Assembly (NCBI GenBank): GCA_027490195.1
Contig: JAIXYN010000021.1
Span: forward strand, 124,001-188,000
Direction: 5' to 3'
Source: Verrucomicrobiaceae bacterium
GTDB lineage: Bacteria > Verrucomicrobiota > Verrucomicrobiia > Verrucomicrobiales > Verrucomicrobiaceae
DNA: 64,000 nucleotides
Part shown: positions 1-64,000 of the stretch, piece after piece
How positions within the stretch are numbered: the first letter of the stretch is position 1
Layout of the letters: every line of letters begins with the position of its first letter
Position numbers and translations under genes: made by a program
Notes under the pieces: model-generated
What the model saw: only the letters and a program-made list of their open reading frames with translations
Told to the model about the DNA's origin: nothing
Databases searched by the model: none

Positions 1-529
1 GCTCAAGCGCATTCGCGCGGAGCAGGCCGCCGGACATCTCGTCGCCATGACTGGTGACGGCACCAATGATGCGCCAGCTCTTGCCCAGGCTGATGTCGGT
101 GTCGCCATGAACACCGGTACGCAGGCCGCTCGTGAGGCCGGAAACATGGTCGATCTCGACAGCAATCCGACCAAGCTCATTGAGATCGTGGAGATCGGCA
201 AGCAGCTCCTCATGACACGTGGCTCGCTGACAACCTTCAGCATCGCCAAATACTTCGCCATCATCCCCGCGATGCTCATGGTCACCTTCCCGGCGATCAG
301 CCCGCTCAACATCATGGGCCTGGTTTCACCGCAGAGCGCCATCATCTTCAATGCGCTCATCATCGTCGCCTTGATCCCGCTTGCGCTGAAAGGCGTCCAG
401 TATCGTGCGGTTGGCGCGGTCGCGGTGCTCCAGCGCAATCTTCTCATCTACGGTCTCGGCGGCATCATTGTGCCTTTCATCGGCATCAAGGCCATCGACC
501 TCATCATCACCACCCTTCACCTCGCCTAA
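1..529 (+). CDS. kdpB: K+-transporting P-type ATPase subunit B, C-terminal part (start outside window)
   Basis: The frame is open from base 2, and the first 176 residues match the end of KdpB, the catalytic P-type ATPase subunit of the inner-membrane KdpFABC potassium pump. The hinge motif [11 protein letters not shown] is visible near the start, followed by the last transmembrane helices. Compared with the E. coli protein as I recall it, two short in-frame gaps are present. The TM5 segment normally reading SIANDVAKYF is SIAKYF (239-256), and the following helix, normally SAILSAVIFNAL, is SAIIFNAL (334-357). The TM5 gap removes the conserved Asp of the Asp/Lys pair (D583/K586 in E. coli). The rest of the C-terminus is well conserved. 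kdpC follows 4 bases after the stop. Confidence 0.95.
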
Positions 530-533
530 TCCT

Positions 534-1121
534 ATGAAAGCTCTCTTCTCTGAAATTCGTGGAGCCATAGTATCCACTTTCGTTTTCGCCGTTGTTCTTT
601 GTGGTTTGTATCCGGTGGTTGTCTGGGGGGTTTCCCAGGTCGCCTTCAAGCACAAGGCAGACGGCAGCCTCATCGTTGACAAAGACGGCACCGTGCGCGG
701 ATCGAGCTTGCTCGGCCAGGTCTTCACGGGTGAAAAATACTTTCACAGCCGCCCCTCGGCTGCGGGTGCATTTGGCTACGATGGTGCCAATTCCAGTGGC
801 AGCAATCTAGGGCCCACCTCGCAGAAGTTGAATGATGCGATCAAGGGCCGCATCGCCGCCTATCGCACCACCGAAGGGCTCAGCGACAAAGATGCGGTGC
901 CTGCCGATGCCGCCACCGCCTCAGCCAGCGGCCTTGATCCGCACATCAGCGTGAAGAACGCCGAGCTGCAGGCCGCCCGTGTCGCTAAGGCCCGCAATCT
1001 CAGCGTCGAAAAGGTCAAAGAGCTCATCGGTGCCAGCACAACCAAGCCCGATCTCGGCTTCCTCGGCGACGCCGGCGTGAATGTATTGAAGTTGAATCTA
1101 AGTCTCGATGGCGTGAAGTAA
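534..1121 (+). CDS. kdpC: K+-transporting ATPase subunit C
   Basis: This 195-residue protein is the normal length for KdpC, the single-span periplasmic subunit that stabilises the KdpA-KdpB complex and increases ATP affinity. One N-terminal membrane segment (about residues 12-33) is followed by a periplasmic domain with the family's SAAG.GYDGANSSGSNLGPTS signature and the DPHIS motif. The ATG at 534 was chosen because it gives the family N-terminus MKALFSEIRGA; the frame stays open further upstream but only inside kdpB. It lies between kdpB and kdpD, so it belongs to the same operon. Confidence 0.96.
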   Translation: MKALFSEIRGAIVSTFVFAVVLCGLYPVVVWGVSQVAFKHKADGSLIVDKDGTVRGSSLLGQVFTGEKYFHSRPSAAGAFGYDGANSSGSNLGPTSQKLNDAIKGRIAAYRTTEGLSDKDAVPADAATASASGLDPHISVKNAELQAARVAKARNLSVEKVKELIGASTTKPDLGFLGDAGVNVLKLNLSLDGVK

Positions 1122-1133
1122 CCGACGCAGGCT

Positions 1134-3782
1134 ATGAACGACGAAAACAGACCCGATCCCGATGCGCTGCTCGCGGAGATGCAGCGTGACGAAGGTCGGG
1201 TGAAACATGGCAGGCTGTTCATCTTCCTCGGCATGTGTCCGGGCGTTGGGAAGACTTACGCCATGCTACAGGCGGGCCGGCAGCGTTCAAAGGAAGGTGT
1301 GGAGGTGCTCGTGGGCATTGTCGAAACGCATGGGCGGTATGAAACGGCTTCCCTGCTTGACGGTCTGCACGTTTTGCCGCGCAAGAAGCTCGAGCATCGC
1401 GGCTTCATGCTGGAGGAGTTTGACATTGATGCAGTCTTGCAGCAGAGGCCGGAACTGGTGCTCGTCGATGAGCTGGCACACACCAACGCTCCGAGTTCTC
1501 GCCACGCTAAGCGCTATCAGGACGTGCTGGAGCTGATCGATTCGGGCATTGACGTTTACACCACGCTCAATGTCCAGCACATCGAAAGCCAGGTGGACAT
1601 CGTGCGCCAGATCAGCGGCGTCGCTATTCAGGAAACCGTGCCCGACTCCATCCTCGAACGGGCGCATGAGATCCAGCTTATTGACCTCAGTGTCGAAAAA
1701 CTGCTGGAACGCATGGCTGATGGAAAGGTGTACCTAGGCGAGCGTGCAGAGCAGACTGTGAGCGGCTTCTTCAGAGAAGGCAATCTCACCGCGCTGCGCG
1801 AGCTGGCCCTGCGTTTCACCGCCGAGCAGGTGGACCGTGACCTTGAGGACATCCGCCGCGCCAAACGTGTTAGCAGTGCGTGGAAAACCAATGCGCGTCT
1901 CATGGTTGGCGTCGGGCCAAGCCCTTATGCCGAAAGTCTCATCCGCTGGACACGCCGTGCCGCCACAAGGCTGAACTGCCCCTGGCTTGTCGTATGGGTA
2001 GAAGGTTCGCTTGTTCTCACGCCCATCGAGCAGGAACGTCTCACCCGTTCGCTTGGGCTGGCACGCAAACTCGGAGGTGAAGTCGTCTCTGTGACCGGCG
2101 AAAACATCTCCGAAGCGCTGCTGCAGGTCGCCCGCGAACGCAACGTCTCCCAAATCGTTGTTGGCAAGCCGGAAAAGGCGGGCATGTGGAGCAAATCACT
2201 CGCAGACACACTCATTGCGGGCAGTGGTGACATTGACGTTTGCGTCGTGCGTCCTCTGGCCGCCGCAGACAAGGCACGCAACATTGTGCCGCTGCAGGAG
2301 CCGGTGTCGGATTCGCTCATTGGCGAATACAGCTGGGTCATCGTTGCGCTCTTTGCCATTGCCAGCGTGTGCTGGGGGCTGGTGTCGTTCACCGGTTACA
2401 TGTTTGTCGCACTGGTGTTTTTGCTGGCCGTGGTGATCGCCGCGCTCCGCTTCAGCCGTGGGCCGGTTCTGACGATGGCTACGTTGAGCGCCGTGTGCTG
2501 GAATTACTTTTTCATTCCACCAATTTTCACCTTCCACATCAGCAAGCCGGAGGATTGGATCATGTTTGGCATGTTCTTCATCGTGGCGCTCAGCATGGGC
2601 AGCCTCACCTCGCGCCTGCGCATGCGAGAGGTCGCCGAACGCCGCCGTTTGCGTCAGACTGATGCTCTCTTGCGCGTGACCCAGAGTGCCGCGCTCGCAG
2701 CCGAGCCGGCGAAGGGCCTTGCCGAAGCGCTGCGCACGATCAATGAACTTCTCAATGCAAACACTGCTCTTATTGTGCGCGAGCAGGATCGCTCGCTGCC
2801 GAAAGCCGCGCACAAGGCCAGCAGTTTTCAACCATCGCCCAAAGAATGGGGCGTCGTGGCCTGGAGCTATGAGAATAAGCAGTGCGCGGGTCGATACACT
2901 GACACCCTGCCCGAGTCATCCGCCACCTGGTTTCCGCTGCAAACCGCCACTGCCACGATGGGCATTCTGGGCGTGCAGTTTGATGACAGTTCGCGCCTCG
3001 ACTTCGTCACCCGGCAGATGATTGAGGCTTTCGCGCTGCAGATCGCACTCGTGTTGGAAAAGGAGCACTTCATTCAAGCCGTCAGCCACGCAGAGATGCT
3101 CTCACAGTCGGAAAAACTGCACCGCACTTTGTTGGATAGCGTTTCGCATGAGCTGAAAACGCCCATCGCTGTCATCACCGCTGCCCTGGAAGGAATGAAC
3201 GATCAGCGCAGTCCCTACCTCGCCGAGATTACCACCGCCACGCAACGGCTGCAGCGCGTGGTAGACAGCCTGCTGCAAATGACCCGACTCGAATCAGACG
3301 TGCTCAAACCTAGCCTCGACTGGTGTGATGTGCGGGATGTCGTCTCCGCTGCTCAGCGTGCTGTCGGTCTGCCACTGGAGACGCACGAGATGAAGCTTCG
3401 ACTTGCCGATGATTTCCCACTGCTGAAGCTGGATCACGCCCTGCTAACCCAGGCTGTCGCCAACATCCTGCACAATGCCTCCATTTACACTCCTTCAGGC
3501 ACTTCAATCGACATCAGCGCCACGTTGCATGACCAGCAACTACGTTTGATCATTCGCGATCATGGCCCCGGCCTGCCCACCGGAGCGGAACGCCGCGTTT
3601 TTGAAAAGTTCTACCGCGTCCAGGGATCACCGGCAGGCGGTACCGGCCTCGGACTGGCTATCGCACTTGGCTTTGTACAGGCGCAGGGAGGAGAGATCAG
3701 CGCGCGGAATCATCCAGACGGAGGTGCGGAGTTTGTGATCGAGATCAATCGAGTGCCCACTTTCGTCCCACCTCTCAAATGA
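1134..3782 (+). CDS. kdpD: Full-length osmosensitive K+ channel histidine kinase
   Basis: This 882-residue sensor kinase has the complete KdpD architecture (about 894 residues in E. coli). It starts with an N-terminal KdpD domain with Walker A GMCPGVGKT (33-41), followed by a Usp-like domain (about 250-370). Next come four membrane helices of the DUF4118 type (about 390-490) and a GAF-like linker (about 520-640). It ends with HisKA, whose phospho-acceptor is H672 in DSVSHELKTP, and a HATPase_c domain with DHGPGLP and GGTGLGLA. KdpD autophosphorylates under potassium limitation and passes the phosphate to KdpE. It overlaps kdpE by four bases (ATGA), implying coupled translation. Confidence 0.97.
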   Translation: MNDENRPDPDALLAEMQRDEGRVKHGRLFIFLGMCPGVGKTYAMLQAGRQRSKEGVEVLVGIVETHGRYETASLLDGLHVLPRKKLEHRGFMLEEFDIDAVLQQRPELVLVDELAHTNAPSSRHAKRYQDVLELIDSGIDVYTTLNVQHIESQVDIVRQISGVAIQETVPDSILERAHEIQLIDLSVEKLLERMADGKVYLGERAEQTVSGFFREGNLTALRELALRFTAEQVDRDLEDIRRAKRVSSAWKTNARLMVGVGPSPYAESLIRWTRRAATRLNCPWLVVWVEGSLVLTPIEQERLTRSLGLARKLGGEVVSVTGENISEALLQVARERNVSQIVVGKPEKAGMWSKSLADTLIAGSGDIDVCVVRPLAAADKARNIVPLQEPVSDSLIGEYSWVIVALFAIASVCWGLVSFTGYMFVALVFLLAVVIAALRFSRGPVLTMATLSAVCWNYFFIPPIFTFHISKPEDWIMFGMFFIVALSMGSLTSRLRMREVAERRRLRQTDALLRVTQSAALAAEPAKGLAEALRTINELLNANTALIVREQDRSLPKAAHKASSFQPSPKEWGVVAWSYENKQCAGRYTDTLPESSATWFPLQTATATMGILGVQFDDSSRLDFVTRQMIEAFALQIALVLEKEHFIQAVSHAEMLSQSEKLHRTLLDSVSHELKTPIAVITAALEGMNDQRSPYLAEITTATQRLQRVVDSLLQMTRLESDVLKPSLDWCDVRDVVSAAQRAVGLPLETHEMKLRLADDFPLLKLDHALLTQAVANILHNASIYTPSGTSIDISATLHDQQLRLIIRDHGPGLPTGAERRVFEKFYRVQGSPAGGTGLGLAIALGFVQAQGGEISARNHPDGGAEFVIEINRVPTFVPPLK

Positions 3783-4441
3783 CCGCTCTGATCATCGACG
3801 ACGAAATCCAGATCCGCCGCCTGTTGCGCATGGCCTTGGAGTCGAAGGGCTACACCGTGAGAGATGCTGAAATTGGCCAGATGGGCTTGCAGGAGGCCGT
3901 CTTTCATAAACCCGATGTTATCCTGCTCGATCTCGGTCTGCCTGACATGGATGGGGTCGAGGTGCTGAAACGGCTCAGGGAGTGGAGCACTGTCCCCGTG
4001 CTCATTCTCAGCGTACGTGATCAGGAAGCCGTTAAACTCGCCGCCTTCGATGCCGGAGCGGACGATTACGTTTCCAAACCCTTCAGCACGGCTGAGCTTA
4101 TCGCACGGCTTACCGCCATCCAGCGTCGTCAAGGATGCCATGAGGCAGCCAATCTCCAGCTTGGCCCGCTCGTTCTCGATCCCGCGCATCACGAGGCATC
4201 CCTGAATGGACAGCCTCTCAAGCTCACACCCACCGAATATGCGCTGCTCGCGCAACTCGTGCGCCACGCCGGCAAAGTCGTCACTTTGAAGCAGCTTCTA
4301 CGTGCGGTCTGGGGACCGCAGGCGGAAGAGCAGAGTCATTATTTGCGTGTGTATGCCAATCACTTGCGCAAAAAGCTCGAAGGCTCCGCTTTGGAGATCA
4401 AAAATGAGCCGGGAATTGGCTATCGTCTGGACCAGAGATGA
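3779..4441 (+). CDS. kdpE: KdpE response regulator (OmpR family), first copy
   Basis: This 220-residue protein has a receiver domain with acidic pair D7/D8, phospho-acceptor D51 in LLDLGLPD and K100 in VSKPF. It is followed by a C-terminal winged helix ending in the family's NEPGIGYRL motif. In the family, phosphorylated KdpE activates kdp transcription. The start codon overlaps the stop of the full-length kdpD, so this is that kinase's cognate partner. Confidence 0.96.
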   Translation: MTALIIDDEIQIRRLLRMALESKGYTVRDAEIGQMGLQEAVFHKPDVILLDLGLPDMDGVEVLKRLREWSTVPVLILSVRDQEAVKLAAFDAGADDYVSKPFSTAELIARLTAIQRRQGCHEAANLQLGPLVLDPAHHEASLNGQPLKLTPTEYALLAQLVRHAGKVVTLKQLLRAVWGPQAEEQSHYLRVYANHLRKKLEGSALEIKNEPGIGYRLDQR

Positions 4442-4534
4442 GCGTTGCTTTTACACTTTCTTAACACCACGAGTGCGGCTGTTTACTGGCAGGCGCTTCA
4501 TTTGCAGTGAAGGTGGCACAAATCCAGACCATAC

Positions 4535-5644
4535 ATGACAGACGCCGAGAGTCCCACTGCCCACCCATCCTCCACGCCAGTTTCTCTGGCGGAAGTGGGG
4601 CAGTATAGCTGCGGTCTCACCCTGGTGTTTGTGCTGGCTTCTACCTGCTGGGTGCTGCTGCCCTACACGGGGGATCTTTTTGTAGCTCTGGTCTTTCTGA
4701 TGGCCATCGTGCTCGCTGGCACTTGGTGGAACCGTGGTCCGGTGCTGATGATGGCAGTGGTCAGCGCCCTGGTGTGGAATTACTTTTTCATCCCGCCGCA
4801 GTTCACCCTGCACATCGACAAGCCGCAGGACATGGTCATGTTCAGCCTCTTCTTCATCGTGGCGCTGAGCATGGGGCATCTCATCACGCGGTTGCGTGCA
4901 CGCGAGGCCACACTGGCCCAGCATCATCAGGAGCGTGAGAACCTGCTGGAGTTAAAGCACCGCGCAGAACTGCTCGCAGAGTCCGAGCGCCTGCACCGCA
5001 CTCTGTTGGACAGTGTCGCGCATGAACTGAAAACCCCCATCGCGATCATCCGCACCGCCTTGGACGGCTTGGGTCAGGGGAACCCCTATGCTCACGAGAT
5101 CGAGACTGCGAACCGCCGCCTGCAGCGTATCGTCGAAAGCTTTCTGGAGATGTCACGGGTGGAATCTGAAGTGCTGGAGCCGCAGCCCGACTGGTGTGAG
5201 ATCGGCGATGTGGTGCACGCCGCCACCAAACCGATCCAGCAGGAACTGGCCGCCTACACTTTGCGAATCGCAGGTGCTACAGAGCTTCCATTGCTCAGGC
5301 TCGACCTCCGCCTTCTCGCGCAGGTGCTTGGCAATCTGCTACACAATGCCACGCGGTATGCTCCTGCGGGCACTGAAATCCAAATCCAGGCATCTCTGTT
5401 TGATGGAAGCTTGGAACTTCGGGTGCGCGACCACGGCCCCGGCCTTCCTCTGGGAGCTGAAGAGCAGCTGTTTGAAAAATTTTACCGAGCTCCCGATTCA
5501 CCCGCTGGCGGCACCGGTTTGGGGCTCGCCATCGCACGCGGCTTGATGCGGGCGATGAAAGGTGACATTGAAGCGCACACTCATCCTGAAGGCGGTGCGG
5601 AATTCGTGCTGCACCTTCCGGTGAAAACACGCAGCGCCGCATGA
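4535..5644 (+). CDS. Short KdpD-like histidine kinase lacking the N-terminal KdpD and Usp domains
   Basis: This 369-residue protein corresponds to only the C-terminal half of KdpD. It has DUF4118-type membrane helices (about 25-115), a short coiled linker in place of the GAF-like region, HisKA with H163 in DSVAHELKTP, and HATPase_c with DHGPGLP and GGTGLGLA. It is closely similar to the upstream KdpD over the shared part, including the NYFFIPP loop, so it looks like a duplication product that lost the ATP-binding/Usp sensory half. Catalytic residues are intact. It overlaps the second kdpE by four bases. What it senses, and whether it cross-talks with the first pair, cannot be read from the sequence. 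Confidence 0.9.
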   Translation: MTDAESPTAHPSSTPVSLAEVGQYSCGLTLVFVLASTCWVLLPYTGDLFVALVFLMAIVLAGTWWNRGPVLMMAVVSALVWNYFFIPPQFTLHIDKPQDMVMFSLFFIVALSMGHLITRLRAREATLAQHHQERENLLELKHRAELLAESERLHRTLLDSVAHELKTPIAIIRTALDGLGQGNPYAHEIETANRRLQRIVESFLEMSRVESEVLEPQPDWCEIGDVVHAATKPIQQELAAYTLRIAGATELPLLRLDLRLLAQVLGNLLHNATRYAPAGTEIQIQASLFDGSLELRVRDHGPGLPLGAEEQLFEKFYRAPDSPAGGTGLGLAIARGLMRAMKGDIEAHTHPEGGAEFVLHLPVKTRSAA

Positions 5645-6306
5645 GTAAAGCCCTCATCATTGACGACGAACAGCAGATGCGCCGCCTGCTGTGCATGGTG
5701 CTGGAGTCACGCGGCTACGAGGTCTGCGAAGCTGCCGATGGCCAACTGGGCCTGCAGGAGGCTGCGTTTCATCGTCCCGATGTGGTGCTGCTCGATCTCG
5801 GGCTTCCCGGCATGAACGGCATCGAGGTGCTGAAGCGGCTGCGTGAGTGGAGCGATGTGCCTGTGCTCATTCTCAGCGTGCGTGATCAGGAAGCCATCAA
5901 GGTTGAGGCTCTGGAAAATGGCGCGGACGATTATGTCACGAAACCCTTCGGCACTGCTGAACTGCTCGCCCGCCTCACGGTCATTCAGCGCCGCCGTTTC
6001 ACGCGCCAGAGCGCCGAAATTGTCGTTGGTGCCTTGAAGCTGGACCTGCTGCATCATGAGGCTTTGCTGGATGACGCACCGATCAAGCTCACACCGACCG
6101 AATTCGCGCTCCTCAAGGTGCTGGCTGAGTACGCGGGGCGCATTGTCACGCAGAATCAGATCATCAAGCAAGTTTGGGCCGGCCAGACCAGTGATCCGAG
6201 CGAAGGCCTGCGTGTGCACATCAATCACCTGCGTAAAAAACTCGGCGAAACCGGCCCGCGCATCGTTAACGAGCCGGGCATCGGCTACCGCTTGGAAGAG
6301 GCTTGA
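5641..6306 (+). CDS. KdpE-like response regulator, second copy
   Basis: This 221-residue OmpR-family regulator is closely similar to the first KdpE (shared RLREWS, LILSVRDQEA and NEPGIGYRL blocks). It has D52 as the predicted phospho-acceptor and K101 in VTKPF. It is translationally coupled to the short KdpD-like kinase. The effector helix region differs from the first copy, so DNA specificity may have diverged. It is the last gene of the kdp cluster. Confidence 0.93.
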   Translation: MSKALIIDDEQQMRRLLCMVLESRGYEVCEAADGQLGLQEAAFHRPDVVLLDLGLPGMNGIEVLKRLREWSDVPVLILSVRDQEAIKVEALENGADDYVTKPFGTAELLARLTVIQRRRFTRQSAEIVVGALKLDLLHHEALLDDAPIKLTPTEFALLKVLAEYAGRIVTQNQIIKQVWAGQTSDPSEGLRVHINHLRKKLGETGPRIVNEPGIGYRLEEA

Positions 6307-6386
6307 TGCTGCTTCCATCATGCGGTGATCAAGCCTGGGCATGAATTCATGCTTTCCGTCCTGGAGCTGCTGTGATTAATGGCGGC

Positions 6387-7628
6387 ATGTCTTTATCTGT
6401 CACTAACACTGATTCCTCCGCAGCAACTCGCCTTGCCTGGATGATGGTGGCATTGCTCATGCCCGTAGCCATCCTCAATTACCTTGATCGTCAGATGCTG
6501 GCTACAATGAAAGCGTCAATGGTTGCTGACATTCCAAGTATCGCAAACAAGGCAGACTGGGGCATCGTGCTCGGTTCCTTCAAATGGGTGTATGCAATTC
6601 TGAGTCCGGTGGGGGGCTACATCGCGGATCGTTTCAGCCGCAGACATGTTATCGCCTTCAGCTTGTTTGCATGGTCAGCCGTGACATGGTGGACAGGGCA
6701 TGTGGCAAGCTTTAATGAACTTGTTGCCGCTCGTGCACTCATGGGAGTGAGTGAGGCATTTTATATCCCAGCGGCATTGGCACTGATCGCCGACTTTCAT
6801 ATCGGTGGTACGCGCTCGCGAGCGGTGGGCATGCATCAAACAGGCATCTATATGGGTCTCATACTGGGTGGGTTCGCCGGTTATGCAGCAGAATCACCCA
6901 CTCTGGGATGGCATTGGGCGTTTAGCTCCGCGGGCATCCTCGGCATTGTGTATTCACTGCCATTGCTAATGCTACTGCGTAATCCACCGCGATCAGCCAC
7001 GAATGGTGCGTCTTCAGCATCTCCGCTTGAAGCTTTGGGCAGCCTCCTGAACAACCGTAACTTTATCTTACTTGTGCTCTACTTTACTCTGCCAGCGATT
7101 GCGGGTTGGGTGGTTAAAGACTGGATGCCTGAGGTCGTGCGTGAGCGTTACGGTCTCAGCCAGGGAGATGCAGGATTTGCTGCAGTGCTTTCTGTGCAAG
7201 TGGCCAGTATTCTCGGCAGTCTCATGGGTGGTTTCCTCGCCGACAAATGGATGCAAAAATCCCCACGCGGCCGGATTTACGCCAGCGCTGTCGGCATGCT
7301 GTTGTTTCTTCCGGCGCTTATAGGTGTGGGCCGGTCGGAAACACTTTTTTTTGCGATTTCATTCCTGGTCATGTTTGGCATCGGCTGGGGATTCTTTGAC
7401 ACGAACAACATGCCAATTCTCAGCCAGATCGTGGGCTCCCATCAACGGGCCACCGGTTACGGGCTCATGAATCTCGTCAGCATCAGTATTGGCGGCTTCG
7501 CAGATTGGAGTTTTGGCCATCTTCGCGATCAGAAAGTCGCTCACAGTATAATATTCGATTCCTTTGCTGGCATTGCTTTGTTGTCGGTCTTCCTCGTTCT
7601 TCTGATCCGTCCAAGACCAGGAACGTGA
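6387..7628 (+). CDS. MFS transporter (hexuronate/organic anion symporter type)
   Basis: This integral membrane protein of about 413 residues has twelve predicted helices. The NYLDRQML sequence in helix 1 and the cytoplasmic loop DRFSRRHV after helix 2 are typical of the anion:cation symporter branch of the major facilitator superfamily. The substrate is not evident. An in-frame GTG at 6372 with a GGAG five bases upstream would add five residues (VINGG), and I cannot decide between the starts. It is convergent with the downstream cysteine desulfurase gene, with five bases between them. Confidence 0.85.
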   Translation: MSLSVTNTDSSAATRLAWMMVALLMPVAILNYLDRQMLATMKASMVADIPSIANKADWGIVLGSFKWVYAILSPVGGYIADRFSRRHVIAFSLFAWSAVTWWTGHVASFNELVAARALMGVSEAFYIPAALALIADFHIGGTRSRAVGMHQTGIYMGLILGGFAGYAAESPTLGWHWAFSSAGILGIVYSLPLLMLLRNPPRSATNGASSASPLEALGSLLNNRNFILLVLYFTLPAIAGWVVKDWMPEVVRERYGLSQGDAGFAAVLSVQVASILGSLMGGFLADKWMQKSPRGRIYASAVGMLLFLPALIGVGRSETLFFAISFLVMFGIGWGFFDTNNMPILSQIVGSHQRATGYGLMNLVSISIGGFADWSFGHLRDQKVAHSIIFDSFAGIALLSVFLVLLIRPRPGT

Positions 7629-7633
7629 GGTTC

Positions 7634-8755
7634 CTACTGCGGTTTGCCGCCACGGTTCAGTTCCTCAAACACTTCGACGAACGCAGCAGCGAGCGCCTGC
7701 CAGTCTGCCGCTGGCGTCTCCCAGCCGCTGCTGATGCGCACCACGCGCTTCAGTTCTTCCACGCTGGCACCCAGTGCGGTTACCACGACAGAAGAACCCT
7801 CCTTGCCCGTACTGCAGGCAGATCCCGTGGAGATGCTGAAACCTCTCCGCGACAGCCGCGTGAGCCATTTCAGGTTGTCATGCTCCGGCATAACCATGAG
7901 CACAGTGTTCCAAAGTCGTGGCGCAGATTCGCTGATCACGCGCAGTGATTCGAATCGCGCACGCATCTCAGTGATGAAGCCATCACGCAGTTTGCTTTGT
8001 TTGTCCTCGATTTCGTTTAAAGTCGGCGTGATAGCCTCTAAAGCTGCCACCATGGCCTCAATAGCCGGATAGTTCTCGGTGCCCGCACGCCGTCCTTGTT
8101 CCTGCGGGCCGCCACGGATGAAGCCGAGTCGCGAATCCTCTTTGGGCAGAACTAGGAATCCGCAGCCCTTGCTGCCACCAAATTTGTGCGCGCTGCCGGT
8201 GATGAAATCGCAAACACCGAGGTTCGAAGCTTCAAGCTTGCCGAGCCATTGCGCGGCATCCGTGTGAAACCAAACCCCATGCTCACGGCAGATCGCAGCC
8301 AGTTTGCTCCAGGGCTGCAAGGCACCGCTTTCGTTGTTCGCCGCCATCACTGAGACAAGTGAGGGACGTTTCGAAGTGATGAGCCGCTTCAGGTCTTCAG
8401 CCTCAACCAAGCCAGCCGCATTCACCGGCAGCTCCACAACGTTGCGGCCACGTGCAGCTTCGCGCACACTAGGGTGCTCGATAGCGGAGATCAAAACGAC
8501 GGCGTCAGCGGGCAGCGAGGCAAACAAAGCGTTGTTCGACTCCGTGGCACCCGAGGTGAATACGATGCGTTCGGCATCCGCGCCAATCAGCGTGCCCAGT
8601 CGTTCACGTGCCGATTCAAGCTGCTGGCTCGCCATTCCGGCATCGCGATACAGGCTCGAAGGATTGTGCCAGTGCTTCTCGCTGGCCCGCAGCCACGCAT
8701 CACGTGCGGCGTGGTGCAGCGGCGTGGTGGCGTTGTGATCAAAGTAACCCTTCAT
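7634..8755 (-). CDS. Cysteine desulfurase (NifS/IscS-like, class V aminotransferase)
   Basis: This 373-residue PLP enzyme starts with the family hallmark YFDHNATTPLH. It carries the PLP-binding lysine in SAHKFGGSKG and the active-site cysteine in STGSACSTGKEGSS. It removes sulfur from cysteine as an enzyme-bound persulfide. The ATG overlaps the fdhD stop by four bases, so the two are translated together. FdhD is known to receive sulfur from a desulfurase (IscS in E. coli) and to sulfurate the molybdenum cofactor of formate dehydrogenase, so a dedicated donor is inferred. No isc/suf scaffold genes are nearby. Confidence 0.93.
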   Translation of the reverse strand: MKGYFDHNATTPLHHAARDAWLRASEKHWHNPSSLYRDAGMASQQLESARERLGTLIGADAERIVFTSGATESNNALFASLPADAVVLISAIEHPSVREAARGRNVVELPVNAAGLVEAEDLKRLITSKRPSLVSVMAANNESGALQPWSKLAAICREHGVWFHTDAAQWLGKLEASNLGVCDFITGSAHKFGGSKGCGFLVLPKEDSRLGFIRGGPQEQGRRAGTENYPAIEAMVAALEAITPTLNEIEDKQSKLRDGFITEMRARFESLRVISESAPRLWNTVLMVMPEHDNLKWLTRLSRRGFSISTGSACSTGKEGSSVVVTALGASVEELKRVVRISSGWETPAADWQALAAAFVEVFEELNRGGKPQ

Positions 8756-9576
8756 GAAGACATCTGCACTCGCTGTGGGTGGGTGTAAACGTTCATCGTT
8801 TCACCCCGCAGAAAGCCGATGAGCGTCTGACCCGCCTCCTGCGCGAAATCGACGGCGAGACTGCTCGGTGCGGAGATGGCCGCAACGAGCGGGATGCCGC
8901 CTGCCAGCGCCTTTTGAATGATCTCGAACGAAACCCGGCCGCTCACCAGCAGGATGTGCCGATCCAAGGGCAGCAGGTCGCGCAGCAAAGCGCAGCCAAG
9001 GATTTTATCGAGTGCGTTGTGGCGACCCACATCCTCACGCAGCACGACCAGATTGCCGTCTAGATCAAACAGACCGCTCGCATGCAGCCCACCGGTTTTG
9101 GCAAATGTTTCCTGTGCAGCGCGCAGCTTGTCAGGCAGACTGGCGATCAGTTTGGGCGAGACCTGCCAGCCGCCCTTAACGGCGGGAAACTGCTGAAACA
9201 CGCTCTCGATGCTCGTCTTGCCGCAGAGCCCGCAGCTTGATGCGCTGAAGACATGACGCGTCAGCGAGTCCCAGTTCACCACCGCTCCGCCGAGCAGTAC
9301 ATCAACGATATTGCCATGCTTGTTGTTGGTGCTGGGACACTGTGAGACTTCCAGAATGTCACGCGGCCGCTGCACCACGCCCTCGCTGACAAGAAAACCG
9401 GCCGCGAGTTCCTCATCATGTCCAGGCGTACGCATCACCACAGCCACAGAGCGGCCCTCGACGCGGATTTCGAGTGGTTCTTCTCGGGCGGTGACATCGC
9501 CGACCTCACTGGTGCCTCCCGCAGTGCTCACCTTGTGCACCTGCACTGCGGCCATGGCTGGATTTTCCGTGCTCAT
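8752..9576 (-). CDS. fdhD: Formate dehydrogenase accessory sulfurtransferase FdhD
   Basis: This 274-residue cytoplasmic protein has the FdhD core. DELAAGFLVSEG lies in the N-terminal half, the sulfur-carrying pair is in SSCGLCGK, and the REDVGRHNALDK block is followed by VSGRVSFEI. It transfers sulfur from a cysteine desulfurase to Mo-bis-PGD before cofactor insertion into formate dehydrogenase. Its ATG overlaps the lpxK stop by one base (TAATG), and its stop overlaps the desulfurase start. No formate dehydrogenase subunit is encoded in the window. Confidence 0.95.
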   Translation of the reverse strand: MSTENPAMAAVQVHKVSTAGGTSEVGDVTAREEPLEIRVEGRSVAVVMRTPGHDEELAAGFLVSEGVVQRPRDILEVSQCPSTNNKHGNIVDVLLGGAVVNWDSLTRHVFSASSCGLCGKTSIESVFQQFPAVKGGWQVSPKLIASLPDKLRAAQETFAKTGGLHASGLFDLDGNLVVLREDVGRHNALDKILGCALLRDLLPLDRHILLVSGRVSFEIIQKALAGGIPLVAAISAPSSLAVDFAQEAGQTLIGFLRGETMNVYTHPQRVQMSS

Positions 9577-10799
9577 TATGAGGACTCCATGAAATCAGCT
9601 GGCAGCACCCCTGCAGGTACTCGGCGTGGCTCGGCGATGAGACGTACCATCTTATCAAAAACGTCACGCCCACGAATGATCTCGATCTCTACGCGCATGA
9701 AATAGAAGGGAATGTCGGCGACGGGCAATTTGGGGAAGCGGACGTAATCCTTCTCCGTGGTGACCATGCAATGCACGTCCCGGCGCACGCAACGCTCCAC
9801 GAAGTTTTTCAGCTCCGGCCCGCGAAAGCGGTGATGATCCGCGAATCGGGCGATGACCTCGACCTTGGCGCCGAGTTTGCGCAGGCCGTTTTCAAAGCTC
9901 TCTGGCACGGCGATACCGGAAAGCGCGCCCACAAATTGATCGCGCAGTCCGTCGATCGGAAGTCGCTCGCCGGTATGGATGTTTTCGTAATGCATCGCGC
10001 GATGGCGGCATTCGATGATTTCAGCAGCCCGGTTGTAGCGGCGGATCTGCTTGACGACGTCCTCGCTGTCACCATCGGACTTCGTGATGAAGATGTAGCT
10101 GGCGCGGCGCAGGCTGCGCGGTGGTTCGCGCAGCGTGCCGCGTGGCAGCATGTAGCCGTTGTTGCCGAACACCGCCGTTTTGTCGATCAGCACAATGTCG
10201 TGCCTGTGCTTGAGCTTGAGGTATTGCAGGCCGTCATCCAGAATGAGGACATCGGCACCGAAGCGCTGAATCGCATGCGCTCCGGCCTTCACGCGGTTTT
10301 TGTCCACCACGACCGGGATGCCGGGGCAGTTCTTCGCTAGCATGAAAGGCTCGTCACCTGCGTTGTGTGAATCGAGCAGCACGTTTTCGCCATCGGAGAC
10401 GATGCGGGGCAGCGGTTCTGGCGGCTTGGGAATGAAGCCAAACCGGGAGGCCATTTTTTTCGAGAACGGCAGTTTCTTCTGCCGTTTGCTCTTGTAGCCA
10501 CGGGATAGAATGCAGACGCGGCGGCCATGCTCATGCAGCGCCTTCGCCAGCATTTCCACCACCGGAGTTTTGCCGGTGCCGCCGACGGTGAGATTGCCCA
10601 CGCTGATGACGGGCACGCCAAGGTGGTGGTCATGGATGTAGCGGTGGCGGTACAAATAGAGCCGTGTCCGTACCACCGCTGAATAGATGCCGGAAAGTCC
10701 ACGAAAGACGACCCGCAGCAGCGAAGCACGAATGCCTCGGCGGTTGTTGATCACCACGTCGATGATGAAGTTTTCGATGTCTTCCAGGGTATCTCTCAC
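9576..10799 (-). CDS. lpxK: Tetraacyldisaccharide 4'-kinase
   Basis: This 407-residue protein is longer than the roughly 330-residue E. coli enzyme. It has an N-terminal membrane-associated region and the P-loop GNLTVGGTGKTP that is diagnostic for LpxK. Further conserved blocks are ILSRGYK, DDGLQY and TTEKDYVR. It phosphorylates the 4' position of the lipid A disaccharide at the inner membrane. Translation appears to start at GTG 10799, and no ATG is available near this position. It is first in an operon with fdhD and the desulfurase, an unusual set of neighbours with no obvious functional link. Confidence 0.94.
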   Translation of the reverse strand: MRDTLEDIENFIIDVVINNRRGIRASLLRVVFRGLSGIYSAVVRTRLYLYRHRYIHDHHLGVPVISVGNLTVGGTGKTPVVEMLAKALHEHGRRVCILSRGYKSKRQKKLPFSKKMASRFGFIPKPPEPLPRIVSDGENVLLDSHNAGDEPFMLAKNCPGIPVVVDKNRVKAGAHAIQRFGADVLILDDGLQYLKLKHRHDIVLIDKTAVFGNNGYMLPRGTLREPPRSLRRASYIFITKSDGDSEDVVKQIRRYNRAAEIIECRHRAMHYENIHTGERLPIDGLRDQFVGALSGIAVPESFENGLRKLGAKVEVIARFADHHRFRGPELKNFVERCVRRDVHCMVTTEKDYVRFPKLPVADIPFYFMRVEIEIIRGRDVFDKMVRLIAEPRRVPAGVLPADFMESS

Positions 10800-10882
10800 G
10801 GGTAGGCATTGGAGGCGGGAAAGCGCATCACGTCAATGAGACGCCTTGCAGTTTGCAGAGGTGTTTTGTAGCCTCGCAAAAA

Positions 10883-12529
10883 ATGAAATTCATATACTGG
10901 ACGCTGCTAGGTCTTGTCGCTGCCCTGAACTCCGTTCAAGCCCGCCCGATGGCCGAGGCCGCAGCGCAGTTCGGCAAGCACCTTAAAGCCGGGTGTATCG
11001 TCACTGGCGAACGCGTAGGCGAGGATGTGAAATTTGCCATCTCCGGCTCGGCACCCGAAGCGGGAGGCCAGCCTCCTGAGAAGCTGGTTTTCGAGATTGG
11101 CTCCATCACTAAGGTTTTCACGGGCCTCCTGCTGGCTCAGGCTGTGGAGGAGAAGCAAGTGACGTTGGATATGACCCTCGGCACCCTTCTGGCAAAGCAG
11201 GTGAAATTTACAGATCCTCGAATAGCAGCGATCACTCTGAAGCAGTTGGCCACACACACCAGCGGACTGCCGCGCATGCCGGACAATATCGGAGTCGGTG
11301 CGAAGGAGGAGGATCCGTTTGCAAACTATGATGAGAAGCTGCTGCTGAGCTATCTCTCTACCGCCAAACTCGAAGGCGAAAGCCCTTTTTCATGCAACTA
11401 TTCAAATCTCGGTATGGGGTTGCTGGGTTATCTTTTAGGCGGCGTCTATCAGATGCCGTGGGAGCAGGCGGTAGTGGAAAAAATCTGCCTGCCATTGGGA
11501 TTGAACCACACCGCTGTGAATCCCGAAGCCAAGCTCCCGGTCGCCAAACCTTTTGATGATGAAAACAAAGAGGTGAAGCCGTGGCACTTCTCCGCTCTGG
11601 GAGGCTGCGGCGCATTGCGCAGCACGGCGGCCGATTTGATGAAGCTGGGTGATGCCATGCTGCACCCTGACAAGACGCCATTGCGTGAGGCTTTTGCACT
11701 CGCCTTGGCACCCCAGGCCGACGCGGCGGGCCATGGGGGTCAGATCGGGCTGGGCGTGTTTTTGGGCAAATTCGAGGGTGATTCAACCCTGCATCATGAT
11801 GGCACCACCTATGGCTACTGTTCCGGATTGCAGGTGATTCCTGCCAAAGGAATCGTTCGTGTCGCTTTGGTTAATAACGGTGGGCTCCCCGGCTCGATGG
11901 TGATTGCTGCCACGTCCGAGGCCAAGCCGGTGGATCCGGCAATGCAGAAAGAAATCACCCTCCCTGCGGAAGTTCTCAAGCAGTATCCCGGTGTCTATGA
12001 ACTCGACCGCGACTCACGCTTCACCGTGCTGCTGCGTGAGGGCCGGCTCTATGTCAACCTGACTGGGCAGCCCTTCGCGCGTGCCTTTGCCAAAGAGGCG
12101 GACCGCTTTTTCTATAAGATCGTGGCGGCTGAGATCGCTTTTAATCGCCGCGAAGGGATGGTTCATTCGCTGACGCTGTTTCAAAACGGCAACGAAATCA
12201 CCGCCAAACGCAGCAGTGTCCCGCCGCCGGAGTTCAAGCTGCGCCCCGCCAAAGAGCTGCAACCCTACGCGGGTGAGTATGCATTGATAGGAGCCAAGCC
12301 GCTGAAAGTCACTGTGCAGGCTAGTACTCTATTTGCGCAGATCGAGGGGCAGCCGGCACTGCCGGTCTTTGAGACTGCACCGGATCGCTTCGAATACGAT
12401 GCGGTGAAGGCCGTGCTTGTCTTCACACGGGATGACAAAAAGCAGATCAACGGCCTCACCCTCCTGCAAAACGGCCTGACTGTGCCTGCTCCCCGCGTCA
12501 AGAGCCCGACCAGTGCCCCGTCGAAGTGA
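10883..12529 (+). CDS. Secreted beta-lactamase-related serine hydrolase with C-terminal repeats
   Basis: This 548-residue exported protein starts with a signal peptide (MKFIYWTLLGLVAALNSVQA). The PF00144-type domain has all three catalytic motifs: S-x-x-K in FEIGSITKVF, Y-x-N in CNYSNLG and H-x-G in HHDGTTYGY. Two related segments of about 85 residues follow (YPGVYELD and YAGEYALI starts), resembling DUF3471-like repeats. The family includes penicillin-binding-like esterases and D-aminopeptidases, so true beta-lactamase activity is not implied. ATG 10883 was chosen over the upstream TTG because it begins the signal peptide. The 3' end overlaps the convergent ArsR-methyltransferase gene by 32 bases. 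Confidence 0.88.
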   Translation: MKFIYWTLLGLVAALNSVQARPMAEAAAQFGKHLKAGCIVTGERVGEDVKFAISGSAPEAGGQPPEKLVFEIGSITKVFTGLLLAQAVEEKQVTLDMTLGTLLAKQVKFTDPRIAAITLKQLATHTSGLPRMPDNIGVGAKEEDPFANYDEKLLLSYLSTAKLEGESPFSCNYSNLGMGLLGYLLGGVYQMPWEQAVVEKICLPLGLNHTAVNPEAKLPVAKPFDDENKEVKPWHFSALGGCGALRSTAADLMKLGDAMLHPDKTPLREAFALALAPQADAAGHGGQIGLGVFLGKFEGDSTLHHDGTTYGYCSGLQVIPAKGIVRVALVNNGGLPGSMVIAATSEAKPVDPAMQKEITLPAEVLKQYPGVYELDRDSRFTVLLREGRLYVNLTGQPFARAFAKEADRFFYKIVAAEIAFNRREGMVHSLTLFQNGNEITAKRSSVPPPEFKLRPAKELQPYAGEYALIGAKPLKVTVQASTLFAQIEGQPALPVFETAPDRFEYDAVKAVLVFTRDDKKQINGLTLLQNGLTVPAPRVKSPTSAPSK

Positions 12530-13475
12530 GGCGGTTTTCCTTCTCAGCCAGCGCTAGGATTGTCTGAAAATGCGGACTCTTGCTCTCGCGATGCACCACG
12601 CTCGTCTCGATCTTTTTGAATCCTGCGGTGCCGAGCATGTCGTGCAGATCGCTCTCAGAAAAGCCGAGCCAGACGTCGGCATAGAGATCGCGCGCCTGCT
12701 CGAACTGATGCTTGAGGAGATCCAGCACCACGATGCGTCCGCCCGGTCTCAGGATGGTCAGCGCGGCTTTGAGCGCCTTTTCTGGATTCTGCGCGTGATG
12801 AAGCGCCTGGCTGAGGAAGACCAGATCCACACTCAGTGGCGGTATCGGCGGTGCTTCAATGTCACCGAGACGAAATTCGAGGTTCGCAAAACCGTGCTTC
12901 TGCGCCAGCTCCGCGCCATAGGCCACCATCTTCTCGCTGCTATCGACGGCGATTACCTTTTTTGCCCGCTCGGCGAGCAGTTGCGAAAGCGTGCCCTCGC
13001 CTGCGCCGAGATCGGCAATGACCAGCGGCGGCATGAGTTTGAGCAGGGTCTCTCCCAAGCCCTTCCACGAACGGCCGGGGATGTAGTGCCGGCCAAACTT
13101 GCCCGCCAGCGCGTCGAAGTAGGCCTTCGCCGTTTGCACCCGCTTGCGCAGCACGATTTGCAGCGCCTCAGCGTCTTTGGTCACCTCTCGCAGTTCAGCC
13201 CCCGCCGCTTCCAGCAGTGCAAGAAAATGCTCATGAGTCGGCTGATCCTTGGCGGCAGGCTCGTCGAGCTGATACAGCCGGTTCTTGCCACTGCGGCGGT
13301 CACTCACCAGCCCTGCTGCTTTTAGTTTGGCCAGCTGTGCGGAGATGTTGGACTGCGGTAGTGACAGCACTTCCTGCAACTCCGCCACGCTCAGCTCTTC
13401 CTGCTTGAGCAACAAAAGCAGCCGCACCCGCGTGGGGTCGGCAATGAGACTGAGCGATTTGAGTACAGAGGCCAA
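12498..13475 (-). CDS. ArsR-family regulator fused to a SAM-dependent methyltransferase
   Basis: This 325-residue protein has an ArsR winged helix at about 1-75 (IADPTRVRLLLLL; LPQSNISAQLAKLKAAGLV) and a class I methyltransferase domain at about 125-310 (VIADLGAGEGTLSQLLA as motif I; VDLVFLSQALHH). Such fusions are widespread and are thought to be regulators, sometimes of methionine/SAM-cycle genes, but no such gene is adjacent here. No metal-binding cysteine pair is visible in the HTH part. Translation probably starts at TTG 13475, since the upstream frame closes without an ATG or GTG. Confidence 0.87.
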   Translation of the reverse strand: MASVLKSLSLIADPTRVRLLLLLKQEELSVAELQEVLSLPQSNISAQLAKLKAAGLVSDRRSGKNRLYQLDEPAAKDQPTHEHFLALLEAAGAELREVTKDAEALQIVLRKRVQTAKAYFDALAGKFGRHYIPGRSWKGLGETLLKLMPPLVIADLGAGEGTLSQLLAERAKKVIAVDSSEKMVAYGAELAQKHGFANLEFRLGDIEAPPIPPLSVDLVFLSQALHHAQNPEKALKAALTILRPGGRIVVLDLLKHQFEQARDLYADVWLGFSESDLHDMLGTAGFKKIETSVVHRESKSPHFQTILALAEKENRLTSTGHWSGS

Positions 13476-13533
13476 GGCAAAGTCATCGTATCAACGCATC
13501 ATGATTCATCAATGCTAGAGTTTCGGCAAGGAT

Positions 13534-14214
13534 TCAGAGCTTGGATGCTACCCAGATGCCCGCCTTGCTCTGCTGGGCCCGGCGCTTCAGTTCCTGAAGC
13601 TCCAGCGCGTAGTCATTGATCGAGCGCGAATCCGCAGGCAAGCTCGACGTCACGCCCGCTACGCGTGCATAGCCTTTCTGCACCAGCAGGTCCGCCAGAT
13701 AAACCTGCTTGCCGGGGCTGATCTCCACCAAAATCAGCGCGTAGTAGCGGCTGAGTCCGGGCACCTCCTCCCAACGCGTCATCACCGTGAACGGCTGCTG
13801 CTTGAGCAACTGGGTTACATAATTGGCAGCTCTCTGACCCTCCTCGATCACGCGCTGACTGCTCACACCAAAGTAGCGCCCCTGCTCCTGCACGCGCTGC
13901 GGGTGGATCAGTGAAATGTCCGGTGCATCGACGAAGTAGAGCACAAAAATGTGCTCGTCCTCTGTGTCGCTCACCTTGATGCGCAAGGTGTCCGCCTCAT
14001 TGGCGCGGCTTTCGATCAATTTAGCCTTGGGGAAGATTTTGAACTCCGGCAGCGGCGCACGACTGGCCTGACCTGCGGGCACTTGGGCCATCATCACAGG
14101 CAGCGCCTGCAACGGTGCAGGCCGACTCTCCTTCAGCAAAATCGCCACAAGTACGATGATCAACACCAGCACGCAGGTGATGGCGAGATTCAGCAAAGTG
14201 TCACGGAAAGGCAT
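13534..14214 (-). CDS. Membrane-anchored staphylococcal nuclease-like protein
   Basis: This 226-residue protein has one N-terminal membrane helix (about 8-27) and then an SNase-fold region. FVDAPD corresponds to the catalytic-loop DAPE block, and LADLLVQKGYARV is the conserved nuclease helix. The usual arginines around the active site are not clearly placed, so activity is uncertain. It is probably exposed in the periplasm. It stands alone, divergent from the GntR gene. Confidence 0.7.
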   Translation of the reverse strand: MPFRDTLLNLAITCVLVLIIVLVAILLKESRPAPLQALPVMMAQVPAGQASRAPLPEFKIFPKAKLIESRANEADTLRIKVSDTEDEHIFVLYFVDAPDISLIHPQRVQEQGRYFGVSSQRVIEEGQRAANYVTQLLKQQPFTVMTRWEEVPGLSRYYALILVEISPGKQVYLADLLVQKGYARVAGVTSSLPADSRSINDYALELQELKRRAQQSKAGIWVASKL

Positions 14215-14350
14215 GCAGAGCGGTCAGAGATTGGTCTGGCCCACTGTCCCGCGTTCAGGCAGGTGCTCAAGCCGCAAGTGCTGCGGGTGTGAGAATGCTG
14301 CCTGCCCTGCCTGGAATGTCCTCACGAAAGAATTTGGCCTTCCTTCCGTA

Positions 14351-14372
14351 ATTGGTATGACCTCCTACCAAT
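14351..14372. promoter_or_regulatory. Probable GntR/FadR-type operator
   Basis: An inverted repeat has arms ATTGGTA and TACCAAT with an 8-base spacer, three bases before the ATG of the GntR gene. Its left half contains TGGTATGACC, which fits the TGGTnnnACC core of FadR-subfamily operators. No Shine-Dalgarno sequence lies between the repeat and the ATG. Autoregulation is inferred. Confidence 0.6.
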
Positions 14373-14375
14373 CGC

Positions 14376-15077
14376 ATGACGATTACCCCGCTCAAACCCA
14401 CCCCTTCTCTTGTTGAGCAGGTCTGCTCACGACTGGCGCGTCAGTTGCGTGATGAGGCTGCTCCTGGTGATGGCAAACTCCCCCCCGAGCGCCTGATGGC
14501 CGAACGTCTCGGCGTAAGCCGCACCGTATTGCGTGAAGCAACAAAGCGGCTTGAGCTCCAAGGCCTGCTGGAAATCCGCCACGGCAGCGGCATCCGGGCG
14601 GTAAACCGGCTGCACAAGCCGCTGAGCGGCTCCCTCTCGATCTTGCTTCCCGAGTTGCCCGAGCGGCTGCGTCAGTTAAGCGAAGCCCGTACCGCAATCG
14701 AGCCGGAGATCGCCCGCCAGGCCGCCTTGAAGGCCAAAGCTCCGGACGTGAAGCAACTGCGGGGCATTCATGAACGCCTGGTGGCGGCTGAGACTCACGA
14801 CGAAGCCGTCGAGGCCGACATCGATTTCCACCGCACGCTGGCCCGCATCGCAGGCAACGAAATTTTGAAGCTCATGCTCGAATCGCTTGCTGACCTCGGG
14901 CGTGAAAGCCGCCGTGTGACGATTGGCAACGTCGGCAGGCAGCGCGCCATCGACCATCACACGGCCATCTTGAATGCGGTAACTGCACATGATGCCAATG
15001 CCGCCGCCATGGCGATGAAGCACCACATGGACGAGGCCGCACTCGATCTGGCCACCAAAGCGAAAACCAAACGATGA
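14376..15077 (+). CDS. GntR-family transcriptional regulator, FadR/FCD subfamily
   Basis: This 233-residue protein has an N-terminal winged helix (LPPERLMAERLGVSRTVLREA) and an all-helical FCD effector domain with the metal-ligand pattern D/H...H...H (DIDFHRTLA; AAMAMKHH). Members of this branch usually bind an organic acid intermediate and repress the pathway beside them. The ATG of the next gene overlaps its stop by four bases, so it probably controls the catabolic operon at 15074-20837. A matching inverted repeat lies directly upstream. Confidence 0.92.
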   Translation: MTITPLKPTPSLVEQVCSRLARQLRDEAAPGDGKLPPERLMAERLGVSRTVLREATKRLELQGLLEIRHGSGIRAVNRLHKPLSGSLSILLPELPERLRQLSEARTAIEPEIARQAALKAKAPDVKQLRGIHERLVAAETHDEAVEADIDFHRTLARIAGNEILKLMLESLADLGRESRRVTIGNVGRQRAIDHHTAILNAVTAHDANAAAMAMKHHMDEAALDLATKAKTKR

Positions 15078-18007
15078 AAATCACGCTATTCATTCTCCTA
15101 GTCACGGTTCCTGCACTGGCTGTTGATTTCGACCAGGACATCCGTCCGCTGCTGCAGCAGCACTGCGTCGAGTGTCACGGCGCAAAAAAGCAAAAGGGCG
15201 AACTGCGTCTTGATGCCAAAATCTTTGCGTTCAAGGGCGGTCATGATGGGCAGGCCATTGTGGCGGGCGACACAACCAAAAGCCTGATGCTGCAACGCAT
15301 CAAATCTAACGATGACGACGAACGCATGCCGCCGAAGGGTGAGCCGCTTTCGCCAGCGCAGATTGCATTGGTACAGGCGTGGATCCAAGCGGGTGCCGTG
15401 TGGCCTGAAAACGCCTCTGACAAAGCTGCCGTCGTGGACAAGCGCCTCCAGCATTGGTCCGTGCAACCTGTGCGAGCAGTCAAAGACGCCTCCATCGACT
15501 CGCTGATCGACGCGAAGCTCGCTCAGAAGAACCTAGTGATGTCCCCAGCGGCTGACAGGCGCACTTTGATTCGCCGTTTGAGCTTTGATCTGGTCGGTCT
15601 GCCGCCGACACCGGAGAGGGTTGAGCAATTTGTGAAGGAAGCGGACCCCAAGGCCTATGAAAATCTGGTCGATGAACTGCTTCGCTCCACCCATTACGGC
15701 GAGCGCTGGGCTCGGCACTGGCTCGACATCGCCCATTACGCCGACACGCATGGCTTTGAACGGGATCAACTGCGCCCGAATGCGTGGCGCTATCGCGATT
15801 ACGTCATCGACTCGTTCAACTCTGACAAGCCTTACGATCAATTCATCCGCGAGCAGATCGCAGGCGATGTGATCGCACCGAATGATCCGCAGGCAGTCAT
15901 CGCCACCGGATTTCTCGCTGCCGGTCCGTGGGACTTCGTAGGGCAGGTGGAAACCAGAAGTGACATGCTCAGACGCGCCGCACGCGCAGGCGATCTCGAT
16001 GACATGGTCACGCAGGTCATCACTTCAACAATGGGCATCACGGTGAACTGCGCACGCTGCCACGATCATAAACTCGATCCCGTCAAGCAGGAGGAGTACT
16101 ACCGGCTGTGGGCCGTGTTTGCCGGAGTGAAACGCGGAGATCGCGAGGTGGACAGCGCGGAGGCAAAGCGCATCGCCAGCGAGAAGGCGCGCCTCACGCA
16201 GGAGCTGGCAACGACGCGTGCACAAATTGCGAGGCTTGCTGGTGAGGGCCTCGATCTTGCCGACATGGTGGGAGGTGGTGTTAAAGGTCGCGGCATTGAT
16301 TTGCGCACCGGCAATCTGACCACCGGCAAGCTCGGCTACCATAGGGACTTTAAGACAAACCGGCTGCAACGCATCGAGTGGCCTGCTGAAGTGAAGGACA
16401 CAGAGCGCCGGGTTTCCTGGGTCTTTGTGCCGGACGGCCGGAATCCCGTGCCCGTTGCCCCCAAACAGGAGGTCAAGGGAGTCCCTGCCACCAGCGGTCA
16501 CACTTGGGATGCGATTCGCAACGGCCCGCTGAACGCACAGCGCAGCACGAAGATCAGCGGGGTGGATTATGCGGAGAAAAATCATTCTATCCTTGGGCTG
16601 CATGCCAATAGCGGCATCACCTTTGATCTCGCGAAGATTCGCCAGGGCAGCGGCATGGACATGATGCATTTCACCGCCGCACTTGGCTTCGGTACCGATG
16701 CAGGTGCTGCGGCCTCTCGCGCGGACTTCACCGTGTTTGTGGATGCTGAGCGCAAGTTTCAGAAGCTGAAGTTGCGCAAGGATGAGTTCGCGCACCTCGA
16801 CATCGCTATTCCAGCCACGGCGAAAACGCTCACACTCATCGCCACCGACGGCGGTGACGGCATCAGCAGCGATCTATTGTTCCTCGGTGATGCACGGCTG
16901 GTGCCAGAGGTGGAGAACAACAAACTCACAGCCGCCGACCAGGAGCAGTTGAAGCTTCTGCGAGCTCAAGCTGTTAAACTGGACGCCTCGCTCAGAGCTC
17001 TGCCCGAACCGGCCAAAGTCTATGCCGTCGTCAGTGAAGCTCAGACGCCTGTGATTCAGGTCCAACGTCGCGGCAATCCCGAGGACCCGCAGCAGGAAGT
17101 GCAGCCCGGTGCTTTCGCCTGGGCCAAACACGCCAGCATCGATTTCGGCACGAACCCCCTGCCTGAAGGACAGCGCCGCCGCATGCTTGCGGAGTGGATC
17201 ACCCATCCCGACAATCCGCTCACACGTCGTGTGCTTGTGAACCGTCTCTGGCATCATCACTTCGGTCAGGGCATCGTCACCACGCCCAGCGACTTCGGCC
17301 TCGGCGGCGACAAGCCTTCGCATCCTGAACTGCTCGACTTTCTTGCCGATGAACTGCTTCGCAGCGGCTGGTCGGTGAAGCACCTGCACAAGCTCATTGT
17401 CATGAGCGCGGCGTATCAGCAGCAATCCACTTCCCACAATGACACGGCAAGTGGTCTGGATGCCCAAAATCGCCTGCTCTGGCGGCAGAATTCGCGCCGC
17501 TTGGATGCCGAGTCCGTTCATGACGCGGTGCTGAGTGTCGCAGGCACATTGAATCCAGCCATTGGCGGTCCCGGCTACCGCGATTTCAACTTCACCGAGG
17601 CTTACGCGCCCATTTACGATTACATCACGCCCGACAAACCCGAACTGCTGCGTCGCAGTATCTACCGCTTCGTGGTGCGCACCACACCGCATCAGTTCAT
17701 GTCCACGCTCGACTGTCCCGATCCCGCAAACCTGACTCCGGCCCGCGCGCAAACCACCACCGCGTTGCAGGCGCTAGCGCTAAGCAACAACGAGTTCATG
17801 CTGCAGCAGGCCAGGAGCCTCGCCACTCGCATTGAAAACGAAACCGACTCACGCGCCGCCGCCATCCGTCGTGCCTTCGCTCTCTGTTTCCAACGTTCCC
17901 CCACCGACGAAGAACTCGCCGCCTCCTCCCATCTTGTCGCCGAACAAACCCTCTTCGCCCTCTGCCGCATGCTCATCAATGCGAGTGAGTTCGTTTACAT
18001 CGACTGA
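15074..18007 (+). CDS. Secreted cytochrome-c / DUF1549 / DUF1553 protein of PVC bacteria
   Basis: This 977-residue protein has a signal peptide (1-16) and a planctomycete-type cytochrome c domain with heme motif CVECH (about 30-110). DUF1549 follows (RRLSFDLVGLPPTP to about 360) with a second CxxCH in CARCHDH. A middle carbohydrate-binding-like region and DUF1553 come next (LTRRVLVNRLWHHHFGQGIV onwards). Proteins of this architecture pair with DUF1501 partners in Planctomycetota and Verrucomicrobiota and are linked to polysaccharide breakdown, but the reaction is unproven. It is translationally coupled to the GntR gene and to the following beta-helix protein. Confidence 0.93.
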   Translation: MKITLFILLVTVPALAVDFDQDIRPLLQQHCVECHGAKKQKGELRLDAKIFAFKGGHDGQAIVAGDTTKSLMLQRIKSNDDDERMPPKGEPLSPAQIALVQAWIQAGAVWPENASDKAAVVDKRLQHWSVQPVRAVKDASIDSLIDAKLAQKNLVMSPAADRRTLIRRLSFDLVGLPPTPERVEQFVKEADPKAYENLVDELLRSTHYGERWARHWLDIAHYADTHGFERDQLRPNAWRYRDYVIDSFNSDKPYDQFIREQIAGDVIAPNDPQAVIATGFLAAGPWDFVGQVETRSDMLRRAARAGDLDDMVTQVITSTMGITVNCARCHDHKLDPVKQEEYYRLWAVFAGVKRGDREVDSAEAKRIASEKARLTQELATTRAQIARLAGEGLDLADMVGGGVKGRGIDLRTGNLTTGKLGYHRDFKTNRLQRIEWPAEVKDTERRVSWVFVPDGRNPVPVAPKQEVKGVPATSGHTWDAIRNGPLNAQRSTKISGVDYAEKNHSILGLHANSGITFDLAKIRQGSGMDMMHFTAALGFGTDAGAAASRADFTVFVDAERKFQKLKLRKDEFAHLDIAIPATAKTLTLIATDGGDGISSDLLFLGDARLVPEVENNKLTAADQEQLKLLRAQAVKLDASLRALPEPAKVYAVVSEAQTPVIQVQRRGNPEDPQQEVQPGAFAWAKHASIDFGTNPLPEGQRRRMLAEWITHPDNPLTRRVLVNRLWHHHFGQGIVTTPSDFGLGGDKPSHPELLDFLADELLRSGWSVKHLHKLIVMSAAYQQQSTSHNDTASGLDAQNRLLWRQNSRRLDAESVHDAVLSVAGTLNPAIGGPGYRDFNFTEAYAPIYDYITPDKPELLRRSIYRFVVRTTPHQFMSTLDCPDPANLTPARAQTTTALQALALSNNEFMLQQARSLATRIENETDSRAAAIRRAFALCFQRSPTDEELAASSHLVAEQTLFALCRMLINASEFVYID

Positions 18008-19386
18008 TGCAGTCAGCACGTGCCCCCATGATGAAACCAATCATTCTATTTCTATACGGCCTGCTTGCGTCGCTGTCTGCCGCCGATGTTGAGTCATCGT
18101 TGGCACATGCTTCGACATGGACCGAATCCTGGCCCAACACCGGGCCTCACGATGTCCAAGGCGAAATCTGGAACGACGCCATCCAATCCGCCCTCGACAA
18201 AGACAACGCCGTCCATCTGCCGAAGCGCGACAAGCCCTACTACCTTGATGGTCCAGTCATCTTGAAGTCCGGCCAGAAGCTCACGGCGGATTCGGACGCT
18301 GAGATTCGCCTGAAGCCAGGCTCCAACACCTGCATGGTGCGCAACGAACACCTTGTCGGCTTTGCTGACCAACCGGTGCCCGAAAACACCAAGCCTGACA
18401 CCAACATCATCATCGAAGGCGGCATCTGGACGACCTTGGCGAATGGCGCGAAGGACAACAATGGCAATCAGCGTGGCGCGTCGTCGAAGAAGAATCCCGT
18501 GCCCGGCACCCATGGCGTCATCCTGCTTCAAAACGTCCGTCATGTGACTGTGCGCAACATCACCGTGCGGCAGAGCCGGGCCTTCGCGGTGCATCTGGCC
18601 AACGTGAGTGACTTTACCATTGATGGCGTTACGCTGGATCGTCACGGACGAGACGGTGTGCATGTGAACGCCCCGGCCAGCAATGGCCTCATCCGTCGTG
18701 TGAGTGGTGCTTCGCGCGATGACACCGTCGCGCTGAACTCTTGGGATTGGAAAAACTACGCGCCCAGCTTTGGAGCTATCCATGACATCGTCATCGAAGA
18801 TGTTCACGGCTCGCCTGATGGCGTCCCGTCGGCAAATTCCGTCCGATTCCTCCCCGGTGTGAAGCGCTTCAGCGACGGCACCATGCTCGACTGTCCCATC
18901 CATGACATCACAGTACGCTGCATCGCCAACATCAGCGATTTCAAGCTCTACGACCAGCCCAACCTCGAAGTCGGACGCGACAAAGACGCCAGCGCCAGCA
19001 TCGGCTCGCTGCGCAACATCGTCTTCGAAAACCTCACCTTCAACCGTCCCGGCAGCATCCAGATCCATGCCAACACCGATGGCCTGACGATCCGCGACGT
19101 GAAGCTCAACTTTGCTCTCGATTCAAAAGATCACCTCATCGAACTCGGCCCGAAATCGCAGACCTACAAACACAATTCAGACGACCCGGCTACTTGGACG
19201 GAAATCTTCTCTCCAGACCTCGACTGCACGGTGCGAAATCTGAGCGTCTCCGGCGTTCGCCTTCATGAAGCAGCCACCGATCTTCCCATCAAGGAGCTTG
19301 TCCACGTCATCGAACTGAAACCCAACCCTGACTACCCAAAGACCACGCCCAAAGGGGGCACCGGCAAAGGCGTTTGGATTCGTTAA
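18007..19386 (+). CDS. Secreted right-handed beta-helix glycoside hydrolase (GH28-like)
   Basis: This 459-residue protein has a signal peptide in its first 26 residues. The parallel beta-helix pattern resembles polygalacturonases and related hydrolases, with repeated N-x-x-I turns and a RDDTVALNS block that matches the acidic DD pair of GH28-type active sites. The start at 18007 overlaps the upstream stop (TGATG); ATGs at 18028/18031 give a shorter leader and are also possible. Its position between the DUF1553 and DUF1501 genes suggests attack on an acidic plant or algal polysaccharide. Confidence 0.75.
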   Translation: MQSARAPMMKPIILFLYGLLASLSAADVESSLAHASTWTESWPNTGPHDVQGEIWNDAIQSALDKDNAVHLPKRDKPYYLDGPVILKSGQKLTADSDAEIRLKPGSNTCMVRNEHLVGFADQPVPENTKPDTNIIIEGGIWTTLANGAKDNNGNQRGASSKKNPVPGTHGVILLQNVRHVTVRNITVRQSRAFAVHLANVSDFTIDGVTLDRHGRDGVHVNAPASNGLIRRVSGASRDDTVALNSWDWKNYAPSFGAIHDIVIEDVHGSPDGVPSANSVRFLPGVKRFSDGTMLDCPIHDITVRCIANISDFKLYDQPNLEVGRDKDASASIGSLRNIVFENLTFNRPGSIQIHANTDGLTIRDVKLNFALDSKDHLIELGPKSQTYKHNSDDPATWTEIFSPDLDCTVRNLSVSGVRLHEAATDLPIKELVHVIELKPNPDYPKTTPKGGTGKGVWIR

Positions 19387-19397
19387 TTCGCACTACC

Positions 19398-20837
19398 ATG
19401 AGCACTCACTACTCCAGTTCCTCACGCCGAGACTTCCTCGAAAAAATCGGCGGTGGTTTCGGCGGCATCGCTCTCGCCTCCATGCTGGAACAGGAAGCTC
19501 TGGCCGCGACAAATCCGCTCACGGCCAAGCGTCCGCCTTTGCCGGCAAAGGCACGTGCGGTGATTCAGATCTTCTGCCCCGGCGGCCTCAGCCATGTGGA
19601 TTCATGGGACTACAAGCCGGAGCTGGCCAAGCGCAGCGGCAAACCCTTTGATCCCGACGGCAAGATGCAATTTTTCGCCTCCAAGCCCGGCAACTGCCAA
19701 GGCAGCTACTGGCAGTTTCGTCAGCACGGTCAGTGCGGGCGTTGGATCAGCGATCTCTTCCCGCAGCTCGCGACCTGTGTCGATGACATGGCCTTCATTC
19801 ACTCCATGCAGAGCAAGAGCGCGCTGCATGGCCCTGCCATGTTCATGGCAAACACCGGCTTCATCCTGCCCGGCTTTCCTAGCATGGGCGCCTGGGTCAC
19901 CTATGGCCTCGGCAGCGAGAGCGAGAACCTGCCAGCCTTCGTCGTGCTCCCTGATCAGCGCGGTCTGCCACCCGGTGGCGTTATCAACTGGGGCGCGGGC
20001 TTCCTTCCCGCCGTACATCAAGGTACGACCTTGCAAACCGACGCCGAAAAGCCGCCCATCGCCGACCTTTTTCCGCCCAAAAGCTTTGCTCAGTTGCGAG
20101 GCGATACCGAGCAGACCAGCCGCGATTTTCTGCAAACCCTCAATCGTGCTCATGCCGCCGAACGTGCAGGCAACACCGAGCTCGAAGCCCGCATCGCCGC
20201 CTACGAGCTCGCGGCACGCCTGCAACTCAGCGCACCTGAAGTCACCGACCTGCGCGGCGAAACAGGAGTCACCAAGCAGCTCTACCAGCTTGATCACGAA
20301 GACATCGGCCCCTTTGGCCGGCAGTGCCTTCTGGCACGTCGGCTCGTCGAGCGTGGAGTGCGTTTCGTGCAGATCTACTGCGGCGCAGAAAACACCACGG
20401 CTAAAAAAATCCGCCCCAACTGGGACAGCCACGAAGACCTCGTGCGTGACCACGGCTACTGGGGCCAAGTGCTCGACACCGGCGCCGCCGCCCTGCTACG
20501 AGATCTGAAATCACGTGGCATGCTCGACAGCACCCTCGTCATCTGCACCAGCGAATTTGGTCGCCAGCCTGCGGCACAAGGGAAGGGGCGCGATCACAAT
20601 CCCGGTGCCTTCACCGCCTGGATGGCTGGTGGAGGCATTCAGGGCGGCACGGCTTACGGCAGTACCGATGACCTTGGCTCCAAGGCGGCTGAGAATCCCG
20701 CCTACTGCTACGATCTTCACGCCACCGCGCTGCACCAACTCGGCATCGACCACGAAAAGCTCAGCTTCTACCACAACGGCATCCAGCGCCGCCTCACCGA
20801 CGTGCATGGTCATGTCATTAAAGAAATTCTCGCATAG
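19398..20837 (+). CDS. DUF1501 family protein with Tat-type leader
   Basis: This 479-residue protein starts with a twin-arginine-like leader (SSRRDFLEKIGGG). It has the sulfatase-fold features of DUF1501: IFCPGGLSHVDSWDYKP near the N-terminus, ICTSEFGRQP, and a terminal DIHGHVIKE-type motif (here DVHGHVIKE). DUF1501 genes almost always accompany DUF1549/DUF1553 genes, as here. ATG 19398 was chosen because it starts the Tat leader. It is the last intact gene of the operon. Confidence 0.92.
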   Translation: MSTHYSSSSRRDFLEKIGGGFGGIALASMLEQEALAATNPLTAKRPPLPAKARAVIQIFCPGGLSHVDSWDYKPELAKRSGKPFDPDGKMQFFASKPGNCQGSYWQFRQHGQCGRWISDLFPQLATCVDDMAFIHSMQSKSALHGPAMFMANTGFILPGFPSMGAWVTYGLGSESENLPAFVVLPDQRGLPPGGVINWGAGFLPAVHQGTTLQTDAEKPPIADLFPPKSFAQLRGDTEQTSRDFLQTLNRAHAAERAGNTELEARIAAYELAARLQLSAPEVTDLRGETGVTKQLYQLDHEDIGPFGRQCLLARRLVERGVRFVQIYCGAENTTAKKIRPNWDSHEDLVRDHGYWGQVLDTGAAALLRDLKSRGMLDSTLVICTSEFGRQPAAQGKGRDHNPGAFTAWMAGGGIQGGTAYGSTDDLGSKAAENPAYCYDLHATALHQLGIDHEKLSFYHNGIQRRLTDVHGHVIKEILA

Positions 20838-20856
20838 TTTCCCGTTTCCTTTCCTC

Positions 20857-21053
20857 ATGTACCAACCTCACATTGCCATCATTGACGGTGCCGCAAATGT
20901 CACCCGTGCCCTCTGCGAAACCGACGCCGATTTGATTGATGAAATCTGCCGCAACGCGTCGGCTGCAACAGCGTGGACATTGCTGCATGTGCGCGCGGCA
21001 TCGCCGTGTGCAATGAGCCGCTAGAAAATGGAGTGAAGGGCGTTTGCTCCTGA
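20857..21053 (+). pseudogene. Remnant of a D-2-hydroxyacid dehydrogenase
   Basis: The first frame reads MYQPHIAIIDGAANVTRALC and continues to LIDEICRNA at about 20958. The homology then switches frame and reads VGCNSVDIAACARGIAVCNEPL before a stop at 21053. Together these resemble the N-terminal catalytic part of NAD-dependent 2-hydroxyacid dehydrogenases, which have a G-x-x-N-V-D and a RGIPVCN motif. The Rossmann domain is absent. A frameshift plus truncation makes this a decayed fragment, probably once part of the upstream catabolic operon. Confidence 0.65.
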
Positions 21054-21085
21054 TTAGCTCCGTCGAGAGCCTCACTGACCACTCC

Positions 21086-21691
21086 ATGCATCTCCGCTCC
21101 TTTTTCGCTGCTTCTTTCGCATTGGCCATCGCCTCAGCCGCTCTGGCCCAGGAAACCAAACCGCTGCTGCACGATCAAGTCCTGCCAATCGTTGCCACGC
21201 CAGACTTCAAGACGCCGCTGGACGCCAGTTTCAGCATTGCCAAAGGTCAATGGACGCTGCAGGACGGGGTGCTGAGCGTGCTGGATCTGCCCGAGCAAAA
21301 GCACATTCCGGTGCTGCATCACAAAGTGGGCCTGGCCAGCGCCACCATCGAAGTGGAGTTTTTGATCGAAGGCCCGGGCAGCTTCCTCGTGGGCTGCGAT
21401 TCCAGCAAGCATGTGGGCCGCGTGGTCGTCGGTGCCGCAGGTTTGAGCATTGCGGAAGACTCCGTGACACCCTCGCACACCATTGCCAAGCTGCCGATGA
21501 CGGTGAAGGCAGGGGAGTGGCACAAGCTGCGCGTCGAATGGCAGGGTGACCAGATGGCCGCTAATCTCGACGGCCAGGAATTGAAGGCGCAGCACCCATT
21601 TCTTGCCACACCCAAAGCCCGCAGCTGGCTGGCTGCCGGGAAGTCCGTAAAGGTGCGCAATCTCAAGATCAGTGGAGAGGCGAAGCCATGA
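21086..21691 (+). CDS. Secreted DUF1080-like (LamG/concanavalin-fold) protein, copy 1
   Basis: This 201-residue protein has a signal peptide ending ASAALAQ. Its beta-rich domain contains W.L.DGVL, EVEFLIEGPGSF and GEWHKLRVEWQGD blocks typical of 3-keto-disaccharide-hydrolase-like (DUF1080) folds. It shares domain order with the next gene, which starts inside its stop (ATGA), so the pair arose by tandem duplication. The substrate is unknown, though PVC relatives are secreted carbohydrate-active proteins. ATG 21086 starts the signal peptide. Confidence 0.75.
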   Translation: MHLRSFFAASFALAIASAALAQETKPLLHDQVLPIVATPDFKTPLDASFSIAKGQWTLQDGVLSVLDLPEQKHIPVLHHKVGLASATIEVEFLIEGPGSFLVGCDSSKHVGRVVVGAAGLSIAEDSVTPSHTIAKLPMTVKAGEWHKLRVEWQGDQMAANLDGQELKAQHPFLATPKARSWLAAGKSVKVRNLKISGEAKP

Positions 21692-22302
21692 ACGGTCGGC
21701 TTCTCCTGAGCAGCGCCTTCGGCCTTTTTTACCTCTTCGCTGGTGACATTCACAGCGCCGAACCTCAAACGCTGCTCGAAGAAACGTTCACCGCCGACCT
21801 TTCCAAAGACTGGTTCTGGGGGCTGGGTACTTGGACGGCGAAGGACGGTGTGCTCCGCGGTTTTGAATCGGGTCCGCGCCGTCACGGACCGATCAAGATG
21901 CGCAAACTTCCGCTTAAAGACGTCATCATCGAATGTGACTTTCGGCTGGAAGGCAAGGCGACGTTTGCCGGCATCATCTTCAATGGTTCTCAGGAGCGCG
22001 GGCACATCGTCCACCTTGTCATGGGCACGGACACGCTGCGCATCCTGGCCCATCCAAAGAAGGGCGAAAACACGGAACTGCTCAAACAGCCAAACATCCT
22101 TGCCGTGGGTGACTGGCATCACGTGAAGATTGAATTCAAAGGCGAAATCATCACCGCTATGATCGATGGCAAGACCTTCACCGCGAGCCATCCCTGCATC
22201 GCCGAGGAAAAGCAGACCTTCGGTCTGGGTGGTGATTCAGGTGGACCCGAGGGTGAAAAAGCGGGCGCGCTGGAGTTTCGCAGCCTGAAGATCAGCGGCT
22301 GA
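21688..22302 (+). CDS. Secreted DUF1080-like protein, copy 2
   Basis: This 204-residue protein has a signal peptide (about 1-23) and the same fold as the preceding gene (GTWTAKDGVLRGF; IIECDFRLEGKATF; GDWHHVKIEFKGE; FRSLKISG). It is translationally coupled to it. The copies are clearly diverged, so they may form a heterodimer or act on different substrates. Its 3' end overlaps the convergent DUF2238 gene by 11 bases. Confidence 0.77.
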   Translation: MNGRLLLSSAFGLFYLFAGDIHSAEPQTLLEETFTADLSKDWFWGLGTWTAKDGVLRGFESGPRRHGPIKMRKLPLKDVIIECDFRLEGKATFAGIIFNGSQERGHIVHLVMGTDTLRILAHPKKGENTELLKQPNILAVGDWHHVKIEFKGEIITAMIDGKTFTASHPCIAEEKQTFGLGGDSGGPEGEKAGALEFRSLKISG

Positions 22303-22915
22303 ACTGGCAGCGGCATCGGATGATCATCGCTGTGATGGCAGCCCCGACGAGATTGGACACGAGATCCCAGCCGGTATTTTCGTAACCACCGACGTTGGTG
22401 TTGGGAATCGTCAACACGGCGATGAACTCGATGACTTCGTTCAACGCGCCAAACCCCATTCCGCCAGCCGCACACAGCATGAGAATGCCAAACGTTGGCC
22501 GCACTGTGCTGCCATCAGGCTGGCGCAGCGCATTGCGCAAAAAGTGCCAGCAGAGCCAGGTGGTGACACCAAAGCCGTAGGCATGGACGATCTGGTCGTA
22601 TTTGAGCCACTGCGGGATGATCCACCAGCTATAGAGCACCGCCTGATCCCCATTGTAGGGCCAGCCGGAGGGCAGGGGGCACAGGCCGCCAGCCATGTGG
22701 GCAAGTCCCCACACCGAAAAGGCCCAGAGCAGCGGGGACGTGAGCTTCACCCGACGATGTACGGTGCCCATGACGCCGATCAGAATGAGCATGACAACGA
22801 TGTAGAAAATGAACTCGCGGTTGGCTTGAACGATGGCGCAGATGACGGCTGCCAGCATGTAGGTAGCATTGAAAAGGACCACTGGCAGCAGCTTTGTGGA
22901 TGGAGTCGGGGGCAT
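22292..22915 (-). CDS. DUF2238/YjdF-like integral membrane protein
   Basis: This 207-residue protein has about five to six hydrophobic helices. The DQIVHAYGFG histidine block and GALNEVIEFIAV followed by GWDLVSNLVGA match the DUF2238 (YjdF) family pattern. The biochemical role of the family is not established. The gene is monocistronic, convergent with the DUF1080-like pair and divergent from opgG. Confidence 0.75.
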   Translation of the reverse strand: MPPTPSTKLLPVVLFNATYMLAAVICAIVQANREFIFYIVVMLILIGVMGTVHRRVKLTSPLLWAFSVWGLAHMAGGLCPLPSGWPYNGDQAVLYSWWIIPQWLKYDQIVHAYGFGVTTWLCWHFLRNALRQPDGSTVRPTFGILMLCAAGGMGFGALNEVIEFIAVLTIPNTNVGGYENTGWDLVSNLVGAAITAMIIRCRCQFSR

Positions 22916-23013
22916 GCGGTGACGATGCTACGCCTGCCCGGGCTTTGGCAAGAGCTTCCGCTACGCCGGTTGACTGGCATCCTGTGTGCTGCATCCTAGC
23001 ACACCCCTCCCGC

Positions 23014-24531
23014 ATGAAATTGATCCTCCCGTTTGCCGCTCTGGTATTATCCGTATCTCCGAGCCCTGCCCAAGTCGCCTTGGAATCGGTCAAAGGCTTT
23101 GCCGATCTCGAAAAAGTGGCCGCACATCTGGCGCTGCAGCCCTATCAGGCACCAACGCAGCAGCTTGATCCATTTTTCGAGGGGCTAAAATATGACGGTC
23201 ACCGGCAGATCCGCTTCCTGCGTGACAAGGCGTTGTTTGCCGAGCAGGGCGATGCCTTCCGTGTCGAGTTCTTTCACCCGGGCTGGATGTTCAAAAAGCC
23301 CGTCGTCTTTTATAATATCAAGGAACCCCAGACCGTCGGTGTACCGTTTGATGGCAGCCACTTTGATTATGGCGACCTCAAGGTGCCTGCAGGTGCGAAG
23401 AATCCCGTGGGCTACGCAGGCTTTCGTGTGCTGGCACCGGACTCCCTGGTGAAACGTCCCTTTGAGTTCATGGTGTTCATGGGCGCCAGCTACTACCGTG
23501 CGGTGACGACACAGCTCGGCTACGGCATCTCCGCGCGCGGCGTGGCGGTGAACACGATCGGTGGAGAACCGGAGGAGTTTCCGGACTTCACCCATTTCTG
23601 GTTCCAGCAGCCCAAGGCAGGAGAAAAGTCATTCAAACTGCTCGCATTGCTCAATGGGCCGAGCATCACCGGCGCGTATGAGTTTGAATCCACGCCCGGA
23701 ATCAGCACTGAGATGAAGATCAAGGCCACGCTGCATCTGCGCAAGTCGGTGAAGATGCTGGGCATCGCGCCCTTCTCGAGCATGTTTTGGTTCGGTGAAA
23801 ACTCGCACCCGAAGCCTTATGATTTCCGGCCCGAGGTGCATGATTCGGACGGTTTGCAGGTCGAAATCAAGGGCGGGCCGTCCATCTGGAGGCCGCTGGA
23901 TATCAGCCGTGACATGCGCTTGAGCATTTTTGAAACGGACAATCTCAAGGGCTTCGGCCTCGCTGAGCGGGATCGTGACTTCAACAACTTCCAGGATCTT
24001 GAAGCCAACTACCACCGCCGTCCCGCAGTCTGGGTGGAACCGGTGAGCGGATTTGGCAAAGGTGCCGTGACACTCGTCGAACTCTCCAGCGGCGAAGAAA
24101 CCTGGGACAACATCGTGGCGATGTGGAAGCCGGAGCATTTGCCCGCGACCCCTGTGGAACCGCTCAAAGTCGAATACAAGCTGAACTGGCTCGATCAACA
24201 CGACCCAGGCACGCTGTGCAAAGTCATCAGCTCCCGCCGTGGTTTCGTGATGGACTCTGACGATCATCTTTATGTGATCGATTTCGCCAAAGGCGGCGAA
24301 AACGGTGTCGGGAAGCCCAAGGACTGGACGCCTGACATCGACGTCGTGCTCAGTGCCGGCGAAGGCAAGGTTCTGGACAAGCGTGTGATGCGCAACAACG
24401 AGACCGGCGGCTGGCGCGCCTTCTTCAAGCTCGACATTCCCGAAGCCACCAACCTGCTCGAGATCATGATGGAATTGAAAGACGAGAAGAAGGTCATTTC
24501 TGAACGCTGGATGTACCAATGGCGTCGCTAA
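23014..24531 (+). CDS. opgG: Periplasmic glucan biosynthesis protein (OpgG/OpgD, MdoG family)
   Basis: This 505-residue exported protein has a signal peptide (about 1-20). The MdoG domain spans nearly the whole sequence, with FHPGWMF, FGASYYRA-like FMGASYYRAV, SMFWFGEN, the acidic EVHDSDGL block and the FNNFQDLEA.Y region. The family acts on osmoregulated periplasmic beta-1,2-glucans, and OpgD relatives have been assigned to a glycoside hydrolase family. No opgH glucosyltransferase is adjacent. ATG 23014 begins the signal peptide. The 3' end overlaps rsgA by 13 bases in another frame. Confidence 0.9.
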   Translation: MKLILPFAALVLSVSPSPAQVALESVKGFADLEKVAAHLALQPYQAPTQQLDPFFEGLKYDGHRQIRFLRDKALFAEQGDAFRVEFFHPGWMFKKPVVFYNIKEPQTVGVPFDGSHFDYGDLKVPAGAKNPVGYAGFRVLAPDSLVKRPFEFMVFMGASYYRAVTTQLGYGISARGVAVNTIGGEPEEFPDFTHFWFQQPKAGEKSFKLLALLNGPSITGAYEFESTPGISTEMKIKATLHLRKSVKMLGIAPFSSMFWFGENSHPKPYDFRPEVHDSDGLQVEIKGGPSIWRPLDISRDMRLSIFETDNLKGFGLAERDRDFNNFQDLEANYHRRPAVWVEPVSGFGKGAVTLVELSSGEETWDNIVAMWKPEHLPATPVEPLKVEYKLNWLDQHDPGTLCKVISSRRGFVMDSDDHLYVIDFAKGGENGVGKPKDWTPDIDVVLSAGEGKVLDKRVMRNNETGGWRAFFKLDIPEATNLLEIMMELKDEKKVISERWMYQWRR

Positions 24532-25643
24532 GTCTCATTGATCTCGGTTGGAACGAGTTCTTCGCGAAACACTTCGAGCCGTTTCGCGAGCAGGGCTGGA
24601 AACCCGCGCGCCTGATCCGTGACAACAAGATCAGCTACGGCGCGCTGCTTGAGGATGGCACCAATGGCTTCGATGAGTTTGAGGTCATCCTGGGTGGCAA
24701 GGTTTACCACGATGCTGAAACGGATGCCGAGCTGCCTGCCGTAGGCGACTGGGTGGCTCTCGAAGTCGGCGGCGAAAACGGCGACAACATCATCCGCGCC
24801 CGCCTGCCACGCCAGACCTGCTTCTCACGCAAAGCCTCCGGTTTCAGTGCCGAGGAACAGGTGATCGCCGCGAATGTGGATGCAGTGATTGTCGTCACCG
24901 ATTCAGGGCCTGATTACAGCCTGCGCCGCATGGAGCGCTACTTCACGCTCATTTCCAGAAGTGGTGCGAAAGCCGTCGTCCTTGTCAACAAGGCCGACCT
25001 CTATCCCGACAAGCAGAATCAGGAAGCCGCCGAGGCCATCCGTGCCCTCAATGCCGATGCTGACGTTCATGTGACCAGCGTGAAGAAGCGCAAGGGGCTC
25101 AAGGTGCTGAAGGACTACCTCAAGCGCGGCCAGAGCGTAGCTGTGATCGGCTCCAGCGGTGTCGGCAAGTCCGCTCTCGTCAATCTCCTGCTGGGCGAAG
25201 ACTGGCAGTGGGTGGATGAAGTGAACGAGGTCACCGGTAAAGGCCGCCACACCACCACCGCACGTGAGCTTCTCGTTCTCGACAGGGGCGGCATCCTGAT
25301 CGACAACCCCGGCATCAAAGAGGTGCAGATGTGGACGAATGAAACCACGCTGCGCGAACGCTTTGCCGACATCGAAGAACTCGCCCAGCGTTGCAAGTAC
25401 CATGATTGCAAGCACGGCACCGACGCTGGCTGCGCCATCCGCACAGCCGTGGAGTCTGGAGCCCTGGATGCCGAGCGCTACGAAGGCTATTTGAAGCTAG
25501 AGGATGAAATCGCCAAGCTTCGCAAACAGCGCAAGAAGCGCCAGATGACCGTCGAACGCCGCAACAAACGCGATCACAAAATCAAAGCGCGCAATCGCGT
25601 CGATCGCGAGGATATCGAGCGCGATTTGAAGCCACGCAATTAA
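24519..25643 (+). CDS. rsgA: Ribosome small-subunit-dependent GTPase A
   Basis: This 374-residue circularly permuted GTPase has an OB fold at the N-terminus, G4 (NKADL) before G1 (GSSGVGKS), then G2/G3 (DNPGIKE). The C-terminal zinc finger has ligands in CKYHDCKHGTDAGC, and a basic tail follows. RsgA acts late in 30S maturation, releasing assembly factors on GTP hydrolysis. It starts inside the end of opgG, so the two may be co-transcribed, and the pseudouridine synthase follows nine bases later. Confidence 0.96.
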   Translation: MASLSLIDLGWNEFFAKHFEPFREQGWKPARLIRDNKISYGALLEDGTNGFDEFEVILGGKVYHDAETDAELPAVGDWVALEVGGENGDNIIRARLPRQTCFSRKASGFSAEEQVIAANVDAVIVVTDSGPDYSLRRMERYFTLISRSGAKAVVLVNKADLYPDKQNQEAAEAIRALNADADVHVTSVKKRKGLKVLKDYLKRGQSVAVIGSSGVGKSALVNLLLGEDWQWVDEVNEVTGKGRHTTTARELLVLDRGGILIDNPGIKEVQMWTNETTLRERFADIEELAQRCKYHDCKHGTDAGCAIRTAVESGALDAERYEGYLKLEDEIAKLRKQRKKRQMTVERRNKRDHKIKARNRVDREDIERDLKPRN

Positions 25644-25652
25644 TCTGCACCC

Positions 25653-26405
25653 ATGCCTCCACAGCCCCCTCCTACCCGCACCGGCCTCGCCCGCGCCATG
25701 TCAAAGCTCGGCTTCTGCTCGCGCAGCCGTGCCACTGAACTGATTCGCATGGGCAAGGTGAAGGTGAACCTCGTCGTTCGGAAAAACCCCGAGTTCCCCG
25801 TGATCCTCAAGAAAGACGTCATCATCATGGACGACGTCAGCATCAATCAGGCACCTCGTCTCTACGTCATGCTCAACAAGCCGCGCGGCCTCGTCACCAG
25901 CGCCTCGGACGAACTCGGCCGCGAAACGGTCTTCTCCTGCTTTGAAAACTCCAAGCTGCCGCATCTCTCGCCTGTGGGCAGGCTCGACAAGGCCAGTGAA
26001 GGCATGCTGCTCTTCACCAATGACAACGTCTGGGCAGACACGATCACCAATCCCGACACGCATCTCGACAAAACCTACCACGTGCAGATCAGCGGCACCC
26101 TCGATGAAAAGCGCCTGGCTCTAATCAGACAAGGGGTTGTTGATGAGGAGCAAGGCGATCACCTCTCCGCCAAAGTCATCAAAATCCTCCGCTCTGGCGA
26201 AAAGAACATCTGGCTGGAAGTCGTCCTTGATGAAGGCCGCAATCGCCACATCCGCCGCCTGCTCGAAGCCTTCAATATTGAAGTTCTCCGACTCGTCCGC
26301 GTCAAAATCGGCATGCTCGTGCTGGGAAATCTGCCCAAAGGCCAGTGGCGTGAGCTGACAAAGTACGAAGTCCTGAAATCACGCGAGCCACAGGAACTGC
26401 GGTAA
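25653..26405 (+). CDS. 16S rRNA pseudouridine synthase (RsuA/RluB family)
   Basis: This 250-residue protein has an N-terminal S4 RNA-binding domain (about 12-70; KLGFCSRSRATELIRMGKV) and a synthase domain with the catalytic aspartate in GRLDKASEGMLLFT. The late motif RNRHIRRLL contacts RNA in the family. Pairing with rsgA suggests ribosome assembly. Whether the target is 16S (RsuA) or 23S (RluB/E/F) rRNA cannot be settled from sequence alone. Confidence 0.92.
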   Translation: MPPQPPPTRTGLARAMSKLGFCSRSRATELIRMGKVKVNLVVRKNPEFPVILKKDVIIMDDVSINQAPRLYVMLNKPRGLVTSASDELGRETVFSCFENSKLPHLSPVGRLDKASEGMLLFTNDNVWADTITNPDTHLDKTYHVQISGTLDEKRLALIRQGVVDEEQGDHLSAKVIKILRSGEKNIWLEVVLDEGRNRHIRRLLEAFNIEVLRLVRVKIGMLVLGNLPKGQWRELTKYEVLKSREPQELR

Positions 26406-26414
26406 GCCCCGGCG

Positions 26415-28007
26415 TCACTGCATCAACTGATCCCAACTCAGTTTGAAGCGTGCCAGGTACTTCTTGAGCCTGTCCGCATCATTCATCTTCGAGCGCTTGG
26501 TCCGCGAGACAGCGAACAGCTTGCGCCCGGCATCAGAAAGCGTTTTGCTTTCCCGGCACACCTGCAAAACAAAGTCCAGCTGCGCCAGGTCAAAGGGATC
26601 AATATCATCCCTCTGCACCTTGGTTAGTATGGCGTTCTCCCGGCTTGATGCCTGACCAACATCCCGCCAGCCTTCAAGCAATCGCGCAGCCTCCGTCTCC
26701 ACACATTCCACGGTGATCCTGCCCCTGGGGGCCAGCGTGGCCATGCGTGTCACCGCCGCATTCAGATCGCGGAAATTGGCACTCCATTTCGCCTCAGGAC
26801 TGCGGGCAAATTTGAGGAAGGCTTCGCGTGCTTCTTTGTTCATCCGCACTTGCCGTCGATTCGACTTCGCAAAGCGTTCCAACTCGAAGTCGAGATTCGC
26901 AGCGATGTCTTCACGGCGCTCGGCGAGACTTGGCAGTGTGAAGGTCCACAGGTTGATGCGTGCGAGCAAATCATCGCGAAACTTGCCAGCCGCGACCTGC
27001 GTGCGCAGATCACGATTCGTGCCCGCAATGAGTTGGAAATCGCTCTGCACCGCTTTGTCGCCACCCAGCGGCAGGAAGGTCTTGTCCTCAAGCGCCCGCA
27101 GCAGCATCGCTTGCTCGTCGAGACCGAGTTCGCCGATCTCATCCAGAAAGATCAGCCCCTTGTCCGCCTCTTTGAGCAGTCCTGCCCTATCCGACTGCGC
27201 ACCCGTGAAAGAGCCGCGTTTATGCCCAAAGAGCGCCGACATCGCGTGATCACCGCGCAGTGTAGCACAATTCACCTCCACAAATCTGCCGCCCAGACCG
27301 GCGCGCGAACGCCGCAGATCGTAGATGCGGCTGGCCAGCATGGATTTGCCAGCACCCGTGGGTCCCATAATGAGGATGGGAGCTTTGGAGTTCACGGCCA
27401 CGAGCTCAATCTGTTCAATGAGCTTGTTGAAGCCCTTGCTCTTGGTAGCGATGCCACTCTTCAGAAAGTCCAGCGTGCGCTCCTGTTCCTGCGCAAAGCG
27501 CGTGGAAAGACGGTCATACTTCGAGAGATCAAGATCAATGATCTCATAGCGCCCCGATGGCTTCGCATCACGTCCGCCCTCACGCGACGGCGAAGTTTGC
27601 AGCAGCCGAGCCGGAATGAAGTTCGCCTCGTTCAGCAGAAACCAGCAGATCTGCGCCACATGCGTCCCTGTCGTGAGGTGGATCAGGTAGTCCGCCTTCT
27701 CCGGGTCGAAAGTGTACCCACGCACAAAGTCATAGAGCCGCTCATACACCTCCTGCAAATCCCACGGGTCTTTCAGTGGAAACTCATGCACCACCACCGT
27801 TGTCTCAGGCGACACCTTCTCAATGTCCGCCTTCACCTGCTGTGCCAGATCCACGAACTTCGGTTCCGCCAGCAATTCCAGCCGCGAAATCACCAAGTCT
27901 TCCTGCTGGCACATCGCCACCGTGGGCCGCCATTTTGACCATCTTTCTGGCCCTGAGGCACGGTCCAGGTTTGATCCGAGGAATCCAAAAGTGATGACGG
28001 GTTTCAT
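26415..28007 (-). CDS. rtcR: RtcR, sigma-54-dependent activator of the RNA repair operon (CARF sensor)
   Basis: This 530-residue protein has an N-terminal RtcR/CARF domain (about 1-180; FGFLGSNLD start, HLTTGTHVAQ). The central AAA+ domain has Walker A GPTGAGKS, Walker B LIFLDEIGE and the sigma-54 contact loop in the form GSFTGA. A C-terminal DNA-binding region ends the protein. In E. coli RtcR is held inactive by its CARF domain until RNA damage ligands bind. The operon it should control begins with a clear -24/-12 promoter at 29026 and encodes the Ro60, RtcB and RtcA proteins. It is preceded by a kinase-like gene on the same strand, 15 bases away. Confidence 0.95.
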   Translation of the reverse strand: MKPVITFGFLGSNLDRASGPERWSKWRPTVAMCQQEDLVISRLELLAEPKFVDLAQQVKADIEKVSPETTVVVHEFPLKDPWDLQEVYERLYDFVRGYTFDPEKADYLIHLTTGTHVAQICWFLLNEANFIPARLLQTSPSREGGRDAKPSGRYEIIDLDLSKYDRLSTRFAQEQERTLDFLKSGIATKSKGFNKLIEQIELVAVNSKAPILIMGPTGAGKSMLASRIYDLRRSRAGLGGRFVEVNCATLRGDHAMSALFGHKRGSFTGAQSDRAGLLKEADKGLIFLDEIGELGLDEQAMLLRALEDKTFLPLGGDKAVQSDFQLIAGTNRDLRTQVAAGKFRDDLLARINLWTFTLPSLAERREDIAANLDFELERFAKSNRRQVRMNKEAREAFLKFARSPEAKWSANFRDLNAAVTRMATLAPRGRITVECVETEAARLLEGWRDVGQASSRENAILTKVQRDDIDPFDLAQLDFVLQVCRESKTLSDAGRKLFAVSRTKRSKMNDADRLKKYLARFKLSWDQLMQ

Positions 28008-28022
28008 GCGGGGCAGGGAAAG

Positions 28023-28811
28023 TTAAAGCGCGGCTCGAATGGCTCGCAGCAACGCGCCCGTTGGGCGTAAAGGATTCACGTCAATGGGGCGGAGAGAACC
28101 ATTCCACTCCAGGAGGTTCGCGGGCTTGGCATCAAACACCGCCGTGTTGTCCGCATCCCGATACCACGCATGCGAAGGTCCAGGCTGATTGCTCAGATAC
28201 AGCTTCGCAAAGCCTCGCCGCGTGAACCATCCTTCAATCAGCCGCCGCACCTCATGACCGCCCACCTCTATGGCGATGTCTCCCAGCAATCGTCCCGGCA
28301 CATAATCCTGCAATGTTACCACCTCTAGCCTGAGCGGTGTGCGGATGAATCCCTCCAAAGTCATGGCCACATCGGGAAATACTTCATTCAGCAGCACCAG
28401 GCGGCGCAGATATTCGCCCAAGCTTGCCGCTCCTAGTTTCAGCCCGCCTTCAACGATTGGTGTGTAGCCGTAGCCCGCACCTATGATTTCATCCGTCGGC
28501 TTCGTGACTCGGCGAACATGCGACACAGGGTCACCAATGCGTGCCACATCATGCTCCGTGCCTCCGAGCAACAGCTCGTCTAAATTCGCGATCTCCATCC
28601 AGAGGCCGTGAATTTCGATCCATGGTTCGATCAGTTTTTGCTCCGCAGTCTGTCGATCACCGAGGGCATCGAGTGTCCTAAGTTCCGCTGCATCTGTTCT
28701 AGTGCTTGAGCTGAGGAGTGCTGCGGCATCCGCAAGACCCCCGCCGCAGCCTTGTCTTGGCTGCGTTGCGTGGGTTTCTCTTGGGCCGGAACTGGGGACT
28801 GCATCACTCAT
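28023..28811 (-). CDS. Kinase-like protein of the polyvalent-protein type, unknown role
   Basis: This 262-residue protein, from about residue 78 onward, reads like the atypical Ser/Thr/Tyr kinase domains first noted in polyvalent phage/plasmid proteins. It has a glycine-rich LLGGTEHDV (81-89), a lysine in VTKP (104), LGEYLRRLVLLNEVFPD (131-147), VTLQDYVPG and a catalytic-loop-like DAKPANLL (227-234). A DFG-like PIDV (242-245) follows. The first 45 residues (GPRETHATQPRQGCGGG) look low-quality and may not be coding. It lies directly upstream of rtcR on the same strand and divergent from the Ro60 operon, so it is likely co-expressed with the regulator. Function is inferred only. Confidence 0.6.
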   Translation of the reverse strand: MSDAVPSSGPRETHATQPRQGCGGGLADAAALLSSSTRTDAAELRTLDALGDRQTAEQKLIEPWIEIHGLWMEIANLDELLLGGTEHDVARIGDPVSHVRRVTKPTDEIIGAGYGYTPIVEGGLKLGAASLGEYLRRLVLLNEVFPDVAMTLEGFIRTPLRLEVVTLQDYVPGRLLGDIAIEVGGHEVRRLIEGWFTRRGFAKLYLSNQPGPSHAWYRDADNTAVFDAKPANLLEWNGSLRPIDVNPLRPTGALLRAIRAAL

Positions 28812-28878
28812 GAATTTGGTCTAAAACACATGTAAAGCAACCGACGGAAGCGCTCATTGATTGGGGAATCGAATACAC

Positions 28879-28914
28879 TATCTCAAAAGATAAAACAATA
28901 TCCCATTAGAGATA
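28879..28914. promoter_or_regulatory. Candidate upstream activator site for RtcR in an AT-rich segment
   Basis: Inverted repeat TATCTC (28879-28884) and GAGATA (28909-28914), plus a nested TATCTcaaaAGATA (28879-28892), lie about 110-150 bases upstream of the sigma-54 promoter. The block at 28857-28990 is far richer in A+T than the surrounding DNA, which suits bending toward a -24/-12 promoter. Assignment to RtcR is inferred from position only. Confidence 0.4.
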
Positions 28915-29025
28915 AACTGCGGAATAAAAAACGCCGCTTTTTGCTCGAAAAAATAATCTTAAAATTCCTGCAAGCCTTGTTTTACAACACTTACAGCGTC
29001 CTTCGGACACCTGGCTCAGAGCACT

Positions 29026-29041
29026 TGGCACGCCCCTAGCA
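29026..29041 (+). promoter_or_regulatory. Sigma-54 (-24/-12) promoter of the Ro60-Y RNA-rtcBA operon
   Basis: TGGCAC, a five-base spacer (GCCCC) and TAGCA match the sigma-54 consensus TGGCAC-N5-TTGCW with one mismatch and exact spacing. Transcription would start near 29052, about 30 bases before the TROVE-gene ATG. The divergent rtcR gene encodes the expected AAA+ activator. Confidence 0.85.
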
Positions 29042-29083
29042 TTAGGTATTGGCACACACAAACAACGAACCCAAACCAACACC

Positions 29084-30652
29084 ATGGCTAGCAAATCACT
29101 CTTTTCGACCCTCCGCGGCGCTCTGACTCCAAAGGCTGACAGCTTCAATGAAGCCGGTGGCCTGGCCTATCAGTTCACGCCTCGCCATGCGCTGGCTCAG
29201 TATGCGGCCACCGGCTGCTTGAACAGCACCTATTACGCTTCGGCGGAAGATCAGCTTCAGCAGGCCCTGAAGCTGTGTGAGAAAGTTCCGACGGACTTCA
29301 TCGCCCGCACGGCGCTTCACTGCCGCCAGAAAGGTTTCATGAAGGATGTGCCAGCACTGCTCTGCGCCGTGCTTGCCGCCCGTGATGCCGAACGTCTGGA
29401 ACTGATCTTCGATCGCGTGATCGACGACGCCAAGATGCTGCGGAACTTCGTGCAGATCCTGCGCTCTGGCGTGACGGGTCGTAAATCCCTCGGCTCTCTG
29501 CCAAAGCGCCTCGTGCGCCGCTGGTTCGAGACCCGTTCGGACGAGGCCATCTTTCGCGCAGACGTGGGTCAGTCACCTTCGCTGGCGGACATCGTGAAAA
29601 TGGTGCACCCACGTCCGGCGAACAAGATCCGCGAGGCCCTGTATGGCTACCTCATTGGTCGCAAGCATGATGCCTCGGCGCTGCCACGCATCGTGCGTGA
29701 GTTCGAGGCCTGGAAAGCCGACCCTGCGGGAGATCCGCCGGACGTGCCGTTCCAGATGCTCACCGCGTTGCCTTTGACGGCAGAGCAGTGGCAGGCCATC
29801 GCTCGTCGTGCCCCATGGCAGATGACGCGCATGAACCTGAACACCTTTGCCCGTCACGGCGTGTTCTCCATCAAGGAGATCACCCGTCTCGTGGCCAGCC
29901 GGCTGCGCCATGAGGAGCAGGTGCGCCGCTCCAAGGTGTTCCCGTATCAGCTCCTGGCCGCCTATCTCAACGTCGGCGCGGAAGTCCCGCACGAGGTAAA
30001 GGAAGCGCTGCAGGATGCGATGGAGATCTCGGTCTCCAACGTGCCGGTGGTGGCTGGAAAGGTGGTCGTGGCTCCAGACGTGTCCGGGTCCATGCACTCC
30101 GCTGTGACCGGTGTCCGCAAGGGGGCCACCAGCAAGGTGCGCTGCATCGACGCGGCCGCCCTAGTGGCCGCTGCCTTCCTGCGTCAGAACCGTGATGCCG
30201 AAGTGCTGCCATTCGAGAACAACGTCGTTCGTGTGAAACTGAATCCCCGTGATTCCGTGATGACGAACGCGCAGAAGCTCGCATCTCTGCCTTGCGGCGG
30301 AACGAATTGCAGCGCCGTGCTCATCGATCTCAATGCCCGCAAGGTGCAGGCGGATCTGGTCATCTACGTCTCCGACAACGAGTCGTGGATGGATACTCCT
30401 TATCACGGCCACTTTGGCGGTTCTGCCACCCGCACCATGAGCGAGTGGCAGAAGTTCAAGCAGCGCAATCCGAAAGCCCGTCTCGTGTGCCTGGACATCC
30501 AGCCATACGCAACCACGCAGGCACAGGAGCGCGAGGACATCCTCAACATCGGCGGCTTCTCGGATGCCGTGTTCAACGTGATCGCCGCCTTTGCCCGTGG
30601 CGAACTCAGCAGCGCCCACTGGGTCGGCGAAATCGAGAAAACCCCACTTTAA
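29084..30652 (+). CDS. rsr: Ro60-like TROVE domain and vWA protein (Rsr)
   Basis: This 522-residue RNA-binding protein has a HEAT-repeat TROVE ring (about 10-320) and a C-terminal vWA domain whose MIDAS motif is DVSGSM (D332, S334, S336), with the later GGTNC and SDNES elements. Ro60 orthologues bind Y RNAs on the outer surface of the ring and can thread misfolded RNA through the hole. In some bacteria they pair with PNPase or with Rtc ligases. Here it is the first gene behind a sigma-54 promoter and is followed directly by four Y-RNA-like units, its predicted ligands. Confidence 0.95.
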   Translation: MASKSLFSTLRGALTPKADSFNEAGGLAYQFTPRHALAQYAATGCLNSTYYASAEDQLQQALKLCEKVPTDFIARTALHCRQKGFMKDVPALLCAVLAARDAERLELIFDRVIDDAKMLRNFVQILRSGVTGRKSLGSLPKRLVRRWFETRSDEAIFRADVGQSPSLADIVKMVHPRPANKIREALYGYLIGRKHDASALPRIVREFEAWKADPAGDPPDVPFQMLTALPLTAEQWQAIARRAPWQMTRMNLNTFARHGVFSIKEITRLVASRLRHEEQVRRSKVFPYQLLAAYLNVGAEVPHEVKEALQDAMEISVSNVPVVAGKVVVAPDVSGSMHSAVTGVRKGATSKVRCIDAAALVAAAFLRQNRDAEVLPFENNVVRVKLNPRDSVMTNAQKLASLPCGGTNCSAVLIDLNARKVQADLVIYVSDNESWMDTPYHGHFGGSATRTMSEWQKFKQRNPKARLVCLDIQPYATTQAQEREDILNIGGFSDAVFNVIAAFARGELSSAHWVGEIEKTPL

Positions 30653-30665
30653 TAACTCAAACTTT

Positions 30666-30736
30666 GGAGCCTGGTGAATGCCGGAGCGGACTACATTTAC
30701 ACGGTTACGTCTCTCCGATTCTTGTCACCAGGCTCC
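30666..30736 (+). ncRNA. Y-RNA-like RNA 1 (short form, no tRNA-like module)
   Basis: A perfect 12-bp terminal stem (GGAGCCTGGTGA with TCACCAGGCTCC) closes a 47-base loop that starts with ATGCCGGAG and contains ACTACAT. The base of the stem reads GGTGA-ATGCC on the 5' side and CTTGTCACC on the 3' side, and the same pair of strands recurs in the next three units. These resemble the conserved Ro-binding helix of Y RNAs (GGUCCGA with CUUGACC in human Y RNAs). An inner CGGAG/CTCCG helix is possible. It lacks T and D arms, unlike units 2 and 4. Confidence 0.8.
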
Positions 30737-30755
30737 ATCCCAACTCTTTTCAAAA

Positions 30756-30888
30756 GATGGCGAATGCCCCGAGGAACTACATTGAACCAGTCGGCCGCAG
30801 GTTCGAGCCCTGCCTGTCATGCACCAGCATGGCAGTAGCTCAGCCGGTAGAGCAATTGGCACACGTTTCTCACCTCCTTGTCGCCGTC
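30756..30888 (+). ncRNA. Y-RNA-like RNA 2 with circularly permuted tRNA-like module
   Basis: An 8-bp terminal stem pairs GATGGCGA with TCGCCGTC (one G-U pair). Inside, in order, are a T arm with perfect stem GCAGG/CCTGC and loop TTCGAGC (30797-30813), an acceptor-like hairpin CTGTCATG/CATGGCAG with loop CACCAG (30814-30835), TA, and a D arm GCTC/GAGC with loop AGCCGGTA (30838-30853). This is a tRNA elbow with the 3' half before the 5' half and no anticodon arm, since the Y stem takes its place. The same permuted arrangement is known for YrlA-type bacterial Y RNAs. A T-run follows at 30892. Confidence 0.85.
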
Positions 30889-30916
30889 ACCTTTTTTCAA
30901 TCTTAACACCCACTTT

Positions 30917-31006
30917 TGGCGAATGCCGGAGCGGACTACATCGTAACCAGCGGGTTCAAATCCCGCCCCGCAGCAATGCGGAGAAGTCTCTCCACCCTTG
31001 TCGCCA
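30917..31006 (+). ncRNA. Y-RNA-like RNA 3 with T arm but no recognisable D arm
   Basis: Terminal stem TGGCGA/TCGCCA encloses the shared GAATGCC...ACTACAT element. It also holds a perfect T arm GCGGG/CCCGC with loop TTCAAAT (30950-30966) and a short hairpin CCGCA/TGCGG closed by a GCAA tetraloop (30968-30981). The sequence after it (GAAGTCTCTCC) has no D-arm pattern, so this unit is a reduced form. It ends with the shared CTTGTCGCC. Confidence 0.78.
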
Positions 31007-31046
31007 TCTCTTCTTTTCAGCCAGTCAGCGCTGTTCCCATTTTCCC

Positions 31047-31197
31047 AAAATGGTGACGAATGCCCGATGGAACTACATGCATCAAGACGCCTCATGCCGT
31101 GGGTTCGAGTCCCACCGGTCCCACCTTACGGGACCGTAGCTCAGTGGTAGAGCGGAGAAAAAACGTTTCATCAAACCCTTGTCGTCACCGCCATTTT
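31047..31197 (+). ncRNA. Y-RNA-like RNA 4 with circularly permuted tRNA-like module
   Basis: The terminal stem GGTGACGA/TCGTCACC (31052-31059 with 31182-31189) is perfect and can be extended by AAAATGG/CCATTTT in an alternative pairing. Inside are a T arm GTGGG/CCCAC with loop TTCGAGT (31099-31115), an acceptor-like 7-bp hairpin CGGTCCC/GGGACCG with loop ACCTTAC (31116-31136), TA, and a D arm GCTC/GAGC with loop AGTGGTA (31139-31153). It is the best tRNA mimic of the four. The start codon of the next gene lies nine bases downstream of the extended stem. Confidence 0.86.
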
Positions 31198-31205
31198 CTA
31201 CCTCA

Positions 31206-31898
31206 ATGCTTTCCAAAACCGATATTGAATTCGCTCTCTCAATCCAAAGCCGTTGCTTCAAGCTTTTGCAGTGGCTCGGGAATGCCATCCGTGAGGGATT
31301 CGTTCCCGTCATGAAGGCTCATGATGTGACGGATGCCGGCCACGCCGCTAAGGCCTGGGTGGAAACACACTTCTACAATCTTCCGAATGAGTGCCGCCCG
31401 CTCTCCGATGAAATGGTGCCGTTCGCAAACTTCTTTGGCACCTATCTCGAAACATCTTTCGATATCATCGCCAACCCAAAAGACCGCTATGTCAGCGATT
31501 GCGACTGCTTCTGCTCGTATTGCGTGCGTATGGTTCGTGCGCAGCACTTGAAGCCCAAATCCCTCACTCGTGAAGACAAAGAGCGTGCTGCCAAGCTGCG
31601 AGTGCGTCGCATGGAGATGCTGGCTCGTGAGGAAGGACTTCCATCCTTCGAACTACGAATAAAAGAAAGCCTCAACGATGAGTCTTTGCGTCATCAAGCC
31701 TCGCTCTCCGCTTACGGAGATGCATTGCTTGACCGCCTCAAGGGCATCTCCGATGGCCCTGCTGTTCTTGCTCTCTGGCGCGATTTTGCCTGGACTCGCG
31801 AGGGTGCTCCAAATCGAAAGTTCAAGCTCCAGGTACGACAAATTTTGGAAGCCGAACAAGAGCTTCTCAGTGTCCTTCAAAATCACGCCGCTCAATAA
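31206..31898 (+). CDS. Unknown protein with a CxCxCxxC cluster, between Y RNAs and rtcB
   Basis: This 230-residue cytoplasmic protein has no family I recognise. Four cysteines (C99, C101, C103, C106 in DCDCFCSYC) could bind a metal. The C-terminal half is strongly helical and basic (LRVRRMEMLAREEG). ATG 31206 was chosen because the upstream TTG lies inside the Y RNA 4 stem. Its place between the RNA ligands and the ligase gene suggests a role in RNA repair or Y RNA handling, but that rests on position alone. Confidence 0.8.
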   Translation: MLSKTDIEFALSIQSRCFKLLQWLGNAIREGFVPVMKAHDVTDAGHAAKAWVETHFYNLPNECRPLSDEMVPFANFFGTYLETSFDIIANPKDRYVSDCDCFCSYCVRMVRAQHLKPKSLTREDKERAAKLRVRRMEMLAREEGLPSFELRIKESLNDESLRHQASLSAYGDALLDRLKGISDGPAVLALWRDFAWTREGAPNRKFKLQVRQILEAEQELLSVLQNHAAQ

Positions 31899-31933
31899 TC
31901 CAAATCAAATTCCCCCATTTCATTTTGCCAACC

Positions 31934-33421
31934 ATGACCTCCCCATTCCACATCACCGCCGAAGCCGAAGCCATCCTGCCTGCCCGCAACAACGCGGGTA
32001 AACCGATCACCGTGATCGGTACGGAGGCGATTCGTTCTGGCTTTGATCAAACCTGCATCGATCAGGCTCTCAACTCGCGCTCCGCTCCAGGCGTGACGGA
32101 TCTAGTCCTCAATCCCGACGCGCACGCTGGTTACGGTGCGCCGGTCGGTTGCGTGATGGTTTCGCCAACGCACATCTATCCGGGCCCCGTGGGCGTGGAC
32201 ATCAAGTGCTCCATGTCCCTGCTGCAGATGAACATTCCTGCCGATGCGATCGTGGACAAAGCGATCCGCCGTCAGCTCATCGACGCCATCTTGCTGCGTA
32301 CCCCCACCGGTGCAGGCCGTGGTCAGCGCGAGGCGAAAAAATCGCGCCGCGTGTCCGAGGCTCTCGGTGTGCAGGTGTGCACCGAAGGCGCCAGCAAAAG
32401 CGTGTGCGAAGCACTCGGCATCCCGCCGGAGTGGGCGCTGCGCTGCGAGGACAGCACGCACCTCGGCCACGATGGAAACGTCTCCACCCTGCACGAGCGC
32501 CTGGACAAAATGCGCTCCTTCAATGGCTTCGCCGGTTTCGAAAACAAGATGATGCAGCTCGGCTCCTACGGAGGTGGAAACCACTTCGGTGAGTGCGAGG
32601 TCGTGCAGCTTGCCGATGATCCAGCAATGCGTCAGACCGCTGAGGTCTTCGGCTTGCAGGACAATCACGTCGCCTTCCTCAGCCATTGCGGATCCCGCGG
32701 GTTCGGCAACATCCTGGCTCAGCGTCAGTTCAAGGCCCTGGAAGGCTTCTTCCGCACCTGGGGTCTGTCGTTCCCTGCCGATGACAAACAGCTCGTCTAT
32801 GCACCGCTCGGTACTCCCGAAGCGGACGCGTATCTCGATGACATGGCTCTCGGGGCGAATTTCGCCACCGTGAACCACATGCTCATCAATGCGCTCGTGC
32901 TGGAAGCCTTTCAAGAAGTGCTGCCGGGTACCAAAGGTCAGCTCGTGTACTTCATCAGCCACAACATCGCCCGCCAGGAAGTGGTCGATAACCAGCTCGC
33001 CTGGGTCCACCGCAAAGGCGCCACGCGCGCCTTCCCCGGTGGCCACCACGCCCTCAAAGACACGCCTTTCGCCAGCACCGGTCACCCCATCCTGCTGCCG
33101 GGAAATCCGCGCGATGGCTCCGTGGTGATGGTGGCGAAACCCGATGCCGTGAAAAGCTGCTACAGCGTGAACCACGGAGCCGGCCGCTGCATGGGCCGCA
33201 AGGCAGCTGCTCGCACGCTCGATCAAAAAAGCGTCGACGCCGACTTCGAAACCCACGACATCCTTTACAACGCCCGCCAGTACCCGATCGACGAAGCCCC
33301 CAACGCCTACAAGGATTTCAAAGAAGTCCTCCACAGCGTCGAAGCCGCCGGTCTGGCCCAGCAGGTCTGCAAACTCAAAGCCCGCTTCGTCATCAAAGAC
33401 GCCGCGGAGGCGGATGATTGA
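31934..33421 (+). CDS. rtcB: RNA-splicing ligase RtcB (3'-phosphate/5'-OH ligase)
   Basis: This 495-residue protein is close to the longer archaeal form rather than the roughly 408-residue E. coli form. Metal and guanylylation elements are visible: GPVGVDIKC (D89, C92), GSYGGGNHFGE, SHCGSRG and VNHGAGR, whose histidine is guanylylated in the family. RtcB uses GTP and Mn2+ to join 2',3'-cyclic phosphate or 3'-phosphate ends to 5'-OH ends and can repair cleaved tRNA or rRNA. ATG 31934 is preferred to the TTG nine bases upstream. It lies in the sigma-54 operon downstream of the Ro60 and Y RNA genes. Confidence 0.97.
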   Translation: MTSPFHITAEAEAILPARNNAGKPITVIGTEAIRSGFDQTCIDQALNSRSAPGVTDLVLNPDAHAGYGAPVGCVMVSPTHIYPGPVGVDIKCSMSLLQMNIPADAIVDKAIRRQLIDAILLRTPTGAGRGQREAKKSRRVSEALGVQVCTEGASKSVCEALGIPPEWALRCEDSTHLGHDGNVSTLHERLDKMRSFNGFAGFENKMMQLGSYGGGNHFGECEVVQLADDPAMRQTAEVFGLQDNHVAFLSHCGSRGFGNILAQRQFKALEGFFRTWGLSFPADDKQLVYAPLGTPEADAYLDDMALGANFATVNHMLINALVLEAFQEVLPGTKGQLVYFISHNIARQEVVDNQLAWVHRKGATRAFPGGHHALKDTPFASTGHPILLPGNPRDGSVVMVAKPDAVKSCYSVNHGAGRCMGRKAAARTLDQKSVDADFETHDILYNARQYPIDEAPNAYKDFKEVLHSVEAAGLAQQVCKLKARFVIKDAAEADD

Positions 33422-33432
33422 TCAAAAACACA

Positions 33433-33765
33433 ATGCACGAACAAACACCAAGTTCCGATTCCCAAAGTGATCCGTGGATTGCATTGGGTGAAGATGCCGC
33501 CAATGAAGATATGCTGACTGGCAACAGTGCGGGCCTGTTGTGCCTGCGTGAAGCTATTGATGGAGCTATCGAGAAAGGGGAGTACTTCGTTCCTGGCGAA
33601 TTGGGCATCTGCGGTGTGCGTGTAGTTAACCACAAGCCTGGGGGCTGGGTCAGTTCCCACCCTTTTCGTGATAAGGTCTACGGCTTTGGCTGCATGCTCA
33701 TCGCCCTTCTTTGCGGCGGCGTTTTCCTGTTTGGATGTGCCGAGCTCATTCGAATGCTCTTCTGA
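33433..33765 (+). CDS. Small protein with C-terminal membrane helix, between rtcB and rtcA
   Basis: This 110-residue protein has an acidic N-terminal half (DSQSDPWIALGEDAANEDML), a central ALGICGVRVV-like segment (ELGICGVRVVNHKPGGW) and one strong membrane helix near the C-terminus (about 82-106). No known domain is recognised. It is co-directional and closely spaced with rtcB and rtcA, so it is probably in the same transcript. Confidence 0.65.
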   Translation: MHEQTPSSDSQSDPWIALGEDAANEDMLTGNSAGLLCLREAIDGAIEKGEYFVPGELGICGVRVVNHKPGGWVSSHPFRDKVYGFGCMLIALLCGGVFLFGCAELIRMLF

Positions 33766-33824
33766 ATCAAAACACGATTTTTCTCTTTCCCCTCTGACGC
33801 CGCATGGCGGTCCCTCACTCATAC

Positions 33825-34850
33825 ATGAAATCCACCCCCATCCTCCAAATCTCCGGCGAATCCGGCGGCGGCCAACTCCTGCGCTCCTCTCTCTCTTTGT
33901 CGCTCGTCACCGGGCGTCCATTTCGGATGACGAAAATCCGCGGCAAGCGCCCAAAGCCAGGGCTGATGCGCCAGCATCTCACCTGCGTGAAAGCCGCTGC
34001 AGAAGTCTGCGAAGCGAGCGTCGATGGCGCTGAACTTGGCTCGGTAGAACTCGTCTTCCACCCCGGGAAAGTCGTGGGTGGAGACTACTCCTTTGCCATC
34101 GGCTCCGGCGGCAGCACCACCCTCGTTTTGCAGACCCTGCTGCCAGCGCTGCTGCATGCGGAAGGTTCGAGCACGCTGCGCATTGAAGGTGGGACACACA
34201 ACCCTATGGCTCCCCCGTTTGAGTTTATCGAGCAATGCTATCTGCCGGTGATCCATACCATGGGCGTGAAGGCCACCGCTAAGCTGGAGCGTCATGGCTT
34301 CATGCAGGCAGGTGGCGGCGTTATCACGGCAGAAATCAATCCCATCAAAAAATGGAAGAAGCTCAAGCTCATCGACCGCGGAGATCCCGTGGAAACCTTT
34401 GGCCGCGTCCTCCATGCGCATCTCCATCGCGACATTGCCGAGCGTGAAATCTCGACGGCCTGCGCTCTCCTCGCCTGGCCAGACAACGCCATTGAACTTC
34501 GCTACGCCAATGACAGCCCCGGCCCCGGCAATACCATTCTCCTTGGCGCACGCTTTGACAACGTGTGCGAGATCAGCAGTGGCATCGCGCAGCAGGGCAA
34601 ATCGTCTGAAGCCGTGGCGACTGGCGCGGCAAAGGGGCTGCGTTCATATCTCGCTTCATCCGCACCCGTGGGAGTGCATCTCGCGGATCAGTTGCTTCTT
34701 CCCATGGCGCTGGCAGGCGGCGGTGTGTTTCACACGCTGGCCATCAGCGACCACACTCGGACAAACATGGCGCTGATCGAGCAGTTCCTGCCGGTGAAAT
34801 TCACAGTCGAAGAACTGGAGCCAGGCGTGAAGCAAATCCGCTGCAGCTGA
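33825..34850 (+). CDS. rtcA: RNA 3'-terminal phosphate cyclase
   Basis: This 341-residue protein has the RtcA hallmarks: GESGGGQLLRSSL near the N-terminus, FAIGSGGSTTLVLQTLLPAL, GGTHNPMAPPFEF, and the H-x-x-D-Q motif in GVHLADQLLLPMAL that carries the adenylylated histidine. It converts RNA 3'-phosphate ends to 2',3'-cyclic phosphates using ATP, producing a substrate for RtcB. ATG 33825 was chosen to match family N-termini. It closes the Ro60-Y RNA-rtcBA operon. Confidence 0.96.
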   Translation: MKSTPILQISGESGGGQLLRSSLSLSLVTGRPFRMTKIRGKRPKPGLMRQHLTCVKAAAEVCEASVDGAELGSVELVFHPGKVVGGDYSFAIGSGGSTTLVLQTLLPALLHAEGSSTLRIEGGTHNPMAPPFEFIEQCYLPVIHTMGVKATAKLERHGFMQAGGGVITAEINPIKKWKKLKLIDRGDPVETFGRVLHAHLHRDIAEREISTACALLAWPDNAIELRYANDSPGPGNTILLGARFDNVCEISSGIAQQGKSSEAVATGAAKGLRSYLASSAPVGVHLADQLLLPMALAGGGVFHTLAISDHTRTNMALIEQFLPVKFTVEELEPGVKQIRCS

Positions 34851-34865
34851 GACCACATCACTCCA

Positions 34866-35957
34866 TCACTCCGCCCAGGCCTCACGCAGCAGGCGCAGGT
34901 AGTTGCCGTGCATGATGTTGGCGATGTCTTCGTCCTTGTAGCCGCGCTTTTGGAGCATGGCGGGGATGCGCGCGAGATCGGCGATGGTGTCGAGATCCTC
35001 AGGCGTCTGCTCGGTGCCGTAGCCGCCATCGAGATCCGTACCGATGCCGCTGTGCAAGGCGTTGCCGGCGAGCTGGCACACATGATCAATGTGATCGCAG
35101 ATCACCTCAAGCTTGAGGCCCATTTCCTGCGGCGTGGTCTTGCCACGGATCCAGCCCGGGACCATCATCCAAGCATCCAGCGCCGCGCCAACGACGCCAC
35201 CCCGTGCGATGAGTGCTTTGAGTTGGTCATCGGAAAACTGGCGCGGATCAGGCACCAGCGCACGGCAGTTGCTATGGCTGGCCCAGACAGTCCCTTGATG
35301 GATGTCGAGTGCCTGCCAGAAGCACTCGTCACTGAGATGGGTGACGTCCAGGATCATGCCCAGCCGGTCCATTTCCTGAATCAATTCTTTGCCCCCAGCA
35401 GGCAGGGGGCCGACCTTGTCGTGACCCAGCGCGTACCGGCACACGCCGTAGTGCGCAGGCCCCATGGCTCGCAGTCCCTGTTCCCAGGCTTTTTCAAGAT
35501 GGCCCACAGTCCGGATGGAGTCCGCACCTTCCAGGCTGAGAATGTAGCCGATGGCTTTTTCTTCATCAGAAATCGAGCTGTTATTCCAGAGCGCGATCAT
35601 CTCATCAAGCTCACGCACATTGGTGATCTGGCGCATCTCTCCTGCCTCCTCCATGGCACGATACCAGGAAAGCTGGCCCTGAGTTTCTGACCAGGCCTGC
35701 TCCGGAGACATCCAGCCGGCGATGGGCGACGGCCCCGGCATGCAACCCGCGAGCTGCGTGGCCACACAGATGCCCACCTTGCCACGCCGCATGTCGGGAA
35801 AGGCGGTGGTTCCAGCCGCGCGACCCTTGCCGGTCATGCCTGCCTCGCGACGGCGAATCTCATGCACAGGCAGGCGGAGGTCGCGATTGAAGCCGCCGAG
35901 GGCGTTGAGACTAAGGTCGAGGTGGGCGTCGAAGGTAAGCATGGGAGAGAATGACAA
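34866..35957 (-). CDS. Membrane dipeptidase family (M19) metallopeptidase
   Basis: This 363-residue protein has the renal-dipeptidase-type active site: H-x-D in DAHLDLSLN, SLEGADS as the bridging glutamate region, LDVTHLSD, SHSNCRALVP and GIGTDLDGG. Family members hydrolyse dipeptides, including some D-amino-acid dipeptides, with a binuclear zinc centre. No signal peptide is seen. It converges with rtcA across a 15-base gap. Confidence 0.9.
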   Translation of the reverse strand: MSFSPMLTFDAHLDLSLNALGGFNRDLRLPVHEIRRREAGMTGKGRAAGTTAFPDMRRGKVGICVATQLAGCMPGPSPIAGWMSPEQAWSETQGQLSWYRAMEEAGEMRQITNVRELDEMIALWNNSSISDEEKAIGYILSLEGADSIRTVGHLEKAWEQGLRAMGPAHYGVCRYALGHDKVGPLPAGGKELIQEMDRLGMILDVTHLSDECFWQALDIHQGTVWASHSNCRALVPDPRQFSDDQLKALIARGGVVGAALDAWMMVPGWIRGKTTPQEMGLKLEVICDHIDHVCQLAGNALHSGIGTDLDGGYGTEQTPEDLDTIADLARIPAMLQKRGYKDEDIANIMHGNYLRLLREAWAE

Positions 35958-35992
35958 ACATGTGCGTCATTCTACGCAGACGCAATCACATG

Positions 35993-36676
35993 TCATTCAA
36001 ACCGATAGCCTGCACCATGCACCGTGCGAATGATTCGCGGCTGAGCCGGATCTTTTTCGATGCGTTTGCGCAGCTGCGAGATGTGCTGGTCCAGTGCACG
36101 GCTTTCAGGGAAGTAATCCACACCCCAGACTTCGTCGGCGAGGGTGTTGCGGTCGATGACCTTGCCCCGGCGGTCATAGAGCAGCCGGAGTACTTTGACA
36201 TCGCGCGGGCTGAGGGCCAGCTCCACCTTATCACGATAGGCGCGCAGCTCCGTGGGGACGATGCGCAGGTCGTCCATGGTGAAGTCATCATCCGTTCTGC
36301 CGCCGCCGCGTGACGCCGTACGGCGCAGAATGGCGCGGATGCGGGCGATGATCTCCTTCACACCGAACGGCTTGGTCATGTAGTCATCCGCACCCAGTTC
36401 AAGTCCGAGCACCGTATCGATCTCCTCAGCTTTGGCCGTGAGAAAGAGAATGGGCACTTTTTCATCCTGCCGGCGGATCTGTTTGCACACCTCATAGCCA
36501 TTGAGGCCGGGCATCATGACATCCAGGCAGACGAAGTCGGGACTTTCAGCGCGGAAAAAATCCACCGCCTGCAGGCCGTCACTCGCGGCGATGACTTCGT
36601 AGCCTTCCATGGTGAGCACTTCGCGCAGAGCATCTCGCGTGTGGTCGTCGTCTTCGGCGATGAGTATTTTGGTCAT
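35993..36676 (-). CDS. OmpR-family response regulator
   Basis: This 227-residue protein has a receiver domain with D9/D10, phospho-acceptor D52 in CLDVMMPG and the lysine in MTKPF, plus a C-terminal winged helix ending IIRTVHGAGYRFE. Its start overlaps the stop of the histidine kinase by four bases, so it is that kinase's cognate partner. Regulated genes are unknown. Confidence 0.94.
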   Translation of the reverse strand: MTKILIAEDDDHTRDALREVLTMEGYEVIAASDGLQAVDFFRAESPDFVCLDVMMPGLNGYEVCKQIRRQDEKVPILFLTAKAEEIDTVLGLELGADDYMTKPFGVKEIIARIRAILRRTASRGGGRTDDDFTMDDLRIVPTELRAYRDKVELALSPRDVKVLRLLYDRRGKVIDRNTLADEVWGVDYFPESRALDQHISQLRKRIEKDPAQPRIIRTVHGAGYRFE

Positions 36677-38349
36677 GACTTGTTGGGGAGGGTGAGAATG
36701 AAGCGTGCGCCTTCGCGGTAATTAGGACACACCGTGAGCGAACCGCCATGCAATTGTGCCAGTTCGCGCGAGATGGTCAATCCAATGCCGGTTCCGCTGA
36801 CGCCCTCGGCGAGGTCGGAGCGGAGGCGTTCAAAGGGCTCGAAAACCGTGCGGCGCTTGCCGGACGGAATGCCGGGGCCGTGATCCTCCACGGTGATACG
36901 CGTGTTGCGCTCATCGTGCTCTGTGCGAATAGCGATCCACTTGCCGGCGTTGGCGTATTTATCAACGTTGGAAATGAGATTGCCGAGGATCTGCTCGATG
37001 GCGTCGGGGTCGGCCATGACGTTCTCCGGTCCGTTCAGAGTGGTGACGATTTCAAAGCCTTTGTTCTCGAGCAGCGGCTTCCAGAATTCCGCAATGCGAG
37101 AAACGGTTTGATCCAGAGCGAGCAGCTTGGGCTGGATGGTGAGCTTGTCACGCTGCTGGCGCGCATAGTTGAGGACGTTTTGGATCAGGCGGTCCAGGCG
37201 GCAGGTTTCAGCCTCCACAACACCCAGCTGGCGTTTCGCGATGGTATCCCCCTGCGACTCCGCACGGTGCGCTGCCATTTCAGCATAGAGGCGGATGTTG
37301 GTCAGTGGGGTCTTCAGCTCATGTGAGATCTGATTGACGAAAGTCACGCGTTGCTGCGCTACGCGGATCTCGCTCGCACTTTCGTGGAAATAGAGCCAGC
37401 CCACCACAAAGACGAGCATGATGCCGGAACTGACTCCGAGCAGGATCGGAAAAAGGTAGGGTTTCGGAAACTCCTCATTCGCAGGCGTGTAGGCCATCTC
37501 CCACTGCGAGAGTGGCTCCGAGCAGGCCCGATGTGCTGCTGGCGGGCGCTCAGAGCCGGGCAATCGCTTGCCCCATTCGTGAAGGGGAATGCCTTTGACC
37601 GTCGTCAGCATCATGCGGCCGGGAGGGATGGCCAGCCCGGGCTGTGGCAGTCGCTGAAACAAGGAGTTCATCAACAACTGCGGGTTCATCAGGGCGCAGC
37701 TCAGGCTGCCATCGGCAAAACGGTGCCAGTACATGAAAACGGAATCTCCCACATGCCAGCCGCTCCAGGACATGGGGGCCTCAGACTGCACCGGCCGGTC
37801 ATCAATGTGGTAACCAAACATCTTGATATAGGTCATCCACTGGGAGGAGCGTTGCTGAATGGATGAAAGCCTGGAAACATAAACGCGCTGAAACGGTGGC
37901 CCGCCATCCTCCAGAACGGAGATAAACAGGGGCATGCTGTCGGGGTTTCGGGTGGACTCCTGAATGGCCTTGATGCGCTCTTCTGCCTTGAAAATCTGCC
38001 CCGGCTGGTAACCAGCCTTGCCTTCGAATGACTCAGCAGGAGCGCTTTCGCCTTCTCCAGTCACAGACCAAGTCTGGGCGATCCAGGGATGGCTGGCCAG
38101 CCGCTGGGACATCAGGCGGGATGAGCCGATGCTCTGGGCACCCCAGGCATCGAGCCGGTCAGTGAGCTGCCGCATGTCATGCAGCAGGTGCTGATCTGCC
38201 GAGCTAAGGCGCTCAGCCAGAATGGCCTGCATGGAGGCATCGGTGCGCTTTTCCGCATCACGAATGAGGTAAGTTCCCAGCCACGCCAGCAGAGCTAGTG
38301 GCAGGATCACCAAGATGATGAACAGAATCGTGGAGCGGCGTTGGAGCAT
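36673..38349 (-). CDS. Membrane histidine kinase with periplasmic sensor domain
   Basis: This 558-residue kinase has membrane helices at about 7-28 and 298-320 flanking a periplasmic sensor region of about 270 residues. HisKA contains ISHELKTPLTNIRLY, and HATPase_c contains DHGPGIPSGKRRTVFEPFERL and GTGIGLTISRELA. No HAMP domain is obvious between the second helix and HisKA. The periplasmic domain is not one I can name. It is first in the operon with its response regulator, behind a 338-base non-coding region containing a strong hairpin and 11-base direct repeats. Confidence 0.92.
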   Translation of the reverse strand: MLQRRSTILFIILVILPLALLAWLGTYLIRDAEKRTDASMQAILAERLSSADQHLLHDMRQLTDRLDAWGAQSIGSSRLMSQRLASHPWIAQTWSVTGEGESAPAESFEGKAGYQPGQIFKAEERIKAIQESTRNPDSMPLFISVLEDGGPPFQRVYVSRLSSIQQRSSQWMTYIKMFGYHIDDRPVQSEAPMSWSGWHVGDSVFMYWHRFADGSLSCALMNPQLLMNSLFQRLPQPGLAIPPGRMMLTTVKGIPLHEWGKRLPGSERPPAAHRACSEPLSQWEMAYTPANEEFPKPYLFPILLGVSSGIMLVFVVGWLYFHESASEIRVAQQRVTFVNQISHELKTPLTNIRLYAEMAAHRAESQGDTIAKRQLGVVEAETCRLDRLIQNVLNYARQQRDKLTIQPKLLALDQTVSRIAEFWKPLLENKGFEIVTTLNGPENVMADPDAIEQILGNLISNVDKYANAGKWIAIRTEHDERNTRITVEDHGPGIPSGKRRTVFEPFERLRSDLAEGVSGTGIGLTISRELAQLHGGSLTVCPNYREGARFILTLPNKS

Positions 38350-38417
38350 GCGCGAGGCGGATAATTTAGCCTCGCGATTTATCCGGTCACCTAAAAATTA
38401 TAAAAACCATAAATGAA

Positions 38418-38448
38418 ACCGGGGCGGACTTTGCGAGTCCGCCCCGGT
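38418..38448. other. Perfect 13-bp hairpin in the gap between asd and the histidine kinase
   Basis: ACCGGGGCGGACT and AGTCCGCCCCGGT pair perfectly around a TTGCG loop. Read on the minus strand the hairpin is followed by a loosely T-rich stretch (TTTCATTTATGGTTTTT), so it could end a short minus-strand RNA or attenuate the kinase operon that starts at 38349. It has no long uninterrupted T-run. Confidence 0.5.
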
Positions 38449-38580
38449 GATTCGTAGAGTTTCCAACAGCCAGAAGGATAACCACACTTGAGAAATGGGT
38501 GATCATGAGGTCCGGGCCTGTGCCGCGTTCCCTTGATCTGATACCACTTTCCCACAGGTAGAAATGAATAAGTCAGCAGC

Positions 38581-38613
38581 TTGTGAGTAGGTTGTAAGGA
38601 AGTTGTAAAGCAG
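38581..38613. promoter_or_regulatory. Three tandem 11-base repeats, OmpR-family regulator site
   Basis: TTGTGAGTAGG, TTGTAAGGAAG and TTGTAAAGCAG lie head to tail with an 11-base period, the spacing at which OmpR/PhoB-type regulators bind direct repeats. The adjacent response regulator pair (35993-38349) is the obvious candidate, with its first start codon about 230 bases away. Apart from this, the hairpin at 38418 and the asd terminator, I see nothing in 38350-38687. Confidence 0.45.
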
Positions 38614-38629
38614 CCTTTTTTACCCCAAC

Positions 38630-38661
38630 AAAAAAGGCAGGGCCATAGCGGCCCCGCCTTT
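38630..38661 (-). terminator. Intrinsic terminator of asd
   Basis: Read on the minus strand, AAAGGCGGGGCC and GGCCCTGCCTTT form a stem with a GCTAT loop and one G-U pair, followed by a run of T. It lies just downstream of the asd stop at 38688. Confidence 0.85.
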
Positions 38662-38687
38662 CATGAATCGTTCGCTATGTCAGGGGC

Positions 38688-39713
38688 TTACACCAGACAC
38701 TCCGCGATCTGCACCGCATTCAGCGCCGCTCCCTTGAGGAGCTGGTCACCTACGACCCAGAAGGCCAGACCGTTGTCGAGTGCGCAGTCCATGCGGATGC
38801 GACCGACGGCACAGTTGTCGCGTCCCGCGATGTCGAGGGCCAGCGGATAGACCTTGTTTGCGGTATCATCGAGCACATCCAGACCCGGAGCCTTGCTCAG
38901 CACTTCGCGTGCAGCTTCAACAGTGATCGGCTTTTCAAACTCAGCGCTGATGGTGATGCTGTGCGCGCGGAAGACCGGGATGCGCACGCAGGTCACAGAC
39001 GCACGGAACTTGTCGTGGTGCATGATCTTGCGGCCCTCGTTCTCCATCTTCATCTCTTCCTTCGTGTAGCCCGAATCGAGGAAGGAATCCACATGCGGGA
39101 TCGCATTGAAGGCGATCTGGTGCGGATAGACGTGCGGCTTGCTGTCCAGCTTTGCGGCATCCCAGGCGCGGTTTTCACTCGCCCATTCGCGGGACTGGTT
39201 GGCCAGTTCTTCAATGGCCTGCGCTCCCGTGCCAGACACGGCCTGGTAGCTGGAGGCAAAGATGCGCTTCACACCAAAGGCCTGATGCAGCGGATACAGC
39301 GCCATCAGCGAGATCGCCGTCGTGCAGTTCGGATTGGCAATGATGCCCTGGTGGGACTTCACGTCCGCAGCATTGATTTCCGGCACCACCAGCGGGACGG
39401 TCGGGTCCTGGCGGAAGAAGGAGGAATTGTCCACCACCACGGCACCGGCTTTCACCGCATGCGGGGCAAAGTCACGCGAGATGCCGCCACCCGCGCTGAA
39501 CAGCGCGATGTCGATCCCCTTGAAGGAATCCGGGGTCAGCTCCTGAATGGTGATGTCCTCGCCCTTGAACTTCAGCTTTTTCCCGGCGCTGCGTGCGGAG
39601 GCAAGGAGGGTAAGCTGGCCGACGGGAAACTTGCGCTCTTCCAGGCAGCGGATCATCTCCGCGCCCACAGCGCCTGTGGCTCCGACAATGGCGACATTCT
39701 TCAGGGTGCTCAT
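38688..39713 (-). CDS. asd: Aspartate-semialdehyde dehydrogenase
   Basis: This 341-residue enzyme has an N-terminal Rossmann motif (GATGAVGAEM), the catalytic cysteine in NPNCTTAI and the C-terminal R-x-P and H-S substrate-binding region (CVRIPVFRAHS). It reduces aspartyl phosphate to the semialdehyde, the branch point to lysine/diaminopimelate, methionine and threonine. It is monocistronic with its own terminator. Confidence 0.96.
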   Translation of the reverse strand: MSTLKNVAIVGATGAVGAEMIRCLEERKFPVGQLTLLASARSAGKKLKFKGEDITIQELTPDSFKGIDIALFSAGGGISRDFAPHAVKAGAVVVDNSSFFRQDPTVPLVVPEINAADVKSHQGIIANPNCTTAISLMALYPLHQAFGVKRIFASSYQAVSGTGAQAIEELANQSREWASENRAWDAAKLDSKPHVYPHQIAFNAIPHVDSFLDSGYTKEEMKMENEGRKIMHHDKFRASVTCVRIPVFRAHSITISAEFEKPITVEAAREVLSKAPGLDVLDDTANKVYPLALDIAGRDNCAVGRIRMDCALDNGLAFWVVGDQLLKGAALNAVQIAECLV

Positions 39714-39823
39714 GGTATTCTACTAACGAGGGGGTTGGTTCAAAGGGGCCGCGATAGTAAGGCCTCACCCGCCGGATGCAAGGGCGGGTAAACAGTGGGG
39801 GAAGGCTCAGCCTCCCCCCCAAA

Positions 39824-39900
39824 TCTTTCTCCTCCTCTTACTCATACTCCTCCTCCCGGACTCCCCGGCATCGTCCTCCTACTCGAACTCGTCCTCGATC
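39824..39900. repeat. Degenerate pyrimidine-rich hexamer repeat
   Basis: On the plus strand the segment is an imperfect run of TCCTCC, TACTCG and TACTCC-like units; on the minus strand it reads as GAGGAC/GAGTTC/GAGTAG units. It is non-coding, between asd and the NrtR gene, next to a GC-rich hairpin (39797-39818). Confidence 0.5.
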
Positions 39901-40100
39901 AAAGCGCCCCGTCTCAAGTTACAGGTATAAAGTTTCAAGTGGCTCGGCACCTGCGTTAGCGTCCCTGTACGTAGTTCGGGGTTCGCTTAGCGGCTCCGCA
40001 GCAGCCGGTTCCGGACAAACGTTCCTAGCCGTCCGCCACCCACAGCCGGTGCTCCCGCTCTGATTCGTCCCGGATCCGCGGGGCCCAAACTCCCGCCTTG
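39901..40100. other. Intergenic segment, possibly a dispersed repeat element
   Basis: No open frame here looks coding. The sequence is rich in short inverted GC blocks (for example GGCTCCGCAGCAGCC) and differs in texture from neighbouring promoters. It could be part of a dispersed intergenic element, but only one copy is seen in this window. Confidence 0.3.
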
Positions 40101-40104
40101 ACTT

Positions 40105-40120
40105 CGTGTTAAAATTACAC
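40105..40120. promoter_or_regulatory. Candidate NrtR operator box 1
   Basis: CGTGTTAAAATTACAC shares the pattern CGTGT-N3-AA-N2-ACAC with a second box 23 bases downstream, and both are preceded by the same ACTT. Two in-phase boxes directly before an NrtR-like regulator gene suggest autoregulation of the NAD/ADP-ribose operon. Confidence 0.55.
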
Positions 40121-40127
40121 ATTACTT

Positions 40128-40143
40128 CGTGTGTGAAACACAC
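40128..40143. promoter_or_regulatory. Candidate NrtR operator box 2
   Basis: CGTGTGTGAAACACAC contains a perfect inverted repeat GTGTGT-GAA-ACACAC and covers the GTG start codon at 40133. It matches box 1 at all positions of CGTGT-N3-AA-N2-ACAC. Binding here would block both transcription and start-codon access. Confidence 0.5.
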
Positions 40144-40822
40144 CTATGAATACCCAAGAGCCGCACTCACCGTGGACTGCGTCGTCTTCGGCTTCGATGG
40201 CGGCGCTCTTCAGGTCCTGCTCATCCGCCGCGGCCTCGCCCCCTTCAAAGACCACTGGGCGCTCCCCGGCGGCTTTGTCCGTGTCGAAGAAACCCTCGAT
40301 GACGCCGCCCGCCGCGAGCTTCAGGAAGAAACCGGCCTCAAAGACCTCTTCCTCGAGCAGCTCTACACCTTCGGCTCCGTGAACCGCGACCCCCGCGAGC
40401 GCGTCGTCAGCGTCGCCTACTACGCACTCACCAAACCCGCCGACCACACCACCGCCGCCTCCACAGACGCCGCCGAGGCCCGCTGGTTCCCCGTCACAGA
40501 CATCCCTCCGCTCGCCTTCGACCACGCCGAGATCTTCGCCACCGCCCTCGCCCGCCTCCGCGGCAAGCTCACCTATCAGCCCATCGGCTTCGAGCTCCTG
40601 CCCCCCAAGTTCACTCTGACTCAGCTCCAGCGCCTCTACGAAAGCGTCCTCGGCACCGAGATCGACAAACGCAACTTCCGCAAAAAAGTCCTCAGCTACG
40701 ACCTCCTCATCCCCCTCAAAGAACAACACCGCGAAGGCGCCCACCGCCCCGCCCAGCTCTTCCGCTTCGATCCCGTGAAGTACGAGCGCCTGAAAAAGAA
40801 GGGATTCCTTTTCGAGATATGA
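40133..40822 (+). CDS. nrtR: NrtR-like regulator: Nudix domain fused to winged helix
   Basis: This protein of about 229 residues has an N-terminal Nudix domain and a C-terminal winged-helix domain ([25 protein letters not shown]), the NrtR layout. NrtR proteins repress NAD biosynthesis and salvage genes and release DNA when ADP-ribose binds the Nudix domain. Here the Nudix box (GFVRVEET...RELQEETGL) keeps every consensus position G-x5-E-x7-RE-U-x-EE-x-G-U, so it could also hydrolyse ADP-ribose. GTG 40133 gives the family start ([14 protein letters not shown]); GTG 40106 is an alternative. It heads a co-directional operon of NAD and ADP-ribose genes. Confidence 0.88.
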
Positions 40823-41649
40823 AACGCAGCACCCGCCAGGAACTGGCACGTCAGACAATCAGCATAGTTGCACAAGGATACTACATTGCGCCCTCGGGCC
40901 GTCGTGTGGACATCATTGAAGCGGTGCAGGCATCGAAACACGGCACCAAGCTTTACGAATCGCTGCTACCCGGACTCGGTGCGCTGCTCCATCCACTTCC
41001 TGATATTGAAATTGAAGTGACGGGTGAAAGCACCTTTGCAGCCATGCGACGGCTTCATCAGGAAGGCCGGACTCGCATCGGCTGTCTCAATTTCGCCTCG
41101 GCCAAAAATCCAGGGGGCGGCTTCCTCAATGGAGCCGAAGCCCAGGAGGAAGCATTGTCGCGTGCCAGTGCCTTGTATGACTGCTTGCTTTGCGCTCCCG
41201 AATTTTATGCCAGCAATCGGGCCAGCCAATCCTGCCTTTATCTGGACCTCGTCATTGCCACACCAGATGTGCCGTTCTTCCGTGACGATGACGGCCAGCT
41301 GCTTGAAGAACCTTTGCTGGCCAGCGTCATCACTGCCCCTGCGCCCAATGCTGGCGCAGTGATGGCCAACGAGCCTGAACGGCTGCCAGAGGTGGAGCCG
41401 ACGCTGCGCCGGCGTGCCGAACTGGTCCTTTATGCGGCTGCACGCACCGGAGTGGATCATCTGGTCTTGGGAGCCTGGGGCTGTGGTGTCTTCCGCAATG
41501 ACCCACGCATGGTGGCACGGACTTTTGCTGACCTTTTGGGGGCCGGTTGCACATGGTCTGCGCATTTCAAAAAGATCACCTTCGCCGTCTTCGATCCCAG
41601 CGGCACAGGCCCCAATCTGCAGGCTTTCAAAAATCAGTTTACCTTATGA
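40819..41649 (+). CDS. Microbial-type poly(ADP-ribose) glycohydrolase (DUF2263/TIGR02452)
   Basis: This 276-residue macrodomain-fold enzyme has the PARG signature G-G-G-x7-Q-E-E (G99-G101 to Q109-E110-E111 in [17 protein letters not shown]), with both catalytic glutamates present, and the later [13 protein letters not shown] phosphate-binding loop. Bacterial PARGs remove poly- or mono-ADP-ribose. It overlaps nrtR and the next gene by four bases each (ATGA), so the three are tightly coupled. Confidence 0.92.
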
Positions 41650-42683
41650 TTCCAGTGCTCCAACAGCAGATCGGTTTCGATCTCGCTCAGCTTGCATCTG
41701 ACTTCCCGCCCGTCTGGCGGCATCCCCAGAAGCTGGCCATTCATGATCGCATACGGCGCGAGGGTGGCCAGCTGGCTGGAACCCTGCGCTATACCCGTTG
41801 GCATATGTCTCCACTGCCTCACGAGTTGCAGCTTCATTCCTGCAACGTGCAGGCGGAGCCGGGCTTCTTCACCTACACCGACTCAAATCCAGGTGTCTGG
41901 CACATGAACTTTGCCGATCCTCGTCTGTTCGCAGCATATGGATCACCTCTCATGGCGCAGGACGAATGGCAGGTGCTTGAGCATCCCGTGCTCGCTTCGT
42001 TGCGCGAGGCATTGATCCACGCTGAACACCCGGCCCTGACCCGGCAGGACGGCGTCAGCACACCCGTGCTCATTTCCAATGTGCCTCGGCAGTGCTCCAT
42101 CGACCTCACTGGAGGAGAGCAAAGCACAAACACACCTTCAACTTCATGGTGGCGCAGACTTCTCAACGCCACGCTCATCCCCGCCATGCCATGCCCGCTT
42201 TATGGCAATGCCTTTGCTTCTGCTGCCAGGGAGGATGTGCTGAGAGCCACATCAGTTTTAAATCCAGCTGTCGCCTCGAACATCATCGCTCTCGCCGCCC
42301 CCACAGGAACAGGCGCATACACGAAGAAGCAAATCACGGACATACTGCAAACAGCCTTCAGCGGTTTCAGTGCAGCGCTCCTTGAGTCCGCCCGTCATGG
42401 CATCGCCGCGGCCCAGGTCTCGATCCACACCGGTTGGTGGGGCTGCGGTGCCTTCGGTGGCAACCGCGTCCTCATGGCACTTCTCCAGATCCTCGCCGCC
42501 AAGATGGCCGACGTCGGCCGCCTCGTTTTGCACATCGGCAGCAAGAGCGACCTCTGCCACTTCACCGACGCGCTCTCATTTCTAGACCTTGTCACCGCTC
42601 AAGGTGCCACCAGTGACATTCCAGCCATCATCTCGGAGATCGAGGCCCTCAAATTCCACTGGGGCCAAAGCGACGGCAACTGA
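41646..42683 (+). CDS. Eukaryotic-type PARG-like protein with altered catalytic signature
   Basis: This 345-residue protein carries HTGWWGCGAFGGNRVLMALLQILAA (about 260-284), a close match to the WGCGAFGG block of eukaryotic PARG catalytic domains. It also has NFADPRLFAAYGSPLMAQDEW (88-108) where the signature GGG-x6-8-QEE should lie. The triple glycine is AYG and QEE is QDE, so the loop is changed while an acidic pair is kept. It could be an ADP-ribose sensor or act on a different ADP-ribose ester. The start overlaps the preceding PARG stop. Confidence 0.75.
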   Translation: MIPVLQQQIGFDLAQLASDFPPVWRHPQKLAIHDRIRREGGQLAGTLRYTRWHMSPLPHELQLHSCNVQAEPGFFTYTDSNPGVWHMNFADPRLFAAYGSPLMAQDEWQVLEHPVLASLREALIHAEHPALTRQDGVSTPVLISNVPRQCSIDLTGGEQSTNTPSTSWWRRLLNATLIPAMPCPLYGNAFASAAREDVLRATSVLNPAVASNIIALAAPTGTGAYTKKQITDILQTAFSGFSAALLESARHGIAAAQVSIHTGWWGCGAFGGNRVLMALLQILAAKMADVGRLVLHIGSKSDLCHFTDALSFLDLVTAQGATSDIPAIISEIEALKFHWGQSDGN

Positions 42684-42708
42684 AGCATCCAGCATCCCAT
42701 ATCTGACC

Positions 42709-43659
42709 ATGACTTTTCAAACTCCACATCAACGCATTCTCGGTGGTCTTTATGGCTCACTTGTCGGTGACGCTTTAGGCGTCCCTGTCGAGTTCGCATC
42801 ACGTGAGAAACGCAAGCTCGATCCCGTCATCGGAATGCGCAGCCACGGCGCGCATGGCCAGCCCGCCGGAACCTGGAGCGACGATGGCTCTTTGCTTCTT
42901 TGCTCCGTCGAAAGCCAGGTCGAAAAAGGCTTCGACCTCCAAGACATGGGCGAGCGCTTCCTGCAATGGTTCGAGCTCGGACACTGGGCCGCACATGGCC
43001 TTGTCTTCGATATCGGCAACGCCACCCGCCAGGCCTTGCTCCGCATCCGGCACGGCATTCCAGCTTCAGAAGCAGGAGGACGCGATCGGTATGACAACGG
43101 CAATGGCTCGCTCATGCGCATTCTGCCCGTGGTCTTTGCCAATCTCCATCAGGAGGAAAGCACTTTCATCACCCGCATCGCGCAGGCTTCAGCCGTCACC
43201 CATGGACACGCTCGTTCGCAGATGGCCTGCATCTTCCACGGCCTCGTGGTTCGGGAACTGATGCAGCAAACAACTCCTTACGAAGCCCTTTATAAGGCGC
43301 AGCAGATCTTCCAGCGGCTCTATTCGGACAACGAGGAGCTAGGCACCTTTCGCGACGTGTTGCGTGAGGACCTGGTTTCCCAGCCTGAAATTCACATCCA
43401 CTCGGGAGGCTATGTCATGGAAACACTCAAGGCCTCTCTGTGGTGCCTGCTCACCACAGATAGTTTTTCTGACTGCGTCCTCAAAGCGGTGAACCTCGGC
43501 GACGACACCGACACCACTGGCTCCGTCGCCGGAGGGCTCGCGGGTGTGGTTTATGGCTTCGACGCGATCCCTGCCGAATGGCGTCTGGCTCTTCCGCGTC
43601 ATCAGGATCTGCGGGAGCTGTTTGCCAGATTTGTTGAAACTTTAGTACAAACCTCATGA
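42709..43659 (+). CDS. ADP-ribosylglycohydrolase (DraG/ARH family)
   Basis: This 316-residue all-helical protein has the dinuclear-metal motifs of the family: TWSDDGS early, NGSLMRI in the middle and LGDDTDTTGSVAGGLAG near the end, with GSLVGDALGVPVEF at the N-terminus. DraG/ARH enzymes remove ADP-ribose from arginine, serine or nucleic acids, and the exact target cannot be predicted. ATG 42709 gives the family N-terminus. It overlaps the next gene by four bases. Confidence 0.94.
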   Translation: MTFQTPHQRILGGLYGSLVGDALGVPVEFASREKRKLDPVIGMRSHGAHGQPAGTWSDDGSLLLCSVESQVEKGFDLQDMGERFLQWFELGHWAAHGLVFDIGNATRQALLRIRHGIPASEAGGRDRYDNGNGSLMRILPVVFANLHQEESTFITRIAQASAVTHGHARSQMACIFHGLVVRELMQQTTPYEALYKAQQIFQRLYSDNEELGTFRDVLREDLVSQPEIHIHSGGYVMETLKASLWCLLTTDSFSDCVLKAVNLGDDTDTTGSVAGGLAGVVYGFDAIPAEWRLALPRHQDLRELFARFVETLVQTS

Positions 43660-44981
43660 AGACTGAAATTCTCTGGCACGTCACCGTGCTCTCGAACCTT
43701 GCCAAGGGCTATGACAAGTATGCGCGGCGCTACTCGAAGGCGTCCCTTTCTCAGAGCACGTTTCCAGACCAGTTCTTTCTGCTGCGAGAAATGGAACTGC
43801 ATGCTGGCGTGCGGAAGGCAGGCGGGCTGTTGCAGCGGTTAGGCATCTGGGGTGACAGGTTGATTGCAATGCAAACACAGGTCTCAGAGGTAGAGCTGCG
43901 GGAGAACACGCGCACGGGTATCGGACGCTACGTCGAACGCGGTTGGATCACGCTAACCGCTGTTGCATGGGTGGATGGGGATGGAAAAGTAGGTATGTCC
44001 ACCATTGAGGAGGTGATGGCGGAGTCGCTCAGCCTCATGAAGAAGGAGCTGGATGACTTTGTTGCGTTGAGGCCGCGATCGTTTTCGGTGTTGCCTGTGG
44101 CGCGTGGGTGTCAGGCTTCGTGCCCGTTTTGTTTTTCGGACGCCTCTGCATCGGCGGAGCAGGATCAAGCGCGATTGGACCTGGAAAAAGTGGAGCGCCA
44201 TGCGAAAGAGGCGGCACGGCGGGGTGCGGAACGCTTTGTTATTACAGGCGGTGGCGAGCCGGGATTAGTGCGTCATGAGCTGCTGCTGAAGCTGATTCGT
44301 GCAGGTGGCGGTCCGTTGCGGAAAGCAGTGCTCATTACCAATGGGAACCATCTGGCACGTCGAGAGGAAGAAGCCCGGGGACAGATGCTGGCGGAATATT
44401 CGGAGGCGGGCCTGAACGTGCTGGCCATCTCGCGGCACCATCATGATGATGCGACTAGCGCACGTCTCATGAGCCTAGAGACAGACGTGGCTGCGGTGGC
44501 ACGGACCTGGCGCAAAGGGCGCAACAGCTGGCATGGCTTGAACTTGCGACTGATCTGTGTGCTGCAGCAGGGCGCTGTAGAGGATGTGGCGACAATGGAG
44601 TCCTATGTGGACTGGGCCTCAAGCATCGGCGTGGAAGAACTATGCTTTAAAGAACTATACGTGAGCACAAGCATTGAGTCAGTTTACCATCGCCATGCGG
44701 CGAACGCTTGGAGCCACGCACACCAGGTGCCGCTGTCGCTGGTGCTCGACTTTGCGAGTAAACATGGCTTTGTCGAAGTGGCGCGTCTGCCCTGGGGAGC
44801 GCCGGTTTTTCGTGGCAAATGGCGCGGTGCGCCGATGCAGATCGCCGCCTATACGGAGCCGAGCCTGCTGTGGGAACGCACGCACGGCATTGCACGCAGT
44901 TGGAACCTCATGGCCGATGGCCGGTGCCTCGTGTCTCTGGAGGACCGCAACAGCGAGATCAACCCGGGCCTCACAGCCTGA
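43656..44981 (+). CDS. Radical SAM protein of unknown function
   Basis: This 441-residue protein has the iron-sulfur motif C-x3-C-x2-C (C152, C156, C159 in CQASCPFC). It is followed by FVITGGGEPGL, the SAM-binding GGE element, and VLITNGN. The 150 residues before the cluster (YDKYARRYSKASL start) are unlike common radical SAM families and may bind substrate. It is followed by a PLP enzyme-like gene and a methyltransferase gene, so the three probably form one pathway inserted in the ADP-ribose operon. The product is unknown. Confidence 0.85.
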   Translation: MKTEILWHVTVLSNLAKGYDKYARRYSKASLSQSTFPDQFFLLREMELHAGVRKAGGLLQRLGIWGDRLIAMQTQVSEVELRENTRTGIGRYVERGWITLTAVAWVDGDGKVGMSTIEEVMAESLSLMKKELDDFVALRPRSFSVLPVARGCQASCPFCFSDASASAEQDQARLDLEKVERHAKEAARRGAERFVITGGGEPGLVRHELLLKLIRAGGGPLRKAVLITNGNHLARREEEARGQMLAEYSEAGLNVLAISRHHHDDATSARLMSLETDVAAVARTWRKGRNSWHGLNLRLICVLQQGAVEDVATMESYVDWASSIGVEELCFKELYVSTSIESVYHRHAANAWSHAHQVPLSLVLDFASKHGFVEVARLPWGAPVFRGKWRGAPMQIAAYTEPSLLWERTHGIARSWNLMADGRCLVSLEDRNSEINPGLTA

Positions 44982-44988
44982 TTCATTC

Positions 44989-45975
44989 ATGAACTTCACC
45001 AATTTCCAACTTCAGCGTAGTCGCTTTTTAAATGAGCGTCCTGGGCTTCTCGATGCGGCGGAGACCAATGCATATCGCGCGCTTAGCGGGCTCATGCCCA
45101 AAGTTAAGCCAGTGGTAAGTGGCCAGATTCATCGTTGTCATTTGGCAGGCCAATGGGTGGATTTTTATGGTCTGCCGCCGGATGCCTCGCGCCGGGCGTT
45201 AGTCTCATGCGGAGTGCGGGACAGCCTGCGCATTTTCTTTCAGAGTCTGGCAGCGCGTACCAGCGTGCTATGGCTTCCGGAGGATAATTACCCGGTATAT
45301 TTTGAATTGGCCATCGCGGCGGGACTGGCTTTCCGCTCTTTCCCCACACTGCCTGAGATCGAGTGGCCCGAAGATGCACCCACCGGTGTAGCGTCTGAGT
45401 GGCTGCTGATTACGAATCCTCTGAAGCCTCGCGGCCGATTGCTCGATGCAGCAGATATCGCCCATCTGAAGCAATGGCTCGCCGCCAGCCCCAAACGTCG
45501 AGTGGTGTTAGATACGGTTTACACCTTGGATACGCGGTTTGATGCAGTGACGCTCGACCTGTTGGCTACGGAGCAGGTCATCCTTCTGCATTCGTTGACG
45601 AAGGGATGGCTGCATCCGCGCTGCTTTGGCATTGTGCTTTTGCCGGAGCAGGATGCAGCCGGCTGGATGCCGGTGTTCCGAATGCAGCCACCGCCGCAGG
45701 AGAACCTGGCCACGGCGCGTCATCTGATGGCAATTCATGCCGATTCACCAGCCAGGATCGCCCAATGCCTGACTGCCGCGCAAGAAAAGATGCTGGAGTC
45801 GATCAGACATTTGCAGGTGGAGACGCTGTCCGTGGATTCCACAAGTTACCTGGTGCCGGTTAGACGGCGCTGGGAAGAATTGCTTGCGCAAGACGTGTTG
45901 GGACTGCCCGCCAGCGTCTTTGGGTCTCACCGCGGCGACCTCTCCCTACTCAGTACACTCAACTTTGCCCAATGA
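44989..45975 (+). CDS. PLP-dependent aminotransferase-like protein (fold type I)
   Basis: This 328-residue protein has class I/II aminotransferase features: NPLKPRGRLL (the N-P-x-x-P-x-G block), VVLDTVY (PLP-contacting Asp and Tyr) and HSLTKGWLHPR (Schiff-base Lys). It is short for the class (usually about 380-400), and the N-terminal arm differs. Substrate is unknown. ATG 44989 lies 7 bases after the radical SAM stop, and its 3' end overlaps the methyltransferase gene by four bases. Confidence 0.82.
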   Translation: MNFTNFQLQRSRFLNERPGLLDAAETNAYRALSGLMPKVKPVVSGQIHRCHLAGQWVDFYGLPPDASRRALVSCGVRDSLRIFFQSLAARTSVLWLPEDNYPVYFELAIAAGLAFRSFPTLPEIEWPEDAPTGVASEWLLITNPLKPRGRLLDAADIAHLKQWLAASPKRRVVLDTVYTLDTRFDAVTLDLLATEQVILLHSLTKGWLHPRCFGIVLLPEQDAAGWMPVFRMQPPPQENLATARHLMAIHADSPARIAQCLTAAQEKMLESIRHLQVETLSVDSTSYLVPVRRRWEELLAQDVLGLPASVFGSHRGDLSLLSTLNFAQ

Positions 45976-46727
45976 TCCCCCTCGACTGCCTGCCCATTTA
46001 TGAGGACGCCGAATTTTACGATCTGGAGTTCGCCGAGCGTATCCATGAGATTCCGTATTTCAGCGCCTTGGCTGCCCAGGCCAAAGGGCCAGTGCTGGAG
46101 GTTGCATGTGGCACTGGGCGAATCACGTTGCCCCTCGCGAAGCAGGGCGTGGACATCACCGGCCTGGATGTCTCGCCCACGATGATCGCCCGTGCTCGGC
46201 AGAATGGAGCCAGGAACGGGTTGCCGGTGGTGTGGATCGAGCAGGACTGCCGGGACATGCTACCGGGCCGCTCCTTCAACCTCATCTTTTCCGCAACCAA
46301 CGCCATGCAGCACCTGCTGGACATTGATTCCGCCTGCGCCTTTTTACGTAGCGCCCGTGCTGCTTTGCAGCCTGGCGGGAGGCTGGTGATTGACGTGTTC
46401 AATCCTTCACTGACGAAACTCATCAAAACGCCTGCTGACCGGCATGTGCTCAAGACGATCTCCAATGGGGAGGCTGGCTCTATCACAGTTGAGGTGAGCA
46501 GTCACTACCTTGCTGATCTACAGATCCTCCATTTTGACTTGTTCTACCTGCGTGGTGGCCAGGTCGAACGCACGAAGCACGTGAACATGAGGGTCTATTT
46601 TCCGCAGGAGCTTCTGACCCTCTGCCGGTTGAGCGGCCTTCGTGTAGTAGAACGTCACGGCGACTATGACAGCAGCCCATTCACCGGGTGCTCACCCAAA
46701 CAAATCCTTATCTGCGTAACAGCATGA
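45972..46727 (+). CDS. Class I SAM-dependent methyltransferase
   Basis: This 251-residue protein has motif I VLEVACGTGRITLPLA, GLDVSPTMIARAR (motif II) and LQPGGRLVIDVFNP (motif III region). The substrate is not apparent. It overlaps the PLP enzyme upstream and kptA downstream by four bases each, so it links the radical SAM/PLP pair to the RNA and ADP-ribose genes. Confidence 0.9.
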   Translation: MIPLDCLPIYEDAEFYDLEFAERIHEIPYFSALAAQAKGPVLEVACGTGRITLPLAKQGVDITGLDVSPTMIARARQNGARNGLPVVWIEQDCRDMLPGRSFNLIFSATNAMQHLLDIDSACAFLRSARAALQPGGRLVIDVFNPSLTKLIKTPADRHVLKTISNGEAGSITVEVSSHYLADLQILHFDLFYLRGGQVERTKHVNMRVYFPQELLTLCRLSGLRVVERHGDYDSSPFTGCSPKQILICVTA

Positions 46728-47269
46728 ACCCCGAACTAACCACCCGCACCAGCAAGTTTCTCAGTCTGGTTCTGCGGCATCAACCCGAAACCGCCCACAT
46801 CACCCTCGACACCGCAGGCTGGGTGAGTGTCGAAGATTTGCTTGCCGGCTGCTCCAAAGCCCGGCGCACCCTGAGCCGTACCGACCTCGAACACATCGTC
46901 GCCACCAATGCAAAAAAGCGCTTCGAGTTCAGCGCCGATGGCACACGCATCCGCGCCAGTCAGGGGCACTCCGTGGAGGTGGATTTGAATTATGAGTCCA
47001 AGGAACCGCCCCCGATCCTCTATCATGGCACCGCAACGCGCTTTCTAGAAAGCATTCAAGTGCAGGGATTGCTGAAAATGCAGCGCCACCACGTCCATCT
47101 TTCGGCAGAAACGAAGATGACCATGCAGGTTGGTGCACGTCATGGAAAACCCGTTCTCCTCACCATCCAGGCGGCGGACATGCATCAGGCAGGCCACACC
47201 TTTTACCTCAGCACCAATGGCGTCTGGCTCGTGGAACATGTGCCGGCCAGCTTCATTCGATTTTCATGA
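46724..47269 (+). CDS. kptA: RNA 2'-phosphotransferase KptA/Tpt1
   Basis: This 181-residue protein has the N-terminal R-H pair of the active site in LSLVLRHQPE (R18, H19), followed by a winged-helix region. The NAD-binding ART-like half contains YHGTATRFL and RHHVHLS. The enzyme moves an internal RNA 2'-phosphate to NAD+, releasing nicotinamide and ADP-ribose 1'',2''-cyclic phosphate. ATG 46724 was chosen by its overlap with the methyltransferase stop and by family N-termini. The next gene, a macrodomain protein, could process the product; their ATGA overlap supports coupled action. Confidence 0.95.
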   Translation: MNPELTTRTSKFLSLVLRHQPETAHITLDTAGWVSVEDLLAGCSKARRTLSRTDLEHIVATNAKKRFEFSADGTRIRASQGHSVEVDLNYESKEPPPILYHGTATRFLESIQVQGLLKMQRHHVHLSAETKMTMQVGARHGKPVLLTIQAADMHQAGHTFYLSTNGVWLVEHVPASFIRFS

Positions 47270-47757
47270 ATCAGTTCATACCCATTCAATACACGATAGG
47301 AGATGCGACCATGCCTTCTGCCAATGGGCATGCTATGATTGCACACGTTTGCAATGACATCGGCGGATGGGGAGCGGGATTTGTTCTCGCGCTGTCAAAA
47401 CGCTGGAAACAACCGGAAGTGCAATATCGCCAATGGCATCGTGATGGCATTGCAGGTTCACTTCCCTTTGCCCTTGGCGAGGTGCAGTTTGTCCGCGTGA
47501 ACGAAACGACTGTGGTGGCGAACATGATCGGCCAGCACGGAATTCGTGGACATGGCAAGCTCCCTCCGATTCGATACGAAGCGGTGGACCAAGCGTTGGG
47601 TAAAGTAGGCGAAGAAGCTCTGAAAATGGGTGCCAGCGTTCATATGCCACGAATCGGCTGTGGCCTGGCAGGTGGCACTTGGGATCGTATTGAGCCGCTC
47701 ATTCTATCTCATCTAAGTAACCGTGGAATCGCTGCCGTTGTTTACGACCTCAAATAA
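47266..47757 (+). CDS. Macrodomain protein (Appr-1''-pase / ALC1-TARG1-like)
   Basis: This 163-residue protein is a single macrodomain with HVCNDIGGWGAGFVLALSKRW (adenine/ribose pocket) and MPRIGCGLAGGTWDRI (phosphate loop). This branch includes the yeast Appr-1''-phosphatase and TARG1-like ADP-ribose hydrolases. Its overlap with kptA fits processing of ADP-ribose 1'',2''-cyclic phosphate or its monophosphate. Confidence 0.92.
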   Translation: MNQFIPIQYTIGDATMPSANGHAMIAHVCNDIGGWGAGFVLALSKRWKQPEVQYRQWHRDGIAGSLPFALGEVQFVRVNETTVVANMIGQHGIRGHGKLPPIRYEAVDQALGKVGEEALKMGASVHMPRIGCGLAGGTWDRIEPLILSHLSNRGIAAVVYDLK

Positions 47758-47805
47758 TCCCCTCGATTCTGCTTCGCCCTGCAGGGGCCATAAAATATTC
47801 GAGCC

Positions 47806-48312
47806 ATGAATCCCTCCCTGACCGCCCTCCAAGCCGACATCACCACCCTAGACGTCGATGCCATCGTCAATGCGGCCAACTCCTCCCTCCTCGGTGGTGG
47901 CGGCGTGGACGGTGCCATTCATCGTGCTGCGGGAAAAGAGCTGCTGGCAGAATGCCGCCTGCTCAATGGCTGCCGCACCGGCGAGGCCAAAATCACCCGA
48001 GGCTACAACCTCAAGGCCCGCCACATCATCCACACCGTCGGCCCTGTCTGGAATGGCGGCAAAAATGGAGAGTGCGACAAGCTGCGCTCCTGCTATGCAA
48101 ACTCACTGCGCATCGCCGCAGAGCACCAACTGGCCAGCATCGCCTTCCCCTGCATTTCCACCGGCGTCTATCGCTTCCCAGCAGATCAGGCGGCGCAAAT
48201 CGCCGTGGAAACAGCGCGCGAATTCATCAGCCAACCATCCTCTCTAAAACAGATCATCTTCTGCTGCTTCGCTGCGGCAGACCGGGAGCGCTATGAAGCA
48301 CTGATACAATAA
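47806..48312 (+). CDS. MacroD-type macrodomain (O-acetyl-ADP-ribose deacetylase/ADP-ribosyl hydrolase)
   Basis: This 168-residue protein has [22 protein letters not shown] and [12 protein letters not shown], the signatures of the MacroD/YmdB branch. These enzymes remove mono-ADP-ribose from acidic residues or hydrolyse O-acetyl-ADP-ribose. It is the second macrodomain gene in the operon and of a different subtype from the preceding one, 48 bases downstream. Confidence 0.95.
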
Positions 48313-48325
48313 CTGACCGCCTTCC

Positions 48326-48727
48326 ATGAATCCCACTCCATCCACGAGCCGCACCTGCGGTTTCCGCCTGTCATTGCTCGATGCGGTAATTCTCATGGTC
48401 GGAGCGGCCTTGTCTTGGTGGCTCCAGAGCCAGTCATTTCCGCTCTGTTGGATCGTTCCAGCGGCACTCGGGCACTTCTTCCTCTTCTGCAATGTCTTCC
48501 TTGTATGGCGACGCTTAGAGCTGCTGTGGGCGGTGGCGTTCGTGTTCAATGTCGCGGCTCATGTCTTTTTCAATGATCTGGATCCATGGCCCTCTCTGCT
48601 TTGGCAAACTCCTTTGACCTTGGCCGTCATTGCTTGGCAGATGCGTTCGCCATGGTATCACGGCATCTTTGCCCGACAGATCAATGCCCGTCTTGCAGAC
48701 TATCTCAGCGACAAGCTTCAACCATGA
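48326..48727 (+). CDS. Small integral membrane protein, unknown
   Basis: This 133-residue protein has about four hydrophobic helices between residues 15 and 110 and a short charged C-terminus. It has no family I recognise. Its stop overlaps the pncB start by four bases. A role in nicotinamide or nicotinate handling is conceivable from position only. Confidence 0.7.
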   Translation: MNPTPSTSRTCGFRLSLLDAVILMVGAALSWWLQSQSFPLCWIVPAALGHFFLFCNVFLVWRRLELLWAVAFVFNVAAHVFFNDLDPWPSLLWQTPLTLAVIAWQMRSPWYHGIFARQINARLADYLSDKLQP

Positions 48728-50164
48728 CCTCCAGTCCCCTCCTCACCGATCTCTATCAACTCACCATGGCCGCCGGTTACTGGAAGTGCGGCAAGGCGGA
48801 GCAGGAAGCAGTGTTTCATTTGTTTTTCCGCAAGCTGCCCTTTTCCGGCGGCTATGCCATCGCCGCAGGTTTGGGAGATGTGGTAAAGTGGCTGCAAGGT
48901 TTCCACTTCAGCACCGCAGAGCTGGAATATCTCGCCACACTGCCGGGGCGGGATGGAAAGCCGCTCTTCGAGCGCGGCTTTCTCGACTACCTCGGCACCC
49001 TTGAATGGCGCTGCGATGTGGATGCCATGCCCGAGGGCACCGTCGTCTTCCCCCACGAACCCCTCCTCCGCATCAAAGGCCCTCTTATTCAGGCGCAGCT
49101 CGTGGAAACGGCCTTGCTAAACATGATCAATTTCCAAACGCTCATCGCCACCAAGTCCGCGCGTGTGTGCCTGGCAAGCCCAAGGCGAGCCCGTGCTGGA
49201 GTTCGGCCTGCGCCGTGCGCAGGGGCCGGATGGCGCGGTCATGGCCAGCCGCGCCGCCTTCATCGGCGGTTGTGCCTCCACCTCAAACGTTCTCGCAGGC
49301 ATGACCCACGGCATTCCCGTGCGCGGCACGCATGCCCATTCGTGGGTCATGTCCTTCGACACCGAACTCGAAGCCTTTGAAACTTACGCCGAAGCGCTGC
49401 CCAACAACTGCGTCTTCCTCGTGGACACCTACGACACCCTCGAAGGCGTCCGCCATGCCGTGGAAGTCGGCAAACGTTTGCGTGCTCGCGGACACGAACT
49501 CGCAGGCATCCGCCTCGACTCGGGCGATCTCGCCTGGCTCAGTATCGAGTCGCGCCGCATTCTCGATGAAGGCGGCTTTCCAAACGCCTTCATCGTCGCC
49601 AGCAACGATCTCGACGAGCACCTCATCGAAAGCCTGAAAAATCAGGGCGCAAAGATTGGCGTGTGGGGTGTCGGCACCCAGTTGGTCACCGGCGGCTCAC
49701 AGCCCGCGCTCGGTGGCGTCTACAAGCTCGGGGCCATTCGCAATGCAGCAGGCGAATGGGAACCCAAGATCAAGCTCAGCGAGCAGGCCATCAAAGTGAG
49801 CAACCCCGGCATCCAGCAGGTGCGCCGATTCACCCTCAACGGTGAATTCCGTGGCGACGCCATCTTCGATGAGGAACACGGCTGCCCCGCACCCGTGGAG
49901 AGCATGCACCCCAGCGATACCACCCGCAGCAAGCCCATACCCGAAGGCGCGACCCACGAAGACCTGCTGCAACCGGTGTTTCGTGCTGGAAATCTCGTCG
50001 CCGAACTCCCCACACTCCCGCAGATTCAAAGCCGCTGTCGCGAACAGCTCACGCAACTTCACGCCACGGTAAAACGTCTGGAGCATCCGCATGAGTACAC
50101 GGCAGGCGTTGAAAGAACGCTCAATGAGCGGAAGCTGCAGCTCATCCAGAAAGCAAAATCGTGA
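48724..50164 (+). pseudogene. pncB: Nicotinate phosphoribosyltransferase interrupted by a +1 frameshift
   Basis: The first frame (48724 to about 49176) reads SSPLLTDLYQLTMAAGYW through NFQTLIATKSARVCLA. Homology then continues in the next frame as AQGEPVLEFGLRRAQGPDG, through RLDSGDLAWLS and GTQLVTGGSQPALGGVYKLG, to a stop at 50164. One extra A in GCAAGCC at 49176-49177 causes the shift; without it the protein would be about 479 residues, a normal PncB length. All catalytic blocks on both sides are intact. It may be a very recent mutation, a sequencing error or programmed. As written, translation from 48724 stops at 49380. Confidence 0.9.
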
Positions 50165-50715
50165 GTGCGTCCGTGAATGCCCAGGCACTCTTGATTGCCG
50201 CTGTCGATGTGTGCTACCACGATCACGGCGCAACGGCTGCCGCCGTTCTGTTTGAGAAGTGGGCGGATGATCAAGCCAAGGAGCAGCACCTCTGCCACAT
50301 TTCTGAAGTCGCCGACTACCAGCCCGGGCAGTTTTACCGGCGGGAACTCCCCTGTGTGTTGGCGGTTTTGAAACTGCTGCCGCAAGCGCCAGCGCTGATC
50401 ATCATCGACGGTCATGTGTGGCTGCGCCCCGGCGAGCCAGGTCTGGGATGGCATCTGCATGAAGCCACAGGAATTCCCGTGGTCGGTGTGGCCAAGACTT
50501 CTTTCGATCAATCTCCGCACGCCGCGCATGTGTTCCGTGGCGATAGCATGAAGCCCCTCTTTGTCACAGCTGCCGGCATGGACCAGCAGGACGCCGCACG
50601 TCACATCCAGTCCATGCATGGTGCCTTTCGCCTGCCCACCCTGCTGAAAAGCGTGGATTCGCTTTGCCGCAGCGGCGCTCCAGCCGCAGTGGCCCCCGAT
50701 GATCCTTCTCCATGA
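50161..50715 (+). CDS. nfi: Endonuclease V
   Basis: This 184-residue protein has the family's acidic active site: D in AAVDVCY, E in YQPGQFYRRELP, and D in IIIDGH, plus the lysine in GVAKT. The loop after DGH differs from the usual GIAHPR form. EndoV cleaves near deoxyinosine in DNA, and many members also cut inosine-containing RNA. It starts with GTG overlapping the pncB stop, so it is in the NAD/ADP-ribose operon. Confidence 0.88.
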   Translation: MSASVNAQALLIAAVDVCYHDHGATAAAVLFEKWADDQAKEQHLCHISEVADYQPGQFYRRELPCVLAVLKLLPQAPALIIIDGHVWLRPGEPGLGWHLHEATGIPVVGVAKTSFDQSPHAAHVFRGDSMKPLFVTAAGMDQQDAARHIQSMHGAFRLPTLLKSVDSLCRSGAPAAVAPDDPSP

Positions 50716-51311
50716 AAGCTCTTCTACTCATCGACCTCCAAAACGACTTCATGCCCGGAGGTGCTCTCGCTGTACCGGGTGCGGATGAAATCATCCCCAT
50801 CGTGAATAACCTCATGCCGCAGTTTGATCTCATCGTCGCCACCCAGGACTGGCATCCGGAAGATCACGGCAGTTTCGCCGCCAATCATCCGGGCAAAAGT
50901 GTCTATGACCAGATCGTTCTCGACGGCCTGCCCCAGACACTGTGGCCAGTACATTGCGTGCAAAACACGAATGGCGCGTCATTCGCTCCAGATCTCGACA
51001 CCCGGCGTATCACTCGCGTTTTTTCCAAAGGTATGAACCAGCGCATCGACAGCTACAGTGGCTTTTTTGACAATGGCCATCGTGCCTCCACCGGCATGGG
51101 TGAGTGGCTGAAGGCCCAAAACGTCAGCGAACTCACCATCGCCGGCGTGGCCACGGACTACTGTGTGAAGTTCACCGTGCTTGATGCCTTAAAAGAAGGC
51201 TTCCGGGTCAACTTGATCCTTGAAGCCTGCCGGGGTGTGAATCTGCAGCCCGGAGATGTGGCACGTGCATTGGATGAAATGCAGGCAGCGGGCGCGGTGA
51301 TCCTGCACTGA
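50712..51311 (+). CDS. pncA: Nicotinamidase
   Basis: This 199-residue cysteine hydrolase has the Asp of the triad in LLIDLQNDF (D8), the metal-ligand block DWHPEDHGSF and the nucleophile in ATDYCVKFTVLDA. It deamidates nicotinamide to nicotinate, the substrate of PncB. KptA releases nicotinamide, so pncA and pncB would recycle it back toward NAD. It is the last gene of the operon and overlaps endonuclease V by four bases. Confidence 0.96.
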   Translation: MKALLLIDLQNDFMPGGALAVPGADEIIPIVNNLMPQFDLIVATQDWHPEDHGSFAANHPGKSVYDQIVLDGLPQTLWPVHCVQNTNGASFAPDLDTRRITRVFSKGMNQRIDSYSGFFDNGHRASTGMGEWLKAQNVSELTIAGVATDYCVKFTVLDALKEGFRVNLILEACRGVNLQPGDVARALDEMQAAGAVILH

Positions 51312-51314
51312 TCG

Positions 51315-51704
51315 CTACTTTGCCATCGCCTCCCACATCGGCTGCGTATCGGCAAACATGCGAAAGCGTGCGATCCGGCCATCTCTCAAATCATAGACGT
51401 GGGCCACGGCGGCGCGCATGGCTTTGCCGGTGGCGGGAGAAGTGCCGCTGTAATGTCCGAGGACGACGACGCGGTCACCGGTGGCGAACATCTCATTTTC
51501 CGTGAAAGCGAAGCCGGTCCAGCGTTTGGCATTGGCACGAAAGACATTCTCAATCACCGCAGCAGCACCATGCCAGGTGGAGCCGCCGGGAAAACCTGCG
51601 CTCTGCTGCCAGACGAGATCGTCGGTGCAGAGCGCGGTGAAGGCGGCGTCATCTCCCGCGCGCATGGAGCGATACATTTCACGGATGGTGTCGAGTGGTG
51701 TCAT
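51315..51704 (-). CDS. SnoaL/NTF2-like small domain protein
   Basis: This 129-residue cone-shaped alpha+beta fold protein has TIREMYRSMRAGDDAAF at the N-terminus and the RIARFRMFADT segment near the end, typical of ketosteroid-isomerase-like SnoaL proteins. Reaction is unknown. It is last in an operon with SDR, DUF5069 and thioredoxin genes. Confidence 0.82.
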   Translation of the reverse strand: MTPLDTIREMYRSMRAGDDAAFTALCTDDLVWQQSAGFPGGSTWHGAAAVIENVFRANAKRWTGFAFTENEMFATGDRVVVLGHYSGTSPATGKAMRAAVAHVYDLRDGRIARFRMFADTQPMWEAMAK

Positions 51705-51716
51705 GACGCGTTATTG

Positions 51717-52478
51717 TTACTGGGCAAGCAAGCCACCATCAACTTTCAACGATGTGCCGGTGATGAAAGAAGCCGCATCGCTGGCCAGGAATAGCACCGC
51801 ATTGGCGATCTCTTCCGAGCATCCCAGGCGGCCCACGGGATGCAGAGAGCGCATGTAGGTCAGCGTTTCTTCACTGCCACCGCCCGTGAAGCGGTTCAGC
51901 ATGTCGGTTTCGATCGCAGCAGGTGCCACGGCGTTCACTCGGATGCCCTGCTTGGCATATTCCAGCGCCGCCGCTTTCGTGAGGCCTTCCACCGCATGCT
52001 TGCTGGCCACGTAAATGCTTGCACCTGCCATGCCCACATGCCCGGCCACGCTGCTGGTGTTGATGATGACGCCCGCCCCCTGCTTGAGCATGACCGGAAT
52101 CTCATGCTTCATCGAGGTGATCACACCCCAGACATTGATGTCAAAGACTCGGCGGTAGTCCGCCTCGGTGGCATCCACAATGGCACCGGTGAGTTCGACG
52201 CCCGCATTATTAAAGGCGACGTCGAGTCGGCCATAAGTGTCCACCGTTTGGGCCACCAGCGCCGCGACCTCAGCCTCCACGGCGACGTCCGCTTTGACAA
52301 AGGTGGCTTCACCACCCGCGGCCTTGATTTCAGCCACAACGGCCAGGCCTTCGGCTTCACGTCGGCCGCTGACGATGACATTCGCCCCCGCTTTGGCGAA
52401 GGCGAGAGCGCTGACTTTACCGATGCCGCTGGTGGCTCCGGTGATGAGTACGACTTTGTTTTGGAATGAGGTTTGCAT
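51717..52478 (-). CDS. Short-chain dehydrogenase/reductase
   Basis: This 253-residue SDR has cofactor motif TGATSGIGK with a following SGRR favouring NADP, NNAG, catalytic Ser in NTSSVAG and Y-x3-K in YVASK. Classical SDR length. Substrate is unknown. It belongs to the operon controlled by the TetR regulator at 53379, in which the quinone/aldehyde-like stress theme of TetR/NemR regulons would fit. Confidence 0.93.
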   Translation of the reverse strand: MQTSFQNKVVLITGATSGIGKVSALAFAKAGANVIVSGRREAEGLAVVAEIKAAGGEATFVKADVAVEAEVAALVAQTVDTYGRLDVAFNNAGVELTGAIVDATEADYRRVFDINVWGVITSMKHEIPVMLKQGAGVIINTSSVAGHVGMAGASIYVASKHAVEGLTKAAALEYAKQGIRVNAVAPAAIETDMLNRFTGGGSEETLTYMRSLHPVGRLGCSEEIANAVLFLASDAASFITGTSLKVDGGLLAQ

Positions 52479-52520
52479 GCGAGTTAAATCTTGATGGATT
52501 GAGTTGATGAGGAATTTGGA

Positions 52521-52964
52521 TCAGGCTTTACCACCGAAGGACACGTGATCGTCGAAATCGAGGAAGTCGAACCAAGTGCCGATGTCTTCACGTGCGGAGC
52601 CTCCCGTCTTCGCGATCTGGGCGCTGATGTACTCGCGGCTCTCGTTATCGCTAGGCACGGCAGCCTCACGGTATTCACTCCAGTGGGCGATCTCGTAGTC
52701 ACTGCGTTTGTGCAGCGCACTCTTTTCAATCCATGAGAAAATGGCAGCGTCACCCAGGTCCTTGGCCACTTCGGCTTTCAGCGCTTCATGATCGATGCCA
52801 GTGAAACTGAGGAAGCGCTGATCCAGCGGGCAGTTGTAATGATACTCGCCGTTTTTACCGGCGATTTCAGCACGGCATTTGTCGAGCAGTCGTGGCAGGA
52901 GGACGTAGCCGCCGAGGCGAACGCGTGGGCTGCGTGGTGGACGTTGGGTGAGGTCGATGGACAT
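52521..52964 (-). CDS. DUF5069 family protein
   Basis: This 147-residue protein has the PRSPRVRLGGYVLLPRLLDK start and GEYHYNCPLDQRFLSF block seen in DUF5069 proteins, which are common in Verrucomicrobiota and related phyla. Function is not established. It sits between thioredoxin and the SDR gene, in the same direction. Confidence 0.85.
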   Translation of the reverse strand: MSIDLTQRPPRSPRVRLGGYVLLPRLLDKCRAEIAGKNGEYHYNCPLDQRFLSFTGIDHEALKAEVAKDLGDAAIFSWIEKSALHKRSDYEIAHWSEYREAAVPSDNESREYISAQIAKTGGSAREDIGTWFDFLDFDDHVSFGGKA

Positions 52965-53008
52965 AGGCTTGGGCTTGTTTGGGGTGTTGGTTTTGGGGTG
53001 GGAGAAAA

Positions 53009-53323
53009 TCAGGCCGCGAGTGCTGCTTCGAGGAAGCCCTTGCTCTTCACGCCGGTGATCGTGTTCACGAGCTGGCCGTTCTTGAAGACGATAAGCGTGG
53101 GAATGGCGCGAATGCCGAAGCGAGCCTGCAGATCAGGGAAGGCGTCCACATCCACCTTGGCGATGGTGGCTCGTCCTGCCTGTTCGGTGGCAAGCTGGTC
53201 GAGGATGGGCGACATCATTTTGCAGGGGCCGCACCACTCCGCCCAGAAGTCCACGAGGACGGGCTGGTCAGTGTTGGCGAGGGTGGTGTCGAAGGTTTCG
53301 GAGGTGAGGGCGATGGGTTTCAT
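53009..53323 (-). CDS. trxA: Thioredoxin
   Basis: This 104-residue protein has the thioredoxin fold with active site WAEWCGPCKMM, the cis-proline in AIPTLIVF and the C-terminal helix. It reduces protein disulfides. A TetR-type inverted repeat lies 20 bases upstream of its start codon, so the operon is probably inducible rather than constitutive. Confidence 0.96.
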   Translation of the reverse strand: MKPIALTSETFDTTLANTDQPVLVDFWAEWCGPCKMMSPILDQLATEQAGRATIAKVDVDAFPDLQARFGIRAIPTLIVFKNGQLVNTITGVKSKGFLEAALAA

Positions 53324-53342
53324 AGTATAGTCAGGTTAAAAA

Positions 53343-53360
53343 ATAGACCGGTCGGTTTAT
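53343..53360. promoter_or_regulatory. TetR-family operator upstream of thioredoxin
   Basis: ATAGACCGGTCGGTTTAT is an imperfect palindrome of the TAGACC-N4-GGTCTA type used by NemR-like TetR regulators. It precedes the thioredoxin operon and resembles the site before the tetR gene at 53979. Confidence 0.7.
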
Positions 53361-53378
53361 AGTTGGCCAAAAAGAAAA

Positions 53379-53966
53379 TTACGGGGTGAGTAGCGTGCGA
53401 ATGAAGTTCAGTGCTTCGCGTGGAGGAGTCGCATCACGGCAGATGGCAGAGCGCTGCATGGCCCCATTCCACAGATCATGAATGATCACGGCCACTTCGG
53501 CAGGGCGCACGGTTTTGGCGATCTTCTTCTTGTCCAGGCCCTCCTGCAGCACCTGCTCCAGAGTGGCAATCGCCTCGCGATTTCCCGCCGCCAGCACCTC
53601 GCGCATCGCTTCACTCATGTCAGCCACTTCGGCGGCCAGTTTGAGCACCAGACAAGGGCATTTCCCCTTCGTTTCCAGCACCCGGCAGATCGTACCTTCG
53701 CAAAAACTGAGCAGTCGCTTCAGCGGGTCCGGCTCAGGCGTGTCGGAAAGCAGCATCTGCTTCTTGTAGGCCGTGGCATCGGCCACGTAATGCTTCAGCA
53801 TTTCCACGCCAAACTGCTCCTTGGATTTGAAGTGATGATAAAATGAACCCTTCGGCACCTTCACCGCTTCCAAAATTTCCGTCAGCCCGACCGAATGAAA
53901 GCTCTTCTCAAGCATCAGCCCTTCGGCTGCGTCGAGAATGCGTTCTTTCGTCGTTCGTTCACTCAT
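53379..53966 (-). CDS. TetR-family transcriptional regulator
   Basis: This 195-residue protein has an N-terminal TetR HTH (ERILDAAEGLMLEKSFHSVGLTEILEAVKVPKGSFYHHFKSKEQF) and a helical ligand domain with a TetR_C-like pattern close to the NemR/YcdC group. Cys residues (C in FCEGTICRVLETKGKCPC) could sense electrophiles. ATG 53966 was chosen over TTG 53975. Operators flank it on both sides, one for itself and one for the thioredoxin operon. Confidence 0.92.
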   Translation of the reverse strand: MSERTTKERILDAAEGLMLEKSFHSVGLTEILEAVKVPKGSFYHHFKSKEQFGVEMLKHYVADATAYKKQMLLSDTPEPDPLKRLLSFCEGTICRVLETKGKCPCLVLKLAAEVADMSEAMREVLAAGNREAIATLEQVLQEGLDKKKIAKTVRPAEVAVIIHDLWNGAMQRSAICRDATPPREALNFIRTLLTP

Positions 53967-53978
53967 GATACCCAATGA

Positions 53979-53996
53979 TTAGACCAATCGGTCTAA
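53979..53996. promoter_or_regulatory. TetR-family operator before tetR
   Basis: TTAGACCAATCGGTCTAA has 7-base inverted arms around AATC and matches the TAGACC-N4-GGTCTA pattern. It lies 13 bases upstream of the tetR ATG, which fits autorepression. Confidence 0.75.
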
Positions 53997-54084
53997 TTTG
54001 TCAATTGCATTTTTTGACTCATGCAGTTTTGGCCGCAGATGCTATAAAACGTAGTTCCAGCGTGCAGTCGATCATTCAATCCCC

Positions 54085-54549
54085 ATGCCCCTCATCCACC
54101 CACACCTCGAAGTCAGCATCGGTACCCAGCGGCTGCGCTTGTTTGATGACAGGCGCCTCGTTCGTGAGTGGTCATGCAGCACATCAAAGTTTGGCATCGG
54201 CTTCACCGAAGGCAGCAACAAGACGCCGCTGGGCAGCTTTGTGGTGAAGGAAAAACACGGTGCCGGCGCGGAGAGCGGCACCATTTTCAAAGCCCGCCAG
54301 CCCGTGGGGCAGTGGCAGCCAGGCTTGGAGACGAAATCCGATCTCGTGCTCACTCGCATCCTCTGGCTGCATGGCACGGAGCCGCGCAATGAGAACACCT
54401 ATCAGCGCTACATCTACATCCACGGCACCAACGATGAAAACAACATCGGTCGCCCAGCCAGCCACGGCTGCGTGCGCCTGCGGAACCGCGAAGTAATCGA
54501 GCTCTTCGATCTCGTGCCCTTAGGGACGCCCGTGTGGATTGAGGAGTGA
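54085..54549 (+). CDS. L,D-transpeptidase (YkuD domain)
   Basis: This 154-residue protein is nearly all YkuD domain, with the catalytic HGT...ASHGCVRL (Cys in HGCVRLRN). These enzymes form 3-3 peptidoglycan crosslinks or attach lipoproteins to peptidoglycan. No signal peptide is visible from the chosen ATG. The N-terminus may be longer or the protein may act in another way, but the catalytic core is complete. Confidence 0.92.
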   Translation: MPLIHPHLEVSIGTQRLRLFDDRRLVREWSCSTSKFGIGFTEGSNKTPLGSFVVKEKHGAGAESGTIFKARQPVGQWQPGLETKSDLVLTRILWLHGTEPRNENTYQRYIYIHGTNDENNIGRPASHGCVRLRNREVIELFDLVPLGTPVWIEE

Positions 54550-54602
54550 AAAGAGCATGCCGTTTTTCAGTCCGCCGAAGTTACTTGGCGGTGTGCCTCA
54601 CA

Positions 54603-55433
54603 TCAAACTTTCGGGCCGTTGCCCAGCGCTGCCAAAAACACCTCATGCAGCCGCTGGGTGAATGCCGTCGCGCTTTCATCCGGCGGGCTTGCCAGCGGCT
54701 CGCCAAGCGTGATGCGCATGCGGATTTTTTTATCAGGCAGATGCCACAGCGGCCAGCCCTTCGACAGGTAGTCGCTGTTCGTTTCGATGAACACCGGCCA
54801 CACCGGAGCGCTTGACTGCGTGGCGATAATGCCCAGGCCACCCTGAAGTGGGTTGATGCAATTTTCCCGTTTCCGCGTGCGTGTGCCTTCGGGGAAAAAT
54901 AGGAGACGGTCACCCTGGCGCAGCGCTTCAATGGAATGCTGCAGCATTTTATGCGCTGGCTTGTTGGGGATGAAACCCGCCAGTTTGGCTGCGCCACGCA
55001 GAAACGGATTGTGCATCAAGGACGCCTTCAAAATGCAGCGCAGGCCGTGGATTTTGGAAAGAATGAAAACGGCATCCCAAAGTGCCGGGTGATTGGGTGC
55101 AATGATCAAACCTCCTTGGACATCCTGCAGCGCTTCAAAGCCAATGTATTCACACTCAAACACGCCGCACACACGCAGAAAAGTGAGGAAGAGGCGGAAT
55201 GCCACGCTCAGCAGCCACTGTCCCAGAGAGCGGGATTTTTCCACAGGTAGTACCGGCACCAGCGCAGCACCTGCCAGCACAAACAACAAGCCGCCTATGG
55301 CCCAGTAGATCATGCTCAGCAGGAGAACCGCTGCATGCCACATTTGCTTGAGCACGCGCCAGACAATCGGCGCTGGCGCGCATCTTGGAGTTTGCTCTGT
55401 TGGGAAATCGTGAATAAGACCGCAGCATGCCAT
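54603..55433 (-). CDS. 1-acyl-sn-glycerol-3-phosphate acyltransferase-like protein
   Basis: This 276-residue membrane-associated acyltransferase has the H-x4-D motif in NHPALWD and FFPEGTRT as the substrate-binding block. It transfers an acyl chain to lysophosphatidate or a related lipid. The first 30 residues look atypical; ATG at 55343 (MWHAAVLLLS) would remove them and is a good alternative. The start overlaps the divergent FabZ-like gene by seven bases. Confidence 0.9.
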   Translation of the reverse strand: MACCGLIHDFPTEQTPRCAPAPIVWRVLKQMWHAAVLLLSMIYWAIGGLLFVLAGAALVPVLPVEKSRSLGQWLLSVAFRLFLTFLRVCGVFECEYIGFEALQDVQGGLIIAPNHPALWDAVFILSKIHGLRCILKASLMHNPFLRGAAKLAGFIPNKPAHKMLQHSIEALRQGDRLLFFPEGTRTRKRENCINPLQGGLGIIATQSSAPVWPVFIETNSDYLSKGWPLWHLPDKKIRMRITLGEPLASPPDESATAFTQRLHEVFLAALGNGPKV

Positions 55434-55867
55434 CTTCCGCCGACCTAATTCAAGCGCTTTCCTCCCTGCCTCACGGTTCTGAGTTTCGCTTCATCGATGA
55501 ACTTGTTGAACTGATTCCTGGTGCCTCCGCCAAAGCGGTCTGGAAGCTCAAGGGGGATGAGGAGTTTCTTCGCGGTCATTTTCCCGGTGCCCCTCTCATG
55601 CCCGGCGTGTTGATGATTGAGGCCCTTGCCCAGTTGGGCGGCATTCTCCTTCAAACCCGCCCTGGCGAAGCACCGCTCAAAAACCTCCGTCTCACGGCGG
55701 TGCGCCAGATCAAAATTCTCGGCAGCATCACGCCGGGGCAGTCGCTGCACCTCAGTGGCGCACTGCAGGGCGTGCTGGACACCCTTGGACAGGTCAGTGG
55801 AGAAATCCGTGATGACGCGGGCAATGTCATCCTCACCGGCTCAGTCACCCTGGCAGGAGAGCGCTGA
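55427..55867 (+). CDS. FabZ-like 3-hydroxyacyl-ACP dehydratase (hotdog fold)
   Basis: This 146-residue protein has the catalytic His/Glu block GHFPGAPLMPGVLMIEALAQ of FabZ/FabA. It dehydrates 3-hydroxyacyl-ACP in fatty acid synthesis; in small clusters such proteins may instead act on other acyl chains. It is divergent from the acyltransferase gene. Confidence 0.88.
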   Translation: MPSSADLIQALSSLPHGSEFRFIDELVELIPGASAKAVWKLKGDEEFLRGHFPGAPLMPGVLMIEALAQLGGILLQTRPGEAPLKNLRLTAVRQIKILGSITPGQSLHLSGALQGVLDTLGQVSGEIRDDAGNVILTGSVTLAGER

Positions 55868-58081
55868 CTACTTCGGCAGGCTCAGCATGAAACACGCGCC
55901 GTCCTTGTGGGTGGCATCCAGCGTGATCGCGCCTCCCAGTGCCGTGGCCAGTCTGCGGCACAGGGCTAGGCCCAGCCCCACGCCTGGTGCTGAGTGGGCC
56001 GCCTGATTCGCGCTTTTATGAAAGGGATGGAAAATCCGTCGCTGCTCTCTGCGGGAGATGCCGCCGCCGTGGTCGCGCACGCGCAGCATGGCAAACTTGC
56101 CGCTCGTGTCTGCCTCCACATGGATCACCGGCTCTGCCGAACGCGGAGCAGCGTATTTGCAGGCGTTGTCCACGAGATTGAAAAGGATCTGCTCCACCGC
56201 TCCAGCGTCCACATGCAGCTCAGTTTTGCGGTCTGCTTCCGAGGCCTGCACCTGCACCGTCAGGCCGCAGTCATCTGCGCGTTGTTGCAGCCGCGGCAGA
56301 ATGCGGTCCAGCAGGGCTCCAATGGTGATGTTTTCAGCTCTCGCCTTCGCGCTGCCGCGTTCGAGCTGGGCATAGGCGAGCACATTTTCGACGAGATGGC
56401 TCAGCCGGCTCGCTTCTCCGGTCAAGGTGTCGAGGTAGGTCTTCCGCTGCGCCTCATCGGTCACCATGCCATCCGCTAGCATCTCAGAGTAAAGACGAAA
56501 AGTGGTCAGCGGTGTGCGCAGCTCATGCGTCACGGCAGAGACGAAGTCCGCCCGGCGCTCGCTCAGCGCCACCGTGCCAAACAGCACGAGCCCCACCGCA
56601 ATGGCTGCGAACAGGACACATGCGATAGCGATGCCCAGAGATCTGCGCAGCGGCGTCCAGAACGGCAGCGGCGGCAGTTGGATGGCTCCCGGCACCAGCC
56701 GCACCGGCAGTGCGGCGAAGCGCAGCGGATCGTCATTTGGGCGTGTTCCTGCGGTGGCATTCGCTGCAGGCTCCAGCTTCGCATCCGGAAACAGATCGGT
56801 GATTTCACGCAGCAGGGCTTCGCGCAGCGCAGGCCAGTCCAGCCACACGCCCTGGACCATACGCACACCATCCACCAAGGCTTCGCGGGTCAGCATGAGG
56901 TTGCTGCCGAGCCACACGCCCTGAAAGGGCCGGGAACTGTTCGCGGCCGGGGAGTTTTTGAGAGGCGGCTGCAAAGCTGAAGCCGCGGAGGACTCATTTC
57001 CCAAAGCTTGGGTCGTTCTACCTTCCCTCGTCTTGAAAGCCATCGGCGCTGGAGCCGCCACAGCGGCCAGATCCTCCGGTTGCTGCCGAGCCGCCATTTT
57101 CTTGTCGTCCATCGACTTTGCAGTCGCTTCTGAGGAAGCGACGAGGCCGGGTCCATTGCTGCTGGCTGCTGGTTTCGCGGCTTCTTTTTTCAAAGTCTTC
57201 GCCGGCGCTGGCTTGGGCTCAGCCACCTTTTCTTTGGAGTATGCCAGCCCCTTGGATCCTTCCTTCATCTTGATCTGCGGCTGCTGTTTGATCGCCTCTT
57301 CGGCCTGCAGGTTGACGGCACGGTTACGCGAGTAGTTCTCCGTGCTGTTCAGCATCAACTGTTGGGAGGCCACCTGGCCCTGCTGGGTATTCCAGGCAGG
57401 ATTGCGTGGGAGATTGGCATCATTGGCTTCAGCCGTCTTGGAATCATCGATCTCAAAGCGGGCCACGCAGGCCATTTCGGCGAGCAGTTGACGGTTGAGC
57501 GAGGTTGCCGCTGCAGGGGCCACGGGTGCTGCACGTCTGTTGTTCCAGACCGATGACTCGCGTTGTTGCGGCGGAGTGATCACCTGAACCGGCTTGGCGA
57601 GAAGCTCGCGCAGACCGCTCAGACGTTGCTCACTGCGCGTGAGGTCATCGGCATTGATGAATTGCGCCAGCGCCAGGGTGCGCTCGTCGTTTTGCGGCAC
57701 CTGTGGGGACAAAACCTGACCACGTGAATCCATCTGAAAATACAGCAGCACATGCTCCGGAACTTCCGCGAGAAGCGGAGAGGGCAACAGCACCTCTCCC
57801 TTGGCTACATTGCTGTACGACTTATTGACCAGCCCCTCAGGTGAATGGAATGGCCGAAAATCATAGGGCGGCCGCGCATTCTCGCGGATCATGAGCGCGC
57901 TCGCCTGGAAATCGAGCCGCCACAGCGCCAGCCGCACTCGCTCCTGCTGGTCTGCCTCATGCGCCGCCGTTTCGCGCTCACGCTCCAGCGCCAGCGTGTG
58001 CCAGCTCACCCACGCCATCGCCGCCAGCAGCAGCCCGAGGCAGGCGATGAAGGTGATCCAGATGTGCAGCGGTTTGCGCAT
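55868..58081 (-). CDS. Histidine kinase with long low-complexity periplasmic region
   Basis: This 737-residue kinase has membrane helices at about 7-28 and 483-507 and a 450-residue periplasmic part. Residues about 255-390 are rich in Ala, Pro, Lys and Gln (for example EKVAEPKPAPAKTL). HisKA contains AVTHELRTPLTTFRLY and HATPase_c contains DHGGGISRREQRRIFHPF and GVGLGLALCRR. No HAMP is obvious. It lies last in the operon with its regulator and two vWA proteins. Confidence 0.9.
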   Translation of the reverse strand: MRKPLHIWITFIACLGLLLAAMAWVSWHTLALERERETAAHEADQQERVRLALWRLDFQASALMIRENARPPYDFRPFHSPEGLVNKSYSNVAKGEVLLPSPLLAEVPEHVLLYFQMDSRGQVLSPQVPQNDERTLALAQFINADDLTRSEQRLSGLRELLAKPVQVITPPQQRESSVWNNRRAAPVAPAAATSLNRQLLAEMACVARFEIDDSKTAEANDANLPRNPAWNTQQGQVASQQLMLNSTENYSRNRAVNLQAEEAIKQQPQIKMKEGSKGLAYSKEKVAEPKPAPAKTLKKEAAKPAASSNGPGLVASSEATAKSMDDKKMAARQQPEDLAAVAAPAPMAFKTREGRTTQALGNESSAASALQPPLKNSPAANSSRPFQGVWLGSNLMLTREALVDGVRMVQGVWLDWPALREALLREITDLFPDAKLEPAANATAGTRPNDDPLRFAALPVRLVPGAIQLPPLPFWTPLRRSLGIAIACVLFAAIAVGLVLFGTVALSERRADFVSAVTHELRTPLTTFRLYSEMLADGMVTDEAQRKTYLDTLTGEASRLSHLVENVLAYAQLERGSAKARAENITIGALLDRILPRLQQRADDCGLTVQVQASEADRKTELHVDAGAVEQILFNLVDNACKYAAPRSAEPVIHVEADTSGKFAMLRVRDHGGGISRREQRRIFHPFHKSANQAAHSAPGVGLGLALCRRLATALGGAITLDATHKDGACFMLSLPK

Positions 58082-58093
58082 GAGCTTTGAAAA

Positions 58094-58780
58094 TCAGGCG
58101 AGCTGGTAGCCTTTCCCTCGAACGGTGACGATCACATGCGGCGACTCGGCGTCATCTCGCAATTTGTGGCGCAAATTGGCAATGTGCATGTCCACCGTGC
58201 GCGTCTCCGTCTGCTTGTTTTCGATGTGCCAGACGCGCTGCAGCAGCTCCTCGCGTGAAACCGGCCTGCCGCGATTCAGTGCAAGGTAGCGCAGCACATC
58301 GCGCTCGCGCTCGGAAAGCTCCGTGCTTTCACCATTCTCAAAGCGGGCCACGCTCTGGCCGAAATCAATCGTCGCTGCGGTGAGCGTGAGCGTTTCACTC
58401 ACCGGCTGGCGTTCAGGGGCGCGGCGCAGGACTGCCTCCACGCGGGCGAGCAGTTCGCGCACACTGAACGGCTTCACCACATAGTCATCCGCCCCCAGCC
58501 GCAGACCTCGTACCCGGTCATTTTCTTCACCGCGGGCGGAGAGGATGATCACCGGTGTTCCAGGCCGTTCACGGCGCAGGGCTTTCAAGATGTCAAAGCC
58601 GCTTGCATGGGGAAGCACCAGATCGAGCAGCATGAGATCAAAGGTCGAACCCAAGGCCAGCTTCATGCCTTTTTCGCCATCGGCCGCCTCCAGCGTCGTG
58701 TGACCGACGAACTTGAGCGCATCCAAAACGCCGCGACGAATCGCGGCGTCGTCTTCAACAACTAGGATGGTGGCGGGCAT
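58094..58780 (-). CDS. OmpR-family response regulator
   Basis: This 228-residue protein has receiver residues D10/D11, phospho-acceptor in LLDLVLP, lysine in VVKPFSV, and a winged helix ending VIVTVRGKGYQLA. It lies 12 bases before the histidine kinase gene in the same operon and is its presumed partner. Confidence 0.94.
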   Translation of the reverse strand: MPATILVVEDDAAIRRGVLDALKFVGHTTLEAADGEKGMKLALGSTFDLMLLDLVLPHASGFDILKALRRERPGTPVIILSARGEENDRVRGLRLGADDYVVKPFSVRELLARVEAVLRRAPERQPVSETLTLTAATIDFGQSVARFENGESTELSERERDVLRYLALNRGRPVSREELLQRVWHIENKQTETRTVDMHIANLRHKLRDDAESPHVIVTVRGKGYQLA

Positions 58781-58796
58781 GGCGAAGTTTAAAGGT

Positions 58797-59960
58797 TCAT
58801 TTCTCCCACGCGATGCCTTTTTTCTCCGCCTGGCTTCGCAGGGCCTTGGTCATGGCGGTGTCGAGGGTATCGGTCTTGGCGGACTCTTTGCGCTTGGTTG
58901 CAACGTAGGACTCGCGTTCTTTATTCAATGCCAGCACCTGCTTCTGGATCTCCGCACGCTCGGCGGTTTTCTTCTCAAGGTAGGCCTTGCGTTCTTCGAT
59001 AGTCATCTTCTTCATCTCTTCAGGAAGATCGGTTTCCTTGACCTTCGTGATGTCGAAATCCTTCTGCTTGCTGGCATCGACGAGATCCCAGCCGCTGTTG
59101 CAGTAATTTGCGCTGGCCTTGCTGATGGCGCGCTGGACTTGGGCACCGGATTCCGCCTTGGCGGCCGCATTGTCGTCCTGGGCGATCTGCCGGGCCTTGG
59201 CCATCGGTGCTTCCTTGCCGTAGTTGATGTAGGTGCTGTTCAACTGTTCGTTGAGCTTCACGATCTCCTTGTCCTGCGGCGCTTCGATGTGAACGATGGC
59301 CTGGTTCTGGTCAATGACGAGGTATTTGCCGTCCGCGAGCAGCGCACCCTGGTTCCAGTGTTCTGCAATGCCCTGCGCTTCGCTGCCGCAATGGATCGTA
59401 TTCACGATGATGCCCTTGGCGATGGCTTTCTGGCAGCTTTTTTTGGAATCCACTGGCCCTTGGGTAAAGGGTTCGTTGCCGGCGATGAAAATGGCTTTGT
59501 ACACTTTTGGATTCGCATCCCAGGCGAGGTCTTTCGTTGCGCGCTGAATCACCGCTCCGCAGTATTCATCTCCGCCGTTCGTCGTCAGTGAGAAAAGTTC
59601 TTCGGACACTTTGTCGAGATCGCGGGTCAGCGGCTGGATCTGGCGAATCCAGTGCTCTTCCGCCCGTAGCGAAGATTTGCCATATTCATACAGCGCCACC
59701 TGTACGACGGGTGTTTTGCCGTCCTGCTTTGCGGTGATAAATTCATTCACCAGCTTCCAGAGCTGGGTCTTCGCCTGCTCAATGAGGCCTCTCATGCTGC
59801 TGCTGGTGTCCAGCAGCACGGCGATCTGCACCAGCGGGGTGTCAGTGGCGGTTGTTTCGACCTTGGCGATCTCCGCCACGGGGGCGGGCGGTTGTGCATC
59901 TTTGGCGATGGCGAGGCACGCGGAAAAGGCCGTGGCGATGAGGATGGATTGCGTTTTCAT
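58797..59960 (-). CDS. Secreted von Willebrand factor A domain protein
   Basis: This 387-residue protein has a signal peptide (about 1-19) and a vWA domain with MIDAS DTSSSM, followed by a charged helical C-terminal half (EEMKKMTIEERKAYLEKKTAERAEIQ) likely to form a coiled coil. It lies between the VIT/vWA gene and the two-component genes, so it may be part of the sensed or controlled system. Confidence 0.88.
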   Translation of the reverse strand: MKTQSILIATAFSACLAIAKDAQPPAPVAEIAKVETTATDTPLVQIAVLLDTSSSMRGLIEQAKTQLWKLVNEFITAKQDGKTPVVQVALYEYGKSSLRAEEHWIRQIQPLTRDLDKVSEELFSLTTNGGDEYCGAVIQRATKDLAWDANPKVYKAIFIAGNEPFTQGPVDSKKSCQKAIAKGIIVNTIHCGSEAQGIAEHWNQGALLADGKYLVIDQNQAIVHIEAPQDKEIVKLNEQLNSTYINYGKEAPMAKARQIAQDDNAAAKAESGAQVQRAISKASANYCNSGWDLVDASKQKDFDITKVKETDLPEEMKKMTIEERKAYLEKKTAERAEIQKQVLALNKERESYVATKRKESAKTDTLDTAMTKALRSQAEKKGIAWEK

Positions 59961-59994
59961 GGATGTGTTTGTGGATGGTTTGACGGGAGAAATT

Positions 59995-62139
59995 TCAGCG
60001 GATGAGGACTAGCTGGCCGCGATGCTGCAGCAGCAGTTCACCGCGTAAGGCGAGCAGGCTCTGGCGGCTGTCGGCGGCGAGCTCATCGACAAGGATGCCA
60101 AACTCTGCGCTACCGATCTCGATGGTGCGTTCTGGTGCGCGTTCGGACTTGGCGGCGCTGGCATCGGTCCAGCGGTTGCCTTTGTTAAAGAGGGCTCCGG
60201 CCTGGCATTGCTGCACGCTGGTGATCTCAATGGCCTGCATCTTGTCATCGAGGAAGCGATTGCGGACGTTGAGTTGCTTGGATTCCACGGCTTTCTTCAA
60301 ATTGCCTTCCTGAGAGACAGAGGCGGCCCCGCTGCGAATCTTCATCGCCCTGTCGTTGTAATTGAAGGCGGCCTTGCTGGCATTGGCAGGCGCGGCGGCG
60401 AGGGAGGTGCCTTCTTCAGCCAGGAAGGCCGTGTATTCCGTGAGAATGCCGAACTGCGTTGAAAGGCGCACAATTTCATTCACTAGCTCCGTCGTTCCAC
60501 CCGTTGCACCATCGGCACCGAGATCACGGATCGCCTCGCTGAGCACCGCGATTTTGTTGCTGGCCCAAAGCCGGGCCACGAAGGCGTTTGCGGTGCTGGC
60601 CTTGTCGAGGTTGAAGGTGAAATCGAACTTTCGCTCTTCCCCGGCTGCAGCACCCGTGAGCTGGAAATGCAGCGGTGCTTCGCCACGGTAGGTGCCAGAC
60701 AAGAGAATCTGCTCCCCCTCAAACACATCGGGCAGAGGGGAGGGGATGAGATCGCTCACACGGCTTGGATCATCCGCCCGCACGACCGGTTTCGTGAGCA
60801 GCGGACCGCGCAGGCGATCAAAGACTCGGCCCACTTTGACCTCCACATCCTCTTTTGGGAGTACAAACTCCGCGCTGCCCCGGGTTTCACGGGCGATGCG
60901 GGAAAGCAGCGGCGTGTTCACATCCACCCCGACGCCGAAGGTGAACACACGGCGTTGATGGGGATTGCCCTTGGCCACCGCCTCGCGAATCGCCCTTTCC
61001 GAGGTCTGGCCGATGGTGGGCAGGCCGTCGGTGAGGAACAGGACGATCGGCAGCATGCCTTCGAGCGGCTTCTGGCGCAGCGCCTCGGCGACGGAGTCAT
61101 GGATGTTCGTGCCACCGCTCACCCGCAGTGCGCTGATGTAGTTGCGGGCCTGCTTGGTGGTCTCGGCGTTTTTGATCACCGGCTGCGCGGCAAACATCTC
61201 AACTGCCTCATTATAAACGATGAGGTTGAAACCCTCGCCATCGTTCAGGCCTTCAATGACCTGCAAGGCGGCCGCTTTCACCTGATCGAGCTTCGGTCCG
61301 GCCATGCTGCCGCTGCGGTCGATGACGAGGGTGACCTCCCGCAGGATGGGCTTCGCATCTGCTTTGGGTTTCGGCGGGGCGATCATCACTAGGAAGTAAC
61401 CGCCGCCGATCTTAGGATCGGGATAGGCCAGCAGTGAGGCGGTCATTTCATCCTTCGTTTCGCGCAGCAGAGACACCCGGAAAGCACCGGGGTCCTTGGT
61501 CTCGCAGGAAAGGGTTGCGGTGTTGCCGTCAGGCTGTTTGACCGAGATCTCGTGGCTTGCAGAATAGAGCGAGGCGATGCGTGAAGTGGATTTGACGCGC
61601 ATGGAGAGGCGCCAGGGCACCGCATATTCCACTGCTTCCGAGCGCGGCAGGACGTAATCGAGCCGCGCACCATCGGCTTCGAGAAGTTGCTCATAGGTCA
61701 CGCGTACTTTCTGGGTGCCATTGGCCGGGACGGGGAACACGCTCGATTTCACGACCGCGTTGCCGACGAACTCCAGCAGCGCTGGATCGCGCGTCTGTGC
61801 CACGATGGTGTCGTAGATGCGTCGTGCTTCCTCCCGTGGCAGCAGCTTGGCGGTACCTTCGGAATTGCCGCCTTCAAAGGCGAAGGCCTTCAGCACCGCC
61901 CCGCTGGGTACCGGAACGAGCAATTCGGATTCCTGCGGGCGGCCTGTAGGGTTGCGCAGGGCGATGTCGAGGGTGGTGGTGGCAATTTGATCCGCGATGT
62001 CGATGTGGGCATCGACCTGGGTCACCTGCACCGGCTGCGTGTGAATGATCCGCGTATTGGGGGAAATCCATGCACGCGGGTGGAAATCCTGCGCAAGCAG
62101 GGGCATGGCGAGGAAAAGGGCAGAAAGAATCGTCTTCAT
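59995..62139 (-). CDS. VIT and vWA domain protein
   Basis: This 714-residue exported protein has a signal peptide (about 1-16), an N-terminal VIT domain (about 25-150; TTLDIALRNPTGRPQESELLVPVP) and a vWA domain with MIDAS DRSGSM (about 270-440). A long C-terminal region follows. VIT-vWA proteins often mediate surface or protein-protein contacts. It is first in the operon, behind an OmpR-type direct repeat. Confidence 0.9.
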   Translation of the reverse strand: MKTILSALFLAMPLLAQDFHPRAWISPNTRIIHTQPVQVTQVDAHIDIADQIATTTLDIALRNPTGRPQESELLVPVPSGAVLKAFAFEGGNSEGTAKLLPREEARRIYDTIVAQTRDPALLEFVGNAVVKSSVFPVPANGTQKVRVTYEQLLEADGARLDYVLPRSEAVEYAVPWRLSMRVKSTSRIASLYSASHEISVKQPDGNTATLSCETKDPGAFRVSLLRETKDEMTASLLAYPDPKIGGGYFLVMIAPPKPKADAKPILREVTLVIDRSGSMAGPKLDQVKAAALQVIEGLNDGEGFNLIVYNEAVEMFAAQPVIKNAETTKQARNYISALRVSGGTNIHDSVAEALRQKPLEGMLPIVLFLTDGLPTIGQTSERAIREAVAKGNPHQRRVFTFGVGVDVNTPLLSRIARETRGSAEFVLPKEDVEVKVGRVFDRLRGPLLTKPVVRADDPSRVSDLIPSPLPDVFEGEQILLSGTYRGEAPLHFQLTGAAAGEERKFDFTFNLDKASTANAFVARLWASNKIAVLSEAIRDLGADGATGGTTELVNEIVRLSTQFGILTEYTAFLAEEGTSLAAAPANASKAAFNYNDRAMKIRSGAASVSQEGNLKKAVESKQLNVRNRFLDDKMQAIEITSVQQCQAGALFNKGNRWTDASAAKSERAPERTIEIGSAEFGILVDELAADSRQSLLALRGELLLQHRGQLVLIR

Positions 62140-62172
62140 GCCACCAGGGTGGTTTAAAGGGCGTGCGGCGTC

Positions 62173-62194
62173 TGTAAACGCACTGTAAAGGGCC
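62173..62194. promoter_or_regulatory. OmpR-type direct repeat upstream of the VIT/vWA operon
   Basis: TGTAAACGCAC and TGTAAAGGGCC are adjacent 11-base repeats, about 35 bases before the VIT/vWA start. A further copy-like TTTAAAGGGCG lies at 62153-62163. The response regulator at 58094 in the same operon is the likely ligand. Confidence 0.55.
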
Positions 62195-62297
62195 GGAAAA
62201 TGCCCTTCCTGGCCCTAGATCGGGGAGTGAATCCGGCTACCCAACTGGAACTCCCCCTTGCCAAGCCGGGAAGTCCCCCCATATTCGCGCCCCTTTT

Positions 62298-62843
62298 ATG
62301 GACATCTTCATTGGAATTCTTACCGTAGTCGAAGTCATCGTCTGCCTTCTGCTCATTCTCGTCGTGCTTATGCAGCGCCCCCGTCAGGAAGGCCTTGGGG
62401 CCTCTTTCGGTGACGCCGCCGCCAGCCAGGTCTGGGGTGCGCAGACCACGAACGTGCTGCAGAAGTTCACGGTCTATCTGGCTATCTTTCTTTTTGCCCT
62501 CACCATCCTTCTGGCCGTGCTTGTGAGCCGCCACCATACCGCCAGCAAGGCACCCTCACTCTTTGGCGATGCCAAGCCTGAAGCGGTAGCCCCTGCCGCT
62601 CCTACGGCTGAGGAGCAGGCCAAGGCCAAGATCATGGAGAAAATCCAGGAAGCCGTGAAAAAGGATGCAGCCAAGCCGGTTGAGCCTGCCAAGGCCGCCG
62701 AGACCCCGAAGGCTGAAGAGAAGAAGGACGCTCCTGCCCCTGCCAAGGCTCCTGAGGCACCCAAGGCCGCTGCACCAGCTCCAGCTCCTGCGGCAACGCC
62801 AGCCCCTACGCCAGCTCCGGCTCCTGCAGCACAGCCGAAATAA
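62298..62843 (+). CDS. secG: Preprotein translocase subunit SecG with Ala/Pro/Lys-rich tail
   Basis: This 181-residue protein has the two membrane helices of SecG (about 4-25 and 55-78) with LMQRPRQEGLGASFGD in the conserved loop. SecG assists SecYEG-dependent protein export. The C-terminal 100 residues are a low-complexity cytoplasmic or periplasmic tail of Ala, Pro, Lys and Glu (PAPAKAPEAPKAAAP-like), unlike the roughly 110-residue E. coli SecG. Confidence 0.92.
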   Translation: MDIFIGILTVVEVIVCLLLILVVLMQRPRQEGLGASFGDAAASQVWGAQTTNVLQKFTVYLAIFLFALTILLAVLVSRHHTASKAPSLFGDAKPEAVAPAAPTAEEQAKAKIMEKIQEAVKKDAAKPVEPAKAAETPKAEEKKDAPAPAKAPEAPKAAAPAPAPAATPAPTPAPAPAAQPK

Positions 62844-62867
62844 GCGACAGTTTGCTTTGAATTTCAC

Positions 62868-62904
62868 ACAAAGGGCACGACGCGAGTCGTGCCCTTTGTT
62901 TTTT
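62868..62904 (+). terminator. Intrinsic terminator after secG
   Basis: A perfect 14-bp stem (ACAAAGGGCACGAC with GTCGTGCCCTTTGT) with GCGA loop runs straight into six T residues. It ends the secG transcript. Confidence 0.93.
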
Positions 62905-62995
62905 CAGGCACGGATGGCATGTGCATTTCCGATAGTGTGCCGTGCGAAAACGGGCTTCACATCGTGCGTTGGTTCTGCCTACCATCGCACCAACC

Positions 62996-64000
62996 ATGAA
63001 ACGTTTCCTTTTCTGTCTCGCGCTTGCAGCTTCTTGCGTAGTCCCGCACTCGTCATTCGCGGCGGAGCCGCTGCGCGTCTTTATACGCTCGGGGCCGAAG
63101 TCCCATGGGCCGGGGGCGCATGATCATCCGTCCTTCCTGAGGGACTGGGTGCCGATGCTGAATGAGCGTGGAGCCAAGGCGACTGGAGGTGATGCATTTC
63201 CCACCAAGGAGCAGCTGGCTGCAACGGATGTGCTGATTCTGCACCTGGACAGCGGGGGTGACATCAAGATCGGGCAGGAACGGAAGGACTTGATGGAGTA
63301 TTTGCAGCGGGGAGGCGGTATTGTGACGATCCACGCGGCTTCGGTGTCCAAGGATCATGACTGGTTCAAGGGCATCATTGGCGGGTCCTGGCACCATGGG
63401 CAGACGAAATGGCGGGAGGGGCCGATGCACCTTTATTTCACCGACAAGGAGGACAAAATCACCCGGGATGTGTCGAATTTCGCAATGGATGACGAAATTT
63501 ACTACGACATGGATGTGTTGCCCGAGTGCCACATTTTGGCCGGAGCCTACACCCCGAAGCCGGCCGGAACGCGCAATGAAAAGGCCGCGAAACGAGCCGC
63601 AGAAATCACGAAGGGGGGCAAGGAGGTCAGCATCTATGATATTCAGCCGCAGGTCTGGACTTATGAGAAGGACAACTACCGGTCGTTTGTTAGCATTCCG
63701 GGGCATTACTATGCGAACTTCAGCCGGCCGAATTTCCGGGCGCTGTTGCTGAGGGGGATCGCCTGGGCGGGGAAGCGGGAGAATGTGGATGAGCTGTGCA
63801 AGCCGGAGGAGCTGGGGGACAATCTGCGGTATGTGGAAGGTGGACCGACGCGGCCTGAGAAGGCGGCGGAGAAGCTGGAAGTGCATCCGGAGTTCGACAT
63901 CTCGCTGGTGGCCAGTGAGCCGCTGATCAACAAGGTCATGAATGTGGACTGGGACGAGAAGGGGCGGCTGTGGGTCTGTGAGACGCCGGAGTATCCGAAC
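62996..64000 (+). CDS. ThuA-like domain fused to PVC-type dehydrogenase (partial, runs off window)
   Basis: The frame is open from ATG 62996 to the window end (335 codons). A signal peptide (about 1-22) is followed by a ThuA-like domain (about 25-260) with HGPGAHDHPSFLRDW, VTIHAASVS and SIPGHYYANFSRPNF. From about residue 300 it begins HPEFDISLVASEPLINKVMNVDWDEKGRLWVCE, the start of the membrane-bound dehydrogenase/heme domain found in many Planctomycetota and Verrucomicrobiota proteins. These fusions are thought to oxidise sugars or sugar derivatives. Confidence 0.9.
   Translation, partial: MKRFLFCLALAASCVVPHSSFAAEPLRVFIRSGPKSHGPGAHDHPSFLRDWVPMLNERGAKATGGDAFPTKEQLAATDVLILHLDSGGDIKIGQERKDLMEYLQRGGGIVTIHAASVSKDHDWFKGIIGGSWHHGQTKWREGPMHLYFTDKEDKITRDVSNFAMDDEIYYDMDVLPECHILAGAYTPKPAGTRNEKAAKRAAEITKGGKEVSIYDIQPQVWTYEKDNYRSFVSIPGHYYANFSRPNFRALLLRGIAWAGKRENVDELCKPEELGDNLRYVEGGPTRPEKAAEKLEVHPEFDISLVASEPLINKVMNVDWDEKGRLWVCETPEYPN

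What the first reader, a model, noticed from the sequence alone, without database searches (positions are those of the whole stretch)
30666..31197. Four tandem Y-RNA-like units sharing a 5' GAATGCC...ACTACAT and a 3' CTTGTC-R-CC strand
All four have the same paired strands at the base of a terminal stem (GAATGCC within a GG-rich helix; CTTGTCACC or CTTGTCGCC at the 3' side), each followed by a short pyrimidine tract. They differ in what fills the loop: nothing, T and D arms, T arm only, T and D arms. This suggests one Ro-binding handle with interchangeable effector modules.
Basis: seen in the sequence. Interest (0 to 1): 0.8.

Follow-up and report, generated by a model that had tools for sequence, protein, structure and literature searches.

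The report
Four-unit Ro60-binding Y RNA array
Between a bacterial Ro60 gene and an RNA-ligase gene lie four small RNA units that share one likely protein-grip stem but carry different heads (none, a tRNA look-alike, half of one, another look-alike); this grip-plus-head design recurs in many bacteria and some phages, with tRNA-like heads attached in several different ways.

Summary
Window 30666-31191 has four tandem units with one two-helix handle (GAATGC / ACTACA / CTTGTC) and payloads none, T+D, T-only, T+D. They lie between rsr (Ro60) and rtcB in an RtcR-type RNA-repair operon, so they are bacterial Y RNAs of the YrlA kind, which is known. Units 2-4 match RF02553 below its cut-off; unit 1 matches no Rfam family. 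"Handle plus exchangeable module" is supported by comparison: in 145 rsr loci a motif-plus-stem scan finds 309 sense and 3 antisense units; helices not used for selection covary; 51 of 65 well-flanked loci hold three or more units. Two things go beyond the finding. The tRNA-like payload is attached in several circular permutations: the classic YrlA order, nine D-loop grafts, three units with the handle in place of the acceptor stem, and rarer orders. And the same genome has a second rsr with its own array on a different handle carrying similar payloads. No expression or binding data exist here; partners are inferred from published YrlA/RYPER work. Chen 2014, Wang 2018, Sim 2018/2020 and Burroughs 2016 could not be read, so priority is unsettled.

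The parts
30666..30736 (+). Y unit 1, handle only (no T or D arm); 13-bp perfect basal inverted repeat 30665-30677/30725-30737
   Evidence: no RF02553 match; member of the covarying set A2 and so matched by model R1
30757..30890 (+). Y unit 2, handle + T arm (30797-30813) + 9-bp acceptor-like hairpin (30814-30835) + D arm (30837-30853)
   Evidence: RF02553 48.0 bits, cut-off 69
30916..31010 (+). Y unit 3, handle + T arm (30950-30966) + 5-bp hairpin (30968-30981), no D arm
   Evidence: RF02553 29.7 bits; same reduced payload in orthologous units of relatives
31053..31191 (+). Y unit 4, handle + T arm (31099-31115) + 7-bp acceptor-like hairpin (31116-31136) + D arm (31138-31153)
   Evidence: RF02553 57.1 bits, cut-off 69
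29084..30652 (+). rsr, Ro60 orthologue (Pfam vWA_Ro60, TROVE)
   Evidence: NCBIfam Rsr model 87.8 bits, far under its cut-off of 900
31934..33421 (+). rtcB RNA ligase (start chosen by me; mechanical ORF 31925-33421)
33804..34850 (+). rtcA RNA 3'-phosphate cyclase
26415..28007 (-). rtcR, sigma-54 activator with RtcR domain
29025..29041 (+). sigma-54-like site TTGGCACG-N4-TAGCA, 42 bases before rsr; one mismatch to a recalled consensus, not significant by count

Best explanation
The four units are tandem bacterial Y RNAs encoded with the Ro60 orthologue Rsr inside an RtcR-type RNA-repair operon. Each has the same putative Rsr-binding handle: a basal helix, an asymmetric internal loop (AAUGC on the 5' side, a CUUG-containing strand on the 3' side), and a second helix closed by ACUACA...GU(C/U). 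In place of the terminal loop sits a payload: none in unit 1, a permuted tRNA elbow (T arm, closed acceptor-like stem, D arm) in units 2 and 4, a T arm plus hairpin in unit 3. Proposed working: damaged RNA switches on the operon through RtcR, Rsr is made together with its Y RNAs, and each Rsr ring takes one RNA by the handle. tRNA-elbow RNAs tether or compete for proteins that recognise tRNA (PNPase in the published RYPER machine; tRNA-maturation enzymes). The bare handle occupies Rsr without a tether and so acts as a gate or idle form. Shown here: anatomy, covariation, operon context, tandem conservation, module exchange. From published work on relatives: RtcR induction by tRNA fragments, Rsr-YrlA-PNPase assembly, modification of YrlA by tRNA enzymes. 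Inferred: that these RNAs are expressed, bind this Rsr, and divide labour by payload.
For: Operon order rtcR(-) / rsr / units / rtcB / rtcA. Of 45 related loci with 5 kb on both sides, tblastn finds rtcB in 44, rtcR in 37, rtcA in 31. Sense 309 vs antisense 3 units in 145 loci; motif-only selection 334 vs 2 in 148 sources. Covariation with shuffle and slide controls, also on unselected helices alone. R1 matches only on rsr contigs in 14 handles. The order m-TD-T-TD is kept in six close relatives. Acceptor-like stem of 7-8 bp in 89 of 142 T+D units. Published: rsr-yrlBA-rtcBA operon and its activation by tRNA fragments (PMC7790460, PMC9879122; passages); YrlA stem binds Rsr, tRNA-like domain binds PNPase, D and pseudouridine modification (PMC8394870, passages).
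Against: No RNA or binding data. Units 2-4 score below the RF02553 cut-off and unit 1 matches nothing. RF02553 also gives sub-cut-off matches in 7 of 14 control genomes, so those scores alone prove little. Single-sequence folds of units 2 and 4 do not show the T/D arms. My finder required the basal helix, and the T+D class required a T stem and a D motif, so their conservation is partly selected. In the handle-only set, 78 of 500 shuffles reach the observed number of pairs with two-sided change and 9 of 500 the number of pair types (helix 2 alone 149 and 261 of 500); cells paired and covariation are reached by none. With motif-only selection a register slid by -3 also pairs fairly well (3.50 vs 4.23 of 5). 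8 of 45 R1-positive Acidobacteria-class genomes had no rsr hit.
Confidence: 0.83

Rival explanations
1. The four units are functionally equivalent extra copies: tandem duplication raises Y RNA dose, and the loss of arms in units 1 and 3 is decay, not specialisation.
For: Units 1 and 3 share 24 of 25 bases in the 5' handle strand, as expected of duplication. In three relatives of unit 3 the T loop is damaged (TGC for TTC).
Against: Orthologous units keep their own payload type in the same order in close relatives. Handle-only units occur far beyond the genus, are the first downstream unit in 33 of 60 well-flanked loci that have one, and covary.
Confidence: 0.1
2. The tRNA-like units are decoys that soak up tRNA-attacking nucleases or carry tRNA-modifying enzymes, rather than tethers for an exonuclease.
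For: Position in an RNA-repair operon. Several D-loop grafts have a short cap in place of the anticodon loop and a closed acceptor end, leaving mainly the elbow. PMC7790460 itself raises competitive inhibition of the anticodon nuclease as a possibility (passage).
Against: In about a third of T+D units a 7-nt anticodon-like loop is kept (50 of 141, shuffle 9.5). In Salmonella no YrlA fragments were seen under conditions that cut tRNAs (PMC7790460, passage), which neither proves nor excludes binding.
Confidence: 0.25
3. Unit 1 is only the transcription terminator of rsr, and units 2-4 are degenerate tRNA genes.
For: Unit 1 has a strong 13-bp stem and is followed by CTCTTTTC; units 2 and 4 hold tRNA-like arms.
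Against: ARAGORN finds no tRNA; arms are in permuted order. Handle-only units in distant loci share the internal motifs and covary in helix 2, and they are not all next to rsr.
Confidence: 0.02

Closest known systems
YrlA (Rfam RF02553, Y RNA-like), as in Salmonella rsr-yrlBA-rtcBA
   Same: Same handle and fold in the Rfam alignment, same T - acceptor hairpin - D order in units 2 and 4, same operon neighbours (PMC7790460 passages).
   Different: Four heterogeneous units instead of two; unit 1 bare, unit 3 without D arm; all scores under the cut-off. In relatives other permutations and non-tRNA payloads on the same handle.
Salmonella YrlB
   Same: A second Y RNA beside YrlA in the same operon (PMC9879122, passage).
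   Different: Its sequence was not seen here, so whether it equals the bare unit 1 is unknown.
Deinococcus radiodurans Y RNA (RF01053) and RYPER
   Same: Rsr partner RNA that tethers PNPase (PMC7790460 and PMC8058203, passages).
   Different: Not among the matches of the window array; only a sub-threshold fragment at the second array (20.6 bits, E 0.8).
Animal Y RNAs
   Same: Lower stem with bulges bound by Ro60 (PMC4726728, passage).
   Different: Described there as not homologous with the bacterial RNAs.
Permuted tmRNA (RF04321)
   Same: Permuted tRNA-like core; weak match to unit 4 (22.1 bits, E 0.024).
   Different: Far under cut-off (47 bits).

Membership tests
YrlA, RF02553 | Score at or above Rfam's gathering score (69 bits) | tested here: not met
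   57.1, 48.0, 29.7 bits for units 4, 2, 3; none for unit 1. So not filed as formal RF02553 members.
YrlA, RF02553 | Rsr-type handle of two helices with conserved internal-loop bases | tested here: met
   All four units (units 2-4); covariation in relatives
YrlA, RF02553 | tRNA-like domain (T arm, acceptor-like stem, D arm) | tested here: inconclusive
   Met by units 2 and 4, half met by unit 3, not met by unit 1
bacterial Y RNA | Encoded beside an rsr/Ro60 gene | tested here: met
   rsr 29084-30652; PDB match to 'Ro sixty-related protein, RSR' 2nvo, E 4.3e-24
bacterial Y RNA | Bound by Rsr in the cell | not testable with these tools
   No binding data
bacterial Y RNA | Made as discrete small RNA | not testable with these tools
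   No transcriptome at hand
RtcR-controlled RNA-repair operon (rsr-yrl-rtcBA) | rtcR, rsr, Y RNA, rtcB, rtcA together | tested here: met
RtcR-controlled RNA-repair operon (rsr-yrl-rtcBA) | sigma-54 promoter before rsr | tested here: inconclusive
   One-mismatch site at 29025-29041; the window holds no more such sites than shuffles (8 vs 9.3)
Deinococcus Y RNA, RF01053 | Rfam match | tested here: not met
   Not among the matches up to E 10 for window 30500-31300
tRNA / tmRNA | ARAGORN gene or Rfam match over cut-off | tested here: not met

The most novel reading that the evidence does not exclude
Ro60 in these bacteria is the hub of an adaptor system. A short RNA handle, in at least two orthogonal versions each tied to its own Rsr paralogue, displays exchangeable payloads. 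The chief payload is a tRNA elbow offered in at least four circular permutations of the cloverleaf (handle between D stem and anticodon arm, in the D loop, in place of or beside the acceptor stem, between T arm and acceptor), usually with a closed acceptor end. Other payloads are bare handles and non-tRNA hairpins. One Ro ring could thus be equipped with different partners during RNA-damage responses, and some phages carry their own sets.
Probability: 0.4. Interest if true: 0.85.

Novelty: new variant of a known kind. Interest (0 to 1): 0.62.

Why it matters
Why cells keep several Y RNAs per Ro60 is, as far as I know, open. These arrays offer natural sets in which one handle carries no head, half a head or a full tRNA-like head in one operon, so the role of each head can be tested by deletion and pull-down. 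Several attachment points of the handle on a tRNA-like core suggest that the elbow, rather than the acceptor end or anticodon, is what is being shown, which would narrow the list of partners. A second rsr with its own handle in the same genome allows tests of specificity.

Tried and rejected
Origin of payloads as recent copies of particular host tRNAs: in 50 T+D units with an anticodon-like loop, the isotype of the loop agreed with the best-matching tRNA body in 2 (chance 1.5); top three 8 (chance 4.8, permutation P 0.085). Not supported; the reference was 32 distinct tRNAs from G000 only.

A 3'-CCA in the acceptor loop: 15 of 139 loops begin N?CCA. Not general; window unit 2 happens to have ACCA.

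Automatic detection of D-loop grafts: my first script returned 0 because of a faulty pattern. I then used a simpler pattern, eye and model R2. R2 gives matches at E<=0.001 in 133 of 158 genomes, many short and tRNA-like; I counted no match under 80 bits as a D-loop graft. Above 80 bits nine genomes are listed: six are training units, one (G189) was read and is clear, one (G103) was read and is degenerate, one (G136) was not resolved.

Class labels are by regular expression and rough: many units labelled T above 100 nt do have a D arm that the pattern missed. Handle-only units with diverged motifs were missed in L045 and L028 (seen by eye). Counts of units are thus incomplete; some single matches in viral loci may be chance. 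Left out before counts: units containing another unit's start (5 marked '?'; such units), identical repeats, rows above 88% alike (A2) or 80% alike and outside 105-132 nt (A4).

Selection: the finder required the basal helix; the T+D class required a T stem of at least 4 of 5 pairs, a T-loop-like sequence and a D motif, so the 140 of 142 TTCRA loops are favoured by construction. I therefore repeated the counts on helices not used in selection. For handle 2 the basal stem was also required, and no shuffle control was run on its helix 2.

Literature: Chen 2014 (RNA), Wang 2018 (Structure), Sim and Wolin 2018, Sim 2020 and Burroughs and Aravind 2016 are known to me only by recall or citation; look-ups for four of them failed and Wang 2018 was not looked up. 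I recall that the Chen 2014 abstract says at least one Y RNA in each species has a tRNA-like domain, so mixed sets are probably already in print. Searches made for prior description; in the listings (titles, abstract beginnings) I saw no paper on permuted attachment or on two handles, but only open-licence papers are searched. Passages only were read in PMC7790460, PMC8394870, PMC9879122, PMC12282133, PMC4726728, PMC7824862, PMC8058203.

Full report
CHECK OF THE OBSERVATION. The composite 5' strand GAATGCC-N4..10-RACTACAT is found at 30676, 30762, 30921 and 31058 and nowhere else in the window, with none in 100 shuffles. Each has its CTTGTC partner, and the flanks pair; unit 1's basal stem is a 13-bp perfect inverted repeat. 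RF02553 (YrlA) aligns to units 4, 2 and 3 with 57.1, 48.0 and 29.7 bits, all under its cut-off of 69, and not to unit 1; the same family also gives sub-cut-off matches in 7 of 14 control genomes. ARAGORN finds nothing. Single-sequence folds give the handle in all four, z -5.7 to -2.6, but not the T and D arms of units 2 and 4.

SURROUNDINGS. The array lies between rsr and rtcB, with rtcA downstream and rtcR divergent upstream. This is the layout of the Salmonella rsr-yrlBA-rtcBA operon (PMC7790460, PMC9879122; passages), in which the activator RtcR is triggered by tRNA fragments with a cyclic phosphate. A one-mismatch sigma-54-like site ends 42 bases before rsr, not significant by count. The window is G000:C43:124001-188000; the nearest rsr genes in named records are from Verrucomicrobia, among them Brevifollis gellanilyticus (89%) and a Prosthecobacter MAG (93%).

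RELATIVES. An alignment of eight Rsr proteins brought 80 loci from genome contigs (488 relatives found, best 80 kept) and 65 from viral contigs. A motif-plus-basal-stem scan found 309 sense and 3 antisense units in these 145 loci; 26 of the 65 viral loci hold at least one, some of them near-identical contigs or doubtful single matches. Because that scan asks for the stem, I repeated it by motifs alone on the 145 loci plus window, L022 and L023: 334 distinct 5' sites sense, 2 antisense; taking the nearest 3' motif blindly (309 sites), 4.23 of 5 outer bases pair at the true register, 1.40-2.28 at seven of the eight slid registers and 3.50 at -3, where GGC-like repeats pair again. Of 65 cellular loci with 1.5 kb on both sides, units per locus were 0:2, 1:2, 2:10, 3:20, 4:21, 5:5, 6:3, 7:1, 8:1; 41 have a handle-only unit, 61 a T+D unit, 39 both.

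COVARIATION. 70 handle-only units (A2): RNAalifold gives two helices, 14 pairs, 12 with changes on both sides; cells paired 91.5%, covariation 0.690 against 0.210 shuffled and at most 0.151 slid; none of 500 shuffles reach these two, but 78 of 500 reach the 12 pairs and 9 of 500 the number of pair types. Helix 2 alone, which my finder did not ask for: 87.8% paired, 0.599 against 0.212 shuffled and at most 0.158 slid (0 of 500), while its pair counts are reached by 149 and 261 of 500. 55 diverse T+D units including window units 2 and 4 (A4): RNAalifold alone gives basal helix, helix 2, T, acceptor and D stems; 26 of 31 pairs with two-sided changes, 0.603 against 0.191 shuffled and at most 0.139 slid. 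Basal helix, T stem and D motif were part of the selection; helix 2 and acceptor stem alone give 93.1% paired, 13 of 14 pairs with two-sided changes (2 of 500 shuffles), 0.752 against 0.229 shuffled and at most 0.223 slid.

GENOME-WIDE. A model of the handle-only units (R1), searched over 14 genome handles (G044 repeats G004) that were chosen because they have rsr, gave 40 matches, all on the contig with rsr by coordinates; some are training units. Over 158 genomes of an Acidobacteria class, 45 match R1; 37 of these are among the 39 genomes with an rsr hit, 8 are not, and the other two rsr genomes (G105, G171) either did not match or were not drawn.

PAYLOADS. In six close relatives (L038-L041, L043, L044) the order is handle-only, T+D, T-only, T+D, as in the window; L042 has one more unit; L045 has the same last three and a diverged first unit seen by eye; L028 has a diverged first unit by eye and then a different order. 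In T+D units the acceptor-like stem has 7-8 bp in 89 of 142; the T loop is TTCRA in 140 of 142, which the class definition favours. In 50 of 141 the stretch before the T arm is a small hairpin of 2-4 bp with a 7-nt anticodon-loop signature, against 9.5 in letter shuffles, so there the handle seems to sit between D stem and anticodon arm. Units 2 and 4 of the window lack it. T-only units up to 100 nt tend to have GG(T/C) within eight bases after the handle: 16 of 23, against 23 of 142 T+D and 6 of 95 handle-only units; this may replace the D-loop GG that docks on the T loop. The window's unit 3 lacks it, and in L038, L040 and L044 its absence goes with a damaged T loop.

OTHER PERMUTATIONS. In eight units (L052:3617, L067:6428, L077:8920, L082:9991, L084:10128, L090:4880, L184:3370, L189 reverse 2280) the order is D-loop GG and D 3' strand, anticodon-like hairpin, T arm, acceptor hairpin, D 5' strand: the handle is inserted in the D loop. 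They align (A3) and covary (20 of 34 pairs with two-sided changes; 0.476 against 0.205 shuffled, at most 0.098 slid; the D stem is invariant and part of the selection). Without basal helix, D and T stems the figures are 92.4% paired, 13 of 18 pairs, 0.516 against 0.243 shuffled and at most 0.099 slid. Model R2 then found a ninth clear case, G189, 105 bits; of two further new hits at 82-83 bits one (G103) is degenerate when read and one (G136) was not resolved. Three units (L086:9912, L090:7907, L110:13387) read D-like, anticodon-like, T, with the handle in place of the acceptor; one (L241:1845) reads acceptor, D, anticodon-like, T. Some units carry non-tRNA payloads, including one recurring in Acidobacteria. 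The last three groups are small and rest on reading and folding.

A SECOND HANDLE. G000 has a second rsr (about 30% identical; C83:171101-172525, minus strand) with at least five units on its 5' side built on another handle, GGCAGTGA...TACTTCG...TTTCTCC. Nine rsr2 loci hold 31 distinct such units sense, 0 antisense; the basal stem (required by the search) varies with pairing kept, and the best contiguous helix 2 has 7 or more pairs in 26 of 31, register not fixed and no shuffle control. Such handles also stand beside rsr2 in two genomes of another family, partly read by eye. Handle 2 is absent from the 80 rsr1 loci; handle 1 shows 0 sense and 1 antisense match in the nine rsr2 loci, and one doubtful 297-nt match in L240. 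Payloads on handle 2 include T-only, classic T-acceptor-D (RF02553 38.2 bits), and D-anticodon-T-acceptor order (L035:6322; L240). That locus in G000 encodes an RNA ligase (PF09414), Rsr2, RlaP, a second RtcB and an HNH protein; the nine fetched loci contain 5-16 ARAGORN tRNAs each, of which at least three (L032:4137, L035:6339, L035:7760) are Y units miscalled.

MECHANISM AND STATUS. Rsr-binding stem plus tRNA-like domain, with PNPase binding and tRNA-type modification, is published for YrlA (PMC8394870 passages). I therefore place the window array as a new variant of a known kind. The steps shown are anatomy, covariation, context and module exchange; expression, binding and partner choice are inferred. 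Whether multi-permutation payloads or two handles are already described could not be settled, because the main papers are not held; searches made.

Noticed in passing
L029 (G000:C83:163001-183000), about 8.1-11.3 kb, minus strand: Second Ro60 gene in the same genome with its own Y-like array on a different handle, in a second RNA-repair locus (RNA ligase, RlaP, second RtcB, HNH).
   Followed up: partly
L029-L037 and L239, beside rsr2: Cluster of ARAGORN-called tRNA genes (5-16 in each of L029-L037; 11 in L239) next to the array; the eight in G000 near rsr2 score in the lower part of its 51 tRNA matches.
   Followed up: partly
L052:3617, L067:6428, L077:8920, L082:9991, L084:10128, L090:4880, L184:3370, L189, L242: Y units in which the handle is inserted in the D loop of a tRNA-like core, several with a short cap in place of the anticodon loop.
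   Followed up: yes
window 31206-31898 (+): 230-aa ORF between array and rtcB without Pfam or NCBIfam match; tblastn relatives in 5 of 80 loci, in all five lying within or just after the Y array.
   Followed up: partly
window 28023-28811 (-): 262-aa ORF between rtcR and rsr with a weak Kinase-PolyVal match; tblastn matches in only 3 of 80 loci.
   Followed up: no
L052:5379, L079:7851, L086:7827, L090:5447: Recurring non-tRNA payload on handle 1 in Acidobacteria, hairpins with a CCTAAGCTGTTCATGCGC-like end in several.
   Followed up: no
unit 3 orthologues L038:4601, L040:9832, L044:9830: Loss of the GG before the T arm goes together with T-loop TTC to TGC, as if a tertiary contact were lost; window and L041 lack the GG with TTC kept.
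   Followed up: partly
G071, G099, G101, G117, G177, G188, G189, G193: Handle-only model matches in genomes without an rsr hit: incomplete assemblies or orphan Y RNAs.
   Followed up: no
phage collection; viral loci L118-L182: 112 of 50,697 phage records hold an Rsr relative (all under 60% identity); 26 of 65 viral-contig rsr loci also hold a handle-1 match.
   Followed up: partly
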